Assembly: GCA_018398815.1 (NCBI GenBank)
Contig: CM031601.1
Location: 36,877,113-36,941,112, forward strand
Direction: 5' to 3'
Length of the DNA stretch: 64,000 nucleotides
Source of the DNA: Conus ventricosus
Lineage: Eukaryota; Mollusca; Gastropoda; Neogastropoda; Conidae
Both the position numbers and the translations under genes were made by a program. A model generated the notes under the pieces. The model saw nothing but the letters and a program-made list of their open reading frames with translations. It made no database searches and was not told where the DNA came from. Positions 1-64,000 of the stretch are shown here, one piece after another. The stretch's first letter is position 1. Each line of letters starts with the position of its first letter.

Positions 1-1930
1 TGGTCTCGGAGGAACCTGTTTAGGGTGAGAGGTCCAGAACAGCCCTCCAACCCCCGGAAACTTTGGGGACCACAAAGATTCAGCCATAAAATCCTGGAGA
101 GAGGGAAGGGCGTAAGGGGGACCTTTTGTGAAACCCATGGAAGGCAAAACCCACACGGCCCACTGGATTGAGGGAAGCCATTCCCAAGCACCATGGCCAG
201 GACAGACTGGCCATGGGTCGCCTGTGGGAGGTGATGGCTCCAGGTTGGAGGTTAGTCATTGGAGATGAACCAGCTGTGAAGAGGCAGGTTTTTGGCTTTG
301 AGGTTGGGAACCTGATCGGCCTTTGGCCAGTTGGCTAGCCTTAGACCCCTGGTGTCCAAGGATCTGCAGGTCTTGGCCGGTGGAGTGCCCTGGGAAGAGG
401 AAGCCGGAGCAGGGTGCTTTCCTGTGGGGTGAGAGGGACCCGAGTGAAGGGCAAAGCCCCTCCTAATTTCAGCCTGGCTCTTGATGGTCGCCGCCTGTGC
501 ATGGTTCCCAAAGAGGTAACCAGTCTTAACCAGCAAGACTCTAAGAGAGGCTCAGGAGGAGGAAGAGCGTCCGACCGAAGATGCCAGGAGCACGGCATCC
601 CGCCTTGCCAGAACTGAGTTAAGTTGCAGCCTGGCAAAAGCACCCGCTGAATATTTGAGCCCTTCCGCCATGGACTGGATAAAGGCCACGATGGCGGATG
701 GGTCAGCAGACTGGCGGAGAGTGAAGGACTCACAATCTGGGTCATTAAGGGCGGATACCAGACCTCCCAAGGAGTCTATCACCAAAACCGCCTCCAGACG
801 CCTCTAGCAATTTCTTCCCAATCTGTGAGGCAGCGCTCTGAGAGAGCGACCTGCTGGTGCTGAGACCCGAGGCCCAAAAGGAGAGGTCCTCTTGGGAAAG
901 GGCAAGGTGGGAATTTGGGATAGAGTCATGGGCCATGAAGGCCTTACATGCAAATGGGAGCTTCTCTGGCTTCAGAAACTTCCCATACACTAAGGCCCCA
1001 AGAAAATCAAGAATAGAACCAGGCGGAATGTCCTGTGCCTCTGAGACCCTAACCCTGTTTTGTGCCCTCCTCACAGAGTCGGCTACCATGCCCGGCTCCT
1101 TTAAGAGAGAGGTGGGAGGGGCGAAGAGAGCTAGTGCACCCAAAGCGGGCTTGGCTGCTGAAGGACAGGGAGCCCGGGTGTCTTGGGAGGTGGACATGGC
1201 CCTGGCTTGTATGAAGCCAGCACGGCCACAAAGTCACTGAAGGAGAAGGAAGAGGGTATTGGCTCCTCATCCTCTGACTCCGAGTATGCCTGCTCAGAGG
1301 AGGTGACCAACCAAGGTGTGGACGAATGTGGGGGTAAACTGGACGGTCCTGGGTGGTCTGGTGGTCTGGGGTTAACTTGGCCAGCAGGGGAACTGTCTGT
1401 CTTGACCCAGCCCCAAGAAGGGGAGCCGATTAGTACACCCGGGCCAAAGTGTACTCCCTGTCTAGGAGAGGTCCGAGCCAAAGTGATGTGTTGAGAGCGC
1501 TGGCCCTCTCAATCACCAGGATCTCATTCCCCTCCGACACAGGTCGCACCGCACGGCAAACGCGGCGGATCTTAAGGAGACCACAGAGAGAAAAGGAGTG
1601 TGGAAAAGAAGACTTGAAGGGGAGACGAAGATAGAAAAGGGCCAAACAAGAAAGGCAGAAAACAAGAAAAGGAGAAAGGCAGGTTACTCTTAGTCAGGAT
1701 CCTCACCCTTAGCCTATCTGACATGGAAGCCCTACCAGGGGCATCAACTCCTTACCACGTTACGCTTAGGCCAGACAGCATCTTGGCTTTTCGGACCTAG
1801 AAGCAGTTTGAAAAAAACCAGCCTATCTCCAAGTATTGATGCCCCCGCCAGCAAAGCCTAAGGGATCACTGGACCGCGCAAGCCCTCTGACCACGACAAG
1901 GTCGCAACCCCCGGAGGGAAGGTACAGAAT
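1..1930 (-). mobile_element. DIRS-type retrotransposon, 5' part (gag and start of RT)
   Basis: A minus-strand element enters from its 5' end at about 1930 and runs off the left edge. Bases 1-60 translate in reverse to SGGWRAVLDLSP then NRFLRD, the typical start of a DIRS reverse transcriptase, preceded by FVVPKV. One base is missing in a C run near position 17. Upstream lies a gag-like region (340-1481). The 5' end carries CCCTCCGG...GGTCAGAGGG, an inverted pair that recurs at the other copy's end (54985). About 560 bp (1365-1925) is nearly identical to 54405-54985. Confidence 0.8.
340..1481 (-). pseudogene. DIRS-like gag, frameshifted
   Basis: Three overlapping reverse frames join into one gag-like protein. 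The N-terminus (from MARTSPRQGV, 1481) passes through an acidic SESEDEEP stretch and FSFSDFVAVLAS. A middle part (1197-745) contains PPGSILDFLG and ALSQEDLSFW. A C-terminal part (785-552 and beyond) contains SAGAFARLQLNSVLARRDAV. The ARRDA-L motif and the place just upstream of a DIRS RT suggest a capsid-type gag, but I cannot confirm the family by search. At least two frameshifts separate the parts, so the copy is dead. Confidence 0.55.
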
Positions 1931-2226
1931 CAGAATCTTCAGTACTGGTTTCCTCAAACAAGGAGGAAGTCTTGTCTTTTGAGAGACAGGGCAGCAGAAT
2001 CAAAATAGGACTCAGAAAGGGTACTAGCAATAACACACCAAATTTGATTGTTTACAGCTCTCGCGAGAGTGAACTCAGAAGGAGAAGAAAAGATATCATC
2101 ATCAAAACATTCATCAATATCTTCATCAGAATGTTCAAAATCCTCTCACTCATCCATGCAATTGGACCAAGTGCAACCTGTCCTCCCTGCTCACACTCTC
2201 TGGGGATCACCCAATCGAACCAGTAA

Positions 2227-2227
2227 G

Positions 2228-2260
<33 letters not shown>
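2227..2260. repeat. Poly-C tract
   Basis: About 34 consecutive C on the plus strand (poly-G in HERC2 transcript sense). The length in an assembly is unreliable. Open frames across it (Pro or Gly runs) are artefacts. Confidence 0.95.
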
Positions 2261-2261
<1 letters not shown>

Positions 2262-2539
2262 GAGCTGTGCGGTCAGACCGCGCTCCAAACCAGCGCCACT
2301 CGCATGGGTCCTCTTTCTCTGAGGCCGGCATCAAGAAAATGACCACATCTGCTCTTCCAAAACTGCTTGCCCGGGGGTGTGGATAGAAGAGCGAGCTGGG
2401 GAGACAAGACACTGGCCTGTCTCTGCCATACCCTGCACCATGTCTTAAGCGGCAGAGCAAGGAATGTTGGTCGTCATCCTTGCCAAAACAGGCTGACCGT
2501 TGTGAGAACACTAAGTGCCATGCAGAAGTCGGCAAACAC

Positions 2540-2690
2540 TTGCATAAGTTGCATGGAACCCATAGAGAGCTGCCAGGGCAGAAGACACAGGTTCCATGCT
2601 GGTCAAGTGAAGAAACCACTTGTCAACAGGAATGGCAGACTCTGATGACTGGGGGAGAGGAAACGCTGGTCTCCAGCAAGTTTGGGTGGG
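2540..2690. repeat. Dispersed repeat, pair with 44690-44810
   Basis: Shares AGAAGACACAGGTTCCATGC against AGAAGACACTGGTTCCCAGC, then CACTTGTCAACAGGAAT against CACTCGTCGACAGGAAT and GACTGGGGGAGAGGAAACGC against AACTGGGGGAGAAGAAACGC. It is an interspersed element of unknown class; no coding capacity is seen. The bases from 2261 to 2540 and 2690 to 2820 hold nothing I recognise. Confidence 0.7.
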
Positions 2691-2822
2691 AAGTGAACAT
2701 GCGACATGAGCATGTCCACACAAACTCAGTCACAGACTACTAAGTACATGGTGAAATAAATGCATAATACATTCTGAAGTACATTATTATGGAGGAAACA
2801 CTTGCTTTTTTCTTTTTTTTTT

Positions 2823-2925
2823 AAATCAAGAACTGCTCCCTTTCTCTAACAATAATACTTTTGTTCTTTTTTTAAAATCAAGAACTGCTCCCTTTCTCTA
2901 ACAATAACAACAAACTAATGGTTAA
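2823..2925. repeat. 52-bp duplication next to HERC2 exon h donor
   Basis: AAATCAAGAACTGCTCCC followed by TTTCTCTAACAATAA occurs at 2823 and 2875, preceded by T-rich runs. The second copy ends ~10 bases before the donor at 2931. Unlike the arrays at exons a, e and h it does not include the splice site. Confidence 0.9.
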
Positions 2926-2931
2926 TTTTAC

Positions 2932-3085
2932 CTGCTATCCTGACTGTGCCCGAGATGGAGGTGTCATCAGTGTAAGGATGGGGGGACTCCTGGGTCACAG
3001 GGGAGGAGGTGGAACGGGCGTACTCACTGTCACTGGCCACATCTTCCAGCTCCGTGACACAAAGCTCTAGCAGCATCTCTGAGAC
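2932..3085 (-). CDS. HERC2: HERC2 exon h: LLELCVTELED block, acceptor seeds minisatellite
   Basis: Acceptor CTTCTTTAG; donor ATAGCAG followed by GTAAAATT. It reads VSEMLLELCVTELEDVASDS, then ESPHPYTDDTSISGTVRIAG, nearly identical to the HERC2 stretch before the conserved beta-sandwich-like region (GTVKIPGAEGLRVEFD in vertebrates). Phase is 0 in and 1 out. The first ~28 exon bases together with the preceding acceptor are repeated, diverged, as a tandem array through the upstream intron to about 6475. The following exons lie beyond the left edge. Confidence 0.94.
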
Positions 3086-3385
3086 CTAAAGAAGAAGGGT
3101 TAGGGTATTACACACAACTCAAACTGCATTTCTAAGACCTAATGAAGCAAGGTTAGGGGTATTATGCACAGTTCCAGCAGCATCTTTGCCACTCAGTGGT
3201 CTTTTGCAACTCCAGCAGCATCCCTGAAACCTATAGAGGTAGGGTCAGGGTATTACAAATAGCTCAGCAGCATTTCTGAGACATAGTAAGGTTGATCAGC
3301 AGTATCACAGACAGCTCCAATAGCATCTCTGAGACTTACAGAGGCAGGGTCAAAAATACTACAGTTCCAGCAGCAATTAAAAAAA
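3086..3385 (-). repeat. ~54-bp minisatellite seeded by HERC2 exon h acceptor, segment 1
   Basis: About six diverged units follow immediately upstream of exon h. In transcript sense each resembles TAATACCCTGACCCT, then CCTCTATAG (acceptor-like), then GTCTCAGAGATGCTGCTGG, which is the start of exon h. The unit therefore carries branch-point-like CTGAC, a pyrimidine tract, the AG and nearly 30 exon bases. The array is broken at 3386 by a CR1/L2-like retrotransposon and resumes at 4745. Confidence 0.9.
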
Positions 3386-4744
3386 AAAATGTATGGGTTT
3401 TATATGGCGCAATTCTTGGGATCAACTCATTGCGCTCACACACACACTCAAACACTCGCACTGACATATGTTCCCACACACACACGCACACCCACCAACA
3501 CAGGCGCACTTATCAAGTTCATCGGTTCAAGCGTAAATAATACAGCTTTGCATGCAGTACATAAAAAGTCAGGTTAGAATAATAGACACAGCATTTAGAT
3601 ATTATGGTTGAAGAAGACTTTCCTAAAGAAGTATGTTTTTAACTCTGACTTGAATTTAGATAATGTGGGCAGGTCACGTAAGCTGTCAGGAAGAGAATTC
3701 CAAAGAGTGGGCGCACTAAAGCTATATGCTATCTCACCGACTGTCTTTAACGAGCGCCTAGGAATTTTCAGAAGTTTTTGAGAAGATGAGAAGATGAGCG
3801 AAAAGACCGAGAAGTTTGATAGGTGGACAGAGAAGCAGAAAGATACTGTGGGAGTGTCCCATCATTTGAACTGCCATCGATATTTGATGGGAAGCCAGTG
3901 GAGTTCATGTAACAAAGGTGTAATATGCTCATTTTTATGCTTTTTGAGAACAAGCCGAGCTGCACTGTTTTGCACTCTTTGTAATCGTGCAAGCTGTTCT
4001 GAAGGAAGTCCTGCTAACACAGAGTTAGAGTAGTCTAGTCGGGACATTACCATGGCGGTGATGAGTCCGATTGTTGCCTGTGTTGAGAGGTAAGACCAGA
4101 TAAAAGCAATACATCGAAATTCCAGGAAGCATGCACAACAAACATTAGATATTTGGTTCTGCATAGACAGGGTTTGATCAGTGCTGACACCTAAATATTT
4201 CACCGACTCTTTGAAAGGTAAAACAACACTATCAATTTCTGCCGACTCAGCCACAACCATCTTGACATGAGAGGAGGTACCAACAGCCATGATCTTGGTT
4301 TTGTCACTATTCAGCATGAGTTTGTTGCTGGTCATCCAGACTTTTACATCCCTAAAACATGCGGTAATATCTGATTGAGCACCTTGAAAATTGCTGGTAG
4401 TTGCGCTCTTAGAGAGTTCAGTGTCAACTGCAAATTTGTGGAAGTCACAGCCATGGGCAGAAATAACGTCAGATAAGGGCTGAGAATAAAGGGTAAAAAG
4501 AACAGGTCCAAGGACAGAGCCCTGGGGAACACCATATAGAAGAGGAGAAGGGGATGATTTAGCACCATTAATGATTACCATCTGTGTCCTGTCAGAAAGG
4601 TATGATGTGAACCATTTGAGAACCATATTGTCAAATCCAAAAGTAACCTTAAGTCTCTTGAGTAGGATAGAGTGGTCAAGAGTATCAAAAGCAGCACTGA
4701 GGTATAAGGGAGACCAGTTTATCATCTGATTTACAAAGCAGGCA
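3386..4744 (-). mobile_element. CR1/L2-like non-LTR retrotransposon, 5'-truncated and dead
   Basis: The reverse translation from 4725 gives an RT domain: LSAAFDTLDHSILLKRL, GVPQGSVLGPVLFTLYS, then FAVDTEL where the catalytic YADD is expected, and the thumb/C-terminal HELHWLPIKYR motif of CR1/L2-group elements. The catalytic box is degraded (FAVD) and there is no endonuclease, so the copy is inactive. The region 3400-3860 is its 3' untranslated part with a GGCGCAATTC / TTGCGCTC pair. It inserted into the exon-h acceptor minisatellite. Confidence 0.85.
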
Positions 4745-5174
4745 GTCTAAGACACTCAGAACTGCAGTCTCTGACACAGAGAGGCTGCAATACACAGAGA
4801 GGCTAGGTCTGATGTATCCACACAGGTCCAGCAGCATGTTTGAGACCCAAACAGGCAGGGTCAGATGCATTACATACAGATCCAGCAAGTCTACTTCAGA
4901 AGCAGGATCAGAGGTATCACTCACAGCTCCAGCAGCACCTCTAAAACCTATAAAGGCAGGGTCAGGGATATTACACACAGCTCCTGCTGCATTTCTGGGG
5001 TCTATAGAGTCAGAGTTTGAGGTATTATACAAGCTCCAGTAGCATCTCTGACATCTACACCGGCAGAATCTGGGTATTACACTCAGCACCCAGCAGCAAT
5101 AGGATGATGTAGGATCAGAGGTATAAAACACAGCTCTGACAGCATCACTGACAGGATTAGGGGTATTACTCACC
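4745..5174 (-). repeat. ~54-bp splice-acceptor minisatellite, segment 2
   Basis: This continues the exon-h acceptor array, with eight or so units recognisable on the plus strand by the recurring CTCCAGCAGCATCTCTGA, then GGCAGGGTCAGGGTATTACA. It lies between the CR1/L2-like insertion (3386-4744) and an I-type fragment (5175-6128), both of which inserted into a pre-existing array. Confidence 0.88.
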
Positions 5175-6128
5175 CTATATTGCTTATAGCCCAGCTGACT
5201 GCAAAGGGTCATATCAGGGCTGTCATCGCATTGAAATCAGCTCAAGCTTTAAGGAGAATAAAATTATAAAAAAAACAAAAAACATCTCATTCACACAACC
5301 CTTTAAACTGAAATACACCTAAAAACACACTGGAAATTTTGTTTAAAATCCTCCTTCTATCTAATCTTAGATCAGATGAAAAATGTTAATCTCTTTCAGA
5401 AATTCAAAGATCACATCAGGTGGGACATCTCTGAACAAGGTTTTCACAGAGTCTGCAGTAAAATGTATATATGTCTCACATCATGCAAGTCCCAACACTC
5501 TAAATGAATATGTTTTACAGTGGGTTTTTCACCTTTTAAAAGATAAGAATGAATGTAAAAGGAGTGGCCTGTATGCAAACGGTGTAAGACTGTTTCTTCT
5601 TTAAGGCCGTCTCGGGAACATGGTAAAAACTCTTTCAGGTTTGGATGGATTTTAAATAGTTTGTTATCTGTCTGCAAGTTCCATTTCTCTCGCCAGAGGT
5701 CTTTGGCGTAAGCCTGGGTTTTGTGTTTCAGTCAGTGTGAGGGAGAGGCAATCTGCTAAATTCTTTCTTTGTGGCACTCTTGGCAAGTTGATCAACCAAC
5801 TCATTGACTCGAATGCCCACATAGCTGGGAACCCAAGCAAAAACTATGTTGTATTCATCTGATTTCAGGGAGGTGTACAATTTGAACGATTTCAGCAGTT
5901 GAGGGTGCTTAAGGTTATGGGTGGCAATGGTCTCTAAAGCAGAAAGGGAGTCTGACAAAATGAGGAATTCTTTATGTTTGCCTTTAGAGACCATTTCAAG
6001 AACCAGGACCAAGGCTGTCAACTCAGCAGTGTAGATGGAGCTGTCAGTGGGAATGTGTTTAGATCATCTCTGAGAAGGACCTGTTGCACAATACACACCA
6101 GAGACAACCTCCTCCTCAGACTTTGTAT
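5175..6128 (-). mobile_element. I-type non-LTR retrotransposon, diverged 3' fragment
   Basis: Starts with the family's 3' end (TTGCTTATAGCCCAGC on the plus strand) and extends into the RNase H domain: reverse translation of 6021-5728 shows FLILSDSLSALETI and NIVFAWVPSYVGIRVNELVD. The usual WVPGHVGI has become WVPSYVGI, so the key His is gone. It is older and more diverged than the copies at 23764, 39095 and 48877. It splits the exon-h acceptor minisatellite. Confidence 0.85.
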
Positions 6129-6475
6129 TACACACAGCTCCAGCAGTAACTGCATTCCCTTCAAAGGTAAGGTCAAGCATATTACACATATCCTGAGCAG
6201 CATCTGCCTTTTCTACAAGGAGAGGATCAGGGACATTACACACATCTCCAGGACCTATATAGAGAAAGGGTCAGGGATATTACATACAGCTCCAGAAGCA
6301 TCTTTGATGCCCACAGAGACAGGATTATGGTATTACACATGGGCTCAAGCAAGATCTCTGATATCTACAGGGATATGATCAGAGGTATTACACGCAGCAT
6401 CTCTGATACCTACTGATGTAGCATCTGGGATATTACACATAGCTCACAGACTAAGGAGGTTACACAGACCCATCA
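6129..6475 (-). repeat. ~54-bp splice-acceptor minisatellite, segment 3
   Basis: About seven more diverged units of the exon-h acceptor array, for example ATTACACACAGCTCCAGCAG and GAGGATCAGGGACATTACAC on the plus strand. A last isolated half-unit (GGATCAGAGATATTACACAC) appears at 8538-8558, so the original array may have reached that far before the TG-rich tract grew. Confidence 0.85.
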
Positions 6476-7009
6476 GTAAAGACAAATCGTGATGATTTTG
6501 ACAGAGTAGTGTCCCTTAGACTTGGGTGGTCAAACAGCATGGCTACAAAAATAATGAATGGCGGACATCACTGTGCAGCAATAAACTGCACGCATTCGAC
6601 ATGGAAAAAAGACTGTAGACAAAAATCTTTTTACAGATTTCCGAAAGACTAAGCAAGGTATAGTTATGTTCAACATGGGAATTAGTAGATTTATACATGC
6701 ATGGACCATGTCTGTTTCTTAGCAAATGAAAGTTTCGTTAAAGACTACCTTTTCTGATTTAGATCTGAACATATGAAATAAGCTTTTGTGTACGCACAGT
6801 AACACAAATGCAAAAATGCTTAAGTGTGCACACACAAAATTACATGTGTGCATGCATGTATGCACAGGATATGGGTGAGAGGGTGGGTGGATGGGTGAAC
6901 GAATTTGGAAGGAGAAAGAAGCACTATATAGATAGATCTGTTCACAAACAGACTAGGTCTAATGACACCGACATAAACATACGTCTGAGCACATATCAAT
7001 ATATAATGT

Positions 7010-7154
7010 ATGTATGTGCATGCGTATATATGTGTGTGTGTGCATGTGTGTGTGTGTGTGTGCTTGCGCGTTTGTATGTCCGTGTGTTTGTCTGCCCATA
7101 TGTGTGTGTGTGCCTCTGTGTGTGTGTGTGTGTGTGCGTGTCTGCCTCTGTGTG

Positions 7155-7188
<34 letters not shown>

Positions 7189-7210
7189 GGGGGGGGGGGG
7201 TGGGTGGGTG

Positions 7211-7254
<44 letters not shown>

Positions 7255-7366
7255 CTTTTGTGTGTGTGGGGGGGGGGGGGGGAGGGGGGGGGTTGTCTGC
7301 CTCTGTGTGTGTGTGTGTGTGTGTGTATGTGCATGCACACGTTTGTATGTCTGTGTGTTTGTCTGC

Positions 7367-7423
<57 letters not shown>

Positions 7424-7999
7424 TGTGTATGTGTGTGTGTGTGTGTGTGCGTGCATGCGCGCGTACATGCATGCATGCGTGCGTGTGCGCACACGCGTTT
7501 GTACGCCCATGTGTTTGTCTGCACGAATGTGTGTGTGCATGTGTGTGTGTCAGTGTGCGTGCATAATTGTGTGGTGGTTGTTATGCACTCACACACATCA
7601 CATACGCACACACACACAAACTTGTCTAATATCACTTAAAGTGAACAGACGTTAAATTGAAGAACTAAATAACACACACACACACACGCACACACACATT
7701 ATACACGTCTGTGAGTTTGTGCAAGTAGGCCTTCTGCAACATGCACAATGGGAGCAAATTGTCAGCAGGGCAGGTTGTCAGGGGTAAATGTCCAGAAGTG
7801 AATTGTATACGATGGGCGAATTGCCTGGGGTGAACTGTCCTGCTCCAAAACTGTGCTTGCAATTGTGCATACATGTCTGCGCATGCACATATGTGTATGT
7901 GTGGGTGTACCTTTGTGTATTTGTGTACTTGCATGCATATTTGTGTGCACATGTGTAACCGTGTGAATGCATGTGTATGTGCACATGTGTGCGCATATG

Positions 8000-8048
<49 letters not shown>

Positions 8049-8360
8049 ATGAAAGTATGTGTGTGTGTGTGTGCACACTCATGTGTGTATGTATTTGTGT
8101 ATGCATCCGAATGCATGTGTGTGTAACATGCATGCATGCATGCATATGTGTATATGCATGCGTACACATGTGTGTGAACGTTTTTCTTAGTGTGTATGTA
8201 CATGAGCTTCAGTGTGTGTGCGCGCACATGTGTGAATGCATATATGCATGTGGTTAATTGAGTGCAGTTTGTATGTGTGTTCATTTGTGTATGTTCATAT
8301 GTGCGTGCGTGCGTATTTATGTACATGCATGCATGTGTATGAGTTGTATGTGAATGTGTC
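7010..8360. repeat. TG-rich microsatellite region
   Basis: Long (TG)n tracts with G-runs at 7187-7206 and 7268-7293, a CA segment at 7590-7700 and many TGCATGCA interruptions. Many open frames of Cys-Val or His-Thr appear on both strands purely from the dinucleotide repeat. Between 7620 and 7680 an nLTR-like GACGTTAAATTGAAG terminus precedes the CA run. No gene is seen from 6476 to 8360. Confidence 0.95.
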
Positions 8361-9080
8361 TGTGTGTTTTAAACCTAAAATATGTAACTTTGAATGCAAC
8401 AGCAAATACTAAGCCTGAATACTTTGACCACCCAGAGCAAAGGGAAGTAATCGAAATTCTGGCTTGTAAAGGGAAAGAAGGCAGTGAACTAGCTGTATAT
8501 ACTTAATCTGTGCATAGCTCAAAAAGTATCTCCAATAGGATCAGAGATATTACACACAGCCCTAGATACAGACTGTCAGGTCCCATGCCAGCCATGAGCA
8601 CAGATACATAACCATAGGCATGTCACCGGTGAACCTTTTAGTTAGATCTAGAATTACATAAGTATTTTGTCTTTTTTTTTTCCGTTATGATCAGTATAGA
8701 GAAAGAAATACTCTTAGAGCTATTTAGATCTAGTTGGTGTGTACTGTGGAGTCTAGGCTTTTAGACTGGCCAATCTATAATTTGAACCTAATGCTGAATC
8801 TGTAATCTAGATCTAGTTTTATTAATTGTAGTCTTGTAAAATTAGTACTCATGCCTGTGTTTGTGTATGATACAGTGAGATATGAGCTTGAACTGTATCT
8901 GTGTGATTATGAATAGGTGAAATGTGTGTGTTGTTGAATCTGTGTGAGTGTGGAAGAATCACCCAAACAAAAAGGAGATCATCATGTTCATTTTCTCCAG
9001 AGGGGGGTCTTAAGAATTGGCTAGCCTGACATTGGGGTAAAAAAAACGGTCAGTTGGAGTTTTGGCAGTGAAGAGTTAGA
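8361..9080. other. Intron, nothing recognised
   Basis: AT-rich intronic sequence with a half-unit of the exon-h acceptor repeat at 8538-8558. No coding signal or transposon was identified. Confidence 0.5.
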
Positions 9081-9420
9081 AAGTTTTCTCCTTTGCTGTG
9101 GATTTAAGTGTGATTCGGTCACAAAGTTTGAAATTAGCCGTGTGTGGCAACTTGCCCGTGCTGATTTACTGTCCGTGTTTCCGTGTGATTACAGAATAAT
9201 CAGGAGAAGGTGCCTGAAATCTCTGTGAAATGATGTGATAGTTTGTGCAAAAGTTTCTCCTTTGTTGTGGATTTAAGTGCGATTCGGTCACAAAGCTTGA
9301 AATTAGCCGTGTGTGGCAAATTGCCTGTGCTGATCTACTGTCCATGTTTCCGTGTGATTGCAGAATAATCGGGAGAAGGTGCCTGAAATTTCTGTGAAGT
9401 GATGTGATAGTTTGTGCAAA
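9081..9420. repeat. ~169-bp tandem duplication
   Basis: Two copies, for example TCTCCTTTGCTGTGGATTT (9087) and TCTCCTTTGTTGTGGATTT (9256), each followed by GATTCGGTCACAAAG and ending GATGTGATAGTTTGTGCAAA. About 93% alike by eye. It lies downstream of the hAT-like exon on the minus strand and may be part of that element. Confidence 0.9.
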
Positions 9421-9839
9421 AATTTGTATGTAATGTGATGTCAGATTGAGCAGCTTTTGCCAGTCAACTGTGTTTATCCTTCAATGTCCAGCAAACCAGA
9501 TAGGGTTTCAGTGTAGTGATTGGATATCATCACATCTAGATTTTCTGGTGTGCTCGTCTTGATGAATGGTTTCCTGTTGAGTTATTTATTTATTTATTCA
9601 TTTATTTTTGCTTGTTCTTCTTCTGGAAGAAACAAGTCTTCGGAGGGGTGACAGCTGCGGAGAGGGCATCGAAGAAGCGGGAAGGGCGTTGGAGGTGCAG
9701 TGGAATTATTCATAGTGTGCGCAACGTCGTGTGTAAGGGCTGTTGAGCTCATGTGTGTATAAGAGCCGAGTGATGGCTATATGTGCGCTCTAAATACTGG
9801 GTTGATCTGTGCATACACACGGCCCACAGCCACTAACCT

Positions 9840-10445
9840 TTAGTTGGATGAAGCAACGACTATGGGGTAGTTTTTCTCTCCTCCCTCTTGACTGCCGTCT
9901 GTGCCTATCACAAATGGTCCAGTTTTCATGTGGCTTGCACAGTTTTCCATAGCTTCTTTCGCCAAGCACTTGGTTATTGCTGTTGCTTTCGTACGAGCAC
10001 ACTTGAACTCTTGTGCTGTCTTGCTGTCAGGAAACATTTTTCGGAAGAGTGGACCAGCATGGTCTGATGCCGACAGAGGAAGGTTGTGCTCAACCAAGAA
10101 ACTCACAAAAAAGGTCTCTGCTCTAATCGCTGCATAATCCACAGAACTTCCTCCAGGAACAAAGCCAAAGCTTGATAGCTTCGTGTATGGATTTTCCCCC
10201 GCTTTCTTCTTGTGATTCCACGTGGCGACGTGGTGCTTTATGTCGTTCAGTCCTCCATGGCTCACAGAAAAATCAAGCTCACACAATTTGCACTGTACTT
10301 TAGTGAGGTCGGTAGGGCATCTCAGAATGCATGGGTATTTCTCTGTATACTCCGCACGATATTTCTGGCAGCTATGTCTTGGGCGCTTCACACCACTTTC
10401 TTTTTCTCCCGGAGACGCGCTCTCCGTTCGCTTCTTGGACGCCAT
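9840..10445 (-). pseudogene. hAT-type transposase, N-terminal part with BED-like finger
   Basis: The ORF starts at MASKKRTESASPGEKESG and encodes a basic region, a BED-like zinc finger (CKLCELDFSVSHGGLNDIKH with a second His in WNHKK), then FLVEHNLPLSASDHAG and MFPDSK. It ends with FVIGTDGSQEGGEKNYPIVV, the first catalytic Asp block of hAT transposases. A TAA stop follows ASSN just after this block, where a full transposase would run several hundred residues further. So it is a truncated or internally deleted copy, or a first exon whose donor I cannot place. No terminal inverted repeats were found with confidence. Confidence 0.7.
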
Positions 10446-12335
10446 TGTTGCGAACTGTGACGTTCATTCATAAGCTCGGGTCATTTTCATTAAGAAAATG
10501 ACGCAATCAATACATGACGTCTATTCGCTCTGCACTTGTCTTATATTTCTATCTCCAAACGACAAAACTAATTGTTAGTTTTTGCTTTAAGGCAGTACGT
10601 TTATAATTTCAAACGCTGTGTAGACTTGTATTTGTATTAATAATAAAATAATTTACAATCGTAGAGCATGGAAAACCATGGTACTGACCAATCGCAGTTA
10701 TCCAAGTGTCAGTGGTTTCTCCGTCCGCGCATGTGCAGTAAGTGTTGACCGTTGCTTCATACAAACTTGATCAACCCGGTCGACGAGAAATTGGCTCCGC
10801 AAGAAAGGTCAAATTATTCGAAGAAGAAGAAACGTTTCGAAGGAATCAGTCGAGGCCAGACTGAAAGGGGACTGCAGGGCATTCGACGACACCCACAACC
10901 TTTACGGGAAGGCGTAAACTAGTCATATCGTTCCGTGGGCGAGTCGATAGCTGTGGCCACTAAGGCTGTGTTGAGGTAAATAGATCGAAATCATTTTTTC
11001 ATGTAGCGCAACAAAATTTATTCCAATACAATCGTATTAAGGCACATTTACCGGTTCAATGATATTCTTGTGCGCGCGATCATTTAAAATGCTCTGAATT
11101 AAATATTTCAGATTTACCAGTCAACACATATGATTGATCGTAGAGCTGTCATTTTCATTTGTTTGCTCTCATCATATCATGTTGTTATGTATTAATCTAT
11201 ACTATGCAAATTCTATTTCAATTCACCGTTGCATGCAACCATAATTAGAAGATATGATATTTGTGTGAATGCAGATTATTATTTAAAGAATCGCAAACGA
11301 GTTCAAGTTATGAACGAAACATTTTCTTGGATCTAAGTGATCTGTGTAATATGAAGATTAACGTGATTTGATTTCATCTGTTCAGGGATTAAATATAATT
11401 GTAATTCATCAAGCATTAAGCCTTGGCGAATAACACAGTCAAGGCAGATTGGAATATTCGTGTACACTTTCCTTCTTTGTTAACGAGTTATATCGTAAAG
11501 CAAATTTTTGAAGGAAATCAATTGTAAATGATAGAGCAAGCTAGTGCAACTGTAAAGTGTGTTTGGAGCGTGTAGTGGGTGGAGTAGTGATGTGCCACCA
11601 TAGTGCAAGATCTAAGACGACTGTTATCTTGCAGGTCCTTCTACCTTTCCTTTTTACATCCATCCTGTTCATCTCTCCCAGAGATGGGATTCTCATAATG
11701 TGAAAAAGGAGGAAAAAAAAGTGGCGGGGGTCCGGGGGCCGCTGAAGGCCCCCGGTGGGGTCCTGGGGCAAGGCTGAAGATTTTTTAGAATTTAACCTGC
11801 AAAAATCAGCATCTGAGACACCAAAGTATTCAAAAGTATTAATAACCTTGATCCTACAAAAAAAAAGACTTTCTCACCTTCGCCATTGATGTCTGTCAGG
11901 AAAGACCATTGACACAGGATTGGTGATTTTCCAGTTGCTAATAGTCACACAATTTTCCAGCAGTTGCAAGTCAGTTTCTCATTGCTGTCCTTCACATCAC
12001 CACATTTCAGCGAGCAGTTTAGTTTCTAATAGTAATAGCCATCCTTCAAAATACTTATTAAAAAAGTTTACCTCAACACCAATCAAATAATTTCTTATAG
12101 TTGTCCTTCAAAATACCATAAGTCTGAAGTACTATCACCAACAGTCAATGAACAGAATGGGAGACCATGATTCAATAAATGATGAACATGAATTTTAACC
12201 TTTCAAAGAACAGTTTGGATCGAGTTGAAGAATGTCAAAAGAGCTGATGAGCAAATCTGTACTGCAGCCTAAAGCAAAAAAAAAAAAAGAAAAAAAAAAG
12301 GAAGGTGAAAGTCACCGACTGTAAACTAAACTATT
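10446..12335. other. Intron, probable hAT-derived non-coding DNA
   Basis: No gene is seen. A GC-rich stretch at 11715-11765 (GGGGTCCGGGGGCCGCTGAA, then GGCCCCCGGTGGGGTCCTGG) resembles the proline-rich, G-run subterminal sequence near the hAT end at 46240-46310. The rest is AT-rich and unremarkable. Confidence 0.4.
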
Positions 12336-12689
12336 TTACACTCTTGACTTCTTCGCTGGTCTTGTGCAACTGTCAGAAGCAGCCTTTCTTTTTGTGGATA
12401 ATTCAGTCAGTCTTGCAAGAACGTGGTTGATCAATGTTGACTTGCCCCGTGAGCCATACTTGATCGCGTCATTACACCATGTGCAGACTGCTTGTCCTGG
12501 ATAGGTGATTTTCCTCATGCAGTCTTTCAGTCTGAGAATCACACTGTGGCTGACGGCGCCTTTGGAACTGGTCAGCATCACTTTTGCGCTCACTTCCTCC
12601 TCCAACCACTTCCAAGTCCATTTGTTTTTAACTGAAGCATCGACTTGCTTCGCAAGAACTTTCTCGCTTTCTGCTATCTGACGAAACAT
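12336..12689 (-). pseudogene. BED-finger ORF of a hAT-like element
   Basis: The 117-codon reverse ORF reads KNKWTWKWLEEEVS, then GQAVCTWCNDAIKYGSRGKS and INHVLARL, with a basic tail RPAKKSRV before the stop. The CxxC then GSRGKS...H spacing is the BED-like finger seen in mollusc and fish hAT proteins. No transposase core follows. It could be the first exon of a longer element or a leftover; a separate small gene is less likely. Confidence 0.5.
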
Positions 12690-12949
12690 TCTGGTTTTCG
12701 CTAGGCTACTCTCGTCACACCGAAAGAAAATGGCGTCAGGAAAAAAATTCGCAAACAGTTTGCCGCGTTCTCAAACATCAACTTCCGCTTTGATGGTTTC
12801 GGTCAACCGCAGAATGAAAACAATGACAGCAGTCTCGACCGGCCCAAGCAGAAACCGGAAAACATCCATTTGCGAACGGATCAATTGAGAACACAATATC
12901 GATCGACCTCTCGCCGTACATTAGCTTCATCACAAACCTTCATCACAAA

Positions 12950-12997
12950 CCTACCTCACCCACCCCCCACCCACCCCCCCCCACCCCCCACCCCCCC

Positions 12998-13028
<31 letters not shown>

Positions 13029-13160
13029 ACCCCCCACCCCCCCCCCCCACCCCCCCCCCCCCCCACCCCCCACCCCCCCCCCCCCCTCCCCCACCCACCC
13101 CAACCCCACCCCCACCCCACCCACCCCCCCCCCACCCCACCCCCCACCCCCACCCCCAAT
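12950..13160. repeat. C-rich low-complexity tract
   Basis: About 210 bases of C with spaced A (CCCCCAC-type) on the plus strand. The G-rich complement has many G runs able to form quadruplexes in HERC2 transcripts. Pro- and Gly-rich open frames here are artefacts. Confidence 0.95.
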
Positions 13161-15120
13161 TTTCTACGGATTACACTGATCTCAAAAACGACCCCTGGGG
13201 CCATCAAAAAGATGGAAATCCGCCAATCGGCGGAAAATCCCATCTCTGTCTCCGCATCTTTATCTTCATCTTCGTCACACATCCTTATCCTGCTACATTC
13301 TTCGTTGAGAGGAACGTGCTGGCGTGACAACCTTGCCGGGATCTGGAAGTGAACTGTGAACGTCAGCGGAACTCCGGAACGCTACACGATTCCGTGAAGC
13401 TGAGTGGCAATCACATAAACACATCCCTCCACATTCAAGCACGCTACAACACACTCAGACATTTTGTATAATTTTTTTTTGTGCATAACTATATTCTATG
13501 TGTATTCTCCGGAAGACATTTTTGTAGCACAAGCGGACCATCGATATCTGTGCTACTGCAAGAAGCGAAGTGGAGAAGGACAGAGACTTTGCTGTCTCCA
13601 AGTGAATGTGCATGATTAATTTCTTTTGTGTGTAATTCATTTCATAGGGAACAAACGGACATCAGCACTCAAAGCAACAAAACGACATATTCACTGCAGA
13701 TCATCATCATCGTTACTCATACTTTATTAAATTCAGTTGTTGTTATCAAAATCAAACCTCTTGTTCCATCTGTAGAAAGAAAGTGAAGGGAGTGGACGAA
13801 AGTTTGACTTTCCTACAACGGTCTATCGTTCTTGTCTGAGCATTCAACCATCATTTATGAATGGGGCTTTATAAAAACGTCACACGAACTGAGCAAGACG
13901 GAAGTCGCCATTGATTGGTCGAAATGATCACGTGCTACAGTAAAACCGAAAGCGGAAATGCAGTTCCGACAGACCGATAGAGACGATACTTAGCGCTGTC
14001 CAAACAAAACGAAAGTATCTTCGAATTTTTTTGTTTCGCCGTAGCAATTTAATGATCGTAGTAGCGTCGTAGCAAGCATTCTCTTGGCGTAGCAAACTAC
14101 GGCGATCTCGTAGCAGTTGGCAGCTATGGATATGGGTCATGTCACTGTCACCAAATTGTCACCAGAAACGTGACATTTTATGGTGACAATTTTACAGCAT
14201 GCAAGCATGCGCAATCACCATGCTTATGCAAGTTGTTAGTGTAAGATGAAATCGGAGGCCTACCTAACCTGATCCATCAACTGCCTGGCAGTACAGGTCC
14301 CACTGGTTGTCCCACCAATGTCATACAAAACTTGTCACTTGTCACACACAATACTGAAATCAGTCACTTCCCAATACTCTATATGTAGTGTTTCCATCAG
14401 CCTTTGCAGTTCTACAAACTACAGCTGATTTCATTTTCCATCTCTCTTTCAAACTTCTCCACTTCAACTAATTTGATCTAACTCCTCTTGCGAATAATTG
14501 ACCATCTCTTTGACGTTCGCAGCAGACGTGAAAGCAGCCATTGTGAAAGTCAGTCTGTTTCATTCACAAAGATACTCACTGTTTTCTGTGCTTTTTCTCA
14601 ATGAACATGCATGGTTCCATCACCCAAAAATAGTGCCAACACATGATTGGGCCATGCCTAAGTCTTCCTAGTTACTGTCTGCATGTCTACACACGTGATC
14701 ACTGTGTAATGGAAAATTCCCACCGAGAAGTCCCGGTAGCTCACGGAATGGAAAGTTCAGGCGCCTGCGGTTAGTCCCGGCTGCTCCTGTTACGAGTGTA
14801 AGAGGGTTAAATAAAGACAGAAATACTGAACTAAAAAAATCTTTAAAAGGAAGCTGTCTTTACTGGGAGTATCTTTATTGGCAATTCTCACTATACCAAA
14901 CTCTCTAAGCCTCTGTAGAGATTTTAAAAAAATCAACTCACATTTCAATTCTAATACACCACACAGCAGCCTAGGGCATGTAATTCACACAGAACTCAAT
15001 GACAACAAATTACTACTCATTCTGTATGGTGCATCACTAAAACCGAATTTGACCTGCTTTTCCACTTCTAACAATCTTAAATACCTTATGCAATAAATTC
15101 TGCATACAAAGTCTTCTCAC
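13161..15120. other. Intron, no gene; possible hAT end
   Basis: Nothing coding is seen. On the minus strand CATAGCTGCCAACTGCTACG (about 14115-14134) looks like a hAT terminal sequence, but I found no partner. Around 14800 TAAGAGGGTTAA resembles a piggyBac 3' end, also without a partner. Confidence 0.35.
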
Positions 15121-15411
15121 CTGAGGATTAGCTTTGCCAAGGGAGGTCAGGATACTGGACAGAATGTCTCGACTGTCATTGCTGACACGATCGGCCACTG
15201 CAAGCTTCAAGAGGTCCACCAACACACGGGCGTCGTCAGAGGACAGATGGCCTGTGAACTCATCCAGTCCAGGTGGGAAATCTGACTCTGTGTCAGCGGT
15301 CTGTGTCACCTCATCAGGAGACACAAAGGTTTCTGCCATGAAGCTGGTTGCTGGGGAAACCTTGGCTGCCAGGGCATGCATGCTGGGAAACGCATGCTCT
15401 ATAGATGGTAT
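15121..15411 (-). CDS. HERC2: HERC2 exon g: linker with LDEFT / VDLLKL block
   Basis: Acceptor CCTCTGCCCAG; donor CCTCAG followed by GTGAGA. The 97 codons (phase 0 in and out) begin IPSIEHAFPS and include ASFMAET-like ATSFMAETF, then LDEFTGHLSSDDARVLVDLL and RDILSSILTSLGKANPQ. These match the HERC2 blocks ALDEFTSLL, DDTRVVVDLLKL and the final YPQ before the next exon. No frameshift or stop is seen. Confidence 0.92.
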
Positions 15412-15615
15412 CTGGGCAGAGGTTGACACCAATGAGAATGTAAGGATTGACCCCATTTGAAACACTAAACACTTCCAAAAAACGTGAGCAGAAAGGAAAA
15501 GCTTTCCTAACTCGAGACATATGTGTTAACAAAATGCTGTTTTACAGTGTCTGATAGAAAATCATTATCAGCTACCAACTCCATCTTGGAGTCTTTGGAA
15601 GTGAAAGATTGAAAC

Positions 15616-15616
<1 letters not shown>

Positions 15617-15662
<46 letters not shown>
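15617..15662. repeat. (CA)n microsatellite
   Basis: Uninterrupted CA repeat in the intron upstream of exon g. The rest of 15663-16140 is ordinary intron, partly similar to 30230-30430 (old DIRS-linked repeat). Confidence 0.95.
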
Positions 15663-15665
<3 letters not shown>

Positions 15666-16159
15666 CGCGCGTGCACACACACACATACACACCACACACA
15701 CAGAGGGCTAGTGTAAACAAAATCATCTCAGCAATCAACTCCATTTCCAACTATTGTTAACTAGCCTTAAGACCCCTGTCAGGACAAATGGTCATCCCTT
15801 GATTTAATGCAGTCATACTGAACCTCCATTGCTGAATATCAAAAAGGCCGGTGAGAACAGCACTCATTTAAATGGGTTAGTCTCTCCCTCAAAGGATTGG
15901 CACAAAGTGACAAATAATAAAATTGATTGTAGGAGAAAACACAAAAGAAGAAATATCTAACTCATGCACAAAATCAAGAAAAGAAGAAGTCTCCATCCAA
16001 GGATATATTGGGATGAGTGGATATGAACTGTGCAACTCCAATAAAATAACAGACGGCAAGTTGAAAAATGTGCAAATAAACATGTGTGCAAAAACACATA
16101 GGGCAGGTGATCTGATCTATCAAACCAAGAATCTATGAGAAATCACCAGGGGAAGGGGG

Positions 16160-16345
16160 AGGGGGGGGGGGGGGGGGGTGTGCAGCTTGAGCAACTACAA
16201 TGTCCCTGAGGCAATCAAGGCATATCTTCAGACATGTCTCAAAGGTTGTGTGTGACTTCCTGTCTGCTGCCTATACAATGTCATCTACTGCAATGCTATG
16301 CCACATGGCCCAACTGGTGGTGAGGGGCTGGACCTCATGTGCCCT
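16160..16345 (-). pseudogene. DIRS tyrosine recombinase C-terminus, remnant
   Basis: Reverse translation from about 16345 gives RAHEVQPLTTSWAMW and then AADRKSHTTFETCLKI, matching the DIRS YR end (HEVRALATS ... AAYW ... TF..FYLRD). The catalytic Arg of HEVR is Gln, the Tyr is replaced, and a stop interrupts it. A poly-G run lies at 16160-16179. A paralogous remnant is at 30540-30725. Confidence 0.6.
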
Positions 16346-17289
16346 TGTATCCATCTTTTCCACAGGGGGAAATGGTTTCTGGCTGAAAATATAAGCCTGG
16401 CAATTTACCTGCCTGAGCCAGCAGCTTATCATCTGGGGTTTAATAACAGTGTTTCCCAGGCTTTGTCACAGAAAGAGCACCAGGAGCCTGACTCTGTCCT
16501 CTGAAGGTACACCTTCAGCTGCTCATCATCATTTTTGAAGCACTGTAGGGTCAGAGAGGGTGGGTGGCTGGGGAGAAATGCTGGCCTGCTTCTAGCCTTG
16601 GTCTTCAAAAGCGTGAGACGGAAAAGCAGAAGTAACAAATTGTGCGCGCGCACCTAACAAGCCCGGGTCTGTGAGCGGTCTTGTATCTGACACCCTAGAG
16701 TGTCAGGAGATAAGGGCCCAAGGGGACTTCTCGAGCTTGTACTGAAAGCGTGGAGAATAGCGAACCACACACTGCTTTGCTGTCTGTATCGCGCCTATAG
16801 CTGACCAATGTTTACACAACGACTACACACAGCTAGGCGCGGGTAAACCGAGAAAAGCGGAATTGTCTCTGTCCACAACACCCTGTGAGCTATTTTCTGC
16901 GAAGGTTATAGTGGCGTCAAGTGCCAGGCCGGCCAACGACGCACGGCGCGCGCGTGCAGCACAGGTTGCGCCGGTCGCAAAGTTCTGTCAGAAAGTTTTA
17001 AACACGAACTTAATTATGGTACTCACAGAGAAGACTGAAATGCCAGCTTTTGTCACACTCTCAAGTACTCACTGCGCCATTGCTGTCATACAGAAATTAT
17101 AGTTAAAAAACCTCTGTACAGTAAATATAACTTAAAGATGTTGCACCAGTCTCGAAGTGCCCAAAAACACACAGAGCGTCTGGCCGTGTGGTGGCTGACT
17201 AGTTAAGGGCCTAGCCGGAGTCACAAGGCAAAGCGTTGGGCGAACTAAATGCAGTCGCTGTGAGTGTGCGGGCGCTGCCGTGGGGTATC

Positions 17290-17990
17290 ATTCGTGACCC
17301 ATAATGAACATATCTGCTAATTTTCACAAAGATCAGCCAAGTACTTTCTGAGATATTCCATAAAGAAGAAAAAGTGTAACAGGCTATTACAGCCATTAGT
17401 AACGGCTGTATCAGTAAACTAAAACATCGGGCATCATCTGTGACCTATAATGAACATAGCTACAAATTTTCAGAAAGATCGGCCAAGTACTTTTTGAGAT
17501 ATTCTATAAAGAAGAAAAACCGTTACAGGCTGTTACAGCCATTAGTAACGGCTATAACCGGGTAAACTAAAACATCGGGCACCATCCGAGACCCATAATG
17601 AACATACCTGCTTATTTTCACAAAGATCGGCCAAATACTTTCTGAGATATTCCATAAAGAAGAAAAAGCGTTACAGCCGTTAGTAACGGCTGTAACGGTA
17701 AACTAAAACATCGGGTATTATCTGTGACCCATAATGAACACAGCTTCAAATTTCCACAAAGATCGGCCAAGTACTTTTTAATATATTCTAAAAAGAAAAA
17801 CCGTTACAGGCTGTTACAGCCGTTAGTAACGGCTATAACGGGGTAAACTTAAACATCGGGCATCATCCGTGACCCATAATGAACATACCTGCTAATTTTC
17901 ACGAAGATCGGCCTAGTACTTTCGGAGATATTCCATAAAGAAGAAAAAGCGTTACAGGCCGTTACAGCCGTTAGTAAACCCTCCGACTGT
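17290..17990. repeat. ~145-bp tandem repeat with palindromes
   Basis: Five copies, marked by ATAATGAACAT at 17301, 17447, 17595, 17731 and 17876, each with AAAGATCGGCCAAGTACTTT and AAACATCGGGCATCATC. Between copies sit GTTACAGCC / GGCTGTAAC inverted repeats. It lies inside an unclassified GC-rich element-like stretch (16640-18030) whose right end matches DIRS termini. Confidence 0.9.
17670..17696. repeat. Perfect 27-bp palindrome
   Basis: Two 13-base arms (GTTACAGCCGTTA and its exact complement) flank a single G. Other copies of the 145-bp repeat have longer, imperfect versions. Confidence 0.97.
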
Positions 17991-18035
17991 TAGCAAACCC
18001 TCCGACCACAGCAAGTTTGCAAGCCCGGAGGGTCC
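17985..18035. repeat. DIRS-type terminal sequence
   Basis: CCCTCCGACCACAGCAAG followed by GCAAGCCCGGAGGG parallels the termini at 1890-1930 and 54940-54985 (CCCTCCGACCACGGCAAGG, then CCCCGGAGGG). It therefore probably marks the end of a related element covering 16640-18030. Confidence 0.55.
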
Positions 18036-18392
18036 CTTGTTGTGGAAAAGGAGGAAAACAGTTAAATACTCACTCTTGGATATGATGCTGGATCATCAAG
18101 GGCATCTGTGCACCTATCTGTAGTCCGAGGTATGGTTAGCTTCTTTGCACTCCAAACTTAATTTTTGAGGATCTCAATTATATGACCATGTTCTATGCCC
18201 AGTGGAAATAAGGCACTTGTTTGGACAGCCAAGTATGAGGAAAAAACAACAACATAAAACTGTTAAGTACTCATTTTCCACAAGTGAATCTGATCAAACT
18301 GAACATATCCATTTCCTTTACACTGCATATTCCTATCAGGACTACTTCACAGAGTTCACAGTAAAATGGTTGTGCCTCAAAACCCAACTCAC

Positions 18393-18597
18393 TGGGTCCA
18401 AGGGATCAGTCAGAGACACAGTGATGTCCCCATGGTCCACCACTGCTGAACTGTGTGTACTGTCCACCATGCTGGATTCCATGGAGGCTGAAGGCACTGC
18501 AGCAGGGGGCACTACTGCTGGCAGCACAGACATGCTGGATTCTGACATGGCTGGGACTGCCATTGGTTCTGGCATCAGCGCTTTCACCACAGCAGCT
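18393..18597 (-). CDS. HERC2: HERC2 exon f: variable linker
   Basis: Acceptor CTGACACCAG after a pyrimidine-rich stretch; donor GACCCA followed by GTGAGT. The first base completes the Arg codon from exon e, giving ...SYAR then AAVVKALMPEPMAVP, aligned with the YARDAVVGALMP region of vertebrate HERC2. The rest is a low-conservation Ser/Pro/Ala-rich stretch ending TDPLDP, consistent with a disordered linker. Phase is 1 base in and 0 out. Identification rests on the conserved start, the matching phases and its order between exons e and g. Confidence 0.88.
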
Positions 18598-18808
18598 CTG
18601 GTGTCAGAACAAGAGTGAAAAACTGTTAAAGGACGCACACAGGGCAGTGTGTGTCTGCTTTTTGTAGTAATAGGGCAAGTTTATCTCTATCATTATTGTT
18701 CACTCTGTAGAAGGCATATACAAAAAAAATCATTTGTCTGTTTTTTGTACTGTGTATTAAACAGGCACTGGTTTGGTCTCTATTCTGTATGTCAATTTTA
18801 GTTTTGGT

Positions 18809-18924
<116 letters not shown>

Positions 18925-19489
18925 TAGAACAGAACAGAATACATTTTATTGTCATGAAACCTCAGGGTTTATGAGACACAATATGGTTATCACAGAAGAA
19001 CAAAACAGTCATACACAAATTTCCCAAACAATGACTGGGCATTCTCCATAGTCATTAATTGGCTTGGAACATTAAGACATTGTATGCCTTTCATTTAAAC
19101 ATTTCTGTTGGCATCAAACTTTTCACAATGATCAAGAAAATGAACTTCGTCTTCCAATATGTTACAACAATTGCAAAGTCTTTGTTCTCAAAATATCTGT
19201 AGATATTGTCCTTTTTCTATCTTTAAGTCATGGGCGCTTATCCGAAGTCTTGTTAAGGCTTGTCTGTGCCTCCCATCTGCAACAGTGATTAAATATTTGT
19301 CCGTTTCATATTCTTTTACAATACTGTTGTAAAAATTAAGTTTAGATGAGTTGTTTTTCTTGTCTTTCCAATATCGAATATATTCATTTTCTAACTTTTC
19401 AGATGTTACAACTTTTAGTCTCTGGATATCGAATGTAAACCGATTTGTCCAAACATGGCCCATATTCATATTTATCAATATCTCTTTAA

Positions 19490-21335
19490 CCCGCTGAGTG
19501 CGATGGGCCACCATCGTGGCTTTACCGCCCGAGTGCGATGGGCCACAATCGTGGCTCAAACGAGAACCGTTATACCACCGCCGCTAAACATCCGGATTGA
19601 TCAGTTCACATGACTTGCTGGTATCCATTGTGCACCGGCAAGCCATGTCAGTCGGTTATCTCCAAGTTTTTCGTGCGTTTTGACTGAAATAATGAGTGAA
19701 TCAGCGACCGAGTTTGAGCAGGAGTTGTGTGGAAGTGGCACGAGTGAAGAATCAGTTGCCGGAGGCAGTAGTAACGAAAGCGAAGCAGGTGAGTAGATAA
19801 ACTTTATTTTGTTTGTCGACTGATGGAACACTTGCTGTGTGCGGTTATTGGTTATTTTACATTTGTTGGTCCGCCACATGAAGGAAGGGGGGGATGGAGG
19901 GGAGAGAGAGAGAGATAATGTTGCTTATAGCCCAGCCGACCGCAGAGGGCCACATCAGGGCTGGGGGATGGGGGGGGGCAGGGTACATGGTTACTTACAG
20001 GAGTTGCCTGATCAAACAAGAAGATCGTTTGTGGGTGATTATAGGTGTTTTGAAAGCACTTTAGAGATGAATAAAAGTGGTGATTTGAAGAGAATAATTT
20101 ATAACTTTTGTTTGTTTTGCTTGTTTTTTTTTTAGTTTGGAAACAGTGTGGGCGTGTCACGAGTGGGCATGTCTCCAATGAAAGCTATAGCCCTTCCCCT
20201 TCCTTATATGCTAGTGATTCAGATTTTATTTTTATTTATGATTTTATGCATGACTTCATTTTTAATAGAATGAATAAGTAATGTTGTTCATATTTTTTTC
20301 TTTCTGAAAATCAGACTGATCAGTAGAAACTGAGTTAAGCTCTCTGTAACAACTCTTGCACCATTATGAAACAATGAAATGAACAGAAGACTTAGGATAT
20401 ATGTTTTCTTGTGTGATCCAGAATCTGGAAGCACTACTGCAGAGGAGAGTGATGCTGAGAGAGGAGCTCAAGAAAGAGGAACTGTGCTGCTGGCCATCCT
20501 ACTTGTGTGCGCTCTGGCTGGGAATGTTCTGGATGCAACATGGGACTCTGCCCTGAGTGCTTTTCAGCCTTCTACAGAAGACAAGGCCCTAACTTTGTTC
20601 TGTGTCTTTCAAGGACATGTTCTTCTTGTTTTCTCTCAAGTTTCAAGTGTTTTGACATTCAAGCAGGAAAACTGTGGTGTTTCAAACAATGTGACTGACG
20701 TTTTGGATTACCTTTTCGCCAATGTTCTGGAGTACACTGTGAAGAATATCTTCAGCTGCCATCAGGGTACTGTCTTGTAATTATTTTTTTCAGATTCCTC
20801 ATTATCTCTAGTTTACAAAAACATATAGTTTTACCTATCTAGCTTCAAGATAAGCCTGCACAAACCCCATTTCCTTATATAGTGAAATTTGATTGTCCGG
20901 ATGCTGAATTATAGGTACATCATTTGAGGCACAATTCATTATACATAGCTCAAGTCAAGAGAATTATCATCTTTCCCATGTTTCCAGCACATATTTGTCT
21001 TCATTTTATCTCCAGTCTGAAGTGTTTAGGTGGTACAGAAGAAAAACTGTGTCTCTCCTAACATCTGACTTACTTTTCAAATAACTTTTTCAGAAATTTT
21101 CTCTGCTTATATTTTGAGGTCAGTCTCCAAGTGGGTACCACCCACAGTATTTTCAGTTATTTCACTAGATTCTACAACATCTCTAGTTTCTAAATATGTA
21201 TAGGTTTGCATATCTAGTGTAAATAATATGTATGCAGAAGCCAAATTCTCAAGTGTGGTGTGTGACGAGTTTCCTGTCCTAGATTTTAACTACATTTCTT
21301 TGAAGTTTAAATTGATATACAGAGCACTGTGAGGG
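19490..21335 (+). mobile_element. piggyBac-type DNA transposon, internally deleted, TTAA-flanked
   Basis: Bounded by TTAA at 19486-19489 and 21336-21339. The ends start CCCGCTGAGTGCG on the left and, in reverse, CCCTCACAGTGC on the right. The left end has two subterminal CGATGGGCCAC(C/A)ATCGTGGC hairpins. The transposase start is visible at 19692 (MSESATEFEQELCGSGTSEE, then a GGTGAG donor). A C-terminal Cys finger SGWECSGCNMGLCPECFSAF, typical of piggyBac transposases, is encoded near 20511. The DDD core is missing, so it cannot move itself. A tiny I-type 3' end (19914-19965) sits inside. It inserted into the RTE-like ORF. Confidence 0.87.
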
Positions 21336-21582
21336 TTAACAAATGTCAACCAAGGATCATTTTCGTCTTCTTGATGATGCATGCATTTATACATTCTAAG
21401 GGCAAGAGAATTTTCTGACAAATCAAGAACGTGTAGCCAATAGGATATTGTGTGACATATCATTTTTAAACTTACCGGAAATCTTACTGGAAATCTGCCT
21501 ATTTATCCTAATACACTGAACTTTTGTTAACGCCAAGAATTTGTTTACAAAATTTGATAAGTACTTTTTTGTGTGCAAATTA

Positions 21583-21726
21583 TATCAATCTATGGAGCAG
21601 AAGTATGGTTCTCCTACCAAACCAAACTGACTCCTTTGAATTAAAAATCAAATAGCATTTTTATTTCAAAGGAGTCAGTTTGTTTGGTTTGGTAGGGGAA
21701 CCATGCTTCTGCTCCATAGACTGATA
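21583..21726. repeat. ~60-bp inverted repeat (fold-back)
   Basis: The arm at 21583-21642 is the reverse complement, with few differences, of 21664-21726, with a ~21-base AT-rich loop. Both arms encode the YGAEAWFPYQTKQTDS stretch of the RTE-like RT in opposite directions. It is a local inverted duplication inside a dead element. Confidence 0.92.
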
Positions 21727-23020
21727 TTGGAGTCATTAATGCATCATATAATTTGAATATTGTATTCATATTAAATTTTGTATTTCTAAAGGTCCTGTGT
21801 AGAGTATGTAATGCTTTGCTCACTTGTTTACTTAAGTGTTCCTGTGCTTGCAATAGGCATCCACTCTTGTGGAAAATAACTCCCAAATATTTGTATTCAT
21901 TAGCTGTGTTGTCACCACAGTAAAAATAGCTTGGTATTTTAGTGCTTGATTTTGTAAAAATACCAACTTTTGTTTCTTTGTTTATTCTTAATCCCCTACA
22001 CTGGCAATTGTCATGTAAATTATGTAGTTTTTGTTGGAAACCAGTTTTTGTAAGGAAAGAATAATTAGATCATCTGCATATAACAAACATGGAATCTTAG
22101 AAGCAGTGACGTCATCAAATTTGGGTGAATTATTATTATCCATATACCCTACAATGTCATTTACGAAGACATTAAATAAAGTAGGGCTGAGAGCATTTCC
22201 TTGATGTACTCCCTTATGGACAATGATTTCTTTACTCAAAAGGCCATGTGATCTTGTTAGAATGGTAGCATTCGTATATGTATCTTTAATTCTATCAAAA
22301 TAGTTTCCAGTTATACCCATTCTGTTCAGTTTCAACAGCATTGCATCATGCCCTACATTATCAAAGGCCTTTTCAAAATTGACAAAGCATCTGTATAATC
22401 TGCCATTTTTAGTTTTTAATACTTCTTTTACAATTTTTTTAGGATAAAAATGTGATCAACTGTTCTGTGATTCTTTCGAAATCCTGCCTACTCTTTGACT
22501 AAAAGTTGATTTTGTTCAAGGTAATCCGTCATTCTGCTATTGAAAATCGTACAAAACACTTTTCCTAATGTACTGTTAAGTGTTATTCCCCAATAACTGT
22601 TTGGTTCTCCTGGATTACCAATTTTGTCTAATGGGATATTCAAACCTTTTTTACCCACGAATCTGGATAAATTCCTCTCTTAAAAATAAGGTTAAACATT
22701 TTTTGAATGATGTGTATGGTAATTGGAAGACTAGTCTTAATCATCTCGTTAGTTATGCCATACATTCCTGGTGATTTGTTTTTTGTTTTTTTTTGGTGCA
22801 GGTAAGCTTTTTTTATTTCATCAGATAATATAGGCAAATTAATGTTTGATAACATGGTAGAGTTCATTTGTCTATTTTTTAGTTAACATCTACTTTTTTC
22901 CTTTTGGTCTTGGTCTACATTGACTTCCTTCCCAATCATTTTTTTTTTTCAAGATGTGAAATCCATTTTGAAGCATTTAATAGTTTACTTGATGAACACT
23001 GTTGGTATTTTCACGAATCT

Positions 23021-23024
<4 letters not shown>

Positions 23025-23086
<62 letters not shown>
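23025..23086. repeat. (GT)n microsatellite
   Basis: Pure GT run. The following 23087-23630 is intron without recognised features; a C-rich tract lies at 23634-23672. Confidence 0.95.
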
Positions 23087-23763
23087 ATGAGATCACCTGG
23101 CACATGAAACTAGCAGATCTGTTTACCCTTAACTGCTATTGGTGCACCTTTCAACTGAAAGAAGTCTATTTTCTAAAATGTGTGTGTACATAAATTCTAA
23201 ATGTTTGTATAAGCAGGGGGGAGCAGGGTGGATGTCATCAAAATTTTAGTTAAAACAGTGGGGGAGGGGGTTGTTTTCACCACTTAGCAGGGAGTAGATG
23301 GATACCTGATCTCCCAGTAACTATAACAGAGTTAATTTCTCCAAATACAAATTACCTTTAAACCCGATTCATAAGCATACTTTGGCATAACCTCATGCTC
23401 TCTCACCATTTTGTTGCTGTTGTTATTTCAGGGCCTGTGGTCCACATTATTGTTCTAACCTATTGGCATGTTGTCAATGACTGACACAACCAGACATGAT
23501 TTGGCATGCAAGAGTTAGTGGGAGTTGTCTCTATTTGATCAAACCACACTAAGACAACACAATGGTCACAGAACTTAAATGCAATTACTGCTAAAGAAGT
23601 TCATATCTAGCCTTTTTCTCAATTTCTTTTCGTCCCCCCCCCCCCCCCCCACCCCCCCCACCCCCCACCCCCGATTCATTGTACTAATCATAGTTTCACC
23701 AAATGTGTGAACACAATACTGCAAAATCATATGGATGAACAGTTTTGAACTGAACATGGATGA

Positions 23764-24405
23764 ATACATAAGATAAGATAAGATAATGTTGCTTATAGCC
23801 CAGCCGACCGCAAAGGGCCACATCAGGGCTGTCACCACGTTAAAATCAACTCACCAGTCATTAAAAAAAACAACAACAAAAAAAACTTTCACACATCTCA
23901 TTAAATGACATCATCTAGAAACGCACCAGAAATTGCATAAAAAATCTTTCTTCCGTAAAATCTTAAATCAGATGAAAAATGTTAATCTCTCTCAAAAACT
24001 CAAGGATCACATCAGGCGGGACATCCCTGAACAGGATCTTCATGGACTCCGCTGTAAAATGTTTGTGTCTCACATCGTGCAAGTCCCAACACTCTAAAAG
24101 AACATGTTTCATTGTGAGTGGCGCATGACATGGAATACACCACGGAGCTTCTTCACTCTTTAAAAGGTAAGAATGGGTAAAATACGAATGGCCGGTGTGC
24201 AGCCGGCACAGAACCGTTTCCTCTTTACGACCTCCCGACGGAGATGGGAGGAAGTCCTTAAGGTTTGGACGGATCTGAAAGAGTTTATTATCCGTCTGTG
24301 TGTTCCAATCCTCCTGCCAGAGGTCTCTCACATAATCGTTAATTTTGGGTTTCACATCTGAGCAGGGGATATAAATGTTGGACAGTTTCTCTCTTGTGGC
24401 GTTCT
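23764..24405 (-). mobile_element. I-type non-LTR retrotransposon, 5'-truncated copy
   Basis: Begins with the (GATAA)n tail and 3' end at 23764-23870, and its C-terminal ORF2 runs to NATREKLSNIYIPCSDVKPK near 24400, then breaks off abruptly into TGTGTGTGG. The C-terminal Cys/His motif CRLHTGHSYFTHSYLLKSE and CHAPLTMKHVLLECW is intact. About 95% like the copy at 48877. Confidence 0.92.
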
Positions 24406-24600
24406 TGTGTGTGTGGTAGTTACTTGGCAATGGGAAAAGTAACCTGAACCAGAGATGGGAATAGCGATTCATAAAGGGGTCCGAAACATTTGGCTGGATT
24501 CTAGGAGCTGCCTATTTATGCATTTCACAAAAAATGACTCCTGCAGCTGAATTTCAAAGTAAGGATGGAAAATTCTCTTGTCTGCTGGATGCATGGTTGG

Positions 24601-27600
24601 CTGAGTGAGCATCACCTGGCATAGGAAATGTGACATAGATATATAGGTAGCTGTGTGAGTATGATCTTGGCATAGGAAATGTGTCAAGGATATATAGGTA
24701 ACTGTGTGAGTATGATCTTGGCATAGGAAATGTGAAATAGATATATAGGTAGCTGTGTGAGTATGATCTTGGCATAGGAAATGTGACATAGATATATAGG
24801 TAACTGTGTGAGTATAATCTGGCATAGGAAATGTGACATAGATATATAGGTAGCTGTGTGAGTATGATCTTGGCATAGGAAATGTGACATAGATATATAG
24901 GTAGCTGTGCGAGTATAATCTGGCATAGGAAATGTGACATAGATATATAGGTAACTGTGTGAGTATGATCTTGGCATAGGAAATGTGACATAGATATATA
25001 GGTAACTGTGTGAGTATAATCTGGCATAGGAAATGTGACATAGATATATAGGTAGCTGTGTGAGTATGATCTTGGCATAGGAAATGTGACATAGATATAT
25101 AGGTAGCTGTGCGAGTATAATCTGGCATAGGAAATGTGACATGGATATGCTGGTGATTGTGTGAGGGTCATCTATCATAGGAAATGTGACATGGATGTGT
25201 GGCTGGCTGTGTGTGAGGGTCATCTGTCATAGGAAATGTGACATAGATGTGTAGATGGCAGTTATAACAATCACCTGTCACAGAAAATGTGACATGGATG
25301 TGTGGCTGGCTGTGTGCGAGGGTCATCTGTCATAGGAAATGCGATATGGGTGTGCGGGCAATATGTTTGACTATCACTGTAATAGGAAATGTGACATGGA
25401 TGCGTAGGTGGCAGTTAAGACCACCGCCTGTCACAAGAAATGGGACATGGATGTGTGGCTGGCTGTGTGTGACTGTCACCTGTCACAGGAAATGGGACAT
25501 GGATGTGTGAATGGCAGTACCTAGCATAAGAAATATGACCAGGATGTGTGGGTAGCTGTGTGCGACAGTACCTGGCGTAAGAAATATGACAAGGATGTGT
25601 GGGTAGCTGTGTATGACAGTACCTGGCATAAGAAATATGACAAGGATGTGCGGGTAGCTGTGTGTGACAGCACCTGGCATAGGAAATATGACAAGGATGT
25701 GTGGGTAGCTGTGTGTGACAGCACCTGGCATAGGAAATATGACAAGGATGTGTGGGTAGCTGTGTGTGACAGTACCTGGCATAGGAAATATGACAAGGAT
25801 GTGTGGGTAGCTGTGTGCGACAGCACCTTGCATAAGAAATATGACAAGGATGTGTGGATAGTTGTGTGTGACAGCACCTGGCATAAGAAATATGATAAGG
25901 ATGTGTGGATAGTTGCGTTCGACAGCACCTTGCATAAGAAATATGACAAGGATGTGTGGATAGTTGTGTGTGACAGCACCTGGCATAAGAAATATGACCA
26001 GGATGTGTGGATAGTTGTGTGTGACAGCACCTTGGCATAAGAAATATGACAAGGATGTGTGGGTAGTTGTGTGTGCAGCACCTGGCATAAGAAATATGAC
26101 CAGGATGTGTGGATAGTTGTGTATGACAGCACCTGGCATAAAAAATATGACCAGATGTGTGGGTAGCTGTGTGTGACAGTACCTGGCATAGGAAATATGA
26201 CAAGGATGTGTGCGTAGCTGTCTAATACAGTACCTGGCATAGGACATATGACCAGGATGTGTGGGTAGCTGTGTGTGACAATACCTGGCATACGAAATAT
26301 GACGAGGATGTGTGGGTAGCTGTGTGTGACAGTACCTGGCATAGGAAATATGACAAGGATGTGTGGGCAGCTGTGTGTGACAGCACCTTGCATAAGAAAA
26401 ATGATGAGGATGTGTGGACAGCCATGTGTGACAGCACCTGGCATAAGAAATATAACAAGGATGTGTGGGTAGCTGTGTGTGACAGCACCTGGCATGGAAA
26501 TATGACAAGGATGTGTGGATAGCTGTGTGTGACAGCACCTGGCACAGGAAATATGAAGCATGTGTGGTAGCTGTGTGTGACAGTACCTGGCATTGGAATA
26601 TGACCAGGATGTGTGGATAGCTGTGTGTGGGCAGTACTTGGTATAGGAAATACAACCAGGATGTGTGGATAGCTTGTGTGGCAGTACTGGCATAGGAAAT
26701 ATGACAAGGGTGTGTGGATAGCTGTGTGTGACAGTACTTGGTATAGGGGAAAAATTTACCCGGATCTGTGGATAGCTGTGGTTTACAGCACCTGGGATAA
26801 GAAATACGATGAGGATGTGTGGATAGCTGTGTGTGACAGTACCTGGCATAAGAAATATGACAAGGATGTGTGGATAGCTGTGTGTGACAGTACCTGGCAT
26901 AAGAAATATGACGAGGATGTGTGGATAGCTGTGTGTGACAGTACCTGGCATAAGAAATATGACAAGGATGTGTGGATAGCTGTGTGTGACAGCACCTGGC
27001 ATAGGAAAATATGACAAGGATGTGTGGATAGCCTTGTGTGACAGTACCTGGCATAGGAAATATGACAAGGATGTGTGGGTAGCTGTGTGTGACAGCACCT
27101 GGCATAAGAAATATGAGAGGATGTGTGGATAGCTGTGTGTGACAGTACATGGCATAGGAATATGACAAGGATGTGTGGATAGTTGTGTTGGCAGTACCTG
27201 GCATAGGTAATATGATGAGGATATGTGGATAGCTGTGTGTGACAGTACTGGCATAGGAAATAGGACAAGGATGTGTGGGTAGCTGTGTGTGACAGTACCT
27301 GGCATAGGAAATATGACAAGGATGTGTGGGTAGCTGTGTGTGACAGTACCTGGCACAGGAAATATGACAAGGATGTGTGGATAGTTGTGTGTGACAGTTA
27401 CTGGCATAGGAAATATGACAAGGATGTGTGGATAGCTGTGTGTGACAGTACCTGGCATAGGAAATATGACAAGGATGTGTGGGTAGCTGTGTGTGACAGT
27501 AAACCCGGCATAGGAAATATGACAAGGATGTGTGGATAGCTGTGTGTGACAGTACCTGGCATAAGAAATATGACAAGGATGTGTGGGTAGCTGTGTGTGG

Positions 27601-29391
27601 ACAGTACCTGGCATAGGAAATATGACAAGGATGTGTGGGTAGCTGTGTGCGACAGCACCTTGAATAAGAAATATGACAAGGATGTGTGGATAGTTGTGTG
27701 CGACAGCACCTGGCATAAGAAATATGACAAGGATGTGTGGATAGTTGCGTGCGACAGCACCTTGCATAAAAAATATAACAAGGATGTGTGGATAGTTGTG
27801 TGTGACAGCACCTGGCATAAGAATATGCAGGATGTGTGGATAGCTGTGGTGTGACAGTACCTGGCATAGGAAATATGACCAGGATCTGTGGATAGCTGTG
27901 TGTGACAGCACTTGGCATAGAATACGACGAGGATGTGTGGATAGCTGTGTGTGACAGTACCTGGCATAAGAAATATGACAAGGATGTGTGGGTAGTTGTG
28001 TTGACAGCACCTGGCATAAGAAATATGACCAGGATGTGTGGATAGTTGTGTGTGACAGCACTGGCATAAGAAAATATGACCAGGATGTGTGGGTAGCTGT
28101 GTGTGACAGTACCTGGCATAGGAATATGACCCGGATGTGTGCGTAGCTGTGTGTGACAGTACCTGGCATAGGAAATATGACAAGGATGTGTGGGTAGCTG
28201 TGTGTGACAGTACCTTGCATACGAAATATGACCAGGATGTGGGGGTAGCTGTGCATGACAGTAACCTTACATAGGAAATATGATGAGGATGTGTGGGTAA
28301 ACTTTTGTGTGACAGTACCTGGCATATGGAAATATGACAAGGATGTGTGGGCAGCTGTGTGTGACAGCACCTGGCATAAGAAAAAATGACGAGGTGTGTG
28401 GGGTAGCTGTGTGTGACAGCACCTGGCATAGGAAATATGATGAGGATGTGTGGGTAGCTGTGTGTGACAGCACCTGGCATAAGAAATATGACAAGGATGT
28501 GTGGGTCGCTGTGTGTGACAGCACCTGGCATAGGAAATATGACAAGGATGTGTGGACAGCCATGTGTGACAGCACCTGGCATAAGAATTATAACAAGGAT
28601 GTGTGGGTCGCTGTGTGTGACAGCACCTGGCACAGGAAATATGACAAGGATGTGTGGATAGCTGTGTGTGGACAGCACCTGGCACAGGAAATATGACAAG
28701 CATGTGTGGATAGCTGTGTGTGACAGTACCTGGCATAGGAAATATGACCAGGATCTGTGGATAGCTGTGTGTGACAGTACTTGGTATAGGAAATGTGACC
28801 AGGATGTGTGGATAGCTGTGTGTGACAGTACCCGGCATAGGAAATATATAAGGATGTGTGGATAGCTGTGTGTGACAGTACTTGGTATAGGAAATATGAC
28901 CAGGATTGTGGATAGCTGTGTGTGACAGCACCTGGCATAAGAAATTACGACGAGGATGTGTGGATAGCTGTGTATGACAGTACCTGGCATAGGAAATATG
29001 GGCAAGGATGTGTGGATAGTTGTGTGTGACAGCACCTGGCATAGGAAATATGACAAGGATTTTGTGGATAGTTTGTGTGTGCAGTACCTGGCATAGGAAA
29101 TATGACGAGGATGTGTGGATAGCTGTGTGTGACAGTACCTGGATAGGAAATATGACAAGGATGTGTGGGTAGCTGTGTGTGACAGTACCTGGCATAGGAA
29201 ATTGACAAGGATGTGTGGATAGCTGTGTGTGACAGTACCTGGCATAGGAAATATGACAAGGATGTGTGGATAGCTGTGTGTGACACTACCCGGCATACGA
29301 AATATGACAAGGATGAGTGGATAGCTGTGTGTGACAGTACCTGGCATAGGAAATATGACAAGGATGTGTGGGTAGCTGTGTGTGACAGTAC
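24601..29391 (-). repeat. 51-bp minisatellite seeded by HERC2 exon e donor
   Basis: About 4.8 kb of 51-bp tandem units (about 90 copies by division) fills the intron from the donor of exon e. In transcript sense each proximal unit contains ATATTTCCTATGCCAG, which is the end of exon e, then GTACTGTCAC, which is its intron start. Three blocks are visible. The proximal block (about 25500-29391, ~76 units) keeps CAG-GT donors, with GTACTG and GTGCTG variants. A middle block (about 25130-25500) has TATGACAG-type changes. The distal block (24601-25130) lacks the GT and shows alternating 51- and 50-bp units, a ~101-bp higher-order repeat. As 51 is divisible by three, minus-strand frames of up to ~1,200 codons run through it; these are repeat artefacts, not genes, unless read through from exon e. 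Scattered one-base indels may be real or assembly noise. Confidence 0.97.
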
Positions 29392-29569
29392 CTGGCATAG
29401 GAAATATGCAGAGCTGTCAGCACATGACTGAGGGCACGCTTCTTTTCCAAGGTGGAGTCCAGTGACAAGATGATTTTGGACAGGGAAGGTCGGCTCTGCT
29501 TGTTCTGCCCTGCCCCCTCTCCACCACTGGATGAATAGGAAGCCTCCTCTGTTGAACCATCATTGATAC
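29392..29569 (-). CDS. HERC2: HERC2 exon e: linker after RLD2, seeds 51-bp minisatellite
   Basis: Acceptor CTGTGGCAG followed by GTATCAATG; donor TATGCCAG followed by GTACTG. The translation passes through a Ser/Gly-rich spacer into RPSLSKIILSLDSTLEKKR and ALSHVLTALHISYAR, matching the conserved RPSL-KI-LSLD and ALSH-LTAL-I-YAR blocks of HERC2. Phase is 2 bases in and 2 bases out; the split Arg codon (AG plus A) is completed by exon f. The last 17 exon bases plus the donor form part of the unit of the 4.8-kb tandem array that begins at this donor. Reading continues in frame past the donor for three repeat copies before a stop, so use of the second copy's donor would add exactly 17 residues. 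Confidence 0.93.
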
Positions 29570-29760
29570 CTGCCACAGTCAACCTACAAGGGTCAATAGA
29601 AGCGTGCCAAGTATTCCGCGCTTTACTCTAGAGTTATGTCTGAAATACAGAAATCTGCAAAGCAGAACAAGATTTACATAGAATGCTCGCATTTTGTTTA
29701 TTTTTTACTTAAGGAAGGGGGAAAAGCAAAAAAAAAAAAAAAAAGAACAAACTGGTAGTA

Positions 29761-30050
29761 AGGAATTAAGGGGTAACTGGAAGAATAGTGCAAGGGGTAA
29801 GGGATTCACAACTATGGTAGATGGACAAGTATAACAGAACATAGCTCTGAGGTAGGAATTAAGGGGTAACTGGAAGAATAGTGCAAGGGGTAAGGGATTC
29901 ACAACTATGGTAGATGGACAAGTATAACAGAACATAGCTCTGAGCAAGGCATTCACAAGAATGGTAGATGGGCCTGTGTAAAAGAACAGAGGAATGACCA
30001 AGTATTCACTACTGAAATAGATGGACCAGTTTAAAAGAACTGAGCAATAA
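29761..30050. repeat. 93-bp tandem duplication plus diverged copies
   Basis: GGAATTAAGGGGTAACTGGA occurs at 29762 and 29855; the two copies are nearly identical, and two weaker ~60-bp relatives follow (GGTAGATGG..., ATAGATGG...). It ends in a CA run at 30052-30075. It lies ~190 bp upstream of exon e's acceptor and does not include the splice site. Confidence 0.92.
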
Positions 30051-30539
30051 ACACACACACACACACACACACACAAAACAATAAAAACTATGAACCAGTT
30101 CGAAAGCAAGGATGTCAGGTTCAAACATAATCAAAGTTGTAAAAGATGTCAGGTGTCACATACATAGGATGGAACCATGTGACTGTTGGAAATTGTATTT
30201 CAAGGGGGGCAGGGTGGGGGGTTAACAGACACAGAAAAGCAAAGAGAAAGAGAGGGAAAGACAGTCTGAAAAACAGAATGACATAAAAACAGGAAAAACA
30301 GAAGAAATAATTAACTGATGCATGAAACCAGGAAAACAAGAAGACCCCCTCCCAAGAAATACTGGGAAGAATGAGTACGAACATCCCAAATAATTCCCAT
30401 ATGTCAAGTTTAACAAAGTGCAATCAAATGAATGTGCAAAAAACAAAACAAATGGAAGGCAGTGATGGTGATGGGCGATTAGATCGACCAAAACAGACAT
30501 GGTCATTGGGTAATCAATAGCAACCTGTTGCAGCTTCAG

Positions 30540-30725
30540 CAACTACTATGTCCCCATGGCAGTCAAGTGCCTGCACATCTGAAGACATGTCCTTGAGGTA
30601 GAACATTCCCAATGTTATCTGTGACTTCTGGTCAGCTGCATGTACTATGCCAGCTACTGTACTGCAAAGCTCTGCCAGTGGCCCCATCTGCCTGAGAGAG
30701 CCCAGGCTTCATGTACCCTTATATT
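30540..30725 (-). pseudogene. DIRS tyrosine recombinase C-terminus, remnant
   Basis: The reverse reading gives RVHEAWALSGRW, a frameshift, then AADQKSQITLGMFYLKDMSS. The FYLKD block holds the expected nucleophilic Tyr. Parallel to the remnant at 16160-16345, and the flanking 30230-30540 resembles 15900-16140. Confidence 0.55.
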
Positions 30726-30754
30726 GGCATTATGGGGAAATAGTTATGGACAAG

Positions 30755-30884
30755 ATGAGATAAGATAACATTGCTTATAGCCCAGCTGACCTCAAGAACC
30801 ATATCAGGGCTGTCACCAAGCTTAAGTCAACTCTCAAGTCTTATCTTTTTTATTTTTTAAAAGAAAGAAAAAGAAAAAGAAAAA

Positions 30885-30938
<54 letters not shown>
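30755..30938 (-). mobile_element. I-type 3' end fragment plus (CA)n
   Basis: A GATAA-type tail and the conserved 3' end (TTGCTTATAGCCCAGCTGAC) reach about 30860, followed by an A/G-rich stretch and a CA run (30885-30938). Only the last ~100 bp of the element is present. Confidence 0.85.
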
Positions 30939-30939
<1 letters not shown>

Positions 30940-31980
30940 TGTTAAGAATGAAGTCATTCAAAAAGAGCACCCTCGGATGGACTTTACTTTCATTCTTTGG
31001 TAATCCAGAATGGTTTTGACGTAGGTTGTTTCTGACGTCAGAGTTTGATTTTGCATCATCTTTTGTGTTCTGATGCTTGATTTTATGCCTGTCTTCTATT
31101 GTTTGATTCTGGGCCGTTCTGTTTTCGCTGGGCCTATTTCTGCTTTTGTTTTGATCGGCGAATTCGGTATTAATTTTCTAGAAGATTGGGGAGAGTCAGA
31201 ACGAGCAACCTCTACATAGGAACGGGTGGCAGATTGTCCGTTTGTGTTCCGACACTTGTAATCTGGATCTTCATTTTCGCACAATCGATCAATGAATCCA
31301 ATATTATATTTTGCTTTTCAATTTTTTTCTTCGAGAAAAACTTTTTTTTTCACACACAAAAGCTAACTTATTGTCTGTGGAGGGAAGACTCACTTCCTTT
31401 TCTTATGACACTGTCGGCCTCTTCGTGCTTCGTCAACAGGGATTTGTTAAACGGTCTCCACTGGCACTTTCCTTTGATGATCTTAACAGTTGTATCCTTG
31501 CCTTTAGGGTGACCACACACTCCATTCGATAGAATGGAAAAAGAGCTACCCACATGTCTAATTTTTGTCATTTTTGATCTTGTTTCTGCTGACACGATTA
31601 TAAAACGTCTAGAAGCATGTTTTCAGCTTCTTGTCTGCTGACGCCATCTTGGTGTGTGTCAGATCAGAGGCCTGTTTTGGAAAAAGCTGCAGAAGTCGTT
31701 GAGACGTCCCCCTCCTACAACACCTAGGAGCTTCCATCCTTACCCTGAGGGAGGACAACGGTGGTCCAGTGATCCACGGTCCAACAGATTTCATGTTCTC
31801 ATGAACTATTAACTCACCACTCCTAGAAGTGTAGATGTGATCTTTTTCTTGCTGTCTACGTTATAAAACCCTAGTCATTGACTATGTGCTGAGAAACATT
31901 AAGCCTTGTGTGTTTAACTTATTCCTTTTAGTGTAGATTTTCAGGCTGATCTTCGTTTTTTGTAGCCTTTAAACTCACTG
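30939..31980. other. Intron, unrecognised repeat-like sequence
   Basis: Small open frames exist on both strands (for example a basic reverse frame with KIIKGKCQWRPFNKSLLTK near 31400) but I recognise no family. It may be the 5' part (ORF1 region) of the plus-strand element that follows. Confidence 0.35.
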
Positions 31981-34900
31981 CGCAGGGTCTCAATTTCTTT
32001 TTCTTTTTAACTTTAAAGTTTTCCAATGGAATTGTCGATCCATTCTAACTGGTAAGGATCAACTTATACAGCAGTTAGCTGAAGAAAAATATAACATATT
32101 AGCTTTGCAATCACTAAATATTCAGAAGGACAAAGTACCTATGTTAGCAAACTATTATTTTCCACCTATTATCCAAAACGTCGACGAAAATGAAAAAGTT
32201 AATGTAGCTATATATGTACATGAGGATGAGAAGTATACGCCATGTGTAAGTCCTATTCCATCAGATATCGCCTGTGCAGTCAGGGTACAAACAAATTCAA
32301 GTGTATTAACAATAATATCTGTTTATTTACCCAAGGACCCAATGATATTAATACGGAATGGTTACGATTGCTCCGTCACGACAATTCTAATAAATATCTT
32401 ATCACTGGGGATTTTAATGCCCATTCACCTTTCTGGGAAAAAGAGTGTCAAAAAGTAACGAACAATTGCTTTATAGAAAATATTGTAGATTCATCTCTTT
32501 ATCTTTTAAACAATGGTTGTATTACTCGCATCCCAGACAATCCAAAAAACAACCCTTGCTCCATTGACTTATCATTGATATCTCCTGATTTAGCAGTGTT
32601 CTGTGACTGGCAAACCCTTGATGATTCATTAAATAGTGACCATTTTCCAATTATTATTACATTAGAAAACATGCAATGTAAAACAAATAATGTCAACAAC
32701 ACATGAGAAAGTTCCAAAATACTGTCACAAATTTGCAAATTGGAACAAATTTTCTGTCTTATTAAGTTCATTCTACATTGATATAGATACGATTAATAAT
32801 CAAGATGTTGATACACTATATGACAGATGAATCCATCCCAACAGTAAAATCTAAAAAACATCTGGGTAATATCTGGTGGAACGACACTTGTCAACGTGCA
32901 AAAGATGAGAAAATTGAGAAATCGAAAGAATATAAATGTGAAAAAGATCAGAAAGAAAAAGTCGTAAAGAATTTGGAAGAAAAAGAGTAAAGAATTTACA
33001 AAACTGAATAAATGCTCGAGAAAAAACGACAATATTGGTAATCCTTTTGTCAAAATAATGTATCAAACTTTAAAGATATTCAAAAGGTTTCAACAAAATT
33101 GAAAACAATGAAAAGTGGAATTAATCTACCAAATTGCCCAGTTCGTCTTACCAATTCTGGATTTCCATCTAATTTTGAAAAAGCTGAGGCATAATTTATC
33201 AACTGAAAATAAAAATTATCGAGAAAATGGAGAAAATAAAGACATTTATAGTAAACCAATCCTATTGAAGATCATTACCTAAATACTCAATAACAATTCA
33301 AAACGTTAAAGAATGTTTAACTAATTTAAAGAGTAAGACATCAGTGGGTTTAGATGGCATATCTAATGAAATCCTTAATCATCTTCCACAAAATGTAATA
33401 CATTTTCTCCTCTCGTTTTTTCAGAAATATTGGGGAAATTGAAAAATGCCTATGATCTGGAAACAATCTATTGTTGTTCCAGTTCATAACAAGGGAAAAC
33501 CTATGAAAGATATCAGTAGTTATTGCCCCATTGTTTTAACGTCAAACACATGTAAATTAATGGAAAAAAATTATATTAAAAAGATTAGTTCACCATTGCA
33601 ATAAACATAATATAATTCCTATCAATCAAGCTGGATTTCAAACAGGTAGCTCCACAATTGAACATTTGGTTAAACTTTCTATGCAGGTGAAACATCAATT
33701 TGCACATCGCAAGAACATATTAGCCACATTTTTTGACATTTGTAAGGCCTACAAACATGAATGGCATAACCGCTTGCCATATAAAATTAAGAATATTGGT
33801 ATTAATGGTAATATGTTTAATTATATTCAAGAGTTCCTTCATTGCCTATCTATTCAAACACGAATAGGAAATACTTATTCAATCCCTAGGCCTTTACAAA
33901 TGGGTCTACCCCAAGGTTCTGTAATTTCACCAATGTTATTCAACATTCTGATTTATGATCTGCCAAAAGGTCTCTCAAAAGATACAGAATTAGCTCAGTA
34001 TGCTGACGACATATGTTTATGGATGAAAGTAACTATGAAACGCCATACTTCTCTACGATCTCTGAATTACATCAAAATCAAATACCAGCATGAGCTCAAT
34101 AAAATAAACAATTTCTTACGTGAAAATGGGCTTTCCCTTTCAACAGAAAAAAAACTCACATGATGCTCTTCAACTCTGGTTATGATCCAGAAAAGCTACC
34201 AAAATTTATATTGGATGGTATCATTTTAAACTGTTAAAAACGTTAAATTTCTAGGAGTCATATTAAGTAGCAAACTTACGTGGAATGCTCACATTCTAAA
34301 CAAAGCAAGGAAAAGCTTAAACTTTCTTAAAATTATAAATAAACAATCCTGGACTCAAGATTCTAAAACATTAACCATCTTAGCAAATGCTTTAGTTCGT
34401 TCCAAGACTGCTATGCTCAAGTTTTTGTTTTTTTAATGCACCTCAATATCTTTTAAATAAACTTCAAAGTGTTGATTGCAAAGCTTATAAAATTGCCCTT
34501 GAAGTCCCCACACATACATCAAATTTAGGGACATACAATGAGGTAGGCGTTTTACCACTCACAGACTTCCAAAAAGCTTCTGCTTCAAAGTTTGTTTTGA
34601 AAAGTTTCTCACAAAAATTTTTTGTTCTCAAGAGGTATGCTTAGATTCGGAAAAGGATTTTGGAAAGCGTGCTCAAAACATACTTTCAACAAAATCTATC
34701 TGTTCTTATTCTTGTGATCTTCTGAGAAAAACTAATATAGATCAAAATAACATTGCTAAAAATCCAACGTTTTCTCAAATGCCAAAGTGGGAACAATCAA
34801 CAGCAATCTTTGATACAGAATACACAGATTTATCAAAAAAATGACTCACCTAATCTTGTAAAAACTCATGTATGCTCCCACTTAGAAAATAATTACAATA

Positions 34901-35891
34901 ATCATTTAAAAATATATACAGATGGGTCAGTGCTTAATAATTCGAATTCAGGAGCAGCTTTCGTAATCCCTAGTTTACAAATTCAAAAGTTATTTTATCT
35001 TGGTAACAACTTATCTATATACAATGCAGAACTATTTGCTATATTGAAGTCCTTGGATTTCATACTAACTTTTCCATAAACAATAGTCAACTTTTAATAT
35101 GTACTGATTCCAAAGCTGCGCTTCTTTCGATAAAGTCTCCCAATTCACGCATACACCAAGATATGATAATTGAAATAATTCATTTAATACACCTTTTTTC
35201 AATCAAAGGAATTACGTTTTCTTTTTTTTCTTTTTTGTTGTTGTTGTTGTTGTTGCTATCCCAACCTCTGCGCCACCTCAGAGGCATTGCACCCACGTTG
35301 CTCATTCCGACACCCCATCCACAGCCACAGCCCAGTCGGCCCCGCCACAGCCCCGTTACCGGCCATCCAGAGGGAGTAATGTCAAGTCATCAAGAGGCAA
35401 CCCACCGGAGGAGACACTGCACTGTTGCCGAGTCACTTCGGTGGTGTTCAGTGGTGCCAGTTCTGATCTAACATATGCAGGACACCACCTACTAAGCCCC
35501 CTACTGACTACAATAATTGCTTAGTCGCGGAGCTGGCATGAGTGAGCTCTCCCTCCGGAAGGCGCCACCACGCCCATCCAACAACAGCCCCCATGGACTT
35601 GCCGATACCGGTGACCCCGCCGGAACCAACCAAGGCCACAGACGTGGAGAGGACATCGAAACTGAGGTCACCATGAGAGCAGGGCATGAAGGGTCACAGA
35701 ATTTGAGACATTTTTTTTATGCTGATCGATGAGAATGAGGATGATTAAGATGATGCTACGGATTTCCATTTCGGTCCGAGACCACATGACAGGGCTGTAC
35801 TGTACGCTTCCTTTCATAATATATCCGGCGTCAACCAGACCCGAGAGATACAGGCACCTGCAGTGTTGGTCAGGAAATTTGAGCAACACTC

Positions 35892-35959
35892 AGAAACGCA
35901 TCCATTAAGTGGATGAAACTTGACTAGTCGAGTTTCATCCACTTAATGGATGCGTTTCT
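35892..35959. repeat. 68-bp near-perfect palindrome
   Basis: Two 34-base arms with no loop, differing at one pair only (T21/G30 around the centre TGACTAGTCG). The outer arms read AGAAACGCATCCATTAAG and its complement. Confidence 0.97.
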
Positions 35960-35975
35960 CAATTGGGATGCGTTT

Positions 35976-36058
35976 CTCAATTGGGAAGACTGGGACCACA
36001 CAGTCGACTGTGTGGTCGACTGGGACCACACTGTGTGGTCCCAGTCTTCCCAATTGAG
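35976..36058. repeat. 29-bp inverted repeat with 25-base loop
   Basis: Arms CTCAATTGGGAAGACTGG...ACAGT and the exact complement at 36030-36058; the loop itself contains GTCGAC-type palindromes. It sits 16 bp from the first palindrome. Confidence 0.97.
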
Positions 36059-36780
36059 TCTGCAGCAAACTCAACTCTGGGTAGGAGCCGGTCGGGGCAG
36101 AAAAACCCACATGAATCTGATCGGATTCAAACCCACGACCTCCCAGCCAGGAGTCCGCGAAGCTAACCTCTTCACCATGGCAGCTGGTCAAAGGAATTAC
36201 TGTGACTTTTTGCTGGGTGCCTTCTCACTGCGGCATATACGGAAACGAAAGAGTAGATTGAGCTGCAAAACAAGCAGCCCAAAATAGTAATGATGCTGTG
36301 TCCGTAAATGGTCCATTAGAATGCCTTTCAATTATTAATAGAAAATCTCATGAAAACGCTAAAATCTTATTGTTAAATACAGACATACAGTATAGTCGTA
36401 ATTGTTTTAATCAACATGATAGAGACAACAAAAACAGACCATCAAAGCGTTTTATTTGCTCATCTAGAGAGATTGAGAGTCTTATTCATAGACTTCGTTT
36501 AAATTCAATCAAACCAAAATATTGTAACAATGTCAGATGTATGTGCGGTGAATCCTTAAGTGTCAATCATATGTTGACATGTTGTTAAAAAACAAAAGAC
36601 ATTTTTAAGAAATTGGGTATGGATGGTTTCACTGATGGACTGACTCCTTTGTGTTTATCTAGCATACTTAACAATTATTCTGTTCTTCAATCTGTATGTA
36701 AAGGTTTATTGCATAGTTCACGGAGTATTCATTTGTAAAATTGTTAATTTATTGATTTCGTAATTCAATTGTTCATTGTT

Positions 36781-37021
36781 ACTAGTTTATCTATTCATTT
36801 ATATAAATAGGATCAAGGTGGGGTACATGACAATACGTAGGACAAAAGGGATACATTTTTATTCCATTTTTCTGTAAACCTTGTTGCAGACATATCCTCT
36901 TATTCTCAAACTCACTATTCAATTTTTGTTAACCTTATTACACACACATCCACTTATTCTCATTCACCCACAAACTCACTATTCTCTGAATCACTTTCAG
37001 TGGAAGGACATTAAACTGAAG

Positions 37022-37072
<51 letters not shown>
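36781..37072. other. Intron ending in (CA)n
   Basis: CA-rich intronic sequence with GGACATTAAACTGAAGAA before a CA run (37025-37072), a terminus style shared with 7640-7690. Nothing coding. Confidence 0.5.
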
Positions 37073-37074
<2 letters not shown>

Positions 37075-37865
37075 CATTAAAACATACCGGAACACATCAG
37101 AAATTTCATTAAAACTAATTTCAAAAATCACATTGGGCGGGACATCTCTAAACAGGATTTTCATGGAATCTGCAGTATAAGTCTAAACATTCTTAAAATT
37201 CATTTCCTTCATTCTTACCTGTCCAAACAAATGCTTTTTCTCCTACTACATGGAACATTAGGAATCTCCCCCTAAAAATTCACAAGGAAAGCGCGAGGCT
37301 CACTCTACTCAACCTATCGGAACACATGAGTGGTCTCTCTTAATTGACACATAATCAGCTCACTTCACTCCAAAACCGTTCAGTTTTCTCTTTTTCCTTG
37401 TCATGGACACACCTCTCTCCTAGTTTAAGAGCTTGAACATGGATCAACAGAAATGCCCCTTTGAGTTGGGTCTTTACTTCTCGAAGAGACAACGCCTTCC
37501 TGGTTGGAAAATTTGAGACAAGTTCTAGGCTTACTTCTTCTCTTCAGTCTCTGTAAGACTCCTATTGATGACTGTCACAGCTTGACCAGTTCCTGACACA
37601 GAAACTCATCCAAGACTACATCTCTTCAGTTATGGTCTCTTTTTTTTCTGGGAGGTGTCGTGGGGAGAACACTTTTCTGTGTTCACTGATTTTGTAGCTT
37701 TTTCTTTCGTTGGTTCCAAGGAATTTGAAGTTAGACCAGTAATAGGCCTCCTCTGGATGACATTTACAGTTACCTGTCCGCAAGTTCCATTCCTCTTGCC
37801 AGAGGTCTTTAATGTAAGAAGAAGAGCAATTATCAGAAAGGCAAAAATGCAGGTTTTGCATTAAA
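37073..37865 (-). mobile_element. I-type fragments interrupted by a GTAAG-terminated repeat
   Basis: 37073-37184 matches the I-type 3' coding end (ATCACATTGGGCGGGACATC). 37744-37865 matches an upstream piece (reverse DLWQEEWNLRTGN). The piece between, 37190-37640, is a separate dispersed repeat beginning TTACCTGTCCAAACAAATGC, with relatives at 44900-45190 (inverted) and 60660-60900. Its right part (37560-37640) is like 61850-61915 joined to 62190-62230. Confidence 0.7.
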
Positions 37866-38014
37866 GAACATGCTAAGCATTGATTTTGAAAAAGCTTTTG
37901 ATTCTTTAAGTTGGATGTTTATGTTTAAGATCTTAAGAGGATATGGCTCTGGAGAAAGTATCTGTCAATGGACTGAAACATTTTACAAAAATGTGAAGTC
38001 AACAGTATTGTTAA

Positions 38015-38797
38015 TCCTTACGGCGCCGATGGCGCCGTTTGACGACAACATGGCTGACCACCGATGTCGCCGAAAAGGCAACCAACTAGGGTTACCTAAC
38101 TCCCGATACTCTCACGATCCAAGTTCATGAGATAAAAAGCCAGCAATAAACGTCATAGTTGGGGGATGGTCTCGCCCATGCTCACAGCCATTTGCTTTGT
38201 CAGAACACTATTCAGTTAAGTGTTTTATCAACTTTATTCCGATTGTTTTTCCATTCACTATGACGTCACCACCAAGCACTTTACGTACTTGACCTTGCCA
38301 TACATTTACCACAGATCATGTGCTGGGAATATTGAACAGACGGTCAGTTGTTCTAATACAGATGAAGAAGACCCAGATAGTCACAAGAAACCAACAATAG
38401 TGAAGGCTTGACCGAATTATTGCAATGTGAGGCGTTGGACTGTGGCCTAATGGTTGGGAGAGACAGCTGACGAGAGTTAAGCATCTATGCTGGCTTACCA
38501 CATGTGCCCCAGTGTTTTTGCATTGAGCCAGCCAGCACTGACTTACTGTTGACTGACTATGTGAGGGAGCGAACTAAGACTTTAGGCAATGAACTTCACA
38601 CACATGCTGTGGGCCGACACTTGCTGGTCGAGGTTGAAGGGGGCGTGGCCTACTGACATGTGAGAGGTGAGCAGCAGAGACGTATTTGAATGGGATTTAT
38701 GATCAGCTGAATGGCTCTCAAGGGTTCAGAGACCAACAGGCACATGAATGGCTTTGTTTCATTAAAAAATATTGCTTTCAACAATGAGGGTGAAAGG

Positions 38798-38857
<60 letters not shown>

Positions 38858-41192
38858 CCCTGCTATTGGAGTAGTTTGTATTTGTGGCTGTTTCTTCAAT
38901 TTTTCTGTTGGATATACCATACTTTCTGGTCTTTAATTGTGAGTGGAGTATTTTTCTTCCCTTGTTCAGAGTTTGTTGGCATTCTTTCTTCATTTTTTTT
39001 ACGTTTAGAAGAAACTTATCATTCATTTTTTTTTTATTTTGCTTTTTTTTTTTTTTGCACTTGAAATTACTAAAACTTCGAAACTGTTGTTGACTAGGAT
39101 AAGATAAGATAATGTTGCTTATAGCCCAGCCGACCGCAAAGGGCCACATCAGGGCTGTCACCACGTTAAAATCAACTCACCAGTCATTTAAAAAAAAAAA
39201 AACAAAAAAAACCCCAACTTTCACACATCTCATTAAATGACATCGTCTAGAAACGCACCAGAAATTGCATTAAAAATCTTTCTTCCGTAAAATCTTAAAT
39301 CAGATGAAAAATGTTAATCTCTCTCAAAAACTCAAGGATCACATCAGGCGGGACATCCCTGAACAGGATCTTCATGGACTCCGCTGTAAAATGTTTGTGT
39401 CTCACATCGTGCAAGTCTCAACACTCTAAAAGAACATGTTTCATTGTGAGTGGCGCATGACATGGAATACACCACGGAGCTTCTTCACTCTTTAAAAGGT
39501 AAGAATGGGTAAAATACGAATGGCCGGTGTGCAGCCGGCACAGAACCGTTTCCTCTTTACGACCGGTCGACCTCCCGACGTAGATGGGAGGAAGTCCTTA
39601 AGGTTTGGACGGATCTGAAAGAGTTTGTTACTCGTCTGTGTGTTCCAATCCTCCTGCCAGAGGTCTCTCACATAATCGTTAATTTTGGGTTTCACATCTG
39701 AGCAGGGGATATAAACGTTGGACAGTTTCTCTCTTGTGGCGTTCTTGGCTAAACGATCAACCATTTCGTTCCCGCCGATGCCAACATGACCAGGAACCCA
39801 AGCAAGAGTAATGTTGTAACCGTCCGCCTTCAACTTGCTAAAAAGTTTTTAAAAAAGTAAAAGTTCTGGATGCTGAAGGTTGCGGCCAGCTATGGCCTCC
39901 AAAGCTGACAGCGAATCCGACAGAACCAGAAAGTCCCTCTTCGAAGAATGCGAGATTATCTTCAAAGCCAAAACCAGAGCGGTAAGTTCAGCAGAATAGA
40001 CAGAAGCATCGAAATGAATATGTTCCAACAGTATCTGAGAAGGAGCCCCAGGGCAGTAGGCTGCACAGGCCACTCCATCTTCAGACTTGGAACCGTCAGT
40101 GAAAACTTTTTGACAGGATGGGAATTTGGAACAGAGGTCAGCATACAATGCCTTGTACGCCAGAGAGCTGGTAGACTCTTTGCGAAAAGCTGCAAGATCG
40201 AAACGAATCTCTGGTGTGAAAAAGGTCCACGGAGGTTGATCCGGAAACTTGGAAAAATCGGACACAACTCCTAGGTCTAGACCTGCATTCCGCACGTGAG
40301 GCCGCATACGAAGACCAAACGGCGGAATACATTTCGGGTTATTTTCAAACTTACTTTGGAACGGAGGGTCAAAGGCAGGATTCTGCGGTTCTGAGAACAG
40401 TCATAGGCAGGATTCTGCGGTTCTGAGAACAGTCGGATATAATAATTCAAAGACAGTTTCAGCCTGCGGTTGGAGAGTGAAGGTTCACCCGCCTCTGCGT
40501 ACAGGCTGTACACAGGGTGGTGCGGAACTGCTCCAAGACAGAGACGAAGCCCTTGATGGTGGATAGGGTCCAAGAGTTTGAGGTAAGACGATCTTGCCGA
40601 GCCGTAGACAGCACAACCGTAGTCCAGTTTGGAATGGACCAAGGCTCTGTAGAGGTGCAGCAAGGTTTTTATCAGCGCCCCAGTCGGTGTGCGCTACGAC
40701 CCGCAGAATATTCAGTGCTTTCTGGCAAGCAGTTTTGAGGTGTTTGATGTGGCTGAGAAAGTTAAGTTTCTGGTCAAAAATGACTCCCAGAAATTTGGCC
40801 TCTTTAACAGCTGGAATGGGAGATTTCCCTACTTGAAGTTCAGGATCTGGGAAAAACTGACGGAAATTATGGAAGTGAATACACTGCGTCTTTGTTGGAG
40901 AAAAGGTGAAACCGTTTTCATCCGCCCACCGATGGATTTTATCTACGCAAAGCTGGAGCCTGCGCTGGACACTCGGGTACAGGCTTCCAGTTGCGTAGAC
41001 TAACCATTACTAACATGTTATGATATAATAAAAGTACAGTGTATCTGCTCCATTTTACACAATAACAGCATGAGAATTGGTTGTTTAGTTCCAGAGATAT
41101 CCGCGTTTCACATATGCTGGTATAAAATAAGAGCTTTTTTTTAAAAATGGCTGGCAATGGGGATTTATGCAAAATGTCTGGCAGTGAAAGGG
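38015..41192. mobile_element. Non-autonomous piggyBac-type element, TTAA-flanked
   Basis: TTAA at 38011-38014 and 41193-41196 cut cleanly into the L1-like RT. The left end starts TCCTTACGGCGCCGATGGCG with a GGCGCC repeat; the right end is TGTCTGGCAGTGAAAGGG, reverse CCCTTTCACTGCC. No transposase is seen. A (GT)n run lies at 38803-38856. It contains a 1.9-kb I-type insertion at 39095-40995; the element itself is only ~1.3 kb. Confidence 0.82.
39095..40995 (-). mobile_element. I-type non-LTR retrotransposon, 5'-truncated copy
   Basis: Runs from the (GATAA)n tail to the RT thumb region. Reverse frames show LHLYRALVHSKLDYGCAVYG, KVFTDGSKSEDGVACAAYC, FLVLSDSLSALEAI and AWVPGHVGIGGNEMVDRLAK (RNase H, catalytic residues kept) and the C-terminal Cys/His motif. 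Broken by frameshifts at about 39545, 39845 and 40300. A 34-bp tandem duplication (GGCAGGATTCTGCGGTTC) lies at 40370-40430. A short GACTA duplication may flank it. Confidence 0.9.
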
Positions 41193-41754
41193 TTAATGGA
41201 AATACTTCCCACTGGTTTAAGGTGGAAAGAGGATGCAGACAAGGAGACCCACTTTTCCCAAATTTTGTTTATTCTTTGTGTGGAAATTTGGGCAAATGAT
41301 TAAGGACGAGGAATTGATTAAAGGAATTCATATTGGTGACACCGAACACAAAATTTCTCAGTTGCCGATGATACTCAATTATTTAATGAAGGAGATCAAA
41401 CTTCACTTGAAAAAACTATACTTCTACTTGACCGCTTTGGCAGTGTCATGACTGCATATGAACAGAAGTAAAACACAAGCAGTATGCTTAGGAAGCAAAA
41501 GAAGAATAATGTGACTTACTCTCCTCACTTAAAAATGATATGGGATCCTCCTAGATTCAAGATACTAGGAATATGGTTCAGTCAAGATCTAAAGGACTGT
41601 GACAGTATTAACTATAATGAAAATTTTTCTAAAGTCAAAATACTGTTAACAATTTGGTCACAAAGAACCATTACCTCAATAGGTAGAGTAGCTGTTTTGA
41701 AATCGCTTGTTTTGTCCAAATACATACACTTATAGATATAACTCCGAGATCCTA

Positions 41755-43295
41755 CAGAAATGGGGAGTTTGTATTATACTCCCTGTTTGGCTAGTATACT
41801 TACCATGTCAGACCATAGCATTCCACGGCAGTTAGTTAGCTCTGCAGGCCGAGATTTTTTGTGGCTAATGCCGTAATAAGACCATCACGTGACGTCCACA
41901 CTACTTCCGCCAGGGAATAAACCGGTGTAAACTTCCTGTTCCTCATTCAACGAGGCCTATGCGCAAGGTAACCCGAGAACCATAGCGCTAGCGGGGAAGG
42001 TAGGGTGGGCATTAGAGTCTGACATGGTAAGTATACTAGCCAAACAGGGAGTATAATACAAACTCCCCATTTTGGCGTCATATACTTTACCATGTCAGAC
42101 CATAGCAGAATTCAAAGGAATCGGAGGAGGGCTTAGTGCCCTAATGGTTCTTGGGGTTAGCAGAGGAATAGATACGGCTGCGTTAGCCGCAAAAGAAGTC
42201 CCTAGAACCATCAGCCCTGGTCATGCGGACACCCCTTTAAATAAAGGCTTATGAAGGGATTTTCCGGATGCCAGTAGGCTGCCTCGAGGATGTGGTGCAA
42301 GAGGACAGAGCGCTGAATCGCTGTGGAAGTGGCCAGCGCCCTGCCCTCATGGGCCCGGGGAGATAAGACGGGGAGATCCTTATACGCCTGGGCGTAGGCC
42401 AATCTGCCCATCTTGGAAGCATCTAGAGAGGACTGGGAGGAGCGCCTGGGGCGCGGGTTCCCAGTAGCCCCGAATGGAGCCAGCTGAGAGCCTAACGAAG
42501 AAGATAGGAGAGATAGGAACTACCTATCTGAAAATTGGAAGGCCAGATGGGGGAAAAGAGATGAGCCCAGAAGGCCATCTCTCCCCTTGGAAAAGGGCTC
42601 ACCCTGTGGGGGATTGGGAATGGAGGGAAGGCGTATGTTATGAGGCCAGACCAGGGAGGGTGAGCGACTCTGGGCCTGAACACTGTTCTCCATTCGGCTG
42701 AGGGTTAGCCTGCTGAGGGTCCCTTCACTCAGTGAGGAGGAGGAACCCCGCTATGTGTGTTGCGCAGAGGGTGAATCCCCGCACGGCAACAGTGGAGAGG
42801 GGCCTCTATTCGGGGGGAGAGGCTGAGGGAGCGAGCCCCCTTCCCCCACCCCCTTTTTTTTTTGTGTTGTTGTTGCTGTTGACACAACAAGGCACCGAAG
42901 TGTTGTCCGTGGGCAGGAGAACAAGTCGGTGCGAGACTTGGAGTTGGAAGCAGGGGAAAGGAGGGAGAGGCTGAGGGAGCGAGCCCCCTTCCCCCACCCC
43001 TTTCTGTTGACATAACAAGGCACCGAAGTGTTGACCGCGCGCAGGAGAACAAGTCGGGGGTTGGAAGCGGGGGAGGGCAGCCTGTCCGTCGCTCACTGTG
43101 CGTCCCGCACTCCCGAGGTATGAGGGTTCTCAAAAGGGGACAGCCCGAGATGGAGGGGGAGTGTAGAGGTTGAACTAGTGCCACTCTCCCTACCCATCTG
43201 CTTGTAAAAACAGGAACACGAACGAGCGTGTATTTAAGATACTGAGCCATGCACTTTTTTGTGGCCATAGTCAGCATGAGTGTGTGGTTTGTGAG
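41755..43295 (-). mobile_element. DIRS-type retrotransposon, 3' part
   Basis: Reverse reading shows an RT/RNase H end-like stretch VAHPPWSGLITYAFPPFP (near 42660) and then a tyrosine-recombinase C-terminus: LSPRAHEGRALATSTA and HHILEAAYWHPENPFISLYL (42355-42225). HEGR corresponds to the catalytic HEVR and SLYLK to the FYLRD Tyr block. The terminal part (41755-42110) has TATACTTACCATGTCAGAC and its inverted copy, plus an ACTCCCTGTTTGGCTAGTAT pair. A 148-bp tandem duplication occupies 42819-43090. Confidence 0.78.
42819..43090. repeat. 148-bp tandem duplication
   Basis: GAGGCTGAGGGAGCGAGCCC starts at 42819 and 42967; both copies continue AACAAGGCACCGAAGTGTTG and CAGGAGAACAAGTCG. The first copy has an extra T-rich (GTT)n stretch. 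Confidence 0.93.
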
Positions 43296-43849
43296 CCCAT
43301 AGATGCCAAATGCAAAACAACGAAGCAGGGTGGACTAAATATACCTGACATAAGGAAATATATTTGTGCTTTCAAACTGTCATAAATTGAAAAACTGAAA
43401 ACCACAAACTATAAATGGAAATGTATAGCAGCAAAAATATGCCCAATTCTTTCATTTCTAGAACACTATGGAACAGCTTTTGATTTTAAGCATAAAAACA
43501 TGAGCACTTTTTGGATGCATGTACTGAAAGCATAAAAGTTATTCCATTTTAATGTAAAACTTGGAATGAATTGCTTTCTGAACCGATTTTCAAACAAATG
43601 AAAATGTAAACATTGGAAATGTATAATTAAATATAACACTGATAAGAAAAAGAGTTTACGCCATAAAACGTTTTCTCAAGACAAATGAAGAATTTATCAC
43701 ATTTGAGGAATGTTCAACAAATCGTGGATGTAAGATTGATTTTGTCACATTTAATGGACTTATATCGTCAATTAAAGAATATATACGAATAAATGGAATA
43801 AAACAAAATAGGGACAATAACAGAGTTTTGGACAGTTAGGTAGTTAGGA

Positions 43850-43903
43850 TAAGATAATGTTGCTTATAGCCCAGCCGACCGCAAAGGGCCACATCAGGGC
43901 TGG
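43850..43903 (-). mobile_element. Minute I-type insertion (~50 bp) with target duplication
   Basis: Only the GATAA tail and the last ~45 bp of the element are present, between two copies of AGTTTTGGACA (left at 43825, right at 43904). It shows extreme 5' truncation. Confidence 0.85.
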
Positions 43904-44679
43904 AGTTTTGGACATACCAAATGCATTAAGACATATTTATTAAGGTATCAAAAGGATCAAAATGACCATATGAAATTTTAACACAAGACAATGTCAAACC
44001 TAATTGTTGTTTAAAATAACCACAAAAATTAAATGTTGATATTCCTTGGAAAGAGGTGTTCTTTTAAATACATAACACTAAAGACATTAGATTAAAGTGG
44101 CTACAGACTAGAACTGTTCACAGAATTTTTGCAACAAATGTTGTTTTAGGTGCAATGGGGGTATCTGCTACGGCAAACTGTTTGCTATGTAATGAAGCAA
44201 GAGATTCTACTGAACATTTTTTTTCTGGAGTTGTAAATATGTTAGATGTTTTTGGACCCGTTTGGAAAAAAAAATGTTCAATGAAAAATGTGAAATTGCT
44301 TATTATTCAAAGATTTCGTGTGAACTGGTACTTTTTAATGTGGATAACCATAGCAATACAGATGGTACTTTTGTCTTTATTATGTTTGCCAAATAGTATA
44401 TATATGAATGGATATAAGAAAAATACCCACCTAACTTAACTATCTTTCAGAAGCAGCTGAATAAAAGATACAAGGTAGAACAATATAATGCGAATATTAA
44501 TGATAATTTTACTACAGAATGGGACTTTTATACATCTATGCTTGTCATTGTATAATGGACACAGATGTTCAATCATAAGAGTAAGTCGAAATGTTTTTAT
44601 ATGCCATGCCCATTTCCATATGCGTTTTTGCCACTTTTTTTTTCTTTTTTTTTCCCCCGAGCACCAACATTAGCACAAA

Positions 44680-45190
44680 CTGCAGCGGGTGAATGGAAAA
44701 CAGCCAGTGCAGAAGACACTGGTTCCCAGCTGGTCTAGTGAGGAAGCCACTCGTCGACAGGAATAACAAACTCTGACAACTGGGGGAGAAGAAACGCGGG
44801 TCTTGTTGAATTACCCCAAACAGCCTTGCTGTGAAGTAGACTAAGAGAAGACGCAAGGCGACTAAGCTCTCTCAAAAACTCCGACCCGGAAGGCATAGGC
44901 TGGTCGAAAGAAATAAGGCAAACTCAGAAAAGTGTTTCTGCTGATCCAAGTTCAAGCGCTGGAGAGACATGTGTTCACGATGAGGAAAAGGGAAAAAAAA
45001 CTGATTTGTTTTAGAGTAAAGTGAGTTCGTTTCGCTCAAGGGACAGCATTCATATATTCCTGTAGGTTGAGCAGCACGAGCTCCCTGCTATCCATATGAT
45101 TCTTTCTTTTTTGGGGGGATTTCCTGACATTTCATGTTGTAGGAGAAAAGGCATTTGTTTGGACAGGTAAGTGTTGTTTGGAAAGGTAAG
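44680..45190. repeat. Two dispersed repeats upstream of exon d donor region
   Basis: 44690-44810 pairs with 2540-2690. 44900-45190 is an inverted relative of 60660-60900 and 37200-37420, ending TTTGTTTGGACAGGTAAGTG on the plus strand. No coding content. A CA/CACT-rich tract at 45200-45292 adjoins exon d. Confidence 0.7.
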
Positions 45191-45298
45191 TATGTGAAAA
45201 AACACACACACACTTTCACACACACAAATCTCTTTCACACACACACACATACATACACACACACATTCACACACACATACGCACATTCATACACTAAC

Positions 45299-45524
45299 CC
45301 AACAGAGTGGCTCCCAAGGGGTCCTTGGCAGCAGAAAAGAGCACAGGCTCATGGGATATGGGAGTGGAGAGGTCGGTGGTTGCCCATGCAATGGAATGGG
45401 AAGAACCACAGGCGACTCGTGTGATCTTGTACCCCTCCAGACCCTGTACCAAGGCTGGCTTCCGATTGACTGTGGTTGTGCCATTGCCTTGCTGACCATG
45501 GTCGTTGTCTCCCCATGCATACAC
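45299..45524 (-). CDS. HERC2: HERC2 exon d: end of RLD2 propeller
   Basis: Acceptor CTGGTTGCAG; donor TTGG followed by GTTAGT, which runs straight into a TG-rich tract. Translation starts [20 protein letters not shown] and continues with [20 protein letters not shown] and DPLGATLLG. This is the last blade of RLD2 and the start of the linker in animal HERC2. Phase is 0 in and 1 out. It lies 12.7 kb from exon c and 15.7 kb from exon e, the two largest introns here, both packed with nested transposons. Confidence 0.95.
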
Positions 45525-45980
45525 CTGCAACCAGGGACCAAAGAATCGCATCAGCTACAAATGACGGCACATCAAGAGTGGACTGGAACCCTCAATATCT
45601 CTGTGACATTGCTCCATACTGCTCATTCAAGCTCAACAACACTCAGGTTCATTCTGTTACAGTCTCTCTCTAAAAATAGACAGGGAGCTATCAATATCAG
45701 GTTGTCATGAGTCAACTCACCAAAGGAGACTCTGCACTACTGTCAAAGTACTTCAGTGATGGTGCCACCTACTGACAATAATAACTGTCTATTTGCAGAC
45801 CCAGTTTGAGGAAGATCACTTCAGTTGGAGACAGCCACAACACCCCTCCGAAGACCTATGACCTGCTGACTTTGATTTAAGGCTCATCCGTTTCACTGTT
45901 TTACATATATATTCACGAAAATAAACGCATACAATGTTAGGAAAATTGGCATTTAGGTACAAAATGTAGTTTTAAAATAT
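45525..45980. repeat. Intron with SINE-body relative
   Basis: 45715-45870 is a diverged copy of 35380-35560 (GAGACTCTGCACTACTGTC against GAGACACTGCACTGTTGCC, then GTGCCACCTACTGACAATAA against ACCACCTACTAAGCCCCCTA). No gene. Confidence 0.6.
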
Positions 45981-47290
45981 ACTTACCTCTTACCAGTTCA
46001 CACAAATACTTTATCCCCACTTGGTATGGAACATCACCATATCATAAAGATCCCACGAAAAAATCAAAACAAGAGAGCAGGAAGCCGACTTCCCCATCTA
46101 TATCCAGTTAGGCAGCAAGAGTAATTGCTGTGAGTTCATTTCATTGTGCCATATTCAAACTAGATCAGTTTTCACACATTTTCTGGACTATGCAGGGAGG
46201 TGGAAGGGCATCCTAAACAGGGCTTCTGCCAAGATAAAATTTGGGGGGGTCCCAGGGACCCCTTTCTCGGATTTCCAAGGGGTCCCAGGTTTACTTCAAG
46301 GGGTCCCTACTCCATGTTAAAAAAAATCAATATACACTGTAAAAGGTATTCGTGCACAAGTACTGTGGTACCTAGTCACAAGCGGCGATACCTTTTTGAC
46401 TGATTGGGTCATGTCGGCTTGCCTTTTATTAGCTGCACTGGCAGATTTGTGGTCGGCAGTCAACTCGTGTCTTACTAGAGCATTTCTTTGAAAGTTCGTG
46501 CAACCACTGACGAAAGTATTTTTCTGACCAGTCTTTACACACAACGAACACTTCATTCCCTGATACAATTCGTCAAGCTCAAGCCAGGAAAACACTTTCT
46601 CCCACCCAGAATTGTAGGCTCTAACTTTTTTCTTTTTTGGGAGCGTTGTCATCACATGTAGATGCACTCGATGGTGCGGGTTCACGATCTTCATTATCTC
46701 GCTCCTCTGCTCCCCCTCTTTTTTTTTGTTTTTCCGACGATGATTTTAAGCACGCTGTCCAAGACATTTTGGAATCAGGCCAAAGGGTCTCTTTCCGGTG
46801 AGAGTGAAATGGGTTGTGGGAAAAACAGCAAGGGAAGCTACTCTTGCATTGTAGCAGACGACAACAGTCAGAGGCTATGATGTTGGATGCTGTCGTTTCC
46901 CGTGTTCTTATCTGTTCTTCCCCAAAATGTCAAGAGGTCCCTGGGTGTCAAGGGTCGCACACAATGGGTCCTCGCCCGTTTTAATGTGTACTGTATGCAT
47001 TTTTTTGCGTTATCAGAAGCCCTGCTAAAGTTTGGACAGTTAAACATATTATAAAGCTACTTTCAGTGGTAAATTCATTTTTCTCACATGTATCTATCCA
47101 AACAGATTCTAGAATATTGAACAGGATGGTGGGAATGGTGTTCATCTGATTAGGAAGACACTGACCCCACATGAACATGCCACTGTCTAGTTCCCCAAAC
47201 CTAGAATTCAGTGTCAAAGGTCACTAGGGACCCTACACATTGGTCTCCATGTTTAATCTGGAAGTGAAAGGCTTAGTCCTTGCACTCGCT
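45981..47290. mobile_element. Dispersed repeat with ACTTACC termini, split by a hAT
   Basis: The left half (45981-46217) and right half (47025-47290) match the two halves of the uninterrupted relative at 59945-60420, for example GGAAGGGCATCCTAAA and CTAAAGTTTGGACAG against GGAAGAATATCTTAGTGTGTGGACAG. Non-coding; possibly the terminal part of a DIRS-like element, which I cannot prove. Confidence 0.6.
46218..47024 (-). mobile_element. Non-autonomous hAT transposon with BED-finger remnant
   Basis: Perfect 11-bp terminal inverted repeats CAGGGCTTCTG / CAGAAGCCCTG, with a likely 5-bp CTAAA target duplication (46213-46217 and 47025-47029). Inside, the reverse frame (about 46652-46340) encodes GWEKVFSWLELDELYQGMKC, then a BED-like finger CSLCVKTGQKNTFVSGCTNF with RHELTADH, as in ZNF862-like hAT proteins. 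The transposase core is absent. Confidence 0.85.
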
Positions 47291-47469
47291 CAAGTAAAAT
47301 CACAAAGTGACAGTAATAAGCACAAGTTGAAGCAAAGAATTTCTCAAGCCCAGCATCAGGAAAAAAGGAGACCCCTTCCTAAAACATATCTGGGAAGCGA
47401 GTACAGATAGTGGCACTTTTACTATCCTTTTAAATGTATGGTGCTACAAAAAAGGCTCTTCTGCACACA

Positions 47470-48780
47470 AATATGGGGAGTTTTTATCATACTCCCTGTT
47501 TGGCTAGTATACCTACCATGTCAGACAGTAGCATTCTACGGCAGTTAGTTAGCTCTGAAGGCCGAATTTTTGTGTGGCTAACGCAGTAACAAGACACCCA
47601 CCCTACTTCCGTCTTAGACAGAAAGCCGGTGCAAACTTCCTGTTCCTCATTCAGCAAGGCATAAGCCCAAGGTAAACCCCCGAGGACCATAGCGCTAGAG
47701 GGGAAGGACGGGTGGGCGTTAGAGTCTGACATGGTTGATATACTTGCCAAACAGAACCATCAGCCCTGGTCATGCGGATATCCCTCAAGTAGAAGTTTAT
47801 GAAGGGGTTCTACGAACGCCAGTAGGCTGCCTCCAGAAGGTGGTGTAAGGGTACTGAGTGTTGGAAGGCTGTGGAAGTGGCAAGGACTCTAACCTCATGT
47901 GCCCGGGAAGATAAGACTGGCAAGTCTTTGTGTGCTTGTGCCTATGCGGTCTTAACCGTGTTTGAGAGTCGGACTGGCTGCGTAGGAAGCTGCCTCCTTA
48001 TTTTGTTCAGCAGTGTGTATGATGAATGCAGCCGCGTAATCGCCAAAGAGCGACAGGTCTTGTCCCGGAATGCACTGGAAAGCCACTTTTTGCTCGGGGC
48101 AGAGTTTAGCTTTCTGAAGGAAAGTCTCTGTATGCACACACACAGTTGTAATGGCTCTTGGCTACGCTGTCCGCCGCAGCCGAAAGATGAGATATCCTGT
48201 TTACCCAGATCTGCACCATCGGGTCCTGAGAGAACCGTATGTCAGTCTCTTGTTGTGTGTCAGAGGCAAGTGCGTCAGACGACACAGAGGCTGAGTCGTC
48301 CTCCTCAGGCCAAATTTCAGCAGCATGTTGCGTGAGCAGGTCAAAGAAGACGTGATTCGCCGTAACGTGTTGGATGCCGAATCTAGTGGTGCGATCCCAT
48401 TCTGCCAGCGTTTTAAGCTGAACAGATGCAGAAGAGGGAGGGCCAAGTTTGGGATCAACCAGCGGTCAGATGAGAAAACGGCAAGTTCCCTGGCCGCAGG
48501 TTGTCCTTATCAAAGAGGGAGGGATTGCGGGGCTGCTGGGGTCCTGAGGAAGGTGCCCACAGGGGCTGCCCCTGGAGCTAAAGCGATTCCTTCCCTGGAG
48601 GGGGGACGACCTGCGCACCCCGGGACAAAGTTGCCGGACGCTCCCATATGGAAGAGAGAATTTGAGGTGTGACAAGTTTGGGGTGTACGCTTTGGCAGGG
48701 CGGCCGAGCAAAGGGTGACACGGAGAAGATTTGGTCTGAAGGGAGGATGTCACACTGTCACTCTTGCACACACACATTCA
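47470..48780 (-). mobile_element. DIRS-type element, rearranged 3' and internal parts
   Basis: 47476-47760 is the terminal region (ACTCCCTGTTTGGCTAGTAT, then ACCATGTCAGAC), near-identical to 41780-42030. The reverse reading of 47935-47775 is a textbook tyrosine-recombinase end: SSRAHEVRVLATSTAFQHS, LHHLLEAAYWRS, a TAG stop, then NPFINFYLRDIRMTR. The Arg and Tyr are kept but the stop breaks it. Further right (48660-47950) is gag-like sequence (LPQDPSSPAIPPSLIRTTCG) broken by several frameshifts. RT is missing, so the copy is deleted inside. Confidence 0.75.
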
Positions 48781-49076
48781 TGACAGTATTTACTCCATAC
48801 GCACACGCAATCCCTCCAGTCAACCAAAAGGCACACTACAGAATGTTTTTCTTCTCCCCCTCTCCTCCGGGGAGATAAGATAAGATAATGTTGCTTATAG
48901 CCCAGCCGACCGCAAAGGGCCACATCAGGGCTGTCACCATGTTAAAATCAACTCACCAGTCATTTATAAAGAAAGAAAAAAAAAAAAAAAAAAAAAAACC
49001 TTTCACACATCTCTTTGAATGACATCGTCTAGAAACGTACCAGAAACTTCGTTAAAAATCTTTCTTCCGTAAAATC

Positions 49077-52000
49077 TTAAATCAGATGAAAAATGTTAAT
49101 CTCTCTCAAAAACTCAAGGATCACGTCAGGCGGGACATCCCTGAACAGGATCTTCATGGACTCCGCTGTAAAATGTTTGTGTCTCACATCGTGCAAGTCC
49201 CAACACTCTAAAAAAATATGTTTCATTGTGAGCAGCACATGACAAGGAATGCACCACGGAGCTTCTTTCACTCTTTAAAAGGTAGGAATGGGTAAAATAC
49301 GAATGGCCTGTGTGCAGCCGGCACAGAACCGTTTCCTCTTTACGACCACCAGACGTAGATGGGAGGAACTCCTTAAGGTTTGAACGGATCTGAAAGAGTT
49401 TGTTATTCGTCTGTGTGTTCCAATCCTCCTGCCAGAGGTCTCTCACATAATTGTTAATTTTGGGTTTCACATCTGAGCAGGGGATATAAATGTTGGAAGT
49501 TTCTCTCTTGTGGCATTCTTGGCTAAACGATCAACCATTTCGTTCCCGCCGATGCCAACATGACCAGGAACCCAAGCCAGAATAATGTTGTAACCATCCG
49601 CTTTCAACTTGCTAAAGAGTTCAAAGAAATGTAAAAGTTCTGGATGCTGAAGGTTGTGGCCAGCTATGGCCTCCAAAGCTGACAGCGAATCCGACAGAAC
49701 CAGAAAGTCCCTCTTCGTAGATTGTAAGATTATCTTCAAAGCCAGAACCAGAGCAGTAAGTTCAGCAGAATAGACAGAAGCATCTGAATGTATATGTTCC
49801 AACAGTATCTGAGAAGGAGCCCCAGGGCAATAGGCTGCACAGGCCACTCCATCTTCAGACCTGGAACCGTCAGTGAAAACTTTTTGATAGGATGGGAATT
49901 TCGAACAGAGGTCAGCATACAATGCCTTGTACGCCAGAGAGCTGGTAGACTCTTTGCGAAAAGCTGCAAGATCGAAACGAATCTCTGGTGTGAAAAAGGT
50001 CCACGGAGGCTGATCCGGAAACTTGGAAAAATCCGACACAACTCCTAGGTCTAGACCTGCATTACGCACGTGAGGCTGCATACGAAGACCAAATGGCGGA
50101 ATACATTTAGGGTTGTTTTCAAACTTACTTTGGAACGGAGGGTCAAAGACACAGTCATAGGCAGGGTTTTCTGGTTCCGAGAACAGTCGGATATAATAAT
50201 TCAAAGACAATTTCAGCCTGCGGTTGGACAGTGAAGGTTCACCTGCCTCTGCGTACAGGCTGTACACAGGGGTGGTGCTGAATGCTCCAAGACAGAGACG
50301 AAGCCCTTGATGGTGGATAGGGTCCAAGAGTTTGAGGTAAGACGATCTTGCAGAGCCGTACACAGCACAACCGTAGATCAGTTTGGAACAGACCAAGGCT
50401 CTGTGGAGGTGCAGCAAAGTTTTCTTATCAGCGCCCCAGTCAGTGTGCGCTAAGACCCGCAGAATATTCAGCGCTTTCTGGCAAGCAGTTTTGAGGTTTT
50501 TAATGTGGCTGAGAAAGTTAAGTTTCTGGTCAAAAATAACTCCTAGAAATTTGGCCTCTTTGACAGCTGGAATGGGAGATTTCCCTACTTGAATTTCAGG
50601 ATCTGGAAAAAACTGACGGAAATTATGGAAGTGAATACACTGTGTCTTTGTAGGAGAAAAGGTGAAACCGTTTTCATCTGCCCACTGATGAATTTTATCC
50701 ACACAAAGCTGGAGCCTGCGCTGGATACCTCGGGTACAGGCTTCCAGTGCGTAGACAGCAAACTCATCCACAAACAATGAGCAGTCTGAACCCTGCTGTA
50801 CTGATTTAACAATGTTGTTGATCTTGATGCTAAAGAGGGCAGGCGACAGTATGCTCCCCTGTGGAACACCCAACTCCTGCTCGTGAACGTCAGAGAGAGT
50901 GGTGCCAACCCGGACCTGAAACTGTCGTTCTGCCACAAATTTTGTATGAAAAGTGGAAGATGACCTCGAAAACCCAGATCATGGAGATCATGAAGTATCC
51001 CCGACTTCCAGGTGGTATCGTAGGCCTTCTCCAAGTCAAAGAAAATGGCCACTGCATGCTGTTTGTTCAAAAAGGCGTTCCGAAGTGTAGATTCCAGATG
51101 AATCAAATGGTCAACTGTAGTCCGATGTTTGCGGAAACCACACTGTTCTTTCGCCAAAAGGCCATCGGTTTCCAGTTTCCACATGAGTCTAGCATTGATC
51201 ATTTTCTCCATCAATTTACAGACACAGCTGGTCAAAGCTATGGGACGGTAGTTTGTAGTTTGATGGGTTAGAAAGATCTTTTCCAGGTTTGGGAATGGGA
51301 ATAATGAGGGCTTTTCGCCAAGAAGGTGGAAAGAAACCAGTAGTCCACACATGGTTGTATACATGTAGCAGTGTGTTCAGACCTTTTTGCGGAAGATGTT
51401 TCAACAGTTTATAGTGGATTTCATCTATACCTGGAGAGGAATCGCTGCAGGAAAGTAAGGCAGATTTTAGTTCATTTAACGTGAAAGGAAGATTGTAGTC
51501 TTCCATGTTGTTTGACGAAAAGTTGCAGGGTGATTTTTCTTTAAGGGCTTTGTTTTTGACAAAACTGGCTGATTTGTTAGAAGAGGAGGAATTCTTTTCA
51601 ATGGTTGAAGCAAGCAGATTAGCAACTGCTTTTTTCTCTGTTATTAAAGAGTCCGAAAACTTCAAATGGTTCACAGTGGGACAGGTGTTCTTCCCTTTGA
51701 TTTTCTTAATGATGTTCCACACTTTTTTCTTGGAAGTTTTAGATGTCAGCCTGGAGCAGAAGCTTCTCCAGGACTGACGTTTACTGATTTTAAAAGTGTG
51801 TCTCGATTTGGCACGCAGTTTCTGATGGGCTCGAGCGTTGGGACCCGAAGGTCGTTGGTATACCCGACGATAAGCCCGTTTGCGAACTTTCGAAACCTGT
51901 TGGCAATCTGAATCGAACCAGGGTGTTTTTGGCATTTGGAGTTTGTCGGAAGACACTGGAATACAGGCTTTAGCACATTTGATCACAATGTTAGTCAGAG

Positions 52001-52782
52001 ATTCTGCTGGGTCTGGACTCTGAAGAAAATCAAGTGTCCTGGAATTCCTTGGAAATAGTGGTTGCAAATAGATCCCAGTTTGCTTTCTTATAATTTAGAT
52101 GTTGCGAGACAGAGACGTTTTCAGTTATTACGGGTTGTAAAAGGACAGGGAAATGGTCACTTCCGTGCAGATCGTCATGGACAGACCACTCATAGTCCAG
52201 GACCAGCGAGGGGTCACAAATCGACAAATCTAAACACGAAAGTGAACCTGTGGAAGAGTGGAGGTATGTTGCAGATCCGTCGTTCAGACAACACAAATCC
52301 AAATCAGAAAGGACATCCTCAATAAGCAGACCTCTGGATGACGAACTGACACTACCCCAAAGAGGATTGTGACCGTTAAAGTCACCCAACAGCAAAAAAG
52401 GTCGAGGAAGTTCTCCTATCAGACTGACAAGGTCCTGACGACAAACCGGGACAGAAGGTGGTAGATAAAGCGAGCAGATTGTCACAGTCTTGTGGAGAGT
52501 GACTCTCGCAGCTACAGCCTGAAGGGAGGTAGTCAGAGCGACAGGACTATACAGCAGAGTTTTATGTATGAGGAGGGCAACACCGCCCGACAGTCCCAAC
52601 GTGGATGGTTGTGCAGGTATAGCAAGAATATTAAAGCCAGAAAGAGTGAAGGTCTTCTGACTTTGAATTTGAGTTTCCTGAAGAGCCACGATGGAAGGTT
52701 TTATAGACTGACACAGAAGCTGCAGCTCCTCGAAGTTGGAATTTAGTCCACGGATATTCCAATGGATTACTGTACTATCCAT
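49077..52782 (-). pseudogene. I-type ORF2 (EN-RT-RNase H), broken
   Basis: Endonuclease from MDSTVIHWNIRGLNSN, with IVALQETQ, LLLGDFNGHNPLWG and SDHFPVLLQP. RT with KAYDTTW-type FFDLEKAYDTTWKSG, ELGVPQGSILSPALFSI and SLFVDEFAVYA, where the second catalytic Asp is Glu. RNase H with KVFTDGSRSEDGVACAAY, SAELTALVLAL, LVLSDSLSALEAI and WVPGHVGIGGNEMVDRLAK, all catalytic residues kept. C-terminal CRLHTGHSYFTHSYL. Frame breaks near 52045, 51270, 50930 and 49490 and the RT change make it inactive. Confidence 0.9.
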
Positions 52783-52808
52783 GGTGCAGAGGGCGAAAAG
52801 GAGAGAGA

Positions 52809-53982
52809 TCAGGTCATCTCCTCATCAACGTCTGCTTCTAATGGAGTGAATTTATTTGAGAGTTGTACCGGACTGTTTGGGCCTTCAGACCTGCTGGCAG
52901 ACTTGCCCACAGGTGAAGAAGGTCTGGATTTGGGAGATGGTGGAGGTTTCTTCCTCATCTCCACCATCTCCACACTGGGTTGAACTCCCTTGCCCGCACA
53001 GGCACTGTACAGAGGAGTTCGAGGCGGGAGAGCTGGTTTTTTAATCTGCCCAGCAGCAGATGTTGTAGACTGCTGGGCAGTCTGAGGGGTGGCAGATTTT
53101 TTGCCTCCACCAGGGGCATTCACTTTGGGTTGGGAGGTGGTGGACCTGCTTCCACCAGAGTTTACAATTCTTCCTTGCAGTGTCTTTGAAAAGATAAATT
53201 CATCAGTCTGGCAGCAGACTGACCGAGTGGGAATTTTCTTTACAGCCGAAGCATATGAAGATGCTGTTGGCGTCTGACTGCCCACAACCTGTTTGCGGGC
53301 CTCAAAAAAGGAGATTTTCTTTTCTGTTTTGACTCTTTGTATTGTGGACTCCTGCATCCAAACAGGGCAGTTTCGTGAGGAGGAGGGATGGTCGCCCCGC
53401 AGTTAGCACAATGTGCCGGGTCTTTACACGGCCCATCATGGGTTGCCTTGCAGCAAACACCGCACACCTCCTGCCCAGAACAGCGGTCTCTGACATGTCC
53501 AAATTTCTGGCATCTGAAACACCTCAACGGGGATGGAATATACAACTGAACTCAGACGTTCAGGTAGCCGACTTTGATGTCCGGAGGCAGCACAGGGTTG
53601 CAGAATGTCAGAAAGAGGGTGTTGGTGGCCACTCTTTCTGCACCTTTTTTGACTGTCACCCTATGCACCTCCGTCACACACCCTGGGACGCCAGTTCCGT
53701 CTTGATTTCCGCCTCCGAGACACCTGTCAAATCCCGGCATCGAATCACCCCTTTGGACGAGTTCAATTGTTTATGGGGAGTCACCCGGATCTCTCTGTCC
53801 ACGAGCTTTGTTGCCCTCAGCAGCTGTTCCGATTGTTTTTTGGATCTGCATTGAACAAGAAATGAACCATTCCATAACCTTTTGATGGACTGAGGGTCAC
53901 CTGCTAAACCTTGGAAGCCCTTCTGAATGGCGAAAGGACTTAGAGCTGAAATGGGTTTTTCCTGCTCCGTCCCTTCCATCAC
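52809..53982 (-). pseudogene. I-type ORF1 (RNA-binding gag-like), broken
   Basis: Starts MMEGTEQEKPISALSPF; an RRM-like N-terminal region contains LWNGSFLVQCRSKKQSEQLL and GVIRCRDLTGVSEAEI. A one-base shift occurs near 53690, and a TGA stop after KVGYLNV (53554). Three Cys knuckles follow: CFRCQKFGHVRDRC, CGVCCKATHDGPC and CANCGATIPPPH. The Ser/Pro-rich C-terminus ends EADVDEEMT, 26 bases before the ORF2 start. Confidence 0.88.
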
Positions 53983-54155
53983 GAGCCAGGAAGCCCAGAA
54001 ACCTGTCCTCTGTCTTACCTCTATACCTGAATCACTATCTGAATGGCAAAAGGACTCAGAGCTGAAATGGGTTTTTCCTGCTCCGTCCCTTCCATCACGA
54101 GCCAGGAAGCCCAGAAACCTGTCCTCTGTCTTACCTCTATACCTGAATCACTATC
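53923..54155. repeat. 116-bp tandem duplication at the I-type 5' end
   Basis: CTGAATGGCGAAAGGACTTA (53923) and CTGAATGGCAAAAGGACTCA (54039); the copies differ at about three positions and end with the same CTGAAT. The proximal copy encodes the ORF1 start in reverse. Confidence 0.95.
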
Positions 54156-54389
54156 TGAATAAAGATCCCCTGAAATAGGGGTTGCTGCCTTCCTTTTCTT
54201 CTTGGGGGATGTTTTTAGAAAAAGCCATGTTTATTTTTATTATATTTCATCTCTCCCTTACCCACCCACCTTGGAGTCTAACTAAGGGCCAGGGCCAAGA
54301 ATCACTGTCTTGACCCTTTCCAGGCTTCAGGAGAGACATACAACAGACAGAAACCACCAACCCTATCCCCCCTGATCATGCCCAACTCC

Positions 54390-54985
54390 CGGGAACTGCA
54401 GGGGTTCACTTGGCCAGCCGGAGAAATGCCTGTTTTGACCCAGCCCCAAGAAGGGGAGCCGATTAGTACACCCGGGCCAGAGTGTACTCCCTGTCTAGGA
54501 GAGGTCCGAGCCAAAGTGATGTGTTGAGAGCACTGGCCCTCTCAAGCACTGGCCCTCTCAATCACCAGGATCTCATCCCCCTCCGACACAGGTCGCACCG
54601 CACGGCAAACGCGGCGGATCTTAAGGAGACCACAGAGAGAAAAAGAGTGTGGAAAAGAAGACTTGAAGGGGAGAGGAAGATAGAAAAGGGCCAAATAAGA
54701 AAGGCAGAAAACAAGAAAAGGAGAAAGGCAGGTTACTCTTAGTCAGGATCCTCACCCTTAGCCTATCTGACATGGGAAGCCCTACCAGGGGCATCAACTC
54801 CTTACCACGTTACGCTTAGGCCAGACAGCATCTTCACTTCTCAGGCCTAGAAGCAGTTTGAAAAAACCAGCCTATCTCCAAGTATTGATGCCCCCGCCAG
54901 CAAAGCCTAAGGGATCACTGGACCGCGCAAGCCCTCCGACCACGGCAAGGTCGCAACCCCCGGAGGGCTCCTCCGGGGAAAACAC
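54390..54985 (-). mobile_element. DIRS-type 5' terminal fragment
   Basis: Nearly identical to 1365-1925, including AAGGGGAGCCGATTAGTACA and the CCCTCCGACCACGG ... CCCCGGAGGG terminus. It contains the gag start (MARTSPRQGVHSGPGVLIG) and is cut soon after. A short internal duplication AGCACTGGCCCTCTCA lies at 54530-54560. Confidence 0.85.
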
Positions 54986-56560
54986 TTTACTAAATGAATT
55001 GAACAATTCTGACAATGTTCATCACACTCCAGTAGTTATCAAACAAATTCTATACATGTTTCTCTCTCTCTCTCTCTTCATGCTGAGAGAGAAATCAAGT
55101 TACGAACTGATATGAATAAGGTCTTGCTAGATTCCTCCTTCTTGTCGGAGAAAGAATACACCCATCCTCCAAGAATATAAAGTCATGGCCTTTTACACAA
55201 CACTGGCCCAAGATCCAGACTAGGAGAATAAACAATTCATACTATCATGATGCCATACTTGCATCAGAAAAAGCACTCGCCCCATACCATCATGATGCCC
55301 TGCCCGCATCAGAAAAAGTGCTTGCCCCTTGAACTCTCCAGTCACTGGGGGAACGATGAGATCCGACTCCTCTACCCGGGGTCTTCAATTGCTGGGGCTG
55401 AACTATCGGTGTGTTCCCCACACCATGGCCATCGTTAAACACCTGTCTCAGCACTTAGGAAAATGATGCCGTTGCAGCATCAGAGGAGGAATAGCTGACA
55501 GGGTGAAGGGTGAAGGGCTGAAACACGAATAAGGTTCGTGTAAGCAACCTGCTTCCCAATTTAACATATGAATTCTTTCTTTCTCTTTTCTTTAGATTTT
55601 CCCCTGTACCTTTCCCAACTATCTATGGCTCACCTGGTAATGACTGGTCAGCCGTGAGGACCCCTTGACCAACATCCTGACAGGTTTGAGTCTTCAGGCC
55701 ATCTCTTGGGCTAAAACTAATTCTTTCCTCCCTCCTCCTAGTGAGTGCATACTCAGTGTTCAAAACATTTGACCAGCAACTTTCCCGCCCTCTATCTCTC
55801 AGTGGTCACTTTCACCCAATGACCAACCCTTGTTTTTTTTGCTGAGTGATCCTCACACTTATTGGGGACACCCGCTACACTAGTCAAGCCACATGAATAT
55901 TCTTTCTTTTCAGTTGTGGCACGGGGGAAATGATTCATATCATTAGACTAAATGTGATGGAGCGTCACATGCCTTGATGTGAGGTTACGTCACATGACAG
56001 AGGGTCTCCCGTCGAGAAGAGGTTGGGGTGCCATTGTTCAATGGCTGCGAAGTCACTAGAAGGTGCGAAGAATTGATCTTACACACCGTCCTCAAAAGCG
56101 GGAGGGAAGTCATCCTGGGGAGGTTGAGGTGGTTCAACCGGACAACGAATGGGGTGCATAGGAGTCCCGCCCTAGCCAAGAGGTCAACGGTTGGCCGTAC
56201 ATTCTTTCCCTGAGGGAAGCACGGTTTGTTCCATGGGATCGGAACGCTGGCCTCCGGGGCAGAGAGAGACGACGGAAAGGTGTCGTCTCTTGACCAATCA
56301 TTCACCTTTACCATCTTGGGCTGTGGTGGACGGAACAAACACAAAGTCGAGACAAAATGGCGAAGCGCATGGCGAAGGGGGGATGATCAATCGAACGTCA
56401 AGTATGAAAAGGCAACGTGACATGTGAGCGATCGTAACCTGAACAGCTGTGATCAACGAGGGTTAGTGCAAGCCACAACAGAACAAGCAAAAAGCAATAC
56501 ACAAGCAATCTGCTAAAAAAAAAACAGGAGTTGGGCGAGTCAGAGCAAGAAAACCTGTCC
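54986..56560. other. Intron, unclassified; small duplication
   Basis: No gene is seen. 55243-55330 holds two ~55-bp copies (CATCATGATGCCCTGCCCGC against CTATCATGATGCCATACTTG, both followed by CATCAGAAAAAG). In reverse 56330-55990 reads PPQDDFPPAFEDGV and DFAAIEQWHPNLF in one frame, possibly retroelement gag, but I cannot assign it. Confidence 0.4.
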
Positions 56561-56569
56561 TTTCATGGT

Positions 56570-57190
56570 GGAAGGCCGTAGCTGAATGAGGAACAGGAAG
56601 TTTGCACCGGCTTTCTGTCTAAGACGGAAGTAGGGTGGGTGTCTTGTTACTGCGTTAGCCACACAAAAATTCGGCCTTCAGAGCTAACTAATTGCCGTTA
56701 GAATGCTACTGTCTGACATGGTAGAGTATATGATGCCAAACACAAAAATACCAATGAACACTTGATCATAGTGCAAAGTAATCAAGTGCAAAACACAAAC
56801 AAATGTGATCATAGTGCAAAGTAATCAAGTGCAAAACACAAACAAATGTAAAAAGGTGAAAAGTGCAGTGACAATAGGGTGATTCAAACAGAAAAGACCA
56901 AAGTGAAATCAGGAAGAGTGTGTTGCCACCTTTGCAATGACTGTCTCCCCTCCCTCAACGCATTTAATGGTATCCAGGGGGCATATGGAAAGTGTGACTG
57001 AGCCATCATTGTGCCACTTTCAGGACTGCAGGTCACTGGAGAATGCCTGAACCTCACTCACCCTACAGATAGCTGCCAAGGTAATCAGAAAACATGTTTT
57101 AAGACTGAGATTCCCAACAGTGCAACTGGCCAGTGGCTCAACATCACTGAAGGCCAGATATTCTATGATCAATGAAAGGATCTACTTTAG
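56570..57190 (-). mobile_element. DIRS-type pieces: terminal region and recombinase core
   Basis: 56570-56735 is the reverse complement of the terminal region at 47490-47660 (AGGAACAGGAAGTTTGCACC, then CTGACATGGTA). 56935-57190 in reverse reads NLSLKTCFLITLAAICRVSE, then DGSVTLSICP, the first half of a DIRS tyrosine recombinase where RVSE holds the first catalytic Arg. Two copies of ATCATAGTGCAAAGTAATCA lie at 56765 and 56809. Confidence 0.65.
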
Positions 57191-57394
57191 GCACTGACTA
57201 ATATCAACTAACAAGCAGTGGGTAACTAGCTCTTAAAGAAATGGATCATAGCTGAAGTCGAGGTCTTTCCTCATGAGTTTAAAGGTTTTAGCAATGGCTG
57301 ACCTGAAACCCCTAATAGATTTACCTTTTTGACTTTTTCAAGAAGATCCCTAAAAAAAATATGCCGCATCTTCGATTTCAGTGGCTGCAAGAGA

Positions 57395-57550
57395 AGCCCC
57401 AGCTTGAATGCACCATTTGCAAAAACCCCCCACTTGTTGTCATATGTTGAAAGAATTTTTCCCAGGTTCCCGAGGCGGCTGTAAAGAATAAACAGTTTTG
57501 TGCCGTTTGCATACATGCCACTCCTTTTACACCCATTCTTATCTTTTAGA
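57395..57550 (+). mobile_element. I-type fragment, opposite orientation
   Basis: The reverse complement of 57400-57550 matches 5515-5640 (TTTTTCACTTTCTAAAAGAT, then AGTGGCATGTATGCAAACGG), so this fragment is plus-strand, unlike all other I-type pieces here. 57551-58170 holds nothing recognised. Confidence 0.75.
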
Positions 57551-58170
57551 AAGTGAAAAAGCTAGTGGTGGGAGCAAGAATGCAACACACAAACAAACAA
57601 AATCCAGGGACCAGAAAGAGGCACTTCTGAAACTATGCCCTTTCAAAGAAGGGAATCCATCAATCTGATAATGGGAGCCTAGCTGGTTCAGGAGGGAAGA
57701 AGGCCAAGAGACTAACTCCAACAGAATCGTTTCTGTAGGATGAAGATAGTCACATCCATGTTCCTTGTAGCATTTAAAACTAAGGGTCCTTGGGACCCTC
57801 TGTTGAAAAATCTGAGGGTTGTCAGGTGAAATCTAAGGATCCCTATTATCAAAATAAAAATTTGAAGAAACTCTTAATTGTACAATAATGCTACAGCAAC
57901 AGACTAGTCCATTCTGCTACACAATACCACGAACACAGTATACACAAACATATATTAACGTAAGCATTCACTAAGCTGCTTTCATACCAAAAGCATCAGA
58001 AGCAAACAGAACTTGCTTAACTCCTATTTTTGAGCCCCTCATCCCCCACCCCTACTCCTCTCTGCCCCGAAACTGTCCATAGTCAGTATGCTGACACACT
58101 TACAAATAAAAAGGTAATGAAGAAAATTACCAGTGAACTGAGACAGAATACATTTGAATGAAGGTGTACA

Positions 58171-58283
58171 TGGCCATTGTTGATGACAAACAGTACAGAT
58201 GTAATGGGGAAAAAAAATAACAGAGAACACAGACATTCAATGTGTGATGAAGTATGTACCTGGCCATTGTCGGTGACACACAG
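58171..58283 (-). repeat. 90-bp duplication spanning HERC2 exon c donor
   Basis: The plus-strand string TGGCCATTGTCGGTGACACA (exon c end, 58261) recurs as TGGCCATTGTTGATGACAAA at 58171, exactly 90 bp away, and the neighbouring intron bases also align (CATACTTCATCA against CACCTTCATTCA in transcript sense). It is a two-copy tandem duplication covering exon end plus donor; the downstream copy has ATGTAC where the real donor has AGGTAC. Confidence 0.75.
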
Positions 58284-58404
58284 ACAGTGAAGCGCCCCCA
58301 CAGCCACATGAACAATCTTCTTTCCCTTCAGCACCTCCACCAGCTGAGGTTTGCGCACATGGGCATCTGTACCATGGCCTAGTCGGAAATAGTCCCCTTT
58401 GCCC
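58260..58404 (-). CDS. HERC2: HERC2 exon c: RLD2 propeller blade
   Basis: Acceptor GTGTTTTCAG; donor GGCCAG followed by GTACAT. The protein reads [19 protein letters not shown], then a [15 protein letters not shown] core and VTDNGQ, a blade nearly identical to vertebrate HERC2 RLD2. One base at the start completes the Trp codon split across the intron from exon b, and the exon ends on a full codon (CAG). No frameshift is seen. The last ~24 bases of the exon and its donor region are found again, diverged, 90 bp into the downstream intron (58171 onward). Confidence 0.95.
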
Positions 58405-59460
58405 CTGAAAACACATTTTTCTTCTAACCTACAATGATTTTCAGACAAGAAAAAAGCTGAAATACATTCGCTCACTTGCTTATTAAACAAAACAATAAAA
58501 ATTTAAAAAAAATTACCTACACAAATGAAGTGCTTCTAAACGTAAGATGCATAAAATTTCACTGAAGGTAAAACCCAAACTCCTTGCTCTGTGTAGTTTT
58601 GCCATGACCTTTTGAGGTAGTTTCAAAACTAACCTGATCATTTCTCCAAATCCAGTCAACTGCTTTTGTTTATTTCAAATGCGAAATTAGATCTTTGATT
58701 ACTGATTTGTTTCTCTTCCACCTACCTTGATTTGCCTTCTGTGCAGAGCATGATACTTCAGCAGTGCTGCATCAATCTGAGAATAATCCATTAATATTCC
58801 ATGGCATCAGTAAGTGCATGAAACAGACAACCTTAAGTGTGAACTGAAGGACAATATGTCCAGCGGCATAGCAGAGTAGATTGCAGATCATGTGCACCAG
58901 ATGGCCTTTACAGAACCAAACCAATTCAGCAATGCATCAAAACAAGCTTTGAAATGCAGTTCTCATACCATCATAACAGCAAAGTCTTGTTAGCCAAGAC
59001 ATAAAAGTATCAAGAATGGGAGGCTCTTTGAGACAGATAAGGCAAATGATATGCAGTCTGTGTCTGATCTCACTGAGGATGATGTATGAAACGAGCTGAA
59101 CTAACCGAGAAGATAAAATACCTAATGCACATGTGCACAAAATAACACATGTGGCTTGGCATAAGTTAATAACTGTACAAACTCATTCTGTTACATTTCT
59201 TACGGTGTAATTTTGGAAAAACACGCCAGAATGTAATTTTATAGGCTAACACCTTATTTTGCTCTTGTACATTCTGCAGTACAACAATCTTCATGTATTT
59301 TGTCCAAACTTCACACAAAAGATTTCTTTGTAAATAAAGTAACCATTATTACTAGCATGAGCATTCGTACCTAGAGACAGGCTGAAAGACACACTGGCAT
59401 GTGCTCACATGTACACACACCCAGACAGAAGCACACAAGGAACAACTGTTGACAGCTTAC
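58405..59460. other. HERC2 intron, nothing recognised
   Basis: Unique-looking AT-rich intron between exons b and c, without recognised transposons or tandem repeats. Confidence 0.5.
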
Positions 59461-59713
59461 CAGGTCCAGACTTGGCCGGACTTGGTGAGCGCCAGAGAGA
59501 ACTGAGCCCCACACTCGATCTGCACCACCCCCTGGCCTGTCAGCCGCTCCACTGGGTGGGGAACGCTGCAGCCCTCACTGCCACCACGTCCTAACTTGCC
59601 AAAGTCTCCATCCCCCAACTATACACAATGCCGAAATCCGTCAGCGCCAGTGTCTGTGCATCACGACTTCCGCAAGCCACCTGGATCACCCTCTGACCTG
59701 CTAGAGCCTTCAC
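59461..59713 (-). CDS. HERC2: HERC2 exon b: RLD2 propeller blades
   Basis: Acceptor TGTCACAG, preceded by a (GT)n run that serves as pyrimidine-rich tract; donor ACCTG followed by GTAAGC. Two RCC1 blades are visible: [18 protein letters not shown] with [16 protein letters not shown], and [15 protein letters not shown] with SGQVWTW. Phase is 0 in and 2 out. A G run at 59612-59616 (five C on the plus strand) is one base short: without a sixth the frame breaks between YSWG and DGDFGKLG, while the reading on both sides is intact and highly conserved. The measured length (253) is one short of what the phases need (254), which supports a base missing from the sequence rather than a different exon structure. 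Confidence 0.92.
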
Positions 59714-59944
59714 CTGTGACACACACACACACACACACTTCGGCAATGTAGCAAATAATTAGCAAAACCCCATTTTTGGGCGTTGTAATATGGTAAAGAT
59801 AGCTGAAAACTTTTATCGCAGATTTATAGCCTTGATGCAGGGATGGCTTGTATGGTCTTGCCAATCCATATTGTTCTACCAAGTTCAATTCATTTAGCAC
59901 AACTACCTGCTAAGGAATTTTACTTCTAAAAGAATTTTTAAGGT

Positions 59945-60420
59945 AAACTTACCTGTCAAAACAAATGCCTCATCTCCACTGAGCATGGAAGATTGTTGTA
60001 TCATTAGAATAAACAAAAAACGAACAAACTGGGAGAACAAAGAGATAACCACACCTCCATTCCTAGTTAGTCAACAAAAGTGATCATCCTTAGTTAATTT
60101 AATTCATCTAATCATTCAAACTAGCTCAATTTTCACACTTTTCCGGACAAAGTGGGGAAGTGGAAGAATATCTTAGTGTGTGGACAGGTAAGTTTTTAAT
60201 AAAACTAATTTTAGATGTAAAATTCATTTTTCTTTATACTTACCTGTCCAAACACTGCCAGAAATTTGAAAGATGGTGGGAAGCATGCTCACCTACTGAA
60301 TGAGGCACTGAACTCAGAATGTCCCTGTGCAGTTCCTCATGCCCAGAACTACATATTAGTGACCTCTAAGGACCCTACTCGATAGTCTGTAAGGTTAATC
60401 TTGAGGGAAAAGAGAGAGAC
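59945..60420. mobile_element. Dispersed repeat with ACTTACCTGTCC inverted ends
   Basis: CTTACCTGTCAAAACAAATG at 59950 and GTGTGGACAGGTAAG at 60178 form inverted ends, and a second TATACTTACCTGTCCAAACA starts at 60237. An uninterrupted relative of 45981-47290. Non-coding. Confidence 0.6.
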
Positions 60421-60655
60421 AGAGATTATACTGCTTATAGCCCAGCCTACCCCAAGGGGCCATGTCAGGGCTGTCACGGCCATATCAGGGCTGTCACCAC
60501 ACTGAAGTCAACTCTCAAGTCATATCAATAAAACACACACACACACACACACACACATGCACACACACTTCCATAAAATCTTAGATCAGATGAAAAATGC
60601 TGATCTCTCATAAATTAAAAAATCACATCGGGCGAGCATCTCTGAACATAGTTTT
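60415..60655 (-). mobile_element. I-type 3' fragment
   Basis: CTGCTTATAGCCCAGCC, a small internal duplication (CATGTCAGGGCTGTCACGGC, then CATATCAGGGCTGTCACCAC), a CA run (60535-60570), then TCAGATGAAAAATGCTGATC, the ORF2 end. Confidence 0.85.
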
Positions 60656-61914
60656 CTTCATACTTACCAGTCCAAACATATGCCTTTTCTCCTGCACATG
60701 GAGTATCAGGAAACTCCCCCCCAAAAGAAAGAATCACATGGAAAGCGGGGAGCTCGTGCTACTCAACCTACAGGAATATATGAGTGCTCTCCCTTGGGAG
60801 AACGAACTCACTTTACTCCAAAACAAATCAGTTTTCTCCTTTTCCTGCAAGTGGGCAATCCCAAGGTAACGTGAGCAAGGAGGGCAGGTTACACTCAGAC
60901 CGATTTCAATGTATGCGTGGTATGGTTGTGTGTGAACGGAAGTTGGACGAGTGAGAGGACTTGATCATTCTGATGACGATATTGTTATTTTGATGATGAA
61001 GACATTTCTTCTGTTGAGTTCACTCTCGTGTGTTCTGCAGCCGATAACACTTGGTCAGTGACTGCTAGTACTCTTGCCAAGTCCAGTTTTGATTCTCCAG
61101 CCCCTGCCTCTCAGAAGACTAGGTTTTCGTTGCTCGACTATTTTAAAAGGTGGGGTAGTATCCAGAATTCATGAATGTTGCTCTTCTCGACCTCCTGCTC
61201 CGCTCTTTACAGGGTGTCATTATAAGCTTTTGTCCACAAAACATTCAGATAACCAAGGAACTCTGTCTTCTTGTCAGACGGAATGTGCAGTGTTGGATTC
61301 CCGATACCTACCGTTTTACGACTCCATCTTGCATGGTTGTGTTTCCAATATTTGTTTTCACCCATCACCTTGCTTATCCTGGCGATTTGGCGGGAATTGT
61401 CAGTCATCTTTACGCTGTTCGACTCAGCCACTTATCAGGAATTCACAAGAATAAGATGTTTTGTTGCTGAATTGGATGGTTTTCCATTTATGGCGAACTT
61501 TTATATTCTATGGGACAAACTACTGTCTCAACTTAAAATCTGTGGAAGGCAAATGTTGCAATGGCTTCTTGTTTGGGAATTCCTGCAGTAATAGCTGATC
61601 ATAACCTTGTTGATTTATACAAGTTTTCTTCTCCTGCTGAATATTCTACTCTTTTGGCGACCTGTTTTCATGGTCGCGATTTCATTTGTACGAATATAAA
61701 TGTATGATGATTTCTGTGAAAGAGCATGGAGGTTTATCCTTTCTTTAGTCTTCGATCTGGTGTCTTTTTGCTGTTGGGAATTCCCCTTCCGTAATCTCTT
61801 GTTAAAAAAAATAAAAAAGCAAATCAAAGTAAGGATTTTCTTTTGGCTTCCATACTGATGGTTGTCATAGTTGGGCCAGTTCCTGACTCAGAAACCCATC
61901 CACGTCTGCATGGA
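60656..61914 (+). mobile_element. Unclassified retroelement remnant
   Basis: 60660-60900 is the TTACCAGTCCAAACA-type repeat. 60950-61700 carries degraded plus-strand coding sequence, with QKTRFSLLDYFKRWGSIQN near 61110 and IPAVIADHNLVDLYKFSSPA near 61590, broken by stops. It might be gag of a DIRS-like element; I cannot identify it. Confidence 0.4.
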
Positions 61915-62185
61915 TGACACGTTACACATAGTATGTACCCTGCGTGAGAAATGGAAATAATGAAGGAAATAAGGAAATTGAGTGAACGATACTGAACAAC
62001 ATTAACTGGACAACATGGGAAACGACTGAATGAAGCGCCAGCCGGCATCTCTTCTGTAGGCACTATCCACGTAGGCAGCCCCTTGTGTAAACAAGTGTGG
62101 ATTGTATAGCACTTAGAGCTTGTTGTCTAGCCGAGGACAGACGCTAAACAAGTATTCATAATTATAATAATGATAGTAATCTCCT
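61915..62185 (+). mobile_element. CR1/L2-type 3' end or SINE using it
   Basis: Ends with ATTGTATAGCACTTAGAGC, then CAAGTATTCATAATTATAAT and an ATAATG-type tail, the style of CR1/L2 3' ends. The paralogous locus near 37605 lacks it (CATCCAAGACTACATCTCTT against CATCCACGTCTG ... TAATCTCCTC), so it is an insertion with an empty-site relative in the same window. 62186-62449 holds nothing recognised. Confidence 0.65.
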
Positions 62186-62449
62186 CAGTTATGGTTTCTT
62201 TTTCCTGGAAGATGACTTAGGGAGAGCACACTTCCTTGTTCATCAGTTTAGAAGGATAGGGGACGGAGTGGGGGAGGGCATGTATTGAGAGAGGAGGCTG
62301 TGGGAGAGAAAAAGAGAGACAGAATACTACCTCCTAAATTCCATTCAACTCATCAAATACCACACCCTTGATCCCCTTTTGTCACTGTTTGCAAACATGC
62401 ACTTGGAAAAAGTATTAAACACACCGAAACATCTTCACACAATCACAAG

Positions 62450-63587
62450 TCATGTGTGTCAAAACCCGTCAATGATCTGGTCAATGATTTGTCCGGGTTT
62501 GTCTGTCTCAACACCTATAACTGATCTATTTAGATTTAATTGTTCCATTATAGAGCTGTTGGGTTTAGTAGTCCAATCACCGACATACCTGGGTTTTGTT
62601 GCCCCACCATTGTTATGACTGTCTTTATTTGTCTCATCACTAGGCTCTTCAGGCTTCTTTAATCTCATTATCAACCTGTTTGGGTTTTGCTGTCCCATTA
62701 CTTATGTGTCTAGGTTAAGTTGTCCCATCACAGAGCTATTTAGGTTAAGCTGTCCCGTCATTCAGTTGTCTGAATTTAGCTGCCCCATGATCGAGCTGTT
62801 CTGGGTTAACTGTCCAATCACTGAGCTCTTTGGATTTTCTTGTGCGTGTTTGGGTTGGGTTACTGTCCTGTTTGGTTTTTGTTATCCCATCACTTGCCTG
62901 TTTAGCATTTGTTGCCCCATCACTGACCTGGGCTGGGCCACAACTGACCTGGCTGAGTTTAGTAGAATCATGACTGACTGATTTGGCTTAGATGAACCAT
63001 CACTGACCTGTTTTGGTTTCGTTGTCCTGTCACTGTCCTGTTTGGGTTTGGTCAAATCATCATTGACCTGTTTCTATTAAGTTGTTCGGATTTAAGCTGG
63101 GTAGTGTTGCCAAACCTGTCTGGGGGTTGTTGTCCCAGTACCGACCCATTTGGGTTAAGCTAAACCACCACTGATCTGTTGGGTTTTGTTGTCTCATCAC
63201 AGACCAGTTTAGGTTTTTGCTGGGTAGTCTTGTCTTATCATTACCCTGGGTGATGTTGTCCAATCACCAACCTGTTTGAGCTTCAGCTGGGTGATTTTGT
63301 CCTACCGCTGACCTGTTTTGGTGTAGCTGGGGGACGTTGTCCCATCACAGACTTGTATGCGTTTTGTTAACCCATCACTTACCTGTTCAGGTTTGTTGTC
63401 CCACCTCTGCCCTGTCTGGATTTTGTTATCCCATCACTTAACTGTTTAGAATTGTTTGTCCCATCACTGGCCTGTCTGGGTTTTGCTGTCCTGTCCTTTA
63501 CCTGTTTAGGATTTGTTGTCCCATCACTCACCTGATAAGGTTTTGTTGTCCTATCAATGACAGTTTTGGGTGTTGTTGTCCACTGAC
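62450..63587 (-). repeat. ~30-bp minisatellite seeded by HERC2 exon a donor
   Basis: About 1.1 kb of ~30-bp units begins at the donor of exon a. In transcript sense the unit is AAACCCAAACAG then GTCAGTGATGGGACAACA; exon a ends GAAACCTAAACAG with intron GTCAGTGG. Some units (63090-63340) are longer and keep more exon sequence, for example CACCCAGCTGAAGCTCAAAC against exon ACACAGCTGAAACCTAAAC. Many units keep CAG-GT, including GTAAGTG-like forms. The array fades into unrelated sequence near 62450. Confidence 0.92.
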
Positions 63588-63764
63588 CTGTTTAGGTTTC
63601 AGCTGTGTGGTATTATCCCCGTGACCCAGACGACCATAGTCTCCCAATCCCCAGGTGTACAACTCCCATTGGATGTGATGGCCGCACTGTGAGAACTGCC
63701 ACATGCGATGTCACGCACACGCTTGGACTTGAGTGCTTCAATCATCCGTGGGGTTTCGCAGTTC
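63588..63764 (-). CDS. HERC2: HERC2 exon a: RLD2 propeller blade
   Basis: Acceptor GACATAG before GAACTGC; donor AAACAG followed by GTCAGTG. The translation contains the RCC1-blade signatures [12 protein letters not shown], then [17 protein letters not shown] and DNTTQLKPK, as in the second RCC1-like domain of animal HERC2. The exon enters in phase (one base completes a codon) and ends on a full codon (CAG). Reading requires one extra G at 63665-63667, where three C are present on the plus strand and four are needed to keep the frame between ITSNG and ELYTWG. The exon is squeezed between two minisatellites, one on each side, both touching its splice sites. The previous exon lies beyond the right edge. 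Confidence 0.9.
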
Positions 63765-64000
63765 CTATGTCATCAGACAACATAAATTATAGAGAGAGTA
63801 AAGTTATATGAGTTACTAAACAATATGAATTATTGCTAAACTGAAGTTATCCGAGTCATCAAACAAACATGAATTGTTGCCAGACTTAAGTAATGTATGT
63901 CATCAGACAACCTGAATTACAGTCAAACTTAATATCATCTGTGCCATCGAACAACACTAATTAATGCCAAACTAAACTCTTTTGAGTATGAATCATAGTC
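63765..64000 (-). repeat. ~43-bp tandem repeat ending at HERC2 exon a acceptor
   Basis: Five diverged ~43-bp units run up to the 3' splice site of exon a. In transcript sense the unit resembles ATAACTTAAGTTTGGC, AATTCATGTTGT, then CTGATGACATAG; the last copy supplies the real acceptor AG. Other copies end CATAC, CTCGG or CTCAT, so only the exon-proximal one keeps AG. No convincing exon bases are included. The array continues off the right edge. Confidence 0.75.

What the first reader, a model, noticed from the sequence alone, without database searches (positions are those of the whole stretch)
24601..29569. A 4.8-kb minisatellite grown from a splice donor: every proximal unit carries the end of HERC2 exon e plus its GT
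Seen directly: exon e ends ATATTTCCTATGCCAG and its intron starts GTACTGTCAC; the 51-bp unit contains the same string, in the same orientation, ~76 times in the proximal block, and the array starts at the exon without spacer. The intron thus offers dozens of copies of one 5' splice site. Reading frame stays open through the first copies and 51 = 3 x 17, so choosing donor copy 2 would insert 17 residues (YCHTQLPTHPCHISYAR) into HERC2 without a frameshift. A human precedent for a donor-bearing minisatellite exists in interferon-induced gene 6-16; an array this large in HERC2 is new to me.
Basis: partly seen in the sequence, partly recalled or inferred. Interest (0 to 1): 0.93.

Follow-up and report, generated by a model that had tools for sequence, protein, structure and literature searches.

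The report
Exon edge cloned 95 times
In a snail's HERC2 gene the last 17 letters of one exon, together with the adjoining splice signal, recur in a row of 95 units inside the next intron, 79 of them with the signal's core letters intact; the row most likely grew by tandem duplication of that exon edge, and the cell is predicted to cut at the first copy and ignore the rest.

Summary
In HERC2 of a caenogastropod snail (minus strand), the 10.8-kb intron after exon e opens with a 95-unit, 51-bp minisatellite (24590-29408). Each unit repeats the exon's last 17 nt plus the intron's first 34; 75 of 76 proximal units keep the 5' splice-site GT. The exon tail (..HISYAR) is conserved in homologues, so the exon came first and the array was copied from it.

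It is not a new kind of thing: amphioxus 'mirages' are tandem duplications of exon-intron boundaries, and by sequence this array is one. It is not alone: HERC2 has a second donor mirage (63588) and an acceptor mirage (3085) in this window, and 3 of 37 sampled myosin exon matches show clear ones (65 bp x7, 37 bp x15, 43 bp x4).

Junctions are not evidently targeted: they lie in repeats about as often as random intron points (7 of 44 against 180 of 1500). Best reading: neutral capture of an exon edge by this genome's active minisatellite turnover, with the exon-proximal splice site used.

The parts
29392..29569 (-). HERC2 exon e (178 nt), codes (G)INDGSTEEASYSSSGGEGAGQNKQSRPSLSKIILSLDSTLEKKRALSHVLTALHISYA(R); ends CAG|GT in phase 2
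   Evidence: tblastn with recalled human HERC2; homologues
29392..29408 (-). last 17 exon bases CATATTTCCTATGCCAG, the exonic third of the unit (unit 1)
25538..29408 (-). proximal block: 76 units of 51 bp; GT intact in 75, AGGT in 63
25139..25537 (-). intermediate block: 8 diverged units; GT in 3
24633..25138 (-). distal block: 10 units in two variants, mostly alternating (101-bp higher-order repeat by TRF); GT in 0
24590..24632 (-). last partial unit (no. 95), CACATTTCCTATGCCAGGTGATG.., continuing into unique intron; probable remnant of the original intron start
18598..29391 (-). intron between exons e and f, 10,794 nt; AGGT 67 times in the array (13.9/kb), 12 times in the rest (2.0/kb)
29286..29288 (-). 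first in-frame TAG, after donor 3: use of donors 1-3 keeps the frame open, donors 4 and beyond do not
18393..18597 (-). HERC2 exon f (AAVVKALMPEP..), acceptor CACCAG; placed by reading frame and homologues, not hit by the tblastn
63588..63764 (-). HERC2 exon whose donor heads the second array (ends CCTAAACAG|GTCAGT)
62470..63596 (-). second donor mirage: about 38 degenerate 30-bp units, consensus CCCAAACAG|GTCAGTGATGGGACAACAAAA; GT in 18 of 39 segments
2932..3085 (-). HERC2 exon whose acceptor is repeated upstream (TTTAG|GTCTCAGAGATGCTGCTAGAGCT, VSEMLLEL)
3086..6450 (-). acceptor mirage: irregularly spaced, degenerate copies of polypyrimidine-AG + exon start, interrupted by retroelement-like stretches (judged by eye)
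58130..58198 (-). one extra copy of the exon-58260 donor region

Best explanation
In the HERC2 gene of a caenogastropod snail, a 95-unit, 51-bp minisatellite repeats the last 17 bases of exon e together with its 5' splice site (GT intact in 79 of 95 units), and it most likely arose as a 'mirage': a tandem duplication of the exon-intron boundary that then expanded into the intron, with splicing predicted to stay at the exon-proximal copy. Shown: the unit's content, the conserved exon end, the diverged distal end, the sister mirages in HERC2 and in myosin genes, and no excess of repeats at junctions over random intron points. Inferred: a first duplication spanned the junction. It was nearly neutral because one intact exon-end and donor still abuts the exon body, while further copies are removed with the intron. 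Unequal exchange or slippage then multiplied the unit. Purifying selection protects only the copy that is read as exon. Predicted: exon definition picks the copy that gives the shortest exon; mis-choice of donor 2 or 3 would add 17 or 34 residues, and of donor 4 or later would hit the TAG.
For: Units start at the exon tail with no spacer; the 76 proximal units average 93% identity to consensus. The last unit (GTGATGCTCACTCAGCCAACCATGCATCC..) runs into unique intron, as in-situ duplication predicts. The exon end is ancestral: among 23 homologues (hand-picked from the 120 listed, all with 65% or more of the query covered) typical forms at the same place are ALQIIYSR and ALQIMYAR, and the apparently unspliced P0018 and P0019 leave the conserved frame right after YAR. 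Exons d-e-f match this locus only, apart from one weak match on C14 (45% over 49 residues), and the unit was found nowhere else. Same design elsewhere: HERC2 donor 63588 and acceptor 3085; myosin L065 (49 exon nt + 16 intron nt, 65 bp x7 including the exon's own copy, first five identical), L050 (37 bp x15), L062 (43 bp x4). Amphioxus mirages have this anatomy and are reported not to disturb splicing (PMC3087553, section read; PMC3902484, passage read). Junctions are in repeat context about as often as random intron points, 7/44 against 180/1500, so no special attraction is needed.
Against: Arrays do sit close to exons more than random placement allows when exon overlap is forbidden: 5 of 27 within 40 bp against 0.36 expected. 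That could mean active seeding at exon edges, although capture plus purifying selection explains it too. Unit 1 is not the obvious root of the array: divergence from consensus does not rise with distance from the exon in the proximal block (Spearman 0.13, p 0.26). No transcript data were available. The exon e donor is weak (U1 duplex -7.1 kcal/mol; 15 of 25 HERC2 donors pair better), and 33 of 76 proximal units (unit 1 included) pair at least as well, so unique use of copy 1 is not guaranteed by sequence.
Confidence: 0.85

Rival explanations
1. The array is functional: several donor copies are used, giving a ladder of HERC2 isoforms with 0, 17 or 34 extra residues, or a tunable poison product beyond donor 3.
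For: Copies 1-3 keep the frame open; 75 of 76 proximal units keep GT; 33 of 76 proximal units, unit 1 included, equal or beat the real donor in U1 pairing.
Against: The unit consensus is stop-free in all three sense frames, so openness is uninformative. Sister arrays have 65-, 37- and 43-bp units, so multiples of three are not required. The exonic part (.929) and intronic part (.928) of proximal units are equally conserved. In amphioxus, mirages are reported not to yield aberrant mRNAs.
Confidence: 0.08
2. The AG|GT copies act as dual-specific or recursive splice sites, so that the 10.8-kb intron is removed in steps or units are spliced to one another.
For: 67 AGGT in the array against 12 in the rest of the intron. 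In human data AGGT sites can serve as donor and acceptor, and introns spliced at such sites are enriched in tandem repeats such as UBC (PMC10809524, passages read).
Against: By eye the unit has only a short pyrimidine run before the CAG, and the donor half is weak. No RNA data.
Confidence: 0.05
3. Splice junctions actively seed minisatellites, for example through transcription- or splicing-linked breaks at exon edges.
For: 5 of 27 arrays lie within 40 bp of a HERC2 exon against 0.36 expected; arrays occur at both donors and acceptors.
Against: Junctions sit in repeat context at about the same rate as random intron points; strong-donor triplets are fewer than their reversed control genome-wide, 2177 against 6903 (one control motif).
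Confidence: 0.12
4. Assembly artefact, or an unrelated minisatellite that only happens to share AGGT.
For: Two HERC2 exons (63.7k and 59.6k) change frame inside, probably by single-G length differences in G-runs, so the assembly may have some indel error.
Against: 17 exon bases are shared; units are individually distinct; the exon end is conserved in homologues; arrays of the same design exist on other contigs.
Confidence: 0.02

Closest known systems
Amphioxus 'mirage' minisatellites (Adh3, globins BflGb6/BflGb9, troponin C; PGBD5 duplications likened to them)
   Same: [quoted passage not shown] PMC3902484 passage).
   Different: Reported units 10-72 bp (Adh3) and 150-160 bp with 6 and 3 copies in two haplotypes (BflGb6). 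Here a mollusc, 95 units and 4.8 kb. Splicing and length variation were examined there, not here.
Human interferon-inducible 6-16 (IFI6) donor-bearing minisatellite
   Same: A short tandem repeat bearing 5' splice sites at an exon end (recalled from memory; search listed papers that I did not open).
   Different: Human gene; unit and copy number not checked here; no claim of relation.
Dual-specific splice sites in tandem-repeat genes (human UBC)
   Same: AGGT motifs recurring with the repeat unit, offering both 5' and 3' splice sites (PMC10809524, passages).
   Different: In UBC the repeat is coding ubiquitin and use is shown; here the repeat is intronic and use is unknown.
Intron gain by tandem duplication of AGGT-bearing segments
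   Same: Duplication of a splice-signal segment within a gene (PMC4974935 and PMC2891723, search listing only; model described in PMC3087553).
   Different: No new intron position is seen here; the intron is at an apparently old position.

Membership tests
mirage minisatellite | tandem repeat unit contains both exon end/start and adjoining intron | tested here: met
   17 exon + 34 intron nt per unit
mirage minisatellite | many units carry the AG/GT splice signal | tested here: met
   AGGT in 63 of 76 proximal units, GT in 75 of 76; GT in 3 of 8, 0 of 10 and 1 of 1 further out
mirage minisatellite | array abuts an authentic, conserved exon | tested here: met
mirage minisatellite | occurs at 5' and 3' boundaries in the same genome | tested here: met
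   acceptors 3085, L050, L062
mirage minisatellite | boundary units excluded from homogenisation | tested here: inconclusive
   distal units diverge strongly, the exon-side unit does not
mirage minisatellite | regular splicing undisturbed | not testable with these tools
   no transcripts
mirage minisatellite | length instability between haplotypes or somatically | not testable with these tools
   one assembly only
6-16 (IFI6) type donor minisatellite | homology to the human locus or use of repeated donors in mRNA | not tested
   recalled precedent; no sequence compared
dual-specific / recursive splice sites | same AGGT used as donor and as acceptor | not testable with these tools
   motif present, use unknown

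The most novel reading that the evidence does not exclude
Mirages are a genome-wide class in this snail: its minisatellite turnover has cloned thousands of donor and acceptor sites in place (six clear multi-copy arrays among 118 sampled exon edges, plus weaker ones), so its spliceosomes routinely face ladders of near-identical splice sites and keep to the exon-proximal one. The HERC2 array, with 75 intact GTs in 76 proximal units, is then a natural test, on an unusual scale, of how a spliceosome chooses among equal sites, and a reservoir from which exons can lengthen in 17-residue steps.
Probability: 0.5. Interest if true: 0.78.

Novelty: new member of a known kind. Interest (0 to 1): 0.6.

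Why it matters
In the papers opened here, boundary-spanning minisatellites are described from amphioxus only (PMC3087553, PMC3902484). Here they recur in a mollusc, in two unrelated gene families, at both kinds of splice site. An array of dozens of near-identical donors next to one real exon lets one ask directly how the spliceosome ranks equal sites by position. It also suggests a route by which exon ends, new isoforms or new introns could be drawn from repeated splice signals. For annotation, gene finders and read mappers are likely to misplace exon ends in such loci.

Tried and rejected
Targeting of splice donors by minisatellites: a whole-genome count of three AGGTAAGT with gaps of 15-45 bases gave 1103+1074, the reversed motif 3234+3669, so no excess; one control motif only, and large arrays inflate both counts. 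Junction test against random intron points: no excess. TRF on the first 17 myosin exon matches showed no boundary-spanning minisatellite; low-complexity tracts in L041 and L042 begin within 10 bp of the match. The alignment test on all 37 matches (74 edges, taken at the match ends, which only approximate the splice sites) gave 9 edges at score 20 or more: L030 is a CA microsatellite; L038, L052 and L061 are weak (20-23); L044 and L060 show a degenerate copy each (30, 32; further copies not looked for); L050, L062 and L065 are clear arrays. A first HERC2 junction scan (its acceptor list differs in a few positions) used narrower windows and did not show acceptors 127883 and 212043, seen. In one search donors 142064 (19 against null maximum 17), 71911 (15 against 14) and 2932 (16 against 15) are marginal and not counted; acceptor 190619 is an uncertain splice position. 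Selection for or against decoys: GT is kept in 75 of 76 proximal units but many other positions are equally constant; loss in older units looks like age. Greater conservation of the exon-derived part was seen in the 8 intermediate (.809 against .735) and 10 distal units (.906 against .629), not in the proximal block (.929 against .928); outer units are not independent, so nothing is built on it. A solved-structure search with the exon peptide gave 0 matches.
Full report
What is there. The window is part of contig C7 of a 3.5-Gb assembly held as G000. The gene is the HERC2 orthologue on the minus strand: a tblastn with human HERC2 letters recalled from memory places 26 exons in collinear order over the window plus 200 kb upstream; exon f was added by reading frame. 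A COX1 copy in the same assembly is 97-98% identical to the best caenogastropod COX1 records, so the animal is taken to be a caenogastropod snail. In a whole-genome protein search exons d, e and f match this locus; the only other match is on C14, 45% identical over 49 residues.

The array. Exon e (29569-29392) ends CATATTTCCTATGCCAG, and the intron begins GTACTGTCACACACAGC. A wrap-around alignment divides 29408-24590 into 95 units. Units 1-76 are a uniform 51-bp block; units 77-84 are intermediate; units 85-94 are of two, mostly alternating, variants; unit 95 is partial and passes into unique intron. In the proximal block GT is kept in 75 of 76 units, AGGT in 63 of 76, the whole exon tail plus GT in 22 of 76. 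In the older blocks GT is kept in 3 of 8, 0 of 10 and 1 of 1, so 79 of 95 in all. The exact exon-tail-plus-GT 19-mer occurs 20 times on the minus strand. The intron is 10,794 nt; its AGGT density is 13.9 per kb in the array and 2.0 per kb in the rest.

Which came first. I aligned the spliced d-e-f peptide with 23 homologous proteins, hand-picked from the 120 listed among those that cover 65% or more of the query. The stretch ending exon e is conserved: I131 and R135 are nearly invariant, and typical forms are ALQIIYSR-DAVV and ALQIMYAR. Two apparently unspliced predictions, P0018 and P0019, leave the conserved frame right after YAR, as expected if an intron lies at the same place. The exon end, and probably its intron, therefore predate the array. 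The last, strongly diverged unit continues into the intron, which is what duplication in place predicts.

Reading frame. Donor 3 would insert two units. Anything later meets the TAG at 29288-29286. The unit consensus has no stop in any of the three sense frames, so an open frame says nothing. The exon e donor is of middling to weak U1 complementarity (-7.1 kcal/mol; 15 of 25 HERC2 donors are better), and 33 of 76 proximal units, unit 1 included, are at least as good. Sequence alone does not single out copy 1 except by position.

Not alone. A scan of 25 HERC2 donors and the 19 acceptors that I could place, for copies of the junction in the adjacent 2 kb (30 resampled introns each), found best scores at least 6 above the null maximum at donors 29392 (66 against 25), 63588 (34/18) and 58260 (35/19) and at acceptors 3085 (45/17), 190619 (28/18, splice position uncertain), 127883 (26/20) and 212043 (25/19). 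Donor 63588 opens about 38 degenerate 30-bp units, CCCAAACAG|GTCAGTGATGGGACAACAAAA. Acceptor 3085 is preceded over 3.4 kb by irregularly spaced copies of its polypyrimidine-AG and of the exon start that codes VSEMLLEL, broken up by retroelement-like stretches (the retroelements judged by eye). To see whether this is peculiar to HERC2 I took 37 of the 69 myosin-head exon matches, down the list with some skipped, with 500-bp flanks. Nine of 74 edges passed, against 6 of 44 HERC2 junctions under the same rule. Three are unmistakable (counts include the exon's own copy): L065, a 65-bp unit with 49 exon bases (..CGTIESVNICRKGFPAR) and 16 intron bases, seven copies, the first five identical; L050, fifteen copies, about 37 bp apart, of TGTCAG|RTGTT up to the exon MFDRELCCKQL; L062, four 43-bp copies of TTGACAG|AACAACA up to NNSFEQF. 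Units of 65, 37 and 43 bp are not multiples of three, so 51 = 3 x 17 need not mean anything. Counting only these three and HERC2's 29392, 63588 and 3085, six of 118 sampled edges carry clear multi-copy arrays.

Why it happens. Tandem arrays (TRF, period 15 or more, 3 copies or more) cover 8.1% of the 256.5 kb examined. After microsatellite-like ones are dropped, and with exon overlap above 20 bp forbidden, 5 of 27 arrays lie within 40 bp of an exon against 0.36 expected (p 0.0005, the floor of 2000 permutations). But splice junctions lie in repeat-bearing context about as often as random intron points, 7 of 44 against 180 of 1500 at score 24, Fisher p 0.28. The simplest joint reading is that arrays arise irrespective of exon edges. 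Those that include an edge survive only when one terminal copy keeps the exon intact; that is a mirage. Genome-wide, triplets of the strong donor AGGTAAGT are not in excess of the reversed motif.

What is known. Mirages were described in amphioxus: minisatellite-like duplications of 5' or 3' boundaries in Adh3 (10-72-bp units) and globins, with RT-PCR suggesting no interference with regular splicing and with length instability (PMC3087553, section 16 read). A second paper adds troponin C and likens PGBD5 duplications to them (PMC3902484, one passage read). Sequence-level defining features are met here; splicing behaviour and instability could not be tested. Work on dual-specific AGGT sites in repeat genes (PMC10809524, passages) makes use of the copies a fair question. 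Of PMC2812944, on human internal tandem repeats, I saw only the outline; it may hold related cases. In the listings of searches (titles and starts of abstracts) I saw no boundary-spanning minisatellite in a mollusc or in HERC2; few of those papers were opened, and the library lacks most subscription papers.

Verdict. The claim to a new kind is not, since mirages exist. What looks new is scale and spread: a 95-unit mirage in a snail gene and, in the same genome, several more in two gene families. How the cell chooses among copies is inferred, not shown.

Noticed in passing
window 62470-63596 and 3086-6450: Two further boundary-spanning arrays in HERC2: a 30-bp donor array and an irregular acceptor array.
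   Followed up: yes
L065, L050, L062 (myosin-head exons on other contigs): Textbook donor (65 bp x7) and acceptor (37 bp x15; 43 bp x4) mirages outside HERC2.
   Followed up: yes
window about 63665 and about 59613: The frame changes inside two otherwise conserved HERC2 exons, probably by single-G length differences in G-runs; probably assembly indels, unproven.
   Followed up: partly
plus coordinates 83518-83903, 127918-128212, 212068-213485 of window + upstream (window continued by L009-L028): Minisatellites ending 25-35 bp upstream of HERC2 exons, where branch point and pyrimidine tract would lie; the 127.9k unit resembles the acceptor itself.
   Followed up: partly
window 24633-25138: In the 10 distal units the exon-derived third matches the proximal consensus far better than the intron-derived part (.906 against .629); not so in the proximal block.
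   Followed up: partly
window 12957-13157: 200-bp C-rich tract with scattered A.
   Followed up: no
G000:C13:52756042-52757382: Long copy of mitochondrial COX1 inside a 98.6-Mb contig, open under the invertebrate mitochondrial code.
   Followed up: partly
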